DNA of 41,250 nucleotides from Actinomycetota bacterium (GCA_025963875.1 JAOPZY010000135.1:1-41250); one strand, 5' to 3'; positions 1 to 41,250 are shown, counted from the first letter of the stretch. Program-made: numbers and translations. Notes: generated from the letters alone by a model not told the origin.

Positions 1-2
1 GC

Positions 3-284
3 TCGTGGAAGGTCCAGGTCACGCTGCGCTCCGGCCTGATCGAGAACACCGCGGAGGCGCTCCTGCAGGTCCCGGCCACCTCGGGGCCGGCGCAGACCCC
101 CGTCCGGGCGACACCCGTCAAGAAGCCGGGCCCGGGCGCCCCCGTCCTCATCGTGGCCGTGGTGCTCGTCGGCGCAGTCTCCGTGGGGCTGGCCCTGACG
201 TTCCGGCGTCGCCGGCGCCAGCGCCTCGCCCCCCGGGGGGGCCGGCCTCTGCCGCAGCAGCGGGCCCGCGCCGCCGTGCGCTGA
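3..284 (+). CDS. C-terminal fragment of a membrane-anchored protein (single C-terminal TM helix, basic tail)
   Basis: Frame 3 is open from the window edge to TGA at 282-284. It translates ...VPATSGPAQTPVRATPVKKPGPGAPVLIVAVVLVGAVSVGLALTFRRRRRQR..., a Pro-rich linker followed by a TM helix and an Arg cluster. Confidence 0.6.
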   Translation, partial: SWKVQVTLRSGLIENTAEALLQVPATSGPAQTPVRATPVKKPGPGAPVLIVAVVLVGAVSVGLALTFRRRRRQRLAPRGGRPLPQQRARAAVR

Positions 285-458
285 GGGGGATCCCCGCTCG
301 CACGTCCGGGAACCCGCACCCCACCTCCCCCAACCGTCCCGGCGGAACGGATATGGGGGCTACGCGAAAACGGTGCCTTTGCGTTATGGGGAGCGCCCGA
401 GGATCTCCCGATACCTCTACTGAGGCGGGAGGCACCTGCCACCGGAGGCCCCCTCGCG

Positions 459-1391
459 ATGAAACTGGTGGTGAACTTCGCAACATTCCGAAGGATCTGG
501 CCGGCCCCGGCGGTCGCCCTCGCACTCGCACTCGTCGCTGGAAGCTCCGCCGTCCCGGCTTCGGCGGACACGTTGATCCCCCTCCCACTGCCCGGCATCA
601 GCCTCTCCCCCAACGCCTCCGTCCCCCCGGCGCCATCCGTGGACGCCCTCGAGACCACCATGTTGGCAAAGCTGAACGCCGAGCGGGCCGCAGGAGGTCT
701 CGGCGCCCTCGCGCTGCAGCCCTGGGCGTCGTCGGTGGCGAGGGCCCACTCGAACGAGATGGCCGCCGGCCGCGACATCTGGCACAACCACACCGGCTAT
801 CTCGACATCGCCCAGCAGGCGATCGGCGCCTACCTCACGGGCGAGAACGTGGCGGAGGCCGGTACCCTCGACGAGACGGACAGCCTCCTCATGAACAGCC
901 CCCCGCACCGAGCCAACATCCTGTACCCAGCCTTCAACTACGTGGGGATCGGCGTGGCCCTCGATGCCGTCGGCTACGTGTACGTGACCCAGGACTTCGT
1001 GACGATCAGACCCGCCCCCGTGGTCCGGGTCGCCGCCATGGCGAGCCCTGCCGCGCCCGTCGCGACCGTGCCCAGGGTGGCCGCTGCGGCGGTGCCAGCC
1101 ACCAAGGTTCCCGCTCCGCCGCGCAGCGTCCCCAAGCCGGCCACGGGCATGACCGCCGCCGGCCCTGTTTTGATCCGGCGCCTTGAGGGGCGCCTCGGGG
1201 TGCCTGTGCCACACCTCAGCCCCCTCGTCGCCTCGCCCGTGGCCGCCACCAGGCTCGTGCTGACCCGGCGCGTGACGGGGCCGGCGGTTCTGCCGGTCGT
1301 TGTCTGGGTCATCGTCCTGGCGGCGCTGGCTGGTGTCGTGCACGCCCGGGTCACGTGTGGCCGCCAGACCCCCAATCGGGGGGGTCGATGA
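459..1391 (+). CDS. CAP/SCP-domain secreted or membrane-anchored protein
   Basis: Signal peptide, then a CAP-like core (LNAERAAGGLGAL...WASSVARAHSNEMAAGRDIWHN...GENVAEA...LMNSPPHRANIL...VGIGVALD...YVTQDFV), then a C-terminal TM segment (VLPVVVWVIVLAALAGVV). Confidence 0.85.
   Translation: MKLVVNFATFRRIWPAPAVALALALVAGSSAVPASADTLIPLPLPGISLSPNASVPPAPSVDALETTMLAKLNAERAAGGLGALALQPWASSVARAHSNEMAAGRDIWHNHTGYLDIAQQAIGAYLTGENVAEAGTLDETDSLLMNSPPHRANILYPAFNYVGIGVALDAVGYVYVTQDFVTIRPAPVVRVAAMASPAAPVATVPRVAAAAVPATKVPAPPRSVPKPATGMTAAGPVLIRRLEGRLGVPVPHLSPLVASPVAATRLVLTRRVTGPAVLPVVVWVIVLAALAGVVHARVTCGRQTPNRGGR
1175..1199. repeat. Palindromic element copy 1 (ccggcgccttgaggggcgcctcggg)
   Basis: GGCGCC-N6-GGCGCC hairpin. 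The 21-nt core is identical to copies at 11817 and 23811. This copy lies inside the CAP-protein CDS. Confidence 0.8.
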
Positions 1392-1622
1392 CCTGCCCGG
1401 ACTACTGCACCTAGTACTTCCGGGGTGGGAGACATGGCCCGCTCGTGGGGAGGTCCACGCCTGGCAAGGGCCAGCATAAACCATCCCAAGTACCCATATG
1501 CCCAAGGAGCCGGCTAACCGATAACTGTGAATGTCGCCCCAGAGACATCCAGCGGCGAGCCCGGAATCGTGAATCTTCATAGCCCAGGAATTTCAGTTCC
1601 TTCGCGTCAGCAGCTCGACATC

Positions 1623-1868
1623 ATGAAAGGGAAGGTGAGTTCGTTGATCCAGTTCGTCCAGTGGATGCAAGCCCGCATCGCCGCACTTCGCAGTGGAGCC
1701 CAGCGGGGCGCCGCAGCCGTTGAGTACGGCCTCCTGGTGGCTCTCATCGCCGTTGCCATCATTGCGGCCGTCATCCTCCTCGGCAACAAGGTGAAGGGGA
1801 CGTTCACCTGCGTCGCGAACTCGCTCCCGCAGACGTCGACCTCCACCGCCACCTCCGCAGCCTGCTAG
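1623..1868 (+). CDS. Flp/Fap-type pilin 1
   Basis: MKGKVSSLIQFVQWMQARIAALRSGAQRGAAAVEYGLLVALIAVAIIAAVILLG...; G|AAAVEYGLLVALIAV is typical of Flp prepilin processing. The upstream in-frame extension to 1527 is probably not translated. Confidence 0.9.
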   Translation: MKGKVSSLIQFVQWMQARIAALRSGAQRGAAAVEYGLLVALIAVAIIAAVILLGNKVKGTFTCVANSLPQTSTSTATSAAC

Positions 1869-1905
1869 ATCTGCCAGAGGACGGCCGTCAGATAGGCCAG
1901 CACCA

Positions 1906-1933
1906 GGGCCGGCCGGCATCAGCCGGCCGGCCC
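1906..1933 (+). terminator. 12-bp perfect hairpin after pilin 1 (intra-operon attenuator candidate)
   Basis: GGGCCGGCCGGC-ATCA-GCCGGCCGGCCC, 38 nt after the pilin stop; no T-tract. Confidence 0.6.
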
Positions 1934-2232
1934 GCTCAGCACCGCGACCCACCACCGCATCGCAGCAGGGCAGCACCAGTTCCACTCCCCGAGTCCCAGC
2001 AAATGGAGTCGACGCTCATGTTCGAGATCCGCGCCGTTACCACGGCTGCTTTTGTTCTCATGAACGCGGCCGGGATCTCCCTACATGTCCGCCGCCAGGG
2101 CCCCGGGGCGACGCTCGTCGTCAGCCGGAGCTTCACCATGCTCCGATCGTTTCTTGGCAGCGAGCAGGACCGTCGTGCCGCCGCCGCCCCCGGCATCCCA
2201 GGAGGGGCGGAGTGCAACGAAAGGAAGCGACC

Positions 2233-2958
2233 ATGAAGAGCCGATCGAGCACCATCATCGGAGCGGGAGTCGCGTTGGCGATTCTCGGTGCGGCGCTGGT
2301 CTTCCTCTACGCCCACAGCCTGCAAGGGTCTGCGGGCGCCGCCACAGGGACCGACGTCGCCGCCTTCGTCGCCAAGACCGCCATCCCCAGCGGCACGAAA
2401 GCCGACTCCCTCACCACCTACGTGAAGGGCCAGGCAGTCCCTGCAGCAGCCCGGCCGGCCGACGCCCTCACGTCGCTGTCGCAGATCGCCAACCTCCAGA
2501 CGCTCCGCAACATCAGCGCCGGCGAGGTCGTCGCCGTCTCACAGTTCGGCACGGCCGGCGCCGCCACCGCCACGACGACCGCCTCGACCGACGGCCTCGC
2601 CATCCCCGCCGGCAAGAACGCCATCACCGTCACGGCGCCGGTGCCCCAGGCTGTGGCGGGCTACGTGTCGGCCGGCGACCTCGTCAACATCTACATGACC
2701 GGCAAGGGCGACCAGAGTGCCCGACTCCTGCTCAGCCACGTCGCCGTCCTCGCCGTCGTCCCGGCCAACACCCCCAAGATCGCCGCCGCCGCTCCGCCGA
2801 CGACCGATATCAACTTCACGCTCGCCCTCTCCCCCCAGGACGCCGAGAAGGTCATCTTCGCCCAGACCTACGAGGCCCTGTGGTACGGGCTGGTCCACCC
2901 CGGTGACGGCCCCGCAACCAGCGCCGGCCAGACCCTCAAGTCGCTCTTCGTGCCGTAG
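2233..2958 (+). CDS. cpaB: CpaB/RcpC-like Flp pilus assembly protein (SAF-type domain)
   Basis: N-terminal TM; KTAIPSGTKADSL...ISAGEVVAVSQF...GKNAITVTAPVPQAVAGYVSAGDLVNIYMTG; position between the pilin and the CpaE-like gene. Confidence 0.85.
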   Translation: MKSRSSTIIGAGVALAILGAALVFLYAHSLQGSAGAATGTDVAAFVAKTAIPSGTKADSLTTYVKGQAVPAAARPADALTSLSQIANLQTLRNISAGEVVAVSQFGTAGAATATTTASTDGLAIPAGKNAITVTAPVPQAVAGYVSAGDLVNIYMTGKGDQSARLLLSHVAVLAVVPANTPKIAAAAPPTTDINFTLALSPQDAEKVIFAQTYEALWYGLVHPGDGPATSAGQTLKSLFVP

Positions 2959-2974
2959 GCGGGGGGTGATCGAT

Positions 2975-4978
2975 ATGAGCCAGGAGTACCTGAACAACCG
3001 CAGGGTGCCGCATTCGACGCTCTCGAACTACGACCTCGACCCCGAGGAGCAGGACCTCGATGCCGACGACGCCTTTGATGCACCCCTGAAGCTGCTCGTG
3101 GTGGACCGGCGAGGGAGCTTCAGCTCGGACATCGAGCGGGCTGCCCGCGCCCTGGAGTACGCCCCCACGGTCGTCACGGTCTCGCGTCTCACCGGGCTGC
3201 TGGAGGAAGTGCGCCTCGAGTCGCCGGACGTCGTCCTCGCAGCACCGGAGGAGATGACGGTCACCGGGCTCCGGCGCCTTGCACAGATCCACCGGGCGTC
3301 GCCGAAGACCGTGATCGTCCTGACGCAGGGAGCCACCCCCATCTCCATGACGGAAGCGGCGTCCTGTGGTGCGGGCGAGGTCATCGCCTACCCCGCGTCC
3401 ACCACCAGGCTCCGCAACGCCCTGCACCGCATCCTCGACACCGCAGAGGCGGTCCGGGGGGAGCGGGTCGTGATCCGGGAGGTCCCGACAGCCGCGCCCG
3501 AGCAGGCGCCGGCCTCCGCTGCACGGGCTCGGGTGAGCAACGCCATGGTCTTCACCGTGACCTCCCCCACGGGCGGCTGCGGCAAGACCTTCTTCGCCAC
3601 CAACCTTGCCGCCTACCTCGCCGGTGTGACGGGTGGCCGCGTCCTGCTGGTCGACCTCGACCTGCAGTTCGGCGAGGTGTCGCTCGCCCTCGGCCTGCGG
3701 CCCCAGCGGACCATCTCCGAGCTCATCAACGAAGAAGACATGGACGAGGCGCTCCCCGAATACCTCATGGAACACTCGTCGGGCTACCAGGTGCTGTCGG
3801 CACCCGCCGATCCCTTCGCAGCCGAGCTCGTCGGCCCCCGGGAGGCCACGCGGGTCCTCGAGTGTGCCCGGCGCCACTTCGACTACATCGTGGTGGACAC
3901 GCCCCCCTCGCTCAACGAGGTGGTCCTCGCCGCCTACGACCAGTCCCGCTACCTGGTGGTCATGGCGACGCTCGACGTGCCCTCGCTGCGCAACCTCCGG
4001 GTGTTCCTCGAGACCATCGAGCGCCTGAAGCTGCCGGCAGAGGACGTCTCCTGCGTCCTTAACAAGGCTGAGCCCGACAACGGCATCGACCTCCAGGAGC
4101 TGCTCCGGGTCTACCCTCGGGGCTTCGCAGCCGTGCTGCCGTACGCCAGGGAGGTCTCGCGCTCCCTGAACGCCGGCCAGCCGGTCCTGATCATCGAACC
4201 CAGGGCGGAGATCTCCCAGAAGCTGCTCGAGGCGGGGGCCAAGCTCGTGCCCGCCTCCCAAGTCATCAATCCCACGTGGGGGGCCCGGCCGGCTGGCAGG
4301 GTGTCCTGGTCGGCCCGGCGCAAGGAGCGCCAGGCACAGCTGGCGACGGCGACGCCGACCCACACCGCAGCGGCCGTGCACTACGAAGCACCCTCAGCTG
4401 CCGAGTGGCCGCAGGCCGGATCGTCAGTGGAGCCCCCCGCCGCCCGGGTCCCGGACGAAACGGTGCTGCGCGAGCCGTTCGTTGAAGACGAAGGGTCGTT
4501 GGTCCGGGCGCCGGGACACGGCCCCGCACGGGCAACGACCCAGAGGAGGCCGGCATCCGCAGCCGCTCCGAACGGCAACATGGCCGGAAGTCACTCCGGC
4601 CGCACCGATCGGGCCCCCGTCGCAGCCGGCCTGAGGGACAACGGGCTGACCCGTTTCCGGCTGAGGATAGGGGCGCGGCTCTGGGGGCCAGGCCTGGAGA
4701 CATCGCAGGCCCAGCAAGGGGCACTGCCGTCCCTCGCCACCCAGATGCAGGTGGGGCCTCCGTCTTTGTCCGGGCCCTTGAGCGATCCGGACCCCTCGTC
4801 CGAGCCATTGAAGAGGCCCTCGTCCTCATTCGGCCCCTTGAGTGGGCCCTTGGATGCGTCCTCGCCGCTGGTGTTCTCGGGGAGCCGTCAGGCGGCCTCG
4901 CCACCGCAACGGCCGCAGAGTCGCCGCGAGCGCCCAACTGAAACTCCGAAGACGAATCGGAAGGAGCCGAGACGATGA
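2975..4978 (+). CDS. cpaE: CpaE-like pilus assembly ATPase (receiver-like N-terminus plus MinD/ParA ATPase) with long low-complexity C-terminal tail
   Basis: SPTGGCGKTFFATNLAAYLA deviant Walker A, VLLVDLDLQFGEVSLALGL, YIVVDTPPSLNE. Start MSQEYLNNRR is at 2975; the longer ORF from 2717 overlaps cpaB. Confidence 0.88.
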   Translation: MSQEYLNNRRVPHSTLSNYDLDPEEQDLDADDAFDAPLKLLVVDRRGSFSSDIERAARALEYAPTVVTVSRLTGLLEEVRLESPDVVLAAPEEMTVTGLRRLAQIHRASPKTVIVLTQGATPISMTEAASCGAGEVIAYPASTTRLRNALHRILDTAEAVRGERVVIREVPTAAPEQAPASAARARVSNAMVFTVTSPTGGCGKTFFATNLAAYLAGVTGGRVLLVDLDLQFGEVSLALGLRPQRTISELINEEDMDEALPEYLMEHSSGYQVLSAPADPFAAELVGPREATRVLECARRHFDYIVVDTPPSLNEVVLAAYDQSRYLVVMATLDVPSLRNLRVFLETIERLKLPAEDVSCVLNKAEPDNGIDLQELLRVYPRGFAAVLPYAREVSRSLNAGQPVLIIEPRAEISQKLLEAGAKLVPASQVINPTWGARPAGRVSWSARRKERQAQLATATPTHTAAAVHYEAPSAAEWPQAGSSVEPPAARVPDETVLREPFVEDEGSLVRAPGHGPARATTQRRPASAAAPNGNMAGSHSGRTDRAPVAAGLRDNGLTRFRLRIGARLWGPGLETSQAQQGALPSLATQMQVGPPSLSGPLSDPDPSSEPLKRPSSSFGPLSGPLDASSPLVFSGSRQAASPPQRPQSRRERPTETPKTNRKEPRR

Positions 4979-6477
4979 GCCTGTCAGAGCGTGCCGAACG
5001 GGTGGACCAGGAAAGCTCCCGTACCACCGGCACCCCGACGCCGCGCGCCAACACGAAGCGCGTCGTCACCAAGGAGGCAACGAGCTGGGGACAGATGAAG
5101 CGGCGGGTCCGCGACGTCCTCCTCGAGGTCCTCGGCCCCAAGCTGTCGCAGCGGATGAAAGCCGACGAGCTCGCCACGCTCGTGTCCAGCCACCTCGACG
5201 AGGCGCTGCGGAGCGCCGAGGTGTCGCTGCCGTCGTCCAAGCGGGCGCAGTTCGTCCGGGAGGTTGCGGCGGATCTCCTGGGCTACGGCCCGTTGGAGCC
5301 CCTGCTCCACGACCCGGACGTCACCGAGATCATGTGCAACGGCATCGACGAGATCTACGTCGAGCGCCACGGCAAGATCGTGCGGACCGACGCCAGCTTC
5401 ATCGACGAGAGCCAGTTCCGCCAGGTCATCGAGAAGATCGTCGCCCGCGTGGGCCGGCGCATCGACGAGTCGTCGCCCATGGTCGACGCCCGGCTGCCCG
5501 ACGGCTCCCGAGTCAACGCCGTCATCCCGCCCGTGTCGGTCCACGGACCGGTGCTCACCATCCGGCGCTTCCCCGAGAAGGCCTTCGAGGTCAAGGACCT
5601 CATCGCCTTCGGGTCGCTCACCGTCGACACCGCGGTGTTCCTCGAGGCCTGCGTGCGGGCCAAGCTGAACATCCTCGTCACCGGGGGGACCGGCACCGGC
5701 AAGACGACCATCCTGAACGTGATCTCGAGCTTCATCCCTCTCGACGACCGCATCATCACCATCGAGGACGCCGCTGAGCTCCGGCTCAACCAGCCCCACG
5801 TCGTGACGCTCGAGTCCCGGCCCCCGAACGTCGAGGGGGCGGGCGAGATCAAGATCCGGGACCTGCTCCGCAACGCCCTGCGGATGCGGCCCGACCGCAT
5901 CATCGTCGGCGAGGTCCGTGGGCCGGAGGCGCTCGACATGCTCCAGGCCATGAACACCGGTCATGAGGGATCGCTGACCACGCTGCACTGCAACTCGCCC
6001 CGGGACGCCCTCTCCCGCCTCGAGACCCTGGTCCTGATGGCGGGCTACGACCTGCCGGTCCGAGCCATCCGCACCCAGATCGCCTCGGCCATCGACCTCA
6101 TCGTCCACCTCGATCGCTTCGGGGACGGGTCCCGCCGCACGACCGCGATCACCGAGATCCAGGGCATGGAAAGCGACATCATCACCATCCAGGACGTCTT
6201 CTCCTTCGTCTTCACCACCGGCGGCAAGGAATCGGCAAAGATCACCGGCAAGCTCCAGGCAACGGGCCTTCGTCCGAAGGTCATCGAGCGGATCCGGGCG
6301 GCGGGGCTCGACCTGCCCGCCAAGCTGTTCCAGCCCGGCGGCCTCACGCCGGTCCCCCCGCAGCGGACCGAGAGCTGGAGCACGGCGAACCTCGGGGAAG
6401 CGGCGGGTGGCCAGGAGACGGCCGACCGGGCCAAGATTCTGGCGAACCTGGCTCGCCGCAGAGGAGGGTCGCGGTGA
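4975..6477 (+). CDS. tadA: TadA/CpaF secretion ATPase
   Basis: ILVTGGTGTGKTTILNVISSFIPLDDRIITIEDAAEL..., RPDRIIVGEVRGPEALDMLQAMNTGHEGSLTTLHCNSPRDALSRLE; ATGA overlap with cpaE. Confidence 0.96.
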   Translation: MSLSERAERVDQESSRTTGTPTPRANTKRVVTKEATSWGQMKRRVRDVLLEVLGPKLSQRMKADELATLVSSHLDEALRSAEVSLPSSKRAQFVREVAADLLGYGPLEPLLHDPDVTEIMCNGIDEIYVERHGKIVRTDASFIDESQFRQVIEKIVARVGRRIDESSPMVDARLPDGSRVNAVIPPVSVHGPVLTIRRFPEKAFEVKDLIAFGSLTVDTAVFLEACVRAKLNILVTGGTGTGKTTILNVISSFIPLDDRIITIEDAAELRLNQPHVVTLESRPPNVEGAGEIKIRDLLRNALRMRPDRIIVGEVRGPEALDMLQAMNTGHEGSLTTLHCNSPRDALSRLETLVLMAGYDLPVRAIRTQIASAIDLIVHLDRFGDGSRRTTAITEIQGMESDIITIQDVFSFVFTTGGKESAKITGKLQATGLRPKVIERIRAAGLDLPAKLFQPGGLTPVPPQRTESWSTANLGEAAGGQETADRAKILANLARRRGGSR

Positions 6478-7424
6478 TCGTCGTTCTCGCAGCCCTCCTC
6501 GTCGCCGGTGGTGTCGTCGCCATCGCCTGGGGCGTCGCGTCCGGGGAGAAGGCAGGCCGTCAGTCCCTGGTCCAGCTCCTCGACCTGGAGCGGGTCGACC
6601 CGACACAGTCGCCGCAGACGCTCGTTGCCCTGATGGAGAGGGCGGGCGCCCTGGCGGACCGAGCCTTCAAGGGCACTGCCACCTCCTCCAAGCTCCAGGC
6701 GTCGCTGGCCTCCGCCGGCGTGAAGCTGCGCCCGGGCGAGTTCGGTGTGGTGTCCGCCGGCGCCGGTGTCCTGGGGGCGCTCGTCTCGTTGCTGTTCGTC
6801 CCGCTCGTGATCTCGGTTGCCATCCTGGTCGGCCTCCCCCTCGCCATCTACTTCTGGATGATCCGCAAGGGCAAGAAACGGCGGATCGCTCTCGAGAACC
6901 AGCTCCCGACGGTGCTCCAGCTCCTCGCCGGGTCGCTCGACTCGGGCGCCTCGATGCTGCACGCCATGGAGATCGTGGCCCAGGAGGGCAATGCCCCCCT
7001 GGCCGACGAGTTCGCCCGGGTGGTGATCGAGACGCAGGTGGGCCGGCCGATGCTGGACTCGCTCCAGGCAATGGCAGACCGCTGCGCCTCGCAGGACCTC
7101 GACTGGACGGTGGAGGCCATCCGCATCCAGTACACCAGCGGCGGCAGCCTCTCCGAGACACTCCGCACCCTCGCCGAGTTCATGCGGGCACGGGTGGAGA
7201 TCCGTGCAGAGGTGCGGGCCCTGTCGGCAGAGGCGCGGCTGTCCGGCAAGGTCCTCACCGGCCTTCCGCTGCTCGTCGGTGGCTTCCTCATGCTGTTCCG
7301 GCCCGACTACGTGGCGCCGCTCTACCAGACGGGGACCGGCAAGATGATGCTCGTCGCCGCCGGCTTCGGAATGCTCACCGGGACGATGTGGATGCAGCGG
7401 ATCATCAAGAAGGTGGAGGTGTAG
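6474..7424 (+). CDS. tadB: TadB, type II secretion F-like membrane protein
   Basis: T2SSF-type sequence with multiple TM helices; QLLAGSLDSGASMLHAMEIVAQEGNAPLADEFARVV; directly follows TadA (GTGA overlap). Confidence 0.9.
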   Translation: MIVVLAALLVAGGVVAIAWGVASGEKAGRQSLVQLLDLERVDPTQSPQTLVALMERAGALADRAFKGTATSSKLQASLASAGVKLRPGEFGVVSAGAGVLGALVSLLFVPLVISVAILVGLPLAIYFWMIRKGKKRRIALENQLPTVLQLLAGSLDSGASMLHAMEIVAQEGNAPLADEFARVVIETQVGRPMLDSLQAMADRCASQDLDWTVEAIRIQYTSGGSLSETLRTLAEFMRARVEIRAEVRALSAEARLSGKVLTGLPLLVGGFLMLFRPDYVAPLYQTGTGKMMLVAAGFGMLTGTMWMQRIIKKVEV

Positions 7425-8359
7425 TGGTGAGCATGATCCTGTGGTTTGGTCCGGCGACGGTCGGGGTCGGGTTAGGTTTCGTGGCAGTGGGAGTGGCCGG
7501 TCGCTCCTCCGACCGCCGGTCCAGCGCCGCGGCGCTGGAGTCCATCGTCGGCGAGGGGCTGGACAGCAGGGAGGCGGAACTCTCCGCTCCCCTGTCGCTC
7601 CGGCTCCTCGGGCCGGTCGGTCGGTCGCTCACCAGGATCGCCCGGGCGGTGACGCCCAGCACGATGGTCGCCCGGCTTCGGCAGAACACGTCGCTGGCAG
7701 GCCTCGGAGACCTCGGGGTCGAAGGTGCCCTGGCGCTGAAGGCCGCCGGTGCCGCCCTGCTGGCCGTCATCTTCCCGCTCCTGCTGGCACTCCTCGGCGT
7801 GGGCTTCGGCAACGTCATCCTGTTGGGACTCTTCGGGGCGGCCATCGGCTTCATGCTGCCCGACGTCTTCATCGCCGGCAAGGGCAAGAAGCGCCAGGCG
7901 GAGATCCGCAGGGCGCTGCCCGAGACCCTCGATCTGCTGGCGATCGCCGTCGGCGCCGGCATGGGCCTGGAGGCCGCTATCGAACTGGTCATCCAGCGCC
8001 TCCCGGGACCGTTGGGCCAGGAGTTCCACCGGATCCTGCAGGAGCTGTCGCTCGGCGTTTCCCGCCGGGAGGCGTTCGGCAACCTCCGGACACGGACCGA
8101 GGTCGAGGAACTGTCGACGTTCGCCCTGATCCTGACCCAGGCGGACGCCCTCGGCACCCCGCTGTCCGTCGTCCTCAAGAGCCAGGCGGCGGAGATGCGG
8201 ATGCTGCGCCGGCAGCGGGCGAGGGAGCAGGGGGCCAAGACCCCCGTTGCCCTGCTGTTCCCACTGCTGCTCGGAATCTTCCCCGCGCTGATGCTGATCG
8301 TCATGGGCCCCGCAATCATCTCGATCATGAAGGCCTTCGGCGCTGGGCGGGGCGTGTAG
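7424..8359 (+). CDS. tadC: TadC, type II secretion F-like membrane protein
   Basis: LPETLDLLAIAVGAGMGLEAAIELV...GPLGQEFHRILQELSLGVSRREAF...; start GTG 7424 (or ATG 7433), overlapping the tadB stop. Confidence 0.9.
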   Translation: MVSMILWFGPATVGVGLGFVAVGVAGRSSDRRSSAAALESIVGEGLDSREAELSAPLSLRLLGPVGRSLTRIARAVTPSTMVARLRQNTSLAGLGDLGVEGALALKAAGAALLAVIFPLLLALLGVGFGNVILLGLFGAAIGFMLPDVFIAGKGKKRQAEIRRALPETLDLLAIAVGAGMGLEAAIELVIQRLPGPLGQEFHRILQELSLGVSRREAFGNLRTRTEVEELSTFALILTQADALGTPLSVVLKSQAAEMRMLRRQRAREQGAKTPVALLFPLLLGIFPALMLIVMGPAIISIMKAFGAGRGV

Positions 8360-8428
8360 TCGCAAGCTCGTCTGCCCAACCGAACAACCCCATCCCGCAC
8401 GCTCTGAAAAAGGAAAGGAAGTGTCGTT

Positions 8429-8650
8429 TTGCTCGCGATCCTGCTCTTCATCAAGGACCGGTTTGCAGTTCTTCGACCCGTGGGTGAGCGGGGGGCGGCC
8501 GCCGTGGAGTACGGCCTGCTCGTCGCCCTGATCGCGGTCGCCATCATCGGCGCGGTGTTCCTGTTGGGCGGGAGGATCAACAACACCTACACGTGCGTCG
8601 GCAACAGCATGCCTACCGGCTCCTCGGCATCACCGAGCGCAAGCTGCTAA
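8429..8650 (+). CDS. Flp/Fap-type pilin 2 (TTG start)
   Basis: MLAILLFIKDRFAVLRPVGERGAAAVEYGLLVALIAVAIIGAVFLLGG...; same G|AAAVEYGLLVALIAVAII core as pilin 1; purine-rich RBS aaaaaggaaaggaag upstream. Confidence 0.9.
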   Translation: MLAILLFIKDRFAVLRPVGERGAAAVEYGLLVALIAVAIIGAVFLLGGRINNTYTCVGNSMPTGSSASPSASC

Positions 8651-8716
8651 GTCAGGAGATGTGCCGCACGAGTGCGCGCCCACGGGCGACGGCGCTCGGG
8701 CGGCCGAGCCGGGAGA

Positions 8717-8755
8717 GGCCAGCGGGACCGGGTCTGGGAACTGGTCCCGCTGGTC
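8717..8755 (+). terminator. Hairpin at the end of the Tad cluster
   Basis: CCAGCGGGACC-N13-GGTCCCGCTGG perfect 11-bp inverted repeat, extendable by G-T and G-C pairs. Confidence 0.6.
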
Positions 8756-8791
8756 GCCCTGCTGACGAGTGCGGGAAGCTATGCTCGGGCC

Positions 8792-9703
8792 ATGGAGGAT
8801 TCGCCGGCGATCGTCGCCAGAGGCCTGAAAAAGTCCTACGGCGATGTCGAGGCGGTGCGGGGCATCGACCTCCACGTTGCGAGAGGTGAGGTCTTCGCCC
8901 TGCTCGGCCCCAACGGAGCCGGCAAGACGACCACCGTCGAGATCCTCGAGGGACACCGCAAAGCCGACGCCGGCGAGGTGCGGGTCCTGGGCCACGACCC
9001 AGCCCGCCGGGAGCGGGCGCTGCTGGAGCGCATCGGCATCGTGCTCCAGGAGACGGGCATCGAGCCCTTCCTCACCGTGGAGGAGGCTATCGAGCTCTAC
9101 CGCGGCTACTACCCGCATCCGCGGCCAACCGACGAGATCCTCCACGTCGTGGGACTGGAGGAGAAGCGCAGCTCGCGGGTCAACAAACTCTCCGGCGGCC
9201 AGAAGCGCCGCCTCGACGTGGGGATCGGCCTCGCCGGCGACCCCGACCTCCTCTTCCTCGACGAGCCCACGACGGGCTTCGACCCCTCCGCCCGGCGCAA
9301 CGCCTGGCAGGTCGTGAAGAACCTCGCCGCCCTGGGCAAGACGATCGTGCTCACGACCCACTACATGGACGAGGCGCAGAACCTCGCCGACCGCGTTGCC
9401 ATCGTCGTCGGGGGCAGGATCGTCGCCGAGGGTCCTCCGGGGACGCTGGGTGGGACCGAACTCGAGCAGACCCGCATCTCGTTCTCGCTTCCCTCAGAGG
9501 CGGCGGCGCTGCCTGCCTCGTTCGGAGCAACCGCATCGGGCGCTGGCTACGTCATCGTCACCAAGGAGCCGGTCCGGGTGTTGTACGACCTGACGGGGTG
9601 GGCGCTGACCGAGGCCGTCGAGCTGGCGGACCTCACGGTCTCGAAGCCGTCGCTCGAGGACGTGTACCTGGAGTTGACAGGCGGCGTGGCGGGGACGGAG
9701 TGA
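8792..9703 (+). CDS. ABC transporter ATP-binding protein (ABC-2 type)
   Basis: LLGPNGAGKTTTVEILEG, LSGGQKRRLDVGIGLAGDPDLLFLDEPTTGFDPSAR. Confidence 0.95.
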   Translation: MEDSPAIVARGLKKSYGDVEAVRGIDLHVARGEVFALLGPNGAGKTTTVEILEGHRKADAGEVRVLGHDPARRERALLERIGIVLQETGIEPFLTVEEAIELYRGYYPHPRPTDEILHVVGLEEKRSSRVNKLSGGQKRRLDVGIGLAGDPDLLFLDEPTTGFDPSARRNAWQVVKNLAALGKTIVLTTHYMDEAQNLADRVAIVVGGRIVAEGPPGTLGGTELEQTRISFSLPSEAAALPASFGATASGAGYVIVTKEPVRVLYDLTGWALTEAVELADLTVSKPSLEDVYLELTGGVAGTE

Positions 9704-10476
9704 GCACCGCCCGACTGGCCCTGCGCCAGGTGCGCTACGAGAACAAGTCGTTCTGGCGCAACCCTGCCGCCGCCTACTTCACCTTCGCCTTCCCCATCGT
9801 GTTCCTGGTCATCTTCAACCTGCTGTTCGGCAACGCCAGGCTCACCCTGCCCGGGGGCCATATCGTCAAGCAGTCGACGTTCTACGTGGCGGCCATCGTG
9901 GCTTTCTCCGTCATCACCGCCTCGTTCACCAACCTGGCGATGAACGTGGTGTTCGCCCGCGAGCAGGGCGTCCTCAAGCGCAAGCGGGGCACCCCGATGC
10001 CGCCGCTCGCCTACCTCTCGGGCAAGATCCTGCATTCGGGCGTGATCGCGCTCCTCCTCGTGGCGATCATCATGGTCTTCGGCAAGGCGTTCTACGGCGT
10101 GAGCCTGGCGGGCAACCGCATCCCGGCCTTCCTTGCCAGCCTCGCCATCGGGGCGCTGTCGTTCTCGGCGATGGGCCTGGCGATCACGACCGTGGTCCCG
10201 AACGCCGATGCGGCGCCGGCCGTCGTCAACGCGGTGATCCTGCCGCTGCTGTTCATCTCGGACATCTTCATCCCGCTGACCACCGCCCCGAAGTGGTTGA
10301 GCACGGTGGGCAACATCTTCCCGGTCCGGCATTTCGCCGAGGCGATGCACCAGGTCTTCAACCCGTTCGCACCCGGGTCGGGCTTCCAGGGCAAGGACCT
10401 GCTCGTGATGGGGATCTGGGGCCTGGGCTCCCTGCTGGTGGCGGCCAAGTTCTTCCGCTGGGAGCCCACCCGGTAG
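9700..10476 (+). CDS. ABC-2 type transporter permease
   Basis: GTGA overlap with the ATPase gene; polytopic protein with FTFAFPIVFLVIFNLLFG...FAREQGVLKRKRGTPMPPLAYLSGKIL. Confidence 0.9.
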   Translation: MSTARLALRQVRYENKSFWRNPAAAYFTFAFPIVFLVIFNLLFGNARLTLPGGHIVKQSTFYVAAIVAFSVITASFTNLAMNVVFAREQGVLKRKRGTPMPPLAYLSGKILHSGVIALLLVAIIMVFGKAFYGVSLAGNRIPAFLASLAIGALSFSAMGLAITTVVPNADAAPAVVNAVILPLLFISDIFIPLTTAPKWLSTVGNIFPVRHFAEAMHQVFNPFAPGSGFQGKDLLVMGIWGLGSLLVAAKFFRWEPTR

Positions 10477-10486
10477 GACCTTCGAC

Positions 10487-10535
10487 CTTCTTTGGGTGAT
10501 GAACGATGCATAGCATTGATAATCACCCAAAGAAG
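10487..10535. terminator. Bidirectional terminator between convergent genes
   Basis: CTTCTTTGGGTGAT-N21-ATCACCCAAAGAAG: perfect 14-bp arms between the permease stop (10476) and the MFS stop (10538). Confidence 0.7.
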
Positions 10536-10537
10536 CT

Positions 10538-11785
10538 TCACGACGTGTGGCGCTGGGCCTTGCCGGGGTCGGGGACTTTCCGGAACTGGAGGTAGATCAG
10601 GACGTCGTAGAGGATCTTCACGCCCCCGGCGGCGAAGAAGGGGCTGCCAAGGGCGACGTGGCTCATGAGCGCACCGCCAACCGAAGGCGCGACGGGGCGG
10701 GTGAGGTACCGGGCCGTGTTCGTGTAGGCGGCGGCGGCCACCCGTTCCTCGGGGTCGACCATCGTCATCACGTAGGCCTGGCGGGCGGGGACGTCCATCT
10801 GCGAGATGGCGAAGCGGGCCATCAGGATGGCGACGGCGATGGGGAGGTTGGGTGCCAGGGGCACCGCCATCAGCGCCAGGTTGGACGGCAGGTGGCTGAA
10901 GACCATCGTGTTCAGCAGCCCGATCCTGGCGGCGATGGGGCTGGCCAGCATCGAGGACCCCGCCTGGAGGATCCCGGCCACGGAGAAGACCACCGCCAGC
11001 AGGCCGGTGGAGGCCCCCAACGCCCTGCCGAACCAGAACACCAGGAACGTCTGGGTGATGAAGCCGCCCCCGAAGGAGTCGAGAGCGAACAACACGGCCA
11101 GCTTGCGCACGGTTGCCCGCGAGCGCACGAGGGGCGCCGGCTTGCCGGGCAGCGTCGAGGGGACCGGGCCGACCTCGACGGCCGGGGAGAGGCGAGCCGC
11201 CAGCACCCGGCAGACGATCCCGATCACCGGGAACATCAGCAGCCACCACTGGTTGGCGGGCACGCCGGAGATGGCCCTCCGGAGCAGGGCGGGCAGGCCG
11301 GCGGCGAGCGAGCCCACCGACCCGGCGGCGAAGGCCACGGCGTTGTAGCGGCCGAAGGCCCGCACCCTCCGGCTGGCACGGACCCCGCCGATCATGGCCT
11401 GCTCGAGGGAGGTGATCGGCCCGGACTCGTTGGGGTCGGGCGAGAGGGTCCCGCTGAGCGCCGCGAGCAGCAGGGCCGGGAACCAGCGAGTCAGGGCGAA
11501 CACCGCCCCCGCGACACCCATCAGCGCGAGCAGCGAGCCGTACAGCCTCCGCCGGCCCACCCGCTCGCCCCACCGGCCGACGGCGACGGAGGTGAGGGCC
11601 ATCCCGGCGAGCATGGCGGTGAGGATTGCCCCCACCTGGAGGTCGGAGAGCTTGGCGGCCGCCAGCACGACGCCGAGCAGCACGCTGGCGAAGCCGTAGG
11701 CGAAGGCCCGGAGTCCCTGGATGGTGAGGATGATGCGGATGTCGCGGGGGAGCCCCGCCGCCTGCAGCTCGTCAGCGTCTGCCAT
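10538..11785 (-). CDS. MFS transporter
   Basis: Polytopic; MFS-like loop VGRWGERVGRRRLYGSLLALMGVAGAVFAL. Confidence 0.85.
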   Translation of the reverse strand: MADADELQAAGLPRDIRIILTIQGLRAFAYGFASVLLGVVLAAAKLSDLQVGAILTAMLAGMALTSVAVGRWGERVGRRRLYGSLLALMGVAGAVFALTRWFPALLLAALSGTLSPDPNESGPITSLEQAMIGGVRASRRVRAFGRYNAVAFAAGSVGSLAAGLPALLRRAISGVPANQWWLLMFPVIGIVCRVLAARLSPAVEVGPVPSTLPGKPAPLVRSRATVRKLAVLFALDSFGGGFITQTFLVFWFGRALGASTGLLAVVFSVAGILQAGSSMLASPIAARIGLLNTMVFSHLPSNLALMAVPLAPNLPIAVAILMARFAISQMDVPARQAYVMTMVDPEERVAAAAYTNTARYLTRPVAPSVGGALMSHVALGSPFFAAGGVKILYDVLIYLQFRKVPDPGKAQRHTS

Positions 11786-11816
11786 CCCGGGAGCCTATCC
11801 GCCGCGGGGTTTTTAT

Positions 11817-11841
11817 CCGGCGCCTTGAGGGGCGCCTGGAG
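11817..11841. repeat. Palindromic element copy 2 (ccggcgccttgaggggcgcctggag)
   Basis: 21-nt core identical to copies 1 and 3; between the divergent MFS gene and the 11858 operon. Confidence 0.8.
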
Positions 11842-11857
11842 GGACGAGAATGGCCCG

Positions 11858-12496
11858 ATGGACGCCCGACTCGGCCAGCGGGATCTCGAGGCCCTCCGGT
11901 GGGTCGGCGAGCAGTACGCCTGCCGGCTGGACCAGCTCCAGATCCTGCTGGGGCGCCTCGGCGACCGGGGCGCACTTTCGGCATCGGCAGCTCGCTCCGT
12001 CGTCAGCCGCTGGGAGACGCTCGGCATGGCCTCCCGGGCCAGCTTCATCGCCGGCGAGCCGTCGTGGGTCTGGCTGACCCGCCGCGGCCTCCGGCAGGCG
12101 GGCCTGGCGTTCCGGGTCGTGGAGCCCAAGGCCTGGACGCTGCCCCACACCGCAGCCGTGAACCGGGTGCGCCTGTTCGTCGAACCGCGCCGTCCCGGCG
12201 CCCGCTGGCGTCCCGAGCGGGAGCTCCGGGCTGCCGGCGGTGCCGCAGGTCCCGGCGGGCCGGTGCCCGACGCAGAGATCCACGACGCGGGCGGTAACGT
12301 CATCGCCGTGGAGGTCGAGCTGTCCCCGAAGTCGCCCGCCCGCCGCCGGCGGGTCATGCAGGCGCTGGTGGCCCGCTACGACTCGCTCTGGTACTTCGCC
12401 TCCGCCGACTGCTGGGTGGCCCTCCACGACGCGGTCTGCCACGTACCGCCACAGCTTGCCGACCTCGTCCGCATCTACGCCCTGGAGGACCTCTAG
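11858..12496 (+). CDS. Replication-relaxation-like protein (winged-helix N-terminus, possible PD-(D/E)xK-like C-terminus)
   Basis: LGQRDLEALRWVGEQYACRLDQLQILLG...SVVSRWETLGMASR...WVWLTRRGLRQAGL, then VPDAEIHDAGGNVIAVEVELSPKSPARRRRVMQALVARYDSLWYF. Confidence 0.65.
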   Translation: MDARLGQRDLEALRWVGEQYACRLDQLQILLGRLGDRGALSASAARSVVSRWETLGMASRASFIAGEPSWVWLTRRGLRQAGLAFRVVEPKAWTLPHTAAVNRVRLFVEPRRPGARWRPERELRAAGGAAGPGGPVPDAEIHDAGGNVIAVEVELSPKSPARRRRVMQALVARYDSLWYFASADCWVALHDAVCHVPPQLADLVRIYALEDL

Positions 12497-13782
12497 TGCA
12501 AGCCCACGTCGGGGTCGACGGCCTCCTGGGCGCCCTGGTCTCGGGCGACCTCTTCGAATGGGGCCGCCGGGACGCGGGGCGGCTGTGGCTCGCCTATCCC
12601 GAGGCGGACCTGTCCCGGCACGGCGTGGTGGTGGGGGCGGCGGGGTCGGGCAAGACCGAGACGCTGCTGCGGCTCTCGTACCTGGCGGCGAAGGTCTACG
12701 GCTGGCACGTCGTCTTCCTCGACGCCAAGGGCGACCCCGCCACCCGGGACCGCTTCGTTGCGGCCATGCTGCACGCCGGCGTCGATGCGGCAGCGATACG
12801 GGCCTTCCCCGCCCAGCCGTACGATGCCTGGCGCGGCGACGCCAGGGCGCTGGTCAACCGCCTCATGGAGGTCTCGGACTTCAGCGAGCCCTACTACCGG
12901 GCGATGGCGCTGCGGGTCCTGGACCTGGCGACGTCGGCGCCTCCCGGGCCGCCGCGGTCGTCCGCCGACCTGCTCGGCCGCCTACGGAAGCCGGCGCTGC
13001 GGATGGCCTACCGGGGGCGGCCCGAGGCGACCGAGATCGACGACCTCGCCGAGCGGGACGTGGCGGGCGTCGCCAACCGGTACCGGGCCTTCTTCGGGGC
13101 GCTGGGCGGCTCCCTCGACGGGACCTGGGCGTTCGAGGACCCGGCAGCCTGCTACGTCCTGCTCGAGGGCCTGGCGCTGAAGGCCGAGGCGGCGCGGCTC
13201 GGCCGCTTCTTCCTCGAGGACTTCGCCCACTACGCGGGCGTCCGCAAGGAGGCGGCGCGTCGGGTGCTGCTGGTGGTGGACGAGTTCTCCGCGCTGGAGT
13301 CGACGGCCGACGCCGCCCATCTCTTCGAGCGTCTGCGGTCGTTCGGTGCGGCGGTGATCGTCTCGGCACAGGGCTACGCCGGACTCGGTGTGGCGGGGGA
13401 CCGCATCCTCGACGCCGCCCAGACGCTCGTGCTCCACCGCTGCGCGGAGCCGGAGCGCCTCATCGCCCGGGCTGGGACGGTGCCCCGCGTGGAGCACACC
13501 CGGTACCTCCCCGGGCGGGACGCCGCCGGAGGCCCTGCCGGGAGGGAGGGGGCCGTGACCCGGCGGGAGGGATGGCGGGTCCGGCCGAACGACGTCCGCC
13601 AGCTTCCCGTGGGCGAGGCCGTCGTCGTCTCGGGCGGCAAGGCGGCCCGGGTGCGCGTGGAGCGGCTCCTCCCGCCCGAGGAGCTCCTGGCCGCCGCGGC
13701 CGGGATCGCCAGCCGCGCCGGCACGTCCCGGGCGGCGCCGGTCTTCCACCCGTCTCCGCCGCCGCAGGTTCCGGGCCTGTAG
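12496..13782 (+). CDS. VirD4/TraG/FtsK-HerA-like P-loop ATPase without obvious TM anchor
   Basis: Walker A GVVVGAAGSGKTETLLRL, Walker B RVLLVVDEFSALES, VVFLDAKGDPATRDRF; GTG start overlaps the upstream stop (TAGTG). Confidence 0.75.
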   Translation: MQAHVGVDGLLGALVSGDLFEWGRRDAGRLWLAYPEADLSRHGVVVGAAGSGKTETLLRLSYLAAKVYGWHVVFLDAKGDPATRDRFVAAMLHAGVDAAAIRAFPAQPYDAWRGDARALVNRLMEVSDFSEPYYRAMALRVLDLATSAPPGPPRSSADLLGRLRKPALRMAYRGRPEATEIDDLAERDVAGVANRYRAFFGALGGSLDGTWAFEDPAACYVLLEGLALKAEAARLGRFFLEDFAHYAGVRKEAARRVLLVVDEFSALESTADAAHLFERLRSFGAAVIVSAQGYAGLGVAGDRILDAAQTLVLHRCAEPERLIARAGTVPRVEHTRYLPGRDAAGGPAGREGAVTRREGWRVRPNDVRQLPVGEAVVVSGGKAARVRVERLLPPEELLAAAAGIASRAGTSRAAPVFHPSPPPQVPGL

Positions 13783-13786
13783 CCCG

Positions 13787-14683
13787 ATGACACCGGCCGG
13801 GATCGGGCTCGTCGCCGCCTCGATCCTCCTGGACCTACCCTCCGCAATCGCCCGGCTGTTCCTGACCGCGGTCATCGCCGGGCTGGCGGGCGCGCTCGAC
13901 TGGCGGGCCGACCTCGTCGTCTTCCTCGTAGCCTTCGGCCCGTACCTGCGAAGCATCGCCGCCCTCGTCTTCCCCCTTCCGGCTGGGGCATTCCTCCGGC
14001 AGGCGGCGGGGGCGCGGAAGCCGTCGGAACGCGAACGCGCGGCCATCGGGAATGCGTTCTCGCTGCTACCCGGCGGCGCCGCCCCGGCGAGCGTCCTCGT
14101 GATCGACGGTCCGGACGAGAACGCCTGGGTGCTCGGGTGCACGCTCTTCGTCGAGCGGGGCCTCTTCGAGAGCCCCCACCTGGTGGCGGTGCTGGCCCAC
14201 GAGGCGGGCCACCTGGCCGCCGGGGACGGGCGCGTGGCCCTGGCGGCCTGGTGGCTCCCCGTTCGCTCCGCGGCTTGGGTCGCGGCCCGCCTGATCGGCA
14301 GCAGGACCGGCGGTCTGCCCCAGGCGGGCAAGACCCTCCCGCAGCCCCGGGCCGCCGGTGCGGGCGCCGGGATCCTCCCCGACCCCCGGTTCCGCGTCCT
14401 CGGCGGCCTGCTCCGGCTCCCCGGCATCGCCGCAGGCACCGTGGCGCTACTCTTCGCCGGCGGCCTGTTCCCGATGCTCCTGCGCCAGGTGTGGGCCGCC
14501 TACCGCCGCAGCCGCGAGTTCGCGGCGGACGCCTTCGCGGCGTCGGCGGGCCATGGGCCGGCGCTCGTCGAGGCCCTCGCCGAGTGGCAGGTGCTCGACG
14601 TGGCCACGCCGTGGTGGCTCCGGCTCAGCCATCCCTACGTCGAGCAGCGGATCGACCAACTTCAGCGGCTGCAAGTAGAGTAG
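13787..14683 (+). CDS. M48-family membrane metalloprotease
   Basis: HExxH motif LVAVLAHEAGHLAAGD, downstream RSREFAADAFAASAG (third ligand region), several TM helices. Confidence 0.82.
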   Translation: MTPAGIGLVAASILLDLPSAIARLFLTAVIAGLAGALDWRADLVVFLVAFGPYLRSIAALVFPLPAGAFLRQAAGARKPSERERAAIGNAFSLLPGGAAPASVLVIDGPDENAWVLGCTLFVERGLFESPHLVAVLAHEAGHLAAGDGRVALAAWWLPVRSAAWVAARLIGSRTGGLPQAGKTLPQPRAAGAGAGILPDPRFRVLGGLLRLPGIAAGTVALLFAGGLFPMLLRQVWAAYRRSREFAADAFAASAGHGPALVEALAEWQVLDVATPWWLRLSHPYVEQRIDQLQRLQVE

Positions 14684-14687
14684 GCCC

Positions 14688-15149
14688 ATGTTCGCACTCC
14701 TCCTGAGCGTGCACATCCTCGCGGCGATCATCGGGTTGGGGCCGTCGTTCTCGTTCGGTTTCCTCGGGGTCATGTCCGAGAAGCAGCCCGCCGCCGCCCG
14801 GGCCCTGCAGGAGACCATCCTCCTGATCTCGACCCGCATGGTCATCCCCCTCGTCGTGATCCTCGGCCTCAGCGGTGTGCTGCTGGTCGGCAACACCCAC
14901 GTCAACCTCAGCAAGAACCCCTGGCTGGGGGCCGGAATCGTCCTCTACGTCCTCGTGCTGGCGACGGCGATCTTCTACCAGGTACCCACCCAGAAGAAGA
15001 TCCTGGCGCTGCTCGGGCCAACCGGCGGGATGGACCAACCCGGGGTGCGCAAGCTCGCCACCGGCCAGCGGGTCGTCGGCATCTCCATGGGGCTGGCCGT
15101 TGTCGTCACCGCGGTCCTGATGATCTGGAAGCCCGGCGCCGGGTCGTAG
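14688..15149 (+). CDS. DUF2269-like four-TM integral membrane protein
   Basis: MFALLLSVHILAAIIGLGPSFSFGFLGV...ISTRMVIPLVVILGLSGVLLVG...; 4-nt gap after the M48 gene. Confidence 0.65.
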   Translation: MFALLLSVHILAAIIGLGPSFSFGFLGVMSEKQPAAARALQETILLISTRMVIPLVVILGLSGVLLVGNTHVNLSKNPWLGAGIVLYVLVLATAIFYQVPTQKKILALLGPTGGMDQPGVRKLATGQRVVGISMGLAVVVTAVLMIWKPGAGS

Positions 15150-15158
15150 CGGTTCCCA

Positions 15159-16457
15159 ATGGGCACACTGGTCCTGCTGCAGCGCATCCAGGAGCGGAAG
15201 GCCGCCGTCGCCGTCGTCGGCCTCGGGTATGTCGGGCTCCCGCTGGCCATGGCCGCGGCGGCGGCCGGCTTCGACGTCACCGGCTTCGACACCGAGGCCC
15301 ACCGGGTGGAGTCGCTGACCCGGGGCGAGTCCTACATCCTCGACATCGACGCAAGCGACCTGAACGCCCAACTGGCCGCCGGACGCTTCCACCCGACCAC
15401 GGAGCCCACATCGCTGGCCGGCGCCGACGTCATCGTCATCTGCGTGCCCACCCCGCTGCGCAACGAGCTGCCGGACATGACCTACATCGAGGAGGCCGGC
15501 AAGATGATCGCGGCGGTCCTCGCCCCGGGGCGCCTCGTGATCCTGGAGTCCACCACCTACCCGGGCACCACAGAGGAGTACCTGCGGGGCATTCTCGAAT
15601 CCTCGGGTCTGCACTGCGGTTCGGACTTCTCGCTCGGCTTCTCGCCCGAGCGCATCGACCCGGGCAACACCCGCTTCACGCTCGCGAACGTGCCGAAGAT
15701 CGTCGGCGGCATCGACGCCGACTCCACGAGCCTCATGAAGGCCTTCTACTCGGCCTTCATCGACCGTGTCGTGACGGTCTCGTCGCCCAAGACCGCCGAG
15801 ATGGCGAAGCTGCTGGAGAACACCTACCGCCACGTCAACATCGCCCTTGCCAACGAGATCGCCATCCTGTGCCACGGGCTCGGTGTGGACGTGTGGGAGG
15901 TCATCGACGCCGCGGCCACGAAGCCGTTCGGGTTCCAGCCCTTCTTCCCAGGACCCGGCTGGGGCGGCCACTGCATCCCGGTGGATCCCGCCTACCTGTC
16001 GTGGCGGGTTCGCCAGATGCACCAGACCGCCCACTTCGTGGATCTCGCCCGTGAGATCAACGACCGGATGCCGGCCTATGTCGTCGAGCGCATCGGGGAC
16101 TGCCTGAACGAGGAGGGCAAGTCGCTGAAGGGATCGAAGGTGCTGGTGCTCGGCGTGGCCTACAAGCCCGACGTGTCCGACGTCCGCGAGTCGCCGGCGC
16201 TCGCCATCATCACCCGCCTGCGCCGCAGCGGGGCCGTGGTGAGCTTCCATGACCCGCACGTGGAGTCGGTCGACCTCGACGACGGCCAGCTCGACGGCAT
16301 CGAGCTCGACGACCAGCGCCTGCGAGAGGCCGACCTCGTCGCGGTGGTCACCAACCACTCCAGCTACGCCTGGGACGTGGTGGCACGCCACGCACCGCTG
16401 ATCCTCGACACCCGCAACGCTCTCAAGGGCATCGAGGGCCGCATCGTGCGGCTTTGA
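15159..16457 (+). CDS. UDP-N-acetyl-D-glucosamine/UDP-glucose 6-dehydrogenase family protein
   Basis: VAVVGLGYVGLPLAMAAAAAGFDVTGFD, LESTTYPGTTEE, FSPERIDPGN, AEMAKLLENTYRHVNIALANE, PFFPGPGWGGHCIPVDPAYLSWR. Confidence 0.95.
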   Translation: MGTLVLLQRIQERKAAVAVVGLGYVGLPLAMAAAAAGFDVTGFDTEAHRVESLTRGESYILDIDASDLNAQLAAGRFHPTTEPTSLAGADVIVICVPTPLRNELPDMTYIEEAGKMIAAVLAPGRLVILESTTYPGTTEEYLRGILESSGLHCGSDFSLGFSPERIDPGNTRFTLANVPKIVGGIDADSTSLMKAFYSAFIDRVVTVSSPKTAEMAKLLENTYRHVNIALANEIAILCHGLGVDVWEVIDAAATKPFGFQPFFPGPGWGGHCIPVDPAYLSWRVRQMHQTAHFVDLAREINDRMPAYVVERIGDCLNEEGKSLKGSKVLVLGVAYKPDVSDVRESPALAIITRLRRSGAVVSFHDPHVESVDLDDGQLDGIELDDQRLREADLVAVVTNHSSYAWDVVARHAPLILDTRNALKGIEGRIVRL

Positions 16458-17245
16458 CCTCACCGCCCGACGGCGGGACTGCGGGGCGCGGCCAGGGTTC
16501 GCACGTCCTGCGCAACCGCAAGGGGTGGGACGTCCTGGCGGCGGAGTACGAGGGGCCTGGGCGCCGGAACTGGGCTGCTGACGAGCCGACGTGGGGACTC
16601 TGGAACATCCCCGAGTCCGAGCTCCACGCCCTGCCGGCCGTCGCGGGCCGTGACGTGGTCGAGCTGGGCTGCGGGACCGGCTACGTGTCGGCGTGGCTGG
16701 CACGCCTGGGGGCTCGGCCGGTGGGGATCGACAACTCCCTCGCCCAGCTCCGCGCGGCTCGGCGCTTCCAGCGCGAGTTCGGCCTGGAGTTCCCCCTCGT
16801 GCAGGCCGACGCAGAGGCGGTCCCGCTGGCTGACGGGAGCTTCGACGTGGCGATCAGCGAGTACGGGGCCAGCATCTGGTGCGACCCCTACCGGTGGGTC
16901 CCCGAGGCGGCCAGGCTGCTGCGCCCGGGTGGAGACCTGGTGTTTTTCGTCAACGGGACGATCCTGATGCTGTGCGCCGCCGACGAGGACGACCGGCCGG
17001 CCGGAGACCGGCTCCTCCGGCCCTACTTCGGGATGCATCGCTTCGAGTGGCCGGGGGAGGAGTGCGTCGACTTCCACCTCGGCTACGGCGACTGGATCAG
17101 GCTCCTGCGGGCAAACGGCTTCGAGATCGAGGACCTGCTCGAGCTGCGACCTCCGGAGGGGGCCAGCACCCGCTACCCGTACGTGGATCTCCCGTGGGCA
17201 CGGCAGTGGCCGAGCGAAGAGGTGTGGAAGGCGCGGAAGCGCTAG
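16454..17245 (+). CDS. Class I SAM-dependent methyltransferase
   Basis: DVVELGCGTGYVSAWLARLGARPVGIDNS, LVQADAEAVPLADGSFDVAISEYGA. Confidence 0.88.
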   Translation: MTSPPDGGTAGRGQGSHVLRNRKGWDVLAAEYEGPGRRNWAADEPTWGLWNIPESELHALPAVAGRDVVELGCGTGYVSAWLARLGARPVGIDNSLAQLRAARRFQREFGLEFPLVQADAEAVPLADGSFDVAISEYGASIWCDPYRWVPEAARLLRPGGDLVFFVNGTILMLCAADEDDRPAGDRLLRPYFGMHRFEWPGEECVDFHLGYGDWIRLLRANGFEIEDLLELRPPEGASTRYPYVDLPWARQWPSEEVWKARKR

Positions 17246-18168
17246 AGCGAGCCGAGGTCCTCGCAGCGGGCCTTGATCGCAGCCGCTGCAGCCCGGAGCT
17301 GGTCGAGCTCGGCAGGCTCGAGGTCGAGGGTGACGATCTCTTCCACGCCGCGCCGGCCGAGGCGGGCGGGTACGCCGAGGTAGGTGTCGGAGACGCCGTA
17401 CTCGCCCGACGTCCAGGCCGAGACCGGCATCACCTCCTTGGTGTCGCCGAGGATGGCGTTGGCCATCTTGGCGGCCGCCGACGACGGGGCGTAGTAGGCG
17501 CTCCCCTTCTTCAGCAGGCCCACGATCTCGGCGCCGGCGTTCTGGGTGCGCTTGTACAGCTTGTCAAGCGTCTCAGGGCTGACGAGCTCCGTGAGCGGCT
17601 TGCCGTCGACCGTGGCCTGCCGGGCCAGTGGGACCATCTGCTCGCCGTGGGAGCCCAGCGTCATGGCCTCCACCGCCAGCGGAGAGACCCCGAGCTCGGC
17701 GGCGATGAAGGCGGCCAGCCGGGCCGAGTCCAGCACCCCGGCCATCCCCATCACGCGGGACTTCGGGAAGCCGCTGACCTCGGCGGTCAGGTAGGTCATC
17801 TCGTCGAGGGGGTTGGTGACGACGATGATGACGGCGCCGGGTGAGTGCTCGGCAAGCTTCTTCGTGACGTCGGTGACCACGGCGGCGTTCTTGGCCAGCA
17901 GGTCCATGCGGCTCATGCCCGGCCCCCGAGGGAAACCGGCGGTGATGATCGCCAGGTGGGAGCCCGCGGTGTCCCGGTAGTCGTTGGTCCCGGTGCAGGC
18001 CACCTCGAAGCGCTCGATGGGGGCCGACTGGTTCAGGTCGAGGGCGAGGCCCTGCGGCAGCCCCTCGACGACGTCGATCAGGCAGACGTCGGCGAGCCCG
18101 CGCTGCAGGATCCGCAGTGCCGTGGTCGAACCCACGAATCCCGCACCTACCACGGTGACTTTGGCCAT
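17242..18168 (-). CDS. mdh: Malate dehydrogenase
   Basis: MAKVTVVGAGFVGSTTALRIL...AGFPRGPGMSRMDLLAKN...VVTNPLDEMTYL...GSHGEQMVPL. Confidence 0.94.
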   Translation of the reverse strand: MAKVTVVGAGFVGSTTALRILQRGLADVCLIDVVEGLPQGLALDLNQSAPIERFEVACTGTNDYRDTAGSHLAIITAGFPRGPGMSRMDLLAKNAAVVTDVTKKLAEHSPGAVIIVVTNPLDEMTYLTAEVSGFPKSRVMGMAGVLDSARLAAFIAAELGVSPLAVEAMTLGSHGEQMVPLARQATVDGKPLTELVSPETLDKLYKRTQNAGAEIVGLLKKGSAYYAPSSAAAKMANAILGDTKEVMPVSAWTSGEYGVSDTYLGVPARLGRRGVEEIVTLDLEPAELDQLRAAAAAIKARCEDLGSL

Positions 18169-18171
18169 CGT

Positions 18172-19251
18172 CTACCTCATCGCCGCGATCACGGCGTCGG
18201 CGACGTCAGAGGTGCCGACGGCGGTCGGGTCGGTGCGGGAGGGCTTCATGTCCCACGTGACGCTGACCCCTTCCGCGATGACGGACGCGATGGCCGCCTC
18301 GAGTCGAGCGGCGGCCTCAGCCTCCCCGATGTGGCGGAGCATGAGGACCCCGGAGAGCATCATCGCCATGGGATTGATCCTGTTCAGCCCCGCGTACTTC
18401 GGCGCCGATCCGTGCGTCGGCTCGAACACGGCCACGTCGTCGCCGAAGTTTGCACCCGGTGCGACGCCGAGCCCCCCGACCAGGCCGGCGCCGATGTCGC
18501 TCAGGATGTCGCCGTAGAGATTGGGAAGGACGAGCACGTCGTACTCCTCCGGGCGCGTTACCAACTGCATCGAACAGTTGTCGACAATTCGATCCTGGAA
18601 CTCGATATCCGGGTACTCCTCGGCCACCGCGCGCGCGGTGGCGAGGAACAGCCCATCGGAAAACTTCATGATGTTGGACTTGTGGACCGCCGTGACCTTG
18701 TGCCGGCCATACCGACGGGCATACTCGAAGGCGAAGCGGACGATGCGTCGGCTTTCGGTGACGGAGATCGGCTTGATGGAGATCCCTGAGTCCTCACGGA
18801 TCCGTGGGGCCCCCAGGTCCTCGAGGACGTCGATGAGCTTCAGGGCTTCTGCCGATCCCTCCCGGAATTCGATGCCGGCGTAGAGATCCTCGAGATTCTC
18901 CCGGACGATGACGATGTCCACGTTGTCATAGCGGGACCGCACGCCCTTGTACGTCTTGCAGGGCCGAAGGCAGGCGTAGAGGTCCAGTTCCTTGCGAAGG
19001 GCGACGTTGACGCTGCGGAACCCATGGCCGACCGGCGTGGTGATGGGTCCCTTGATGGCCACCTTGTTGCGCCGGATGGACTCCAGGACCGCCTCGGGCA
19101 ACGGGGTCCCCGCCGACTCGATCACTCCCTCGCCCGCGTGCTGGATATCCCAATCAAAGGCCACGCCGGTCCCCTCGAGCACCCGGCGTGTGGCCTCGGC
19201 AATCTCAGGCCCGGTCCCGTCTCCCGGGATGAGGGTGATCTTGTGGGGCAC
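18172..19251 (-). CDS. NAD(P)-dependent isocitrate dehydrogenase (isocitrate/isopropylmalate family)
   Basis: [75 protein letters not shown]; adjacent to mdh. GTG start at 19251. Confidence 0.9.
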
Positions 19252-19349
19252 GTCGACACCATTCTCTCGTCGTGGATGCCCCGGCAAGATAGCATCACCC
19301 GCCGCCTACCCAGGCGGAGGCTTCAGGGACCTGGGCCCGACGAGCCAGA

Positions 19350-19568
19350 CTACGCCGAGACTGCCTTCGATCGCCGCTGGCGCGTTACCGGCGATGCGTG
19401 AGCGGTGAGCTTGTTGGAGCACGAACCGTGAAATGCGAGACCGAATTCACGGCCGAGACCCCGCGCGCCCTGCTTGCGGACCGCCAGGCGGCCCACCAAC
19501 ACGTCGCCACCAGAGATCGTCTTGCCGCAAAAATCGCACACGTACTCTTCCTTCAAGATAACACCCAT
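19350..19568 (-). CDS. Small Zn-finger-like protein (about 72 aa)
   Basis: MGVILKEEYVCDFCGKTISGGDVLVGRLAVRKQGARGLGREFGLAFHGSCSNKLTAHA; CxxC...HxxC; RBS gaaaggaaa upstream of ATG. Confidence 0.7.
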   Translation of the reverse strand: MGVILKEEYVCDFCGKTISGGDVLVGRLAVRKQGARGLGREFGLAFHGSCSNKLTAHASPVTRQRRSKAVSA

Positions 19569-19650
19569 GCCACGTATTTCCTTTCTGTGAGTGACATTCG
19601 CGCGGCCGTTTCCAAACAATGATATACCAACGTCAAGCAACATCCAAAAT

Positions 19651-19678
19651 ATCATAATAACTGCGCTAAAGCGTCTAA
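19651..19678 (-). promoter_or_regulatory. Sigma70-like promoter candidate for the small Zn-finger gene
   Basis: On the minus strand: TTAGAC-N16-TATGAT within a locally AT-rich gap. Confidence 0.45.
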
Positions 19679-19714
19679 TTAGGGAACAGGCTCTGCGTGA
19701 GCCCACAGAAATGG

Positions 19715-20578
19715 CTAAGAGATGGTGGCTTCGGCTGCCTGCACGGTGTTCGCAAGCAGCATGGCCCGAGTCATCGGACCCACGCCCCCCGGCACCGGTG
19801 TGATCGCACCGGCGACGTTCACAGCACTTTCAAAGTCGACGTCACCGACGAGCTTGCCGTTTGCGGCTCGTGTGATTCCGACATCGATAACGGTAGCTCC
19901 CGGTTTGATGTGCTCCCCGCGCAGCGCGCCGGGACGGCCCGCAGCCACGATGAGAATGTCGGCGGTGCGAGTGAAAAACCCTACGTCCGGAGTGCCGGTA
20001 TGGCACAACGTTACCGTGGCATTGGCATTGGGCGCCTTGCTGGACAGCAGCACAGAAACCGGCCGCCCAACGAGCTGCGAGCGACCCACGACGACGACAT
20101 GCGCCCCGTCCACCCGCGTGCCCGACCGCTCGAGCAGCACCTGAATGCCCAGCGGCGTGCAGGGGACAAAGCGGGGACGTCCGAGGGACAGCAGCCCGGC
20201 ATTCTCCGGATGCAATCCGTCGACGTCCTTCAAAGGATTGAGCGCTTCCTGAGCTGCAACCGCGTCGAGCTGTGGGGGCAACGGCATCTGCACGATGATG
20301 CCGTGCACCGCGGGGTCCCCGTTCAAATCACGGACAAGGTCCATGAGCTCATCCTGGCTTGTGGATGCGGGAAGCCGGTGAACGAATGAGGCCATTCCCA
20401 CCGCGTGCGCGTCTTTTTCCTTGCCGGCAACGTAGGCGGCCGACGCCGGGTCGTCGCCCACGAGGACGGCGGCAAGCCCAGGCGTGACGCCGGAGTCCTG
20501 GAGGTTCCGGACGCGGCTTTGCAGCTCTTCCAGGATCGTTGCGGCGACGGCTTTCCCGTCGATGATCCGAGCTGGCAT
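19715..20578 (-). CDS. folD: Bifunctional methylenetetrahydrofolate dehydrogenase/cyclohydrolase
   Basis: MPARIIDGKAVAATILEEL...VGDDPASAAYVAGKEKDA...VQMPLPPQLD...KDVDGLHPEN...VVVGRSQLVGRPVSVLL...TPVPGGVGPMTRAMLLANT. Confidence 0.97.
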   Translation of the reverse strand: MPARIIDGKAVAATILEELQSRVRNLQDSGVTPGLAAVLVGDDPASAAYVAGKEKDAHAVGMASFVHRLPASTSQDELMDLVRDLNGDPAVHGIIVQMPLPPQLDAVAAQEALNPLKDVDGLHPENAGLLSLGRPRFVPCTPLGIQVLLERSGTRVDGAHVVVVGRSQLVGRPVSVLLSSKAPNANATVTLCHTGTPDVGFFTRTADILIVAAGRPGALRGEHIKPGATVIDVGITRAANGKLVGDVDFESAVNVAGAITPVPGGVGPMTRAMLLANTVQAAEATIS

Positions 20579-20583
20579 CGGCC

Positions 20584-22089
20584 CTAGTGCCGGAAGTGGC
20601 GGACGCCGGTGAACACCATGGGGATGTCGTGCTCGTCCGCGGCTGCGATGACCTCGGCGTCGCGCACCGACCCGCCCGGCTGGATCACTGCGCGGACCCC
20701 AGCCTTGGCCGCCACGTCCATGTTGTCGCGGAAGGGGAAGAAGCCATCCGACGCCAGAACGCTGCCCATGGCTCGGTCTCCGGCACGCCGGACCGCCATC
20801 TCGACCGCCTCGACTCGGCTTGTCTGGCCCGACCCCATCCCGACGAGCTGGCCCCCGTTGGCGAGGGTCACCGCGTTGGACTTCAGGTGCTTGGCGACGG
20901 TCCAGGCGAACACGAGGTCGTCCCAGTCCTCCTCGCTCGGCTGCACCTGCCCCGCCACGGTCAGCTGGGGCCGTGCTTCGACGGCGGTGTCGATCTCCTG
21001 CACCAAGACTCCGCCGGCCGCCGAGCGGAACTCGGTCCCACGGCCGAAGGGGCGGGCATGGATCACCCGGAGGTTCTTGCGCTGGGCGAACTCGGCGAGG
21101 GCCTCGGGCGTGTAGGACGGGGCGATGACGATCTCGGTCATGATCTCGATGATCCTGCCGGCGGTGGGCCCGTCGATCTCGCGGTTGGCCGCCACGATCC
21201 CGCCGAACGCCGAGCGCCGGTCGGAGTCCAGGGCAAGCCCGTAGGCCTCCTCGACATCGGCGCCCAGTGCGCAGCCGCAGGCGTTCGTGTGCTTCACGAT
21301 GGCGACGGCCGGCCGCTCGAACTCGCACGCAAGCCGCCACGCCGCCTCCAGGTCGAGCAGGTTGGTGTACGACAGCTCCTTGCCGGCGAGGCGCTGCCAG
21401 CCCGGGTCCCCGGTTGCGTAGAAGGCACCGGCCTGGTGCGGGTTCTCCCCGTAGCGCAGCGGGAACTGCTTGCGCAGGGCAAGGTGCAGGGTCTCGGGGA
21501 ACGTCGCCGGCCCCGACAGCCACGTCGCCACCGCGAAGTCGTAGTCGGCGGTATGGGAGAACGCCTCGGCAGCGAGCAGGGCACGGGTCTCGTCCGACAG
21601 CGACCCGCCCCGCGCCTGCATCTCCTCGAGGATGGCGGGGTACCGCGCGGGGTTCACCACGACCGCCACGCTGGGGTAGTTCTTGGCCGCCGCCCGGACC
21701 ATGGCCGGCCCGCCGATGTCGATCTGCTCGAGGGCGGAGTCCTCTGCAGCCCCTGCGGCGACCGTCTCCCGGAAGGGGTAGAGGTTGCACACCACCAGAT
21801 CGATCAGCGGGATGTTCTGGCTCTTGAGCTGCGCAAGGTGCTGCGGCTTGCGCCGGTCGGCGAGGATCCCGGCATGGATGTGCGGGTGGAGGGTCTTGAC
21901 CCTGCCCTCGAGCATCTCCGGAACACCGGTGACATCGGCCACCGGGGTGACGGAAACCCCCGCCCGTGAGAGGAAATGAGCGGTGCGGCCCGTGGAGACG
22001 ATGGTGATCCCCAGCGCGGCGAGGCCACGAGCCAGCTCCTCGAGCCCGGTCTTGTCGCTGACGGAGATGAGTGCCCGGCGGATCCTCAC
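20584..22089 (-). CDS. purH: Bifunctional AICAR formyltransferase/IMP cyclohydrolase
   Basis: RRALISVSDKTGLEELARGL...GRVKTLHPHIHAGILADRR...RYGENPHQAGAFY...KHTNACGCALG...SDGFFPFRDNMDVAAKAGVRAVIQPGGSVRD. Confidence 0.97.
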   Translation of the reverse strand: MRIRRALISVSDKTGLEELARGLAALGITIVSTGRTAHFLSRAGVSVTPVADVTGVPEMLEGRVKTLHPHIHAGILADRRKPQHLAQLKSQNIPLIDLVVCNLYPFRETVAAGAAEDSALEQIDIGGPAMVRAAAKNYPSVAVVVNPARYPAILEEMQARGGSLSDETRALLAAEAFSHTADYDFAVATWLSGPATFPETLHLALRKQFPLRYGENPHQAGAFYATGDPGWQRLAGKELSYTNLLDLEAAWRLACEFERPAVAIVKHTNACGCALGADVEEAYGLALDSDRRSAFGGIVAANREIDGPTAGRIIEIMTEIVIAPSYTPEALAEFAQRKNLRVIHARPFGRGTEFRSAAGGVLVQEIDTAVEARPQLTVAGQVQPSEEDWDDLVFAWTVAKHLKSNAVTLANGGQLVGMGSGQTSRVEAVEMAVRRAGDRAMGSVLASDGFFPFRDNMDVAAKAGVRAVIQPGGSVRDAEVIAAADEHDIPMVFTGVRHFRH

Positions 22090-22712
22090 CGGGCGCCCAC
22101 CGGGGATGTGACCTCGACCCGCCGGCCTCTGACCCTGGTGTGACCGGAAACGACGAGGCGGACGGCTTCGGGGTAGAGGCGGTGCTCCACGGCCTTGATG
22201 CGCTTGTGGAGGGTCTCCTCGTCGTCCCCGGGCAGTACCGGGACCGACTCCTGGGCCACGATGGGGCCATGGTCGACGGCCTCGTCGGCGAAGTGCACGG
22301 TGGTACCGGCCACCTTGACCCCCCAGGCGAGGGCGTCGCGGACAGCGTGGGCGCCGGGGAAGGCCGGCAGGAGGGCGGGATGGATGTTGAGGATCCTCCC
22401 CTCGAAGGCTGTGATGAAGCCCGGCGACAGGATGCGCATGAAGCCCGAGAGGCAGACCAGGTCCACGTCGCGCTCCTGCAAGGCGGCGACGAGGGCGTCG
22501 CTGTAGGCCGCACGGCCCGCATGCGGGCCGGGATCGACGAACAGCGCCTCGACACCCGCCCGGTCAGCCACCGCGAGGGCCCCACAGCCCGCCTTGTCGG
22601 CGAGCAGGGCCACGACCCTGGCATCGCCGAGCTCACCGCGGCTGGAAGCGTCCAGCAGAGCGCGGGCATTGGTACCGGCGCCGGAGGCGAGGATGGCGAT
22701 GCGGGTGGTCAC
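22086..22712 (-). CDS. purN: Phosphoribosylglycinamide formyltransferase
   Basis: IAILASGAGTNARALLDA...LSGFMRILSPGFITAFEGRILNIHPALLPAFPGAHAVRDAL; GTG start at 22712. Confidence 0.95.
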   Translation of the reverse strand: MTTRIAILASGAGTNARALLDASSRGELGDARVVALLADKAGCGALAVADRAGVEALFVDPGPHAGRAAYSDALVAALQERDVDLVCLSGFMRILSPGFITAFEGRILNIHPALLPAFPGAHAVRDALAWGVKVAGTTVHFADEAVDHGPIVAQESVPVLPGDDEETLHKRIKAVEHRLYPEAVRLVVSGHTRVRGRRVEVTSPVGAR

Positions 22713-22842
22713 TGTTCCCGAGGATACTCCGCACGGACTCCTTGCTGCCCCGCAGCGAAATTCTACTAAGGGGAGCCTCCGAGGTTGCATGCGGACCGTT
22801 TTCCGCCCGAATTGCTCCGTTTCCGACCAGCCCTGGTCCGAA

Positions 22843-22884
22843 GTTGGGAGCGAATCGCGCGTAGGCGCGCGCTAGGCTCCCAAC
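22843..22884 (-). terminator. Compound hairpin downstream of sucD
   Basis: GTTGGGAGC-gaat-CGCGCG-tagg-CGCGCG-ctag-GCTCCCAAC: nested 9-bp and 6-bp stems; no clear T-tract. Confidence 0.5.
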
Positions 22885-22918
22885 CTCCTCCTAACTCCGC
22901 AGTGGGCATGACCGGCGG

Positions 22919-23791
22919 TCAGACGAGGACCCGCGCCACCAGCTGCGCCACCTCGCTCGGGTTCTTCGCCACCGCGACCCCTGCGGCCCGGAAGGCGTCC
23001 GCCTTGGCGGCGGCGGTCCCCTTCGACCCCGAGATCAGGGCACCGGCGTGGCCCATCCGCTTGCCTGGCGGGGCGGTGAAGCCGGCGATGTAGGCGACGA
23101 CCGGGGTCCGCATCCCCTGAGCGACGAACGCCGCTGCCTGCTCCTCCTCGTCGCCGCCGATCTCGCCGATGAGCACGACGGCCCGGGTGCCGGGGTCGGC
23201 CTCGAAGCGGGCCAGGCAGTCGATGAATCCGGTACCGACGATGGGGTCGCCGCCGATGCCCACACACGTCGACTGCCCGATGCCGGCCGCCGTCAACTCG
23301 TGGACGATCTGGTAGGTGAGGGTGCCGGAGCGCGAAACCAGGCCGACCGGGCCGGGGATGCAGATCTCGCCCGGGATGATGCCGAGGTTGGACTCCCCCG
23401 GCGAGATGACGCCGGGGCAGTTCGGACCGATCAGGGTGACGCCGCCGGTGCGCCGGATCTGCGCCCGGACCCTGGCGGTGTCGTTGGCGGGAATGCCTTC
23501 GGTGATGCAGACGATGAGGCCCACCCCTGCGTCGGCGGACTCAAGGACGGCGTCGGCCGCCGCGCGAGCGGGGACGAAGATGACCGAGGCGTTGGCGCGG
23601 GTCGCCGCCACCCCTTCCTCCACGGTGTCGAAGACCGGAATGCCATCGACGTCGGTGCCCCCCTTGCCCGGGGTGACGCCGGCGACGACCTGCGTCCCGT
23701 AGGAGCGGTTGCGCAGGGCGTGGAAGCGGCCCTCACGGCCGGTGAGGCCCTGGACCAGCACGAGGGTCTTTCGGTCGACGAGGATCGGCAC
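22919..23791 (-). CDS. sucD: Succinyl-CoA ligase alpha subunit
   Basis: [34 protein letters not shown]...[30 protein letters not shown]...[12 protein letters not shown]...[29 protein letters not shown] start. Confidence 0.96.
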
Positions 23792-23810
23792 CGGGGCATC
23801 CTAGTATTAC

Positions 23811-23835
23811 CCGGCGCCTTGAGGGGCGCCTCGGG
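23811..23835. repeat. Palindromic element copy 3 (ccggcgccttgaggggcgcctcggg)
   Basis: 21-nt core identical to copies 1 and 2 (25 nt identical to copy 1); between sucD and the BNR gene. Confidence 0.8.
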
Positions 23836-23868
23836 CGGGTGCTCTCCTGCTGGGCCGAATCGAGCGGT

Positions 23869-24840
23869 CTAAGCGAAGGCCACGGCGTGGAGGTCGCCCA
23901 GGTCCTCGGCGACGAGGTCGAAGGATTCCCCCCCGTCGTTCGAGTACCACAGCTCGCCGGTGGTGGTCCCGAACGCCGCTTCGGACGGCACCCGGGGATT
24001 GATGACGAGGCCCCGACGCCGTACGCCGCCCTTCAGATCCTTCACCACCGTCCGGAACCGCCGGCCGGAGTCGGTGGAGAGGTAGAGGTCGCAGCCGGCA
24101 TTGGACTTCCACGTGGACGGCGCACCCTCGGCGGCCGACAGGATGACCCGGTCGGGTTCCGTCGGATGGGCAGCGAGGCCCATGGTGTACTGGCACCGGT
24201 TCGCCTCGCCCATCTGGCGCCACGAGATCCCCTCGTCGTCCGAGCAGAACGCTCCCCCGCTGCCATTGTTGGCGCACCCGGTGGTCACGAACACCCGCTC
24301 GGGCTTGGCCGCAGAGAGCTGGATGGAGTGGACGTCGGGGCACGGGAGGCCGAGGTTGTACCAGCTCTTGCCTCCGTCGCGGGATCGGTAGACGCCGCCC
24401 ACCTGGATGCCGACGTAGATGGTCTTGGAATCCTTGTGGTTGGTGCCCACCGCGGTGACCGCCGCCGCGGCGGCGGGAAGGGAGCCCGCGCCATCGCCGG
24501 CGGTCCACGAGTCGGCCCCCGGCGAGCCCGCCAGGCTCTTGATCGGCGTCCACGACTCGCCGGCGTCCTTGCTCCGCCAGGCCCCGACAGGGAGGCAGCC
24601 CGCGATAAGCCGGCCGCTGCGGGCAAGGGCGAGCGAGGTGACCGCGTCCCCGAGGTCCTTCGCCAGGACCGTTGCGCCGCCCGCGCCGGACCACGCCAGC
24701 ACCTGCCCGTCGGCGGTCCCCGCCAGGACGCCGCCCTCGACGGTCCGCACGAGGCAGAGCACGCGCTGTGTGGACGCCTGCGTGACGTCGCCGTCCTCGT
24801 ACAGACTGAATCCCTTCGAGCCGCCCAGAAACATTCTCAT
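23869..24840 (-). CDS. BNR/Asp-box repeat beta-propeller protein, cytoplasmic by prediction
   Basis: Repeated Asp-boxes: WRSKDAGESW, YRSRDGGKSW, FCSDDEGISW, YLSTDSGRRF, WYSNDGGESF; no signal peptide evident. Confidence 0.8.
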   Translation of the reverse strand: MRMFLGGSKGFSLYEDGDVTQASTQRVLCLVRTVEGGVLAGTADGQVLAWSGAGGATVLAKDLGDAVTSLALARSGRLIAGCLPVGAWRSKDAGESWTPIKSLAGSPGADSWTAGDGAGSLPAAAAAVTAVGTNHKDSKTIYVGIQVGGVYRSRDGGKSWYNLGLPCPDVHSIQLSAAKPERVFVTTGCANNGSGGAFCSDDEGISWRQMGEANRCQYTMGLAAHPTEPDRVILSAAEGAPSTWKSNAGCDLYLSTDSGRRFRTVVKDLKGGVRRRGLVINPRVPSEAAFGTTTGELWYSNDGGESFDLVAEDLGDLHAVAFA

Positions 24841-25970
24841 GACTTCGCCGCCTCCACAGCTTGCCGTGCCGCCTCCAACATGCCCGCGGCAGCACGGACT
24901 CTTGGATGGTGCGCTCGGGCGAGGATCTCCCTGCCCTCGGGTGCGTTCGTCCCCTCCAACCGAACGACGATCGGTACCTCCACGTTTGTCCGGCCGAGGG
25001 CCTCGAGGATGCCGTCGGCGACCAGGTCGCAGCGGGTGATCCCCCCGAAGATGTTGACGAGCACGGAGCGTACCGCCGGACCGGCGACGACCACCTCGAG
25101 CGCCTTGGCGAGGGACTCCGCCCCGGCGCCGCCGCCCACGTCCAGGAAGTTGGCAGGCGCGCCGCCCGCCTGGGCAACGACGTCCAGGGTCGACATCACG
25201 AGCCCTGCGCCGTTGCCGATGATGCCCACGTCACCGTCGAGCTTCACGAAATTCAAGCCGGCCTCCGCCGCCATCGCCTCCTGCGGGTCGGGCCGGCCGG
25301 TGCCGCCCTTGAAGGATGCGAAGTCGGGATGACGGAAGAGCGCCGAGTCGTCCAGCGAGACCTTGGCGTCGAGGGCGATCAGGCCGTCCGGCGTGAGTGC
25401 GAGGGGGTTCACCTCGACCAGCGAGGCGTCGGCCTCGACGAACAGGCGGTACAGCAGCGGCAGCAGGCGGGCGGCGTCGGGCCGCGCTCGGGGATCGAGG
25501 CCCGCCCCGAACACCATGCTGCGCACCTGGAAGTCGGCCAGGCCGAGCAGCGGGTCGACGTGGACCGTTGCCATCGAACCCTCGACGGCCGACTCGACTT
25601 CGATGCCACCTCGCGACGAGACCATGAACATCGCCGTGCCGGCACGGCGGTCGAGCGTGACCGCTGCGTAGTACTCGGCATCGATCTGGGAGGCCGCCTC
25701 GACGAGCAGGCGCTCGACGGGGTGGCCGCCGATGTCCATGCCGAGGATGGCTGTCGCTGCCTGCTCGGCATCGTCGGGGGTGCCGACCACCTTCACCCCG
25801 CCGGCCTTGCCACGGCCACCGGTGGCCACCTGCGCCTTGAGGGCCACCTTGCCACCCAGGTCCGCCGCTGCCTGGCGGGCCTCGGCCGGCGTCGAAACGA
25901 CGCGGCCCTCCGGCACGGGGATCCCCCAGCGCGAGAACAGCTCCTTGCCCTGGTATTCGAAGAGATCCAA
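24837..25970 (-). CDS. sucC: Succinyl-CoA ligase beta subunit
   Basis: LDLFEYQGKELFSRWGIPVPEGRVVSTPAEA...VALKAQVATGGRGKAGGVK...EVNPLALTPDGLIALDAKVSLDD...NGAGLVMSTLDVV...NIFGGITRCDLVADGI; TTG start likely. Confidence 0.95.
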   Translation of the reverse strand: MDLFEYQGKELFSRWGIPVPEGRVVSTPAEARQAAADLGGKVALKAQVATGGRGKAGGVKVVGTPDDAEQAATAILGMDIGGHPVERLLVEAASQIDAEYYAAVTLDRRAGTAMFMVSSRGGIEVESAVEGSMATVHVDPLLGLADFQVRSMVFGAGLDPRARPDAARLLPLLYRLFVEADASLVEVNPLALTPDGLIALDAKVSLDDSALFRHPDFASFKGGTGRPDPQEAMAAEAGLNFVKLDGDVGIIGNGAGLVMSTLDVVAQAGGAPANFLDVGGGAGAESLAKALEVVVAGPAVRSVLVNIFGGITRCDLVADGILEALGRTNVEVPIVVRLEGTNAPEGREILARAHHPRVRAAAGMLEAARQAVEAAKS

Positions 25971-25987
25971 ATGAGTCCCCGGCGTCC

Positions 25988-26407
25988 TTAAGGCTGGGAG
26001 GGCCGGTCGACCGTGTGGTGCAGCCACGCGATGATCTCGGCGGTGTTGGTACCCGGCGTGAAGATCTCGGCGATGCCCGCAGCCTTCAGCGGCGCCACGT
26101 CCTCCGCAGGGATGATGCCGCCGCCGAAAATGGGGATGTCGCCTGCCCCCTTCTCGGCGAGCAGCTGCACGACCCGTGGGAACAGCACCATGTGAGCGCC
26201 GGACAGGCAGGAGAGACCCACCGCATCCGCGTCCTCCTGGAGGGCCGCCTCGGCGATCTGTTCCGGCGTCTGGTGCAGCCCGGTGTAGATCACCTCGAAA
26301 CCAGCGTCGCGGAGCGCCCTCGCCACTACCTTTACCCCCCGGTCATGCCCGTCCAGCCCCGGCTTTGCCAGGACGATGCGGATCCGGCTCCCCTCGACAC
26401 GTGCCAC
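25988..26407 (-). CDS. Stand-alone cobalamin-binding subunit of methylmalonyl-CoA (acyl-CoA) mutase
   Basis: [65 protein letters not shown]...[10 protein letters not shown] (DxHxxG...SxL...GG). Confidence 0.93.
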
Positions 26408-26488
26408 TAGAAGACCCCGGACCCGACTCCACTGAGGGGCTTCACCCGCCGGAACCGCAAGGGAACCACACTAGTCGAATTTGCCGGC

Positions 26489-28690
26489 TCAGTCGATGGG
26501 TTTGATGGGAGCGTAGCCCAGGAGGAGACGCTTCTCCCCGATGCCGGCGAACCATACTCTGGCCTCGGCCTTGGCTTCGCTGCCTTTGAGCTCCTGGATG
26601 ACCCCCGACCCCCAGCGGTCGTGCTCGACGGTCTGCCCCACCCGCCAGTTCTGTGCCGCACGCTCGAGGTCGGGATACTGCGGGTTGCGGCCGCTCGAGA
26701 CGGCGCTCGAGACGCCAGTGGGGGCGTTGTCGCCGATGTGGCGCATGACCTCATCCGGGATCTCCTTCAGGAAGCGCGACAGGCTGTTGTAGCCGAAGTG
26801 GCCCGAGAGGCTGCGCTGGCGGGACGCCAGAAGGTAGAGACGCTCCTTCGCCCGGGTGATCCCCACGTAGGCGAGGCGGCGCTCCTCCTCCAGTTCGTCG
26901 GGGTTGGCGAGGGAGCGGATGTGCGGGAACACACCGTCCTCCATGCCGAGCAGGAAGACGACGGGGAACTCGAGGCCCTTGGCGTTGTGCAGGGTCATGA
27001 GCGAGACCGATGAGGACTCCTCGTCGTAGTCGTCCTGCTCGCTGACGAGCGCTTTGTCGCTGAGGTAGTCATCCAAGGAGCCGTCAATATTGTCCCTGGC
27101 AAACTGACGGGCACCTTCGGCCAGCTCCTTCAAGTTGTCTTGGCGGCCGAGCGCGTCGAGGGAGCCGTCCGCATGCAATTCGGCCATGTAGCCGGAGCGC
27201 TCCGCGGTGACCTCGATCAGATCCGCGATGCTCGCCCCGCGCTTAAGGAACCCCTTCAGCTCCGCGATGAGGTCGACGAACTCCCTGAGTCCACGCTGCG
27301 TCCTCGTCGGGATACCCTCGACGGCGCCGTTGACGGCGTCCTCGAGCGCCTCGTACAGAGTGATCCCCTGCAGCGCAGCGTGGGCGTCGATCATCGACAC
27401 CGTGCGGTCCCCGATGCCCCGCTTCGGCGTGTTGACGATCCGCCGCAGCGACGCCGCGTCGGCGGTGTTCACCACGACCCGGAGGTAGGACAGGATGTCT
27501 TTGACCTCCTTGCGCTCGTAGAAGCCGACCCCGCCAAGCACCCGGAAAGGAACGCCGAAGCGTTTGAACTCCTCCTCGATCACACGGGACTGGGCATTAG
27601 TCCTGTAGAAAACCGCGATGTCCCGGTAGCGACAGCCGTCCGTATTTCGCAACCGGTCGACCTCGACCGCGACGAAGGCCGCCTCGTCGTGTTCATCGTT
27701 GGCGAGGTAGTAGCCGATGAGATCGCCGGCTCCCTGGTCGGTCCAGAGGCTCTTGGGCTTACGGAGCCGGTTGTTGTCGATCAGGGCGTTGGCGGCGGTG
27801 AGGATGTTCTGGGTCGACCGGTAGTTGCGGTCGAGCGTGATGATCCGCGCCGTCGGGAAGGCCTGCTCGAAGCGCATCAGGTTGCGGTAGTCCGCCCCTC
27901 GGAAGGCATAGATGGACTGGTCCATGTCGCCGACGACGCAGATGTTGCCGTCGGGTGCCTTGAGGAGCCTCACGAGCTCGAACTGTGCGGCGTTGGTGTC
28001 CTGGAACTCGTCGACGAGGAGGTGGCTCCAGCGCGCACGGTAGGCCTCGTTGACCTCGGGGTCGCGGAGCACCTGGACCGTGCAGCCGATGAGGTCGTCG
28101 AAGTCCATGGCGTTGGCCTCCTTGAGGAGGCGCTGGTACTCGCGGTAGACCGGTGCCATCGCCTTGCGCTCCCAGTTGGGGCTCGCCTCCAGGACCTCGG
28201 GGCCGAGCATCTCGTCTTTGACCCGCGAGATGGCGTGGAGCACCTGCGAGGGCTTCAGCCGCGAGGCGCCCGGCAGCGTCGCCTCCTTGAGGATGTGGGC
28301 GATGAGGCGCTGCGAGTCTGCCGAGTCGTAGATCGTGAACGACGACCGGTAGCCCAGCCGCGGGGCCTCCTTGCGCAGCAACCGGGCGCACATGGAGTGG
28401 AAGGTCCCGATCCACATCGTCTTGGCGACGGGGCCGATGAGGGCCTCGATGCGGTCCCGCATCTGGCCGGCTGCCTTGTTCGTGAACGTGATGGCGAGGA
28501 TGGAGTACGGGGGGACCCCGTGCTCGCGGATCAGGTGGGCCACCCGCCGGGTGAGGACGGCCGTCTTGCCGCTCCCGGCCCCCGCGACGACGAGCAGGGG
28601 GCCGTCGTGGTGCATGGCAGCCTCCCGCTGGGCGGGGTTCAGGTCCCCGAGCAGGTCGTCGTCGTTGGCGGCGAGGGCGAGTTGTTCCAT
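26489..28690 (-). CDS. pcrA: UvrD/PcrA-type ATP-dependent DNA helicase
   Basis: LNPAQREAAMHHDGPLLVVAGAGSGKTAVLTRRVAHL...LVDEFQDTNAAQFELV...GDMDQSIYAFRGAD...LMTLHNAKGLEFPVVFLLGMEDG; Tudor-like C-terminus. Confidence 0.96.
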   Translation of the reverse strand: MEQLALAANDDDLLGDLNPAQREAAMHHDGPLLVVAGAGSGKTAVLTRRVAHLIREHGVPPYSILAITFTNKAAGQMRDRIEALIGPVAKTMWIGTFHSMCARLLRKEAPRLGYRSSFTIYDSADSQRLIAHILKEATLPGASRLKPSQVLHAISRVKDEMLGPEVLEASPNWERKAMAPVYREYQRLLKEANAMDFDDLIGCTVQVLRDPEVNEAYRARWSHLLVDEFQDTNAAQFELVRLLKAPDGNICVVGDMDQSIYAFRGADYRNLMRFEQAFPTARIITLDRNYRSTQNILTAANALIDNNRLRKPKSLWTDQGAGDLIGYYLANDEHDEAAFVAVEVDRLRNTDGCRYRDIAVFYRTNAQSRVIEEEFKRFGVPFRVLGGVGFYERKEVKDILSYLRVVVNTADAASLRRIVNTPKRGIGDRTVSMIDAHAALQGITLYEALEDAVNGAVEGIPTRTQRGLREFVDLIAELKGFLKRGASIADLIEVTAERSGYMAELHADGSLDALGRQDNLKELAEGARQFARDNIDGSLDDYLSDKALVSEQDDYDEESSSVSLMTLHNAKGLEFPVVFLLGMEDGVFPHIRSLANPDELEEERRLAYVGITRAKERLYLLASRQRSLSGHFGYNSLSRFLKEIPDEVMRHIGDNAPTGVSSAVSSGRNPQYPDLERAAQNWRVGQTVEHDRWGSGVIQELKGSEAKAEARVWFAGIGEKRLLLGYAPIKPID

Positions 28691-28803
28691 ACCTCGATTA
28701 TCCACTGGGGCTACCCGGGAAGGCCGGAGCCGCCGGATGATAGTCGCCTTTCGCGCGCATGTGCGCGTTGTGCTCCTAAGTTCGGCGGCCGCCAGGTACG
28801 CGG

Positions 28804-29649
28804 TCAGGCCAGGGAGGCCCAGGGGTTGCCGCTGAAGGTCACCGGGCGCTCCAGCTTCAGGATGCGGGCCGTGCCGGGGGGGCCGTCGGGGTCGGGGGCG
28901 AACGCGCAGGCGACGACTTCTCGGCCGGCGTGGTGGACGGCAAGCGTCTTCCCGCTGCGGCCGTCCCACACCCGGACGGTGTCGTCGGCGGCCCCCGAGA
29001 CGACCACGGGGACCTGGTCGAGGACGCCCACCGTCACGCCCCAGATCGGCGCCCCGTGGCCCCGCAGGACCCTCGGCGAGCGCCCGCCGGTGGGGTCCCA
29101 CACCCGCACCGTTTGATCCGCCGCCCCGGAGGCAACGACGTCGTTCCCGTCGATGCTGCCGATGGCGACCGCCGACACCACGCCGGGGTGGCCCTGGAGC
29201 ACCACCGGTGGCTGCTGCCCGGTGAGGTCCCACACCCGGACGGTCCGGTCGTCGCCACCCGAGACGGCCACCGGGCCTCGCCACAGCGTTCCCACGGCCA
29301 CGGCCCGGACGGTGTCGACATGGCCGGTAAGGACGATGGGGGGCTCGTCGCCGGTCACGTTCCACACCCGGACGGTGGAGTCGCCGCCTCCCGAGACGAG
29401 CACCGGCGCCTGGCCGATCCAGCCAACGGCCGCAGCCCACACCAGGCCGGTGTGGCCGGGGAACGACCGAGACGGCCGCTTGCCGGTGGGATCCCAGAGG
29501 GTCAGGGTGTTGCGGGCGCCCACCGAGACGACCGCTGGCTCGCCGCCGATCTGGCTTACCGCGAGGTGACAGCCGAAGGGGAAGCGCCACATGGCGAGCA
29601 GCGGTCCCGGCGAGGGGGCCTGGTAGGCCTGGAGCTCTTCTACTCCCAC
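28804..29649 (-). CDS. WD40-repeat beta-propeller protein (start uncertain)
   Basis: Repeated GHTGLVWAAAVG...VVSGGGDSTVRVWNVTG / GHVDTVRAVAVG...AVSGGDDRTVRVWDLTG / GHPGVVSAVAIG...VASGAADQTVRVWDPTG / VRVWDGRSG. Confidence 0.82.
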   Translation of the reverse strand: MGVEELQAYQAPSPGPLLAMWRFPFGCHLAVSQIGGEPAVVSVGARNTLTLWDPTGKRPSRSFPGHTGLVWAAAVGWIGQAPVLVSGGGDSTVRVWNVTGDEPPIVLTGHVDTVRAVAVGTLWRGPVAVSGGDDRTVRVWDLTGQQPPVVLQGHPGVVSAVAIGSIDGNDVVASGAADQTVRVWDPTGGRSPRVLRGHGAPIWGVTVGVLDQVPVVVSGAADDTVRVWDGRSGKTLAVHHAGREVVACAFAPDPDGPPGTARILKLERPVTFSGNPWASLA

Positions 29650-29713
29650 TCGGTGGTGCCGGTCATTGGCTGCGACCTTCCGGGTGATTTTGGAGCGGTT
29701 GCGAAAGGATAGC

Positions 29714-29742
29714 GTAGGCCCGGACTCACGGTCCGGGCCTAC
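29714..29742 (-). terminator. 12-bp perfect hairpin after the SnoaL-like gene
   Basis: GTAGGCCCGGAC-TCACG-GTCCGGGCCTAC, just downstream of the minus-strand stop at 29765. Confidence 0.6.
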
Positions 29743-29764
29743 ATTCGAACGCTCGCGCCGTCCA

Positions 29765-30226
29765 TCAACGTGACGGCCATCCGAGCGCGTCGAAGACCGC
29801 CACGGGGTCGAGGTAGTCGCGCCAGTGAGTGACCTTGCGATCGGTGATCGTGAGTACCGAGACGTACCGGTTGGTGTACGGGGCCCCGGTCGAAACGACT
29901 CGGCCTTCGGAAGCGTACTCGAGCACGACGACGCCGGTCTTGATGTCGTGATGGACCGCGAGGTCATGACATCGGTCCAGGACGATCATGGTTCCGTACG
30001 GGCGGTAGAGCTCGGCGACGGCCTTGCGGCCCTCGACGTGCCTTGGGTAGCCGGGGGTCGTGATGATGTAGTCGAAGATGACGTCCTCGGCCAGCAGGTC
30101 GAAGAAGTGCCCACCATCGGCAATGCCATCGAGGCCCTGCTCGATGATGCGAAAGAACGGGTCGAGCGCCTTGAAGTCGTCGAGGTCGGTGATCGTCGTC
30201 GTCACGATGGGCCCGTCTATGTCCAC
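29765..30226 (-). CDS. SnoaL/NTF2-like protein
   Basis: FFDLLAEDVIFDYIITTPGYPRHVEGRKAVAELYRPYGTMIVLDRCHDLAVHHDIKTGVVVLEYASEGRVVSTGAPYTNRYVSVLTITDRKVTHWRDYLDPVAVFDALG. Confidence 0.82.
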   Translation of the reverse strand: MDIDGPIVTTTITDLDDFKALDPFFRIIEQGLDGIADGGHFFDLLAEDVIFDYIITTPGYPRHVEGRKAVAELYRPYGTMIVLDRCHDLAVHHDIKTGVVVLEYASEGRVVSTGAPYTNRYVSVLTITDRKVTHWRDYLDPVAVFDALGWPSR

Positions 30227-31053
30227 GCCTGCGCGGTTCGCCGGGCGAAGTCAGCGAACTTGATCGGCGGCGCTCCAGTGACCTTCTGGACGTTGTCGTT
30301 CGGCCGGGAGCCCATTCCGGAGGCGATGGTCTCTGTCAACATCCGCAGCACCTCGCCGTACTCGGCGGGCACGCCAGCCGCCACGCTGCCCTGGATCCAC
30401 ACGTCGCGGTCGATGTCGTTGTGCTTCAGCGGTTTTCCGGTAACGCCAGCGATGACCTCGGCGGCCTCGCTCACCGTGATCGCCTCAGAGCCGGTGAGCG
30501 CGTATGCGGCGCCGGCATGAGCATCCGGGCTGGCCAGAGTCTCGGCGGCTACCGCGGCGATGTCCTCGGCGTCGATGAACGCCTCCGAGCCGTCAGCCGT
30601 AGGTACCGTGATAACACCGTCGACGGGCTTGAGGAAGGTTTCGCTGAAGTTCTGCATGAACCAAGCGGGACGCAGGATGGAATGGGTGAAGGCGCCGCGG
30701 CCGATGAGGTCGAGCTCGACGGCTCGCAGGGCGACCTGCGGCGGGGCCTGGTCGATGCCGTAGGCGCTCAGATACGTGACGTGACGCACGCCAGCGGCCT
30801 CCGCAAGATCGAGGAAGGTCGCTACCTGGTCAGCGAAGTCCGTTCGCATGACCGGCGCGACCAGGTAGAGGCGGTCGACCCCCTGCAAAGCGGCCCGATG
30901 GGTCGTTGCATCGTCCCAGTCGAAGTGGACATCGGCGCCGTTGCGTGCGGCGGTGCGGACGCTGAGACCGAGCTTCGCGAGTTTCGCGGCGAGCCGAGAG
31001 CCAGTCTTGCCTGTGCCCGCAAGCACGAGGGTGTCGGAAGGAGCGTTCGTCAT
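30217..31053 (-). CDS. NmrA/NAD(P)-binding SDR-like oxidoreductase
   Basis: TLVLAGTGKTGSRLAAKLAKLGLSVRTAARNG...LYLVAPVMRTDFADQVATFLDLAEAAGVRHVTYLSAYGI...ILRPAWFMQNFSE. Confidence 0.88.
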   Translation of the reverse strand: MTNAPSDTLVLAGTGKTGSRLAAKLAKLGLSVRTAARNGADVHFDWDDATTHRAALQGVDRLYLVAPVMRTDFADQVATFLDLAEAAGVRHVTYLSAYGIDQAPPQVALRAVELDLIGRGAFTHSILRPAWFMQNFSETFLKPVDGVITVPTADGSEAFIDAEDIAAVAAETLASPDAHAGAAYALTGSEAITVSEAAEVIAGVTGKPLKHNDIDRDVWIQGSVAAGVPAEYGEVLRMLTETIASGMGSRPNDNVQKVTGAPPIKFADFARRTAQAWT

Positions 31054-31129
31054 ATCTTGAGCGTACAGGGGTCCATGGAAGCGAATCAATGCGCTTGACG
31101 CTTCATTCATTGTGTAGGACGCTCATGCG

Positions 31130-32074
31130 GTGGACGTTCTGCAAGCTCATCTTGTGAGGGCTCGCGCCTCGGGCGGCGTCTTCGCGCGGTCAGTCGCACA
31201 ACCTCCATGGGGCCTACGCCTACCTGGCACGATCCAGTTGGCCGTGCACGCGGTCATCCAGGGGCGTCTGTGGTTATGGCTCGACGATCCGCGATCTCCG
31301 CTGGAGCTCGCGCCCGGTGACGTGGCGCTCGTCCGCGGCGGCCCCGATCACTTCATAGCTCACAAGCCCAACGCCGCCTGCCTGCCGCCTGAGCAGTTCC
31401 AGGCACGCCACGCAGATGACGAACGCGCCTCGGCTCATGGCGCAAACGTGTTCCTCTGCGGGGCATACGTGCTCTCAGGCGACGTCGGCCGAGGGCTACT
31501 GGAAGCTCTTCCACCGATCCTGAGTCTGTCGGCCGCGGCGGACGACCCATTGCACGACGTCATCGGTCTGTTGTCATCCGAGCTCGCCGCCTCCGCGCCC
31601 GGTCAACAGACTGTGCTCGACAGACTTCTGGATGTCCTGCTGGTGCTCGCGATTCGCGCGTGTTTCCAGCGAAGCGAGCATGCGCCCCGCTGGTATCAGG
31701 CTTCGGCCGATCCGAGGCTCGGCCCAGCCTTGAGCGCAATGCATGCCGACGCCGCCCGCGCGTGGACGGTGCCGGAGCTGGCAGCTGTCAGCGGGCTGTC
31801 ACGCGCTGCGTTCGCACGGATCTTTCAGCTCGCGCTCAGTCAGGCGCCTATGCAGTACCTGACCGAGTGGCGCATGACGCTGGCACGAGATCATCTGCGT
31901 GCCGGCGAGTTGACGCTCGCGCAGATCGGCGCACGGACCGGCTATGCCTCGCCCTACGCTTTCGCGGCGGCGTTCCGTCGCCACCACGGAGTTCCACCTG
32001 GCCAGTGGCGTCAAAGGGAGATGACAAGCCCGTTCGCCGAGCAGGCGGCTGAGGACCGGATCCACGCTACTTAA
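31130..32074 (+). CDS. AraC-family transcriptional regulator (cupin-type N-terminus)
   Basis: C-terminal double HTH: WTVPELAAVSGLSRAAFARIFQLALSQAPMQYLTEWRMTLARDHLRAGELTLAQIGARTGYASPYAFAAAFRRHHGVPPGQWR. Confidence 0.92.
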   Translation: MDVLQAHLVRARASGGVFARSVAQPPWGLRLPGTIQLAVHAVIQGRLWLWLDDPRSPLELAPGDVALVRGGPDHFIAHKPNAACLPPEQFQARHADDERASAHGANVFLCGAYVLSGDVGRGLLEALPPILSLSAAADDPLHDVIGLLSSELAASAPGQQTVLDRLLDVLLVLAIRACFQRSEHAPRWYQASADPRLGPALSAMHADAARAWTVPELAAVSGLSRAAFARIFQLALSQAPMQYLTEWRMTLARDHLRAGELTLAQIGARTGYASPYAFAAAFRRHHGVPPGQWRQREMTSPFAEQAAEDRIHAT

Positions 32075-32100
32075 CTGTGCGCCGCTTCACCGGGAGGGAA

Positions 32101-33651
32101 TCACTCCCACTCGATCGTCGCCGGGGGCTTCGACGAGATGTCGTACACGACCCGGTTGACGCCGGGGACCTCGGCGACGATGCGCCCGGCGATGGTGTCG
32201 AGGACCTCGGCCGGGATGCGTGCCCAGTCCGCGGTCATGGCGTCCTCGGACTCGACCGCCCGGACGGCGACGACGTTGCCGTAGGTCCGCTCGTCACCCA
32301 TGACGCCCACCGTCCGCACCGGGAGCAGGACCGCGAAGGACTGCCAGATCCGCCGCGACAGCCCCGCCCGGTGCAGCTCGCCGACGACGATCGCATCCGC
32401 GGCCCGGACCATCTCGAGCCGCTCGGGCGTGACCTCGCCGAGGATCCGCACCGCGAGGCCCGGTCCCGGGAAGGGCTGGCGCCAGACGATCTCCTCCGGC
32501 AGGCCCAGCTCCTCGCCGACCTTGCGGACCTCGTCCTTGAACAGGTCCCGCAGCGGCTCGATCAGCTCGAAGGTCATGTCGTCGGGGAGCCCGCCCACGT
32601 TGTGGTGGGTTTTGATCCGGGCCGCCACGCCGCTGGAGCCCCCGGACTCGATGACGTCGGGATACAACGTCCCCTGCACGAGAAAGGGTGCGGCGCCGCT
32701 GTCGCCGGCGATCTCCAGGGCAGCCTCCTCGAAGACCCGGATGAACTCGATGCCGATGACCTTGCGCTTGCGCTCCGGGTCCTCCACACCGGCGAGGCGC
32801 TCGAGGAACCGGTCGGCGGCCTTGATGTGCACGAGGTTGGTCGAGAGGTGGCCGCCGAAGGTGTCCACCACCTGCTCCGCCTCCCCGGCCCGCAGGAGGC
32901 CGTGGTCGACGAAGATGCACGTGAGCCGGTCCCCGACCGCACGGTGGACCAGGGCAGCCGCCACCGCGGAGTCGACACCCCCGGAGAGCCCGCAGACCAC
33001 CCGGTGATCGCCCACCTTGGCCCGGATCGCCTCGATGGCGCTCTCGATGACCCCCGTGGGCGTCCAGGCGGGGAGGCAGTCGCAGGCCCGGTACAGGAAG
33101 TTCTTCATCAGCTCCAGCCCGTTGGGGGTATGGGCGACCTCGGGGTGGAACTGGACCCCGAAGAGGCCGCGTTCCAGGTCCTCCATCGCGGCGACCGGCG
33201 AGGCGGGGCTGGCAGCGGTCGCCCGAAACCCCTCGGGCGGAGCGACGACTGCGTCGTTGTGGCTCATCCAGGCGGTCTGCTCGGCGGCCAGGCCCTCGAA
33301 GAGAAGGCCACATCCCCCGGAAACCGCCGTTCGACCGAACTCCCCCGCTTCGGCCCGGGCGACGTCGCCCCCCAGGGTCTTCGCCATCAATTGGTGGCCG
33401 TAGCAGATGCCGAGCACGGGGATGCCGAGGGCGAAGATGCCCGGATCGGCCTGGTAGGCGCCGGGCTCGTACACGCTGCGGGGGCCGCCCGAGAGGATGA
33501 TTCCCTTGGGGGCACGCCGCCGGACCTCCTCGGCGGAGATGGAGGCGGGGACGATCTCGGAGCGCACCCGGCACTCCCGGACCCGCCGGGCGATGAGCTG
33601 GGCGTACTGGGCGCCGAAATCGACGACCAGGACCGTGTCGAAGTCCGACAT
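32101..33651 (-). CDS. guaA: GMP synthase (glutamine-hydrolysing)
   Basis: [20 protein letters not shown]...[14 protein letters not shown]...[15 protein letters not shown]...[20 protein letters not shown]...[16 protein letters not shown]. Confidence 0.98.
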
Positions 33652-33656
33652 CGGGA

Positions 33657-34817
33657 TCAGGCCCCCTGGCCCACTCCTTGCTGGCGCTGGAGGTGCTTGC
33701 CCTCGCTGGTGATGGCCGGGGCGATGACGATCTCAGCCTTCTGGAACTCCTTGATCGAGGCGTAGCCACAGGTGGCCATCGAGAACTGGAGCGCTCCGAA
33801 GAGGTTCATCGTGCCGTCGTTGACCTGGGCCGGGCCGAGCAGGATCTCCCGGAGCGTCCCCAGGGCGCCCGATGCCACGCGCACGCCTCGCGGCAGCGAG
33901 GAGTGGAAGCTCGCCATCCCCCAGTGGTAGCCGCGGCCGGGGGCCTCGACCGCCCGGGTGAGCGGGGAGCCGATCATGACGGCGTCGGCCCCGCAGGCGA
34001 TGGCCTTGGCGATGTCGCCACCGGTGCGCATCCCGCCGTCGGCGATGACCTGGACGTAGCGGCCGGTCTCGTCGAGGTGGCGCATCCGGGCTGCCGCCAC
34101 ATCGGCGATGGCCGTCGCCTGGGGCACCCCGATCCCGAGCACCTGCCGGGAGGTGCAGGCGGCACCGGGGCCGACCCCGACGAGGACACCCACCGCTCCG
34201 GTGCGCATGAGGTGCAGGGCGGCGGGGTACGAGGCGCAGCCGCCGACGATGACCGGCAGGTCGTACGTGGCGATGAACTTCTTCAGGTCGAGGGGCTCGG
34301 TGCGCGACGACAGGTGCTCAGCGGAGACGACCGTGCCCTGGATCACGAGGATGTCGAGGTCCGCGTCGAGGACGAGCTTGGCGTACCGGGCGACGTTCTG
34401 CGGCGTGAGGCTGGCCGCAGCGGTGACCCCCGACTCCTTGATCTGTCCGATGCGCTTGTGGATCAGCTCCTCTTTGATCGGCTCCTGGTACAGCTCCTGC
34501 ATGCGCCTGGTGGCGGTGTCCTGGGGGGCGGAGGCGATCTCCTCCAGGACGGCGTCGGGGTCCTCATAGCGCGTCTGCAGCCCTTCCAGGTTCAGGACGC
34601 CGAGGCCGCCGAGCCGGCCGATCTCGACGGCGGAGGCCGGCGAGACAACCGCGTCCATCGCGGCAGCGAGCAGCGGGATGTCGAAGCGGTAGGCGTCGAT
34701 CTCCCAGGAGAGATCGACGTCGTGCGGATCCCGGGTCCTCCGGGACGGGACAATCGCGATGTCGTCGAAGCCGTAGGCCCTCCGGGCCGTCTTTGCAATG
34801 CCGATCTCAAGATCCAT
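33657..34817 (-). CDS. guaB3: GuaB3-family IMP dehydrogenase-related protein
   Basis: [95 protein letters not shown]; no CBS insert. Confidence 0.93.
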
Positions 34818-34847
34818 GCTGGACCCTCCCCTAGGTGATGTCGGTCT

Positions 34848-35207
34848 CTAGCCGGCTATTCCGGTCATATAGGCGCGAACCAGAAGACCGAAGACGATTG
34901 CACTGGCTACTGCGAAAACCGCCCATTCCACGCCCTCGAACCTTTTCGAGATGCGGTGGGCGGCATAGAGGGCGAACACGGAAAAAAGGCCGTAGGAGTA
35001 ATGGAGCCAGACTCTGGACTTGCCCATCGCGAGCAGGATCACGCCGAAGAGAATCTGCACCCCGAGCAGCACCTGGCCAAGCCCGAGGAGGCCCCAGAAG
35101 TACCTGCCGGGATTCTTGTTGCGGATCCATTGGATTGTGCCCCACACGAACAGGATCAAGAAGACGGCCGCGGTGCTCTCGCCCACGTACTTGTGCAAAG
35201 TCGGCAT
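34848..35207 (-). CDS. Small four-TM membrane protein, function unknown
   Basis: MPTLHKYVGESTAAVFLILFVWGTIQWIRNKNPGRYFWGLLGLGQVLLGVQILFGVILL...; hydrophobic segments. Confidence 0.65.
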   Translation of the reverse strand: MPTLHKYVGESTAAVFLILFVWGTIQWIRNKNPGRYFWGLLGLGQVLLGVQILFGVILLAMGKSRVWLHYSYGLFSVFALYAAHRISKRFEGVEWAVFAVASAIVFGLLVRAYMTGIAG

Positions 35208-35342
35208 GCAGTCCGGTCACCGTTCTTGAGGCCCCGCTTGGCGTGGACACACCCGCCAGACACTGCGACACAGGCGCAACGGGCTCTTCCATCGAGGCTA
35301 TCACAGCGGTGTAAGCATCCCGGGGAGCAGGTTGTCGTAAAG

Positions 35343-35372
35343 TTGACACCCGTCGCGGCGTCCCGTTAGCCT
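35343..35372 (+). promoter_or_regulatory. Sigma70-like promoter candidate for the M23 peptidase gene
   Basis: TTGACA-N18-TAGCCT ending about 9 nt before the predicted ATG (35382). Confidence 0.45.
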
Positions 35373-35381
35373 GCCCCCCGC

Positions 35382-36533
35382 ATGTCGCTCCCGTTTGATT
35401 TTGCGCGCACGCGAGCGTCGGCTCGCAGCATTGTCCGGCGCTCGATCGTCCTAGGGCTCGCACTCGTGCTGCTCGGCCCCTTGCTCGGCCCTGCCCCTTC
35501 CGAGGCAAGCAACGACCAAAGTCAGCTCGACCAGACGCGCAAGCAGCTTGCCGCCATCCAGCAGAAGCTGGCGCAGTCCAAGGGAGAGGCGGCGAAGATC
35601 CAGGCGCAGGTCAAGGCCCTCGACAAGCAGATCGGCGCTTTGGACAAACAGGTCGGGGTCGATACCCGGGCGGTCGCCGATCTGGAGTCCACCATCCGCA
35701 CCGACGACGCCAGGATCGCCCAGCTGGAGGCGCAGTACCAGGGGGCCCACGCCGCTGCCGACGCCCGTGCCCGGAGCATCTACATGGGCGGCCCTGCCAG
35801 TTCCCTTTCGAGCCTGCTCTCGGCCAACTCCATCAGCGACTTCATGCGCAAAACGGTCGTCTGGCAGGTGGCGGCGGATCTCGACTCCAAGGTCATCGTC
35901 CAGTCCGCCCGCCTGCGCGATGCGGTGGCCGTCGAGAAGCAGGACCTGGCGAAGACCACCGACGCCCTCCACGCCAAGGAGGGGTCCCTGCGCTCCCGGG
36001 CCGACCTGCTCACCAGTGCCCGCGGCCAGCGCAGCGCTGCCCTCGATGCCGTCAACGCCGAGATCGCCGCCGAGCAGAAGGCCGAGAACGACCTCGAACG
36101 GCAGTCGATCGCCCTGACCAACGCCCTCGCCAACAACCCTCAGATCTCCCACGGGCCCGACACCGTCTCGCCCAGCGGGCTCTCCTGGCCCGTGAAGGGT
36201 CCGATGGGATCCCCCTTCGGCCCCCGCGGCGGAGGGTTCCACTACGGCATCGACATCCTGGCCCCCACTGGCACGCCGATCCGTGCCGCCAGGGACGGGA
36301 TGGTGGCCGGCGTCTCCTGCGGCACGGGGTACGGGATCTGCACGATCATCGACCACGGCGGCGGCGTCGCCACGCTGTACGCGCACATGAGCCGCAAGAT
36401 CGTCACGGGGGGCCACGTGAGCGCCGGCGAGGAGATCGGGCTCGTGGGCTGCACCGGGTACTGCACCGGGCCGCACCTGCACTTCGAGGTCCGCATCAAC
36501 GGGACCCCGCGAAACCCCCGAAATTACCTGTAG
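35382..36533 (+). CDS. Secreted coiled-coil M23-family peptidase (LytM/EnvC-like)
   Basis: Signal peptide, coiled coil (QLDQTRKQLAAIQQKLAQSKGEAAKIQAQVKALDKQIGALDKQ), M23 domain GSPFGPRGGGFHYGIDILAPTGTPIRAARDG...LYAHMS...TGPHLHFEVRING. Confidence 0.93.
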   Translation: MSLPFDFARTRASARSIVRRSIVLGLALVLLGPLLGPAPSEASNDQSQLDQTRKQLAAIQQKLAQSKGEAAKIQAQVKALDKQIGALDKQVGVDTRAVADLESTIRTDDARIAQLEAQYQGAHAAADARARSIYMGGPASSLSSLLSANSISDFMRKTVVWQVAADLDSKVIVQSARLRDAVAVEKQDLAKTTDALHAKEGSLRSRADLLTSARGQRSAALDAVNAEIAAEQKAENDLERQSIALTNALANNPQISHGPDTVSPSGLSWPVKGPMGSPFGPRGGGFHYGIDILAPTGTPIRAARDGMVAGVSCGTGYGICTIIDHGGGVATLYAHMSRKIVTGGHVSAGEEIGLVGCTGYCTGPHLHFEVRINGTPRNPRNYL

Positions 36534-36555
36534 GGCGCGCTCTTCTAGACGTTCT

Positions 36556-36592
36556 TGAGTAAAAAACGGTGTAGAGCAGCACTTTTTACTCA
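36556..36592 (+). terminator. Hairpin terminator candidate after the M23 gene
   Basis: TGAGTAAAAA-N17-TTTTTACTCA 10-bp inverted repeat 23 nt after the stop. Confidence 0.5.
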
Positions 36593-36625
36593 CAGAAGGT
36601 TCCGGGTTTTGTACGCACCGAGCGA

Positions 36626-36723
36626 ACCGGGTCGCCGGACCTGGGGCGACTCACCCGGCCAACGAGCCTGGTTCGGACGCGAGCTAAGCCGGGTGGTCGG
36701 AGCCCCAGGCCGGCGAACCCGGT
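36626..36723. repeat. Large nested inverted repeat in a convergent intergenic region
   Basis: Outer arms ACCGGGTCGCCGGACCTGGGGC (36626-36647) and GCCCCAGGCCGGCGAACCCGGT (36702-36723), 21 bp with two single-nt bulges; inner arms ACCCGGC (36653-36659) and GCCGGGT (36688-36694). Confidence 0.75.
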
Positions 36724-36741
36724 GAGCCGAGGACGCGAAAA

Positions 36742-36761
36742 GGCCCCGCGCTGGCGGGGCC
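36742..36761 (-). terminator. Rho-independent terminator of groES
   Basis: On the minus strand GGCCCCGC-CAGC-GCGGGGCC followed by TTTT. Confidence 0.8.
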
Positions 36762-36781
36762 CCTGCGCTGCAAACGGCTGG

Positions 36782-37066
36782 CTAGCCGACGACGCCGAGG
36801 ATGTCCCGCTCCGCGAGGATGAGAAGGTCCTCTCCCTCGACGATGACTTCGGTCCCTCCGTACTTGGAGTAGACGACCCGGTCGCCCTCCTTGACATCGA
36901 GGGGCACGCGTACGCCATCGTGGAACCCGCCTGGGCCGACGCCGAGGACGATGCCCTCCTGGGGCTTCTCCTTAGCGGTGTCCGGGATCACGAGACCCGA
37001 GGGCAGCGGCTTGTCGCTGTCGTCGGGGCGGACGAGCACCCGGTCACCGAGTGGTCGCAGCTTCAT
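36782..37066 (-). CDS. groES: Co-chaperonin GroES
   Basis: MKLRPLGDRVLVRPDDSDKPLPSGLVIPDTAKEKPQEGIVLGVGPG...VKEGDRVVYSKYGGTEVIVEGEDLLILAERDILGVVG. Confidence 0.97.
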   Translation of the reverse strand: MKLRPLGDRVLVRPDDSDKPLPSGLVIPDTAKEKPQEGIVLGVGPGGFHDGVRVPLDVKEGDRVVYSKYGGTEVIVEGEDLLILAERDILGVVG

Positions 37067-37092
37067 CGAACACCTCCAACTCTTATTGTGAA

Positions 37093-37119
37093 TTAGCACT
37101 CACGGATTGAGAGTGCTAA
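37093..37119 (-). promoter_or_regulatory. CIRCE element (HrcA operator) upstream of groES
   Basis: TTAGCACTC-N9-GAGTGCTAA, exact match to the CIRCE consensus. Confidence 0.95.
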
Positions 37120-37171
37120 TTCGCATGCTAACCGAGGCGCCCGCTGAGCGTCAACCGGTCGCGGAGAAGTC

Positions 37172-38356
37172 CTACGTGATGGGGAAACTGGGGTCCGGGG
37201 CGGCGTCGAGGCTGGTACGGATCCCCCGCCGGTACCGGTGGTACCCGCAGCCGGCCACCATGGCCGCATTGTCGGTGCAGAGGGCCATCGACGGGTGGTA
37301 GACCTTGATCTCGGCCGCCGTGCAGGCCACCTCCAGCGACGCTCGCAGCTGCGAGTTGGCTGCGACGCCGCCGCAGAGCAGCACCGTGGGGATCTCGTTG
37401 TCCACCGCGGCCCGGACGGTCTTGGTCACCAGCACGTCAACGACCGCAGCCTGGAACGAGGCGCAGATATCGGCAACGTTCGGCTCCCTGCCCGCCCGCC
37501 GCTCCCGGTCCACGTAGGTGAGGGCTGCGGTCTTCAGCCCCGAGAACGAGAAGTCGTAGCCCTCGTTCAGCATCGGACGGGGAAACGGGATGGCCTTGGG
37601 ATTGCCCTCGGCGGCGAGGCGGTCCACGACCGGACCACCCGGGTACCCCAGGCCCAGATAGCGGGCCACCTTGTCGAAGGCCTCCCCGGCCGCATCGTCC
37701 AGTGTCTCGCCAAGGACCTCGTACATGCCGTGGTCCGTCATTTCGACCAGCAGCGTGTGGCCCCCGGAGACGATCAGCGCCAGCGCCGGCAGCGAGGCCT
37801 CGGGGTGCTCGATGAAGTTCGCGTAGATGTGTGCCTCCAGATGGTTGACCCCGATCAGGGGGACCTCGAGGAGTGCCGCCAGCGATTTCGCAGCGGCCAC
37901 GCCGACCACCAGCGACCCCATGAGGCCGGGCCCGAGCGTGACGGCAACGGCGTCCAGGTCCCAGAACGTCACATCGGCCTGGCGGAGCGCCTCGGCCAAC
38001 GCCGGATTGATCGCCTGGACGTGGGCCCGGGAGGCGAGCTCGGGCACGATGCCCCCGTAGCGCTCGTGCAGGGCCGACTGCGAGGAGACGACGTTGGCCA
38101 GGATCGTCCGGTCGCCGCGCAGCACCGCCGCCGAGGTCTCGTCGCACGACGTTTCGATGGCGAGGATGAGCGTCTCGGGCGAGTCGGGGACCGTTTCCCT
38201 GGGGTGCGGCAGCGTCGCTGGCTCCAGGCCCGCCGTGGTGAGCTCCAGCTCTTCGACCAGGGGCTCGGCGAACGAGACGTCGGGCACCGACAGCGTCCAG
38301 GGGGCGGGGCCGGAGGTCGGGATCGCCCAGGAGGCGTTGGGAGCCGGCTCAGACAC
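37172..38356 (-). CDS. tsaD: tRNA N6-adenosine threonylcarbamoyltransferase subunit TsaD with N-terminal extension
   Basis: ILAIETSCDETSAAVLRGDRTILANVVSSQSALHERYGGIVPELASRAH...GVNHLEAHIYANF...IVSGGHTLLVEM. Confidence 0.97.
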   Translation of the reverse strand: MSEPAPNASWAIPTSGPAPWTLSVPDVSFAEPLVEELELTTAGLEPATLPHPRETVPDSPETLILAIETSCDETSAAVLRGDRTILANVVSSQSALHERYGGIVPELASRAHVQAINPALAEALRQADVTFWDLDAVAVTLGPGLMGSLVVGVAAAKSLAALLEVPLIGVNHLEAHIYANFIEHPEASLPALALIVSGGHTLLVEMTDHGMYEVLGETLDDAAGEAFDKVARYLGLGYPGGPVVDRLAAEGNPKAIPFPRPMLNEGYDFSFSGLKTAALTYVDRERRAGREPNVADICASFQAAVVDVLVTKTVRAAVDNEIPTVLLCGGVAANSQLRASLEVACTAAEIKVYHPSMALCTDNAAMVAGCGYHRYRRGIRTSLDAAPDPSFPIT

Positions 38357-38906
38357 GGTCGTTGCCCCCGTCTCCTCTCGCCGCTGCCCGGAGGCCGTCG
38401 AGGACCTCCCTGTACTTCGGGAGGTCGATGCCCTCCACCCACATCACGATGGCGTCCTCGCCGGTCTCGACGTAGTAGCCCCGCCGGACGCCGACCGGAC
38501 GGAAGCCGAAACGCTCGTACATCCGCTGCGCTCCCAGGTTGGACTTGCGGACCTCGAGCGACACCGACCGGGCCCCCTTGGCGGCGGCTGCGTCGATGAG
38601 GCCGAGCATGAGTTTGGTCCCGACGTGGTTGCGGTGCCAGGCCGGGTCGACGGCGATCGTGGTGATATGGGCCTCGGGGGGGGCCAGCATGACGCCGCCG
38701 TAGCCGATCACCTGGGCGTCCCAGCGAGCCACGAGGTAGACCCGGTCCGACTTGCGGGTCATCTCCTGCAGGAACAGGGCCGCGCTCCAGGGCCGGGGAT
38801 ACACCTGCGACTCGATGCGCAGCACCTGGCGCAGGTGGCGCCGGCGCATGGCGGCGAGCTCCACCTCCGAGGGGTCGAGGCCGGGCTGGCGCATGAGGGC
38901 GCTCAC
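38349..38906 (-). CDS. rimI: Ribosomal protein alanine N-acetyltransferase (GNAT)
   Basis: LRQVLRIESQVYPRPWSAALFLQEM...ITTIAVDPAWHRNHVGTKLMLGLIDAAAAKGARSVSLEVRKSNLGAQRMYERFGF. Confidence 0.93.
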   Translation of the reverse strand: MSALMRQPGLDPSEVELAAMRRRHLRQVLRIESQVYPRPWSAALFLQEMTRKSDRVYLVARWDAQVIGYGGVMLAPPEAHITTIAVDPAWHRNHVGTKLMLGLIDAAAAKGARSVSLEVRKSNLGAQRMYERFGFRPVGVRRGYYVETGEDAIVMWVEGIDLPKYREVLDGLRAAARGDGGNDRV

Positions 38907-39604
38907 GGCTTCAGACTCCGGGCTTCCCAGTTGATCTCGGCCTGCGTGCGTCGCATGTAGAGCGGCTCGATGTCGTAGAGGCGGTCGAAGTCCTCCCTGA
39001 CGATGCGGGGAAGCGCAAGGTCGATCAGCGCAGCGGACCTGGGAAATGCGTGCGTCATGGTTCCGATCTCCACCCTCTCCGACTCTTCCAGCTTAGAACG
39101 GTACAGCAGGGCGCCGTTGCCGATGGCGAGCACGTCGGAGCCCTGGGCGTCGAACTCCGTGGCGAGGCGCTCGGGCGGACCCACCTGGTAGTCGCTCAGA
39201 CGGGTCACGCCGCCCGGCACCTGCCGGTAGAAGGCGAAGAAGACCTCGCTGCGCTTGGCGTCGAGAACGGGGCAGATGACCTTGGGCGTGTACCGGGCGT
39301 CGAAGGCCAGGAGGTCCAGGGACGGAACCCCGATGATGGGTACCGACAGGGCCTGGGCAAGCGTCTTGGCGGTCGTGACGCCGACGCGCATCCCGGTGAA
39401 CAGGCCCGGCCCGAGCCCGACGGCCACGGCGGAGAGCTGCCGGTAGGTGAGGCCGGACTGGTGCATGAGGAACTCGACTGCCGGGAGGAGGAACTCGCCG
39501 TAGGCGGCGCCGCGCGAGATCGTGCACGAGCCGATGATGCCCTGCTCGGACCCGATGGTGACCGAAGCCTGCGGCGTCGAGGTCTCGATGCCGAGCACCA
39601 GCAT
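38903..39604 (-). CDS. tsaB: TsaB (t6A biosynthesis)
   Basis: MLVLGIETSTPQASVTIG...LTYRQLSAVAVGLGPGLFTGMRVGVTTAKTLAQALSVPIIGVPSLD. Confidence 0.94.
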   Translation of the reverse strand: MLVLGIETSTPQASVTIGSEQGIIGSCTISRGAAYGEFLLPAVEFLMHQSGLTYRQLSAVAVGLGPGLFTGMRVGVTTAKTLAQALSVPIIGVPSLDLLAFDARYTPKVICPVLDAKRSEVFFAFYRQVPGGVTRLSDYQVGPPERLATEFDAQGSDVLAIGNGALLYRSKLEESERVEIGTMTHAFPRSAALIDLALPRIVREDFDRLYDIEPLYMRRTQAEINWEARSLKP

Positions 39605-40171
39605 CTAGAGCAGCTCCTGGGGCGGCGGATCGGGCGGGGAGCCCGGTGGGTAGAACAGGTCGTCCCGGTCCACCGAGAACAGCTCCTCGATCAGGACGCG
39701 CACCGTCTGCATCCTCAGTTCCCATTGGGAGCCGCGCGGTTGCAGGACGATCTCCCGGCGGGAATCCCCGTCCCCGTAGCTCATCTGGATCGAGAGGTGC
39801 TCCTTGGGCAGGAGGGGCTCCACCATGTCACCCCATTCCACGACGACGATATGGGACGGGTCCAGGAACTCGTCATAGCCGAGGTCGACGACCTCCTGCA
39901 TCCGCTCGAGCCGGTAGACGTCCATGTGGACGAGCGGGTAGCGGCCTCCGAGGTACTCCTTCAGCAGCACGAAGCTCGGACTGGTCACCCGCTCCAAGAT
40001 GCCCAGGCCCACGGCGAGGCCCTGGACGAACGTCGTCTTTCCTGCACCGAGGTCGCCGCCGAGCGAGACGACGTCGCCCGGGTGCAGCAGAGGGCTGAGC
40101 GCCACAGCGAGGCGCCGGGTCTCCTCCGGGGACCGGGACTCCATGGCGAGGTTGCGGTGGTTGTGGAACAC
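39605..40171 (-). CDS. tsaE: TsaE ATPase (t6A biosynthesis)
   Basis: ESRSPEETRRLAVALSPLLHPGDVVSLGGDLGAGKTTFVQGLAVGLGI...VTSPSFVLLKEYLGGRYPLVHMDVYRL. Confidence 0.95.
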   Translation of the reverse strand: MFHNHRNLAMESRSPEETRRLAVALSPLLHPGDVVSLGGDLGAGKTTFVQGLAVGLGILERVTSPSFVLLKEYLGGRYPLVHMDVYRLERMQEVVDLGYDEFLDPSHIVVVEWGDMVEPLLPKEHLSIQMSYGDGDSRREIVLQPRGSQWELRMQTVRVLIEELFSVDRDDLFYPPGSPPDPPPQELL

Positions 40172-40177
40172 GGCAGG

Positions 40178-40828
40178 CTAGAAGAGCGCTTCCTGCTCGG
40201 CGGTCTCCACCGCCGGCGCCTCCGCGGGCGCCTCCGGTACCGGCTCCGCCAGCACCGAGGCGATGAGCCGGAAGTCGTCCTGCAGGGCCTTGAACGCCGG
40301 TGAGGCGTTGCCGCCGCCGTGCAGGACCGCCGCGGGGTGGAACGTCGGGATCACCGTCACGACCCGTCCCTGCCCGGGCGGGACCTCGATCTCGAAGCGC
40401 TGACCCCGTACCCGGGAGATCGAGACCTGCTTGGCCAGGACGAACCGGGTGGCGAAATTGCCGAGGGTGACGACGACCCGGGGCTTGATGAAACGAAGCT
40501 GCGCCTCGAGGTATGGCCGGCAGGCCTCGATCTCGTCGGGCATGGGGTCCCGGTTGCCCGGAGGCCGGCATTTGATGACGTTGCAGATCGTGCACCGGCT
40601 CCGGTCGAGCCCGATCGAGCCGAGCATCGTGTCGAGCAGCTGGCCGGCCGCCCCGACGAAGGGCAGGCCCTGCCGGTCCTCGTGGAAACCGGGGGCCTCG
40701 CCCACGAACATGAGGGGGGCCTCGGGGTTGCCGTCCATCCACACCACCTGGGTACGGCCTCCGGCAAGCCGGCACTTGGTGCAGCCGAGCGCTTCGTCAC
40801 GGGCCTCAGCCAACGTCTGCCACGTCAC
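40178..40828 (-). CDS. Family 4 (Fe-S) uracil-DNA glycosylase
   Basis: CTKCRLAGGRTQVV...LMFVGEAPGFHEDRQGLPFVGAAGQLLDTMLGSIGLDRSRCTICNVIKCRPPGNRDPMPDEIEACRPYLEAQ...TFHPAAVLHGG. Confidence 0.94.
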   Translation of the reverse strand: MTWQTLAEARDEALGCTKCRLAGGRTQVVWMDGNPEAPLMFVGEAPGFHEDRQGLPFVGAAGQLLDTMLGSIGLDRSRCTICNVIKCRPPGNRDPMPDEIEACRPYLEAQLRFIKPRVVVTLGNFATRFVLAKQVSISRVRGQRFEIEVPPGQGRVVTVIPTFHPAAVLHGGGNASPAFKALQDDFRLIASVLAEPVPEAPAEAPAVETAEQEALF

Positions 40829-41102
40829 GGACCGCCTCCAGACTTCCTCAGAAAAAACCGCAGTGCCCCGTCGCGCTCGCCCGCGGCGCCCAGTGAGGGG
40901 CTGTCAACCCCACCTTCCCCCCGAGTCCCATTCGCCCATTTCGTGGACGGATTTGGGACGAAAAGCACCGCCATAATACCTAGTGCCCTGGGTGGAGGGT
41001 CGGTCCATTCCGTCAGAGGCTTTTACCCTTCCACTCGTGGACCGCTCCTCCGGACCGGGCCACGAGCCAGGGGGGATTCGCAGCTTGTCCGCCTCGCTCC
41101 GC

Positions 41103-41250
41103 TCAGCGGGCTGCTGCTCCCCCCTGGACCCCCCTGTAGACCCTCGGCACACGGGCGCCGATGCCGCAGACGACTTCGTAGGGGATCGTGCCGAGTGCGT
41201 CGGCGACCTCCTGGGCGGTGATCGCCTCGGCCCCCTGGGTGCCGAGCATG
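41103..41250 (-). CDS. alr: Alanine racemase, C-terminal fragment (runs off window)
   Basis: Minus-strand frame gives [48 protein letters not shown], alr-like C-terminus; position next to tsaE/tsaB fits. Confidence 0.82.

What the first reader, a model, noticed from the sequence alone, without database searches (positions are those of the whole stretch)
11858..15149. Candidate uncharacterised operon: nuclease-like replication-relaxation protein + VirD4/FtsK-like ATPase + M48 metalloprotease + DUF2269-like membrane protein
Seen directly: four co-directional genes with overlaps or 4-nt gaps (TAGTG at 12494-12498, 13782/13787, 14683/14688). The first has a winged-helix-like N-terminus and a C-terminal VPDAEI...AVEVELSPKS motif resembling a PD-(D/E)xK core (inference). 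The second has Walker A/B but no obvious TM anchor or relaxase partner. The third has an intact HExxH and EFAAD motif. Established knowledge: replication-relaxation proteins and TraG/VirD4 ATPases co-occur on actinobacterial conjugative elements. Here no integrase, relaxase or att-like repeat is visible, so this may be a domesticated module or a DNA-processing/defence-like system with a membrane protease.
Basis: partly seen in the sequence, partly recalled or inferred. Interest (0 to 1): 0.72.

Follow-up and report, generated by a model that had tools for sequence, protein, structure and literature searches.

The report
Grounded mobile-element DNA-transfer module
Three of the four genes (a DNA-cutting protein, a DNA-pumping motor without a membrane anchor, and a membrane protease) are the transfer kit of a small, apparently undescribed kind of jumping element found in soil Actinobacteria; in this lineage the kit has lost its jumping enzyme but has been kept intact in the chromosome, so it probably does a job for the cell.

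Summary
In detail: four tightly packed genes at 11858-15149. Gene 1 is a winged helix plus a PD-(D/E)xK-type nuclease fold (AlphaFold pLDDT 92) distantly related to MOBC/Replic_Relax proteins. Gene 2 is the cytosolic part of a VirD4-type coupling ATPase with no transmembrane anchor. Gene 3 is an intact M48 metalloprotease. Gene 4 (DUF2269) is not part of the module. Genes 1-3 occur in the same order between homologous neighbours in a sister genus, under purifying selection like that on neighbouring genes. Elsewhere (mostly Solirubrobacterales) the same triad sits beside a tyrosine integrase in six of ten loci, patchily and sometimes twice per genome, as expected of compact integrative mobilizable elements. 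M48 adjoins all 12 anchor-less coupling proteins and none of about 44 loci of the anchored lineages. MOBC relaxase plus own VirD4 is a known IME type; the anchor-less motor with M48 is a new variant. Best reading: such an element's mobilization module, immobilised and retained. Its present job is inferred: moving or processing DNA, possibly through a separate chromosomal T4SS operon found in both genomes without its own coupling protein; a defence or repair role is the main rival.

The parts
11858..12496 (+). Gene 1, 212 aa: winged helix (res 7-73) plus PD-(D/E)xK-type nuclease domain (res 92-208; H97, E120/R121/R124, P137-D138, E152-x-E154, K158); MOBC/Replic_Relax-like relaxase-nuclease
   Evidence: AlphaFold pLDDT 92.4, CTD alone 90.5; Foldseek CTD best hits NucS, SfsA, EcoT38I (weak E); NCBIfam MobC_subf E 9.4e-8 and 9 of 11 homologues; conserved residues
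12496..13782 (+). Gene 2, 428 aa: VirD4/T4CP-type ATPase without transmembrane domain (Walker A res 47-54, Walker B about res 258-264)
   Evidence: Pfam TrwB_AAD_bind 1.6e-7, PDB match DotL 8.5e-7, no TM segment, tree
13787..14683 (+). Gene 3, 298 aa: membrane M48 metalloprotease, HEAGH and EFAAD intact, three TM-like segments
   Evidence: Pfam Peptidase_M48 2e-12, above cut-off; present beside all 12 TM-less gene 2 loci; motifs
14688..15149 (+). Gene 4, 153 aa DUF2269 membrane protein: neighbour, judged not part of the module
   Evidence: Pfam DUF2269 2.8e-12; no such gene between M48 and UDP-sugar dehydrogenase in G001
9598..10476 (+). ABC-2 permease, conserved left neighbour (flank marker)
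   Evidence: Pfam; directly upstream of gene 1 in G001
10538..11785 (-). MFS transporter between ABC permease and gene 1, absent at this place in G001
   Evidence: Pfam
15159..16457 (+). UDP-glucose/GDP-mannose dehydrogenase, conserved right neighbour (flank marker)
   Evidence: Pfam; homologue downstream of M48 in G001, 72%

Best explanation
Genes 1-3 are the mobilization module of a compact integrative mobilizable element (IME) family that was immobilised in an ancestor of this family: integrase, excisionase and the small regulator were lost or left behind, and the three genes were kept because they became useful to the host. Mechanism: the winged helix of gene 1 binds a specific DNA site and its PD-(D/E)xK-type centre cuts one strand (the MOBC way of starting transfer); the gene 2 ATPase, expected to be a hexamer, takes the DNA-protein complex and pumps the DNA; because gene 2 has lost the usual membrane anchor, the co-encoded membrane protease of gene 3 docks or licenses the motor at the membrane, and/or trims a channel protein. 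Shown: homology, domain composition, fold prediction, missing anchor, triad co-conservation, integrase association in relatives, synteny and purifying selection here. Inferred: strand cutting, hexamer, docking by M48, and the present-day substrate.
For: Complete triad in the same order in 11 loci, with M48 beside 12 of 12 TM-less gene 2 genes and none of about 44 loci of the anchored lineages. Integrase, mostly with a small xis-like gene, beside six of ten loci outside the window's family; tRNA-Ile overlapping the integrase 3' end in G401; full-length TM-less gene 2 in 7 of 232 genomes of one order, two copies in two of them. L212 holds regulator, gene 1, gene 2, M48, a small gene at the xis position and int in about 5.1 kb. 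Distant gene 1-gene 2 pairs lie on plasmids, on an ICE with integrase, VirB4 and lytic transglycosylase, and near VirB4 on pHAU02. Streptococcal IMEs and the few mobilizable plasmids with their own VirD4 also encode MOBC relaxases (PMC5704250). Window versus G001: same flanks, dN/dS 0.30, 0.24 and 0.44 against 0.31-0.35 for flank genes, all catalytic motifs intact.
Against: No att repeats could be found, so element borders are not defined. Only two genomes carry the fixed copy, so 'fixed' rests on one divergence. Gene 1 scores far below the curated MobC cut-off (31.6 of 200 bits) and does not hit PF13814 itself. Foldseek E-values for the nuclease domain are weak (best 1.4e-2). Anchor deletion abolishes mobilization by MobB of CloDF13 (PMC7431656), so a TM-less protein may not be a working coupling protein. 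No oriT was identified.
Confidence: 0.6

Rival explanations
1. A domesticated intracellular nuclease-translocase-protease system for defence or DNA repair, like HerA-nuclease pairs: the soluble VirD4-fold ring feeds DNA to the PD-(D/E)xK nuclease, and the M48 protease acts as a membrane sensor or effector. It would not need any secretion channel.
For: Gene 2 has no membrane anchor, the nuclease centre is intact, and gene 2 matches PADLOC mad8 (E 1.1e-13) and, weakly, HerA models.
Against: The mad8 match is stronger for the T4CP of a bona fide ICE (E 2.9e-18), so it only says T4CP-like. Genes 1, 3 and 4 hit no defence model. The flanks examined are transporters and metabolic genes. In relatives the triad sits on near-minimal integrase elements, better suited to mobility genes than to cargo.
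Confidence: 0.22
2. A non-functional remnant of an old IME that has not yet decayed.
For: Integrase, xis and regulator are gone; only two genomes hold it; relatives in other lineages include frameshifted or IS-interrupted copies (L213/L132, L216).
Against: Three intact frames in two genera, purifying selection similar to that on flank genes (dN/dS 0.24-0.44), and all catalytic motifs intact.
Confidence: 0.1
3. Gene 1 is a replication or partition protein of the excised element rather than a relaxase, with gene 2 distributing DNA at division (FtsK-like).
For: The related Pfam family is named replication-relaxation and occurs on plasmids and some phages; the winged helix resembles MarR and FtsK-gamma folds.
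Against: The pair is tightly linked to T4CP-type, not FtsK-type, ATPases: PF10412 scores above its cut-off, FtsK_SpoIIIE does not; the nuclease centre is strictly conserved.
Confidence: 0.08

Closest known systems
MOBC relaxase plus VirD4 coupling protein of CloDF13 (MobC/MobB) and of MOBC IMEs of Streptococcus
   Same: A relaxase of the restriction-endonuclease (PD-(D/E)xK) kind with its own VirD4 ATPase; mobilizable elements without a mating channel of their own (PMC7431656, PMC12857230, PMC5704250).
   Different: MobB needs its N-terminal TM domain; here it is absent, and an M48 membrane protease is added. Gene 1 shares only distant profile similarity with MobC.
Replic_Relax (PF13814) plus T4CP pairs of actinobacterial and Chloroflexota plasmids and ICEs (pHAU02, Microbacterium and Herbiconiux plasmids, ICE in G175)
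   Same: Same gene 1-gene 2 pairing, homologous in both partners.
   Different: Their coupling proteins have N-terminal TM segments and no M48 neighbour; some lie near VirB4.
mad8 of the MADS defence system (PADLOC)
   Same: Gene 2 ATPase domain (E 1.1e-13).
   Different: No other MADS part was matched by the proteins scanned; the hit is shared with an ordinary ICE coupling protein.
Chromosomal MPF_FATA T4SS of Patescibacteria (PMC12102498)
   Same: Chromosomally fixed T4SS parts with T4CP usually encoded far from virB4; compare the operon on G000 contig C105.
   Different: Most patescibacterial clusters lack a relaxase; here a relaxase-like gene is paired with the T4CP.

Membership tests
MOBC relaxases | PD-(D/E)xK (restriction-endonuclease-type) catalytic domain | tested here: met
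   AF2 models with the expected alpha/beta core and D138, E152, E154, K158 conserved; Foldseek top hits NucS, SfsA, EcoT38I but E only about 1e-2
MOBC relaxases | Score above the curated MobC family cut-off | tested here: not met
   NF041423 31.6 bits, cut-off 200; 9 of 11 homologues match at E up to 0.01
MOBC relaxases | Site-specific nicking at an oriT | not testable with these tools
   needs biochemistry; no oriT identified
Replic_Relax (PF13814) | Pfam gathering score 25.3 bits | tested here: not met
   No hit for gene 1; homologue in G366 21.9 bits on the same stretch; pHAU02 partner protein 71.2 bits
VirD4-type coupling proteins (T4CP) | Nucleotide-binding domain with Walker A/B of the TrwB/TraG kind | tested here: met
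   PF10412 31 bits, cut-off 20.5; DotL match
VirD4-type coupling proteins (T4CP) | N-terminal transmembrane domain | tested here: not met
   No TM-like segment in window, G001 or L131-L134; two or more in the anchored relatives tested
Peptidase family M48 | Pfam score above cut-off, HExxH and third ligand Glu | tested here: met
   47.8 bits, cut-off 20.3; HEAGH and EFAAD
Integrative mobilizable element | Own integrase/excisionase plus relaxase, no mating channel | tested here: not met
   Window: no tyrosine integrase by profile. Relatives: integrase present in L130, L210, L211, L212, L217, L218
Integrative mobilizable element | att repeats bounding the element | tested here: inconclusive
   No convincing repeats; integrase 3' end overlaps tRNA-Ile in L210/L134
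MADS defence system | Presence of the other mad genes | tested here: not met
   Only the gene 2-mad8 similarity among the proteins scanned

The most novel reading that the evidence does not exclude
A DNA-transfer machine in which the coupling ATPase has given up its own membrane anchor and is docked or gated at the membrane by a co-encoded M48 protease; in this lineage it has been domesticated and serves the chromosomally fixed MPF_FATA-type secretion operon (TcpC, small 2-TM protein, TcpE, VirB4, VirB6-like on contig C105; syntenic in G001), giving a two-locus chromosomal DNA exchange system.
Probability: 0.2. Interest if true: 0.82.

Novelty: new variant of a known kind. Interest (0 to 1): 0.6.

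Why it matters
It describes a compact mobilization module (relaxase-like nuclease, anchor-less coupling ATPase, membrane protease) that is poorly annotated: several homologues are 'hypothetical protein' in public records. It would extend known IMEs in Actinobacteria, where a 2017 review knew a single canonical one (PMC5704250). The consistent pairing of anchor loss with an M48 neighbour turns the question of why coupling proteins need a membrane domain into a testable one. The grounded copy is a case of a host keeping a transfer module after the element lost mobility.

Tried and rejected
Defence reading: PADLOC scan gave only mad8/HerA-like similarity of gene 2, stronger for a real ICE coupling protein. 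DUF2269 as a part: absent in G001. Direct PF13814 membership of gene 1: not met. PDB sequence search with the gene 1 profile: mostly winged-helix hits, none to a nuclease. Whole-length gene 1 Foldseek was dominated by MarR folds, so the C-terminal domain was modelled alone. Plasmid tblastn with gene 1: no match. First genome-contig scan and a viral-contig scan with the two-sequence profile: no relatives. att repeats: none convincing. A link between the pair and the C105 T4SS by co-distribution is uninformative: both occur only in the two family members within the class (24 genomes), but related operons in other families occur without this pair. The T4CPs found in three of those genomes belong to separate islands with several multi-TM transfer-like genes. 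L159 looked TM-less but is a frameshifted anchored gene. A paper search for relaxase, M48 and coupling protein together found none, within open-licence papers only.

Full report
Observation. The four frames, their overlaps and 4-nt gaps are as described, and a codon-usage caller picks the same four genes. Pfam names gene 2 (TrwB_AAD_bind), gene 3 (Peptidase_M48) and gene 4 (DUF2269), and nothing for gene 1; NCBIfam gives gene 1 a weak MobC-family replication-relaxation match. The window is a whole contig of a draft genome, G000.

Local conservation. In the class of 24 genomes the gene 2 and M48 genes occur only in G000 and its sister genus G001. In G001 the order is ABC permease, gene 1, gene 2, M48, UDP-sugar dehydrogenase; the MFS gene and the DUF2269 gene of the window are missing there. 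Identities are 68, 75 and 58% for genes 1-3 and 72-73% for flank genes; Nei-Gojobori dN/dS is 0.30, 0.24 and 0.44 against 0.31-0.35 for flank genes. The copy is therefore inherited in place and maintained, not decaying, although this rests on two genomes.

Gene 1. With ten homologues as alignment, AlphaFold gives a confident model (pLDDT 92.4): winged helix, then a long helix and an alpha/beta core. Invariant or near-invariant residues include H97, E120, R121, R124, P137, D138, A150, E152, E154 and K158. The C-terminal domain modelled alone (pLDDT 90.5) finds NucS, SfsA, EcoT38I, YaeQ, EcoO109I and Can2/Card1 nucleases or nuclease-fold proteins in the PDB, E about 0.01 to 0.4, among some unrelated folds: consistent with PD-(D/E)xK, not strong alone. 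Nine of 11 family members match NCBIfam MobC. MOBC relaxases are of the restriction-endonuclease kind (PMC12857230).

Gene 2. A VirD4-type ATPase without TM segment. Homologues in plasmids, ICEs and genomes are paired with a gene 1 homologue, usually directly upstream. On L050 (G175) the pair lies with integrase, a predicted excisionase (HTH, by sequence), lytic transglycosylase and VirB4; on pHAU02 the partner is a clear Replic_Relax and a VirB4-like gene is close by. These coupling proteins have N-terminal TM segments.

The triad. A genome scan with a broader profile found closer relatives, L130-L134 (53-38% identity): gene 1 (lost in L132), TM-less gene 2, then M48, with tyrosine integrases in L130, L133 and L134. 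A search of 232 genomes of the order of L131 found full-length TM-less genes in seven, two copies in two of them, clearly apart from weaker hits. Neighbourhoods show a recurrent order: small coiled-coil/HTH gene, gene 1, gene 2, M48, excisionase-like small gene, integrase. L212 holds all of this in about 5.1 kb; L210's integrase overlaps a tRNA-Ile. M48 adjoins all 12 TM-less genes (in L131/L218 after a gap of about 1.8 kb) and none of about 44 loci of the anchored lineages. Many of those 44 are related Microbacteriaceae, and the TM-less genes form one or two clades (a single clade is not rejected, p-AU 0.07), so the association reflects one or two events, not 56 independent ones. HExxH and the distal Glu are intact in 11 of 11 M48 proteins tested.

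Interpretation. Known IMEs and mobilizable plasmids that carry their own VirD4 also carry MOBC relaxases (PMC5704250). The triad elements fit that type, with two departures: no anchor on the coupling protein and an added membrane protease. Since some elements hold little else besides int and a small xis-like gene, the triad is most simply their transfer kit. TMD-less MobB cannot mobilize CloDF13, whereas a TcpA lacking its TMD keeps low-level transfer (PMC7431656), so another membrane partner is expected; M48, a membrane protein encoded next door, is the natural candidate. That docking role is inference.

Present-day role in this genome. Both G000 and G001 hold, at a different and syntenic chromosomal place beside lgt, an operon of TcpC-like, small 2-TM, TcpE, VirB4 and VirB6-like genes with no coupling protein or relaxase recognised there. 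Gene 2 is the only PF10412 match in G000 at E up to 0.001 (that search missed the G001 orthologue, so it is insensitive, and an FtsK/TcpA-like partner is not excluded). Together these could form a two-locus chromosomal T4SS. Related operons in other families exist without this pair, so the link is only plausible. Four of five hosts of triad elements hold a VirB4, which fits channel piracy, but no base rate for that order was measured.

Verdict. A real, conserved three-gene module of IME origin, immobilised and retained here; a new variant of the MOBC relaxase plus VirD4 type. Its function in this host is not shown.

Noticed in passing
L087 (G000 contig C105) 1-5298; L088 (G001 contig C4) 8154-13516: Syntenic chromosomal MPF_FATA-like T4SS operon (TcpC-like, 82-aa 2-TM protein, TcpE, VirB4, VirB6-like) beside lgt in both genomes, without a recognised coupling protein or relaxase.
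   Followed up: partly
L110 (G249), L113 (G172), L116 (G059): Related T4SS core operons in other families lie beside housekeeping genes (dnaK-grpE-dnaJ in G249 and G172, by sequence), suggesting chromosomally fixed T4SS in several actinobacterial lineages.
   Followed up: partly
gene 2 C-termini: L132, L133, L134, L209, L211, L212: Six TM-less coupling ATPases end in -LPF after a variable linker (L132...HIDEDLPF), recalling the SSB C-terminal tip; L131 ends -LRF, the window and G001 end -VPGL.
   Followed up: no
L213 6651-8681 (same locus as L132): M48 gene interrupted by an insertion carrying transposase-like frames; gene 1 is lost there.
   Followed up: no
L216 (G470) 6951-10756: A related element with frameshifted gene 1 and gene 2, a TM-like segment before gene 2, xis-like gene and integrase, but no M48: an anchored sister type, now broken.
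   Followed up: partly
window 10538-11785 and 14688-15149: MFS transporter and DUF2269 genes flank the triad in the window but are absent at these places in G001, so they are insertions here or losses there.
   Followed up: no
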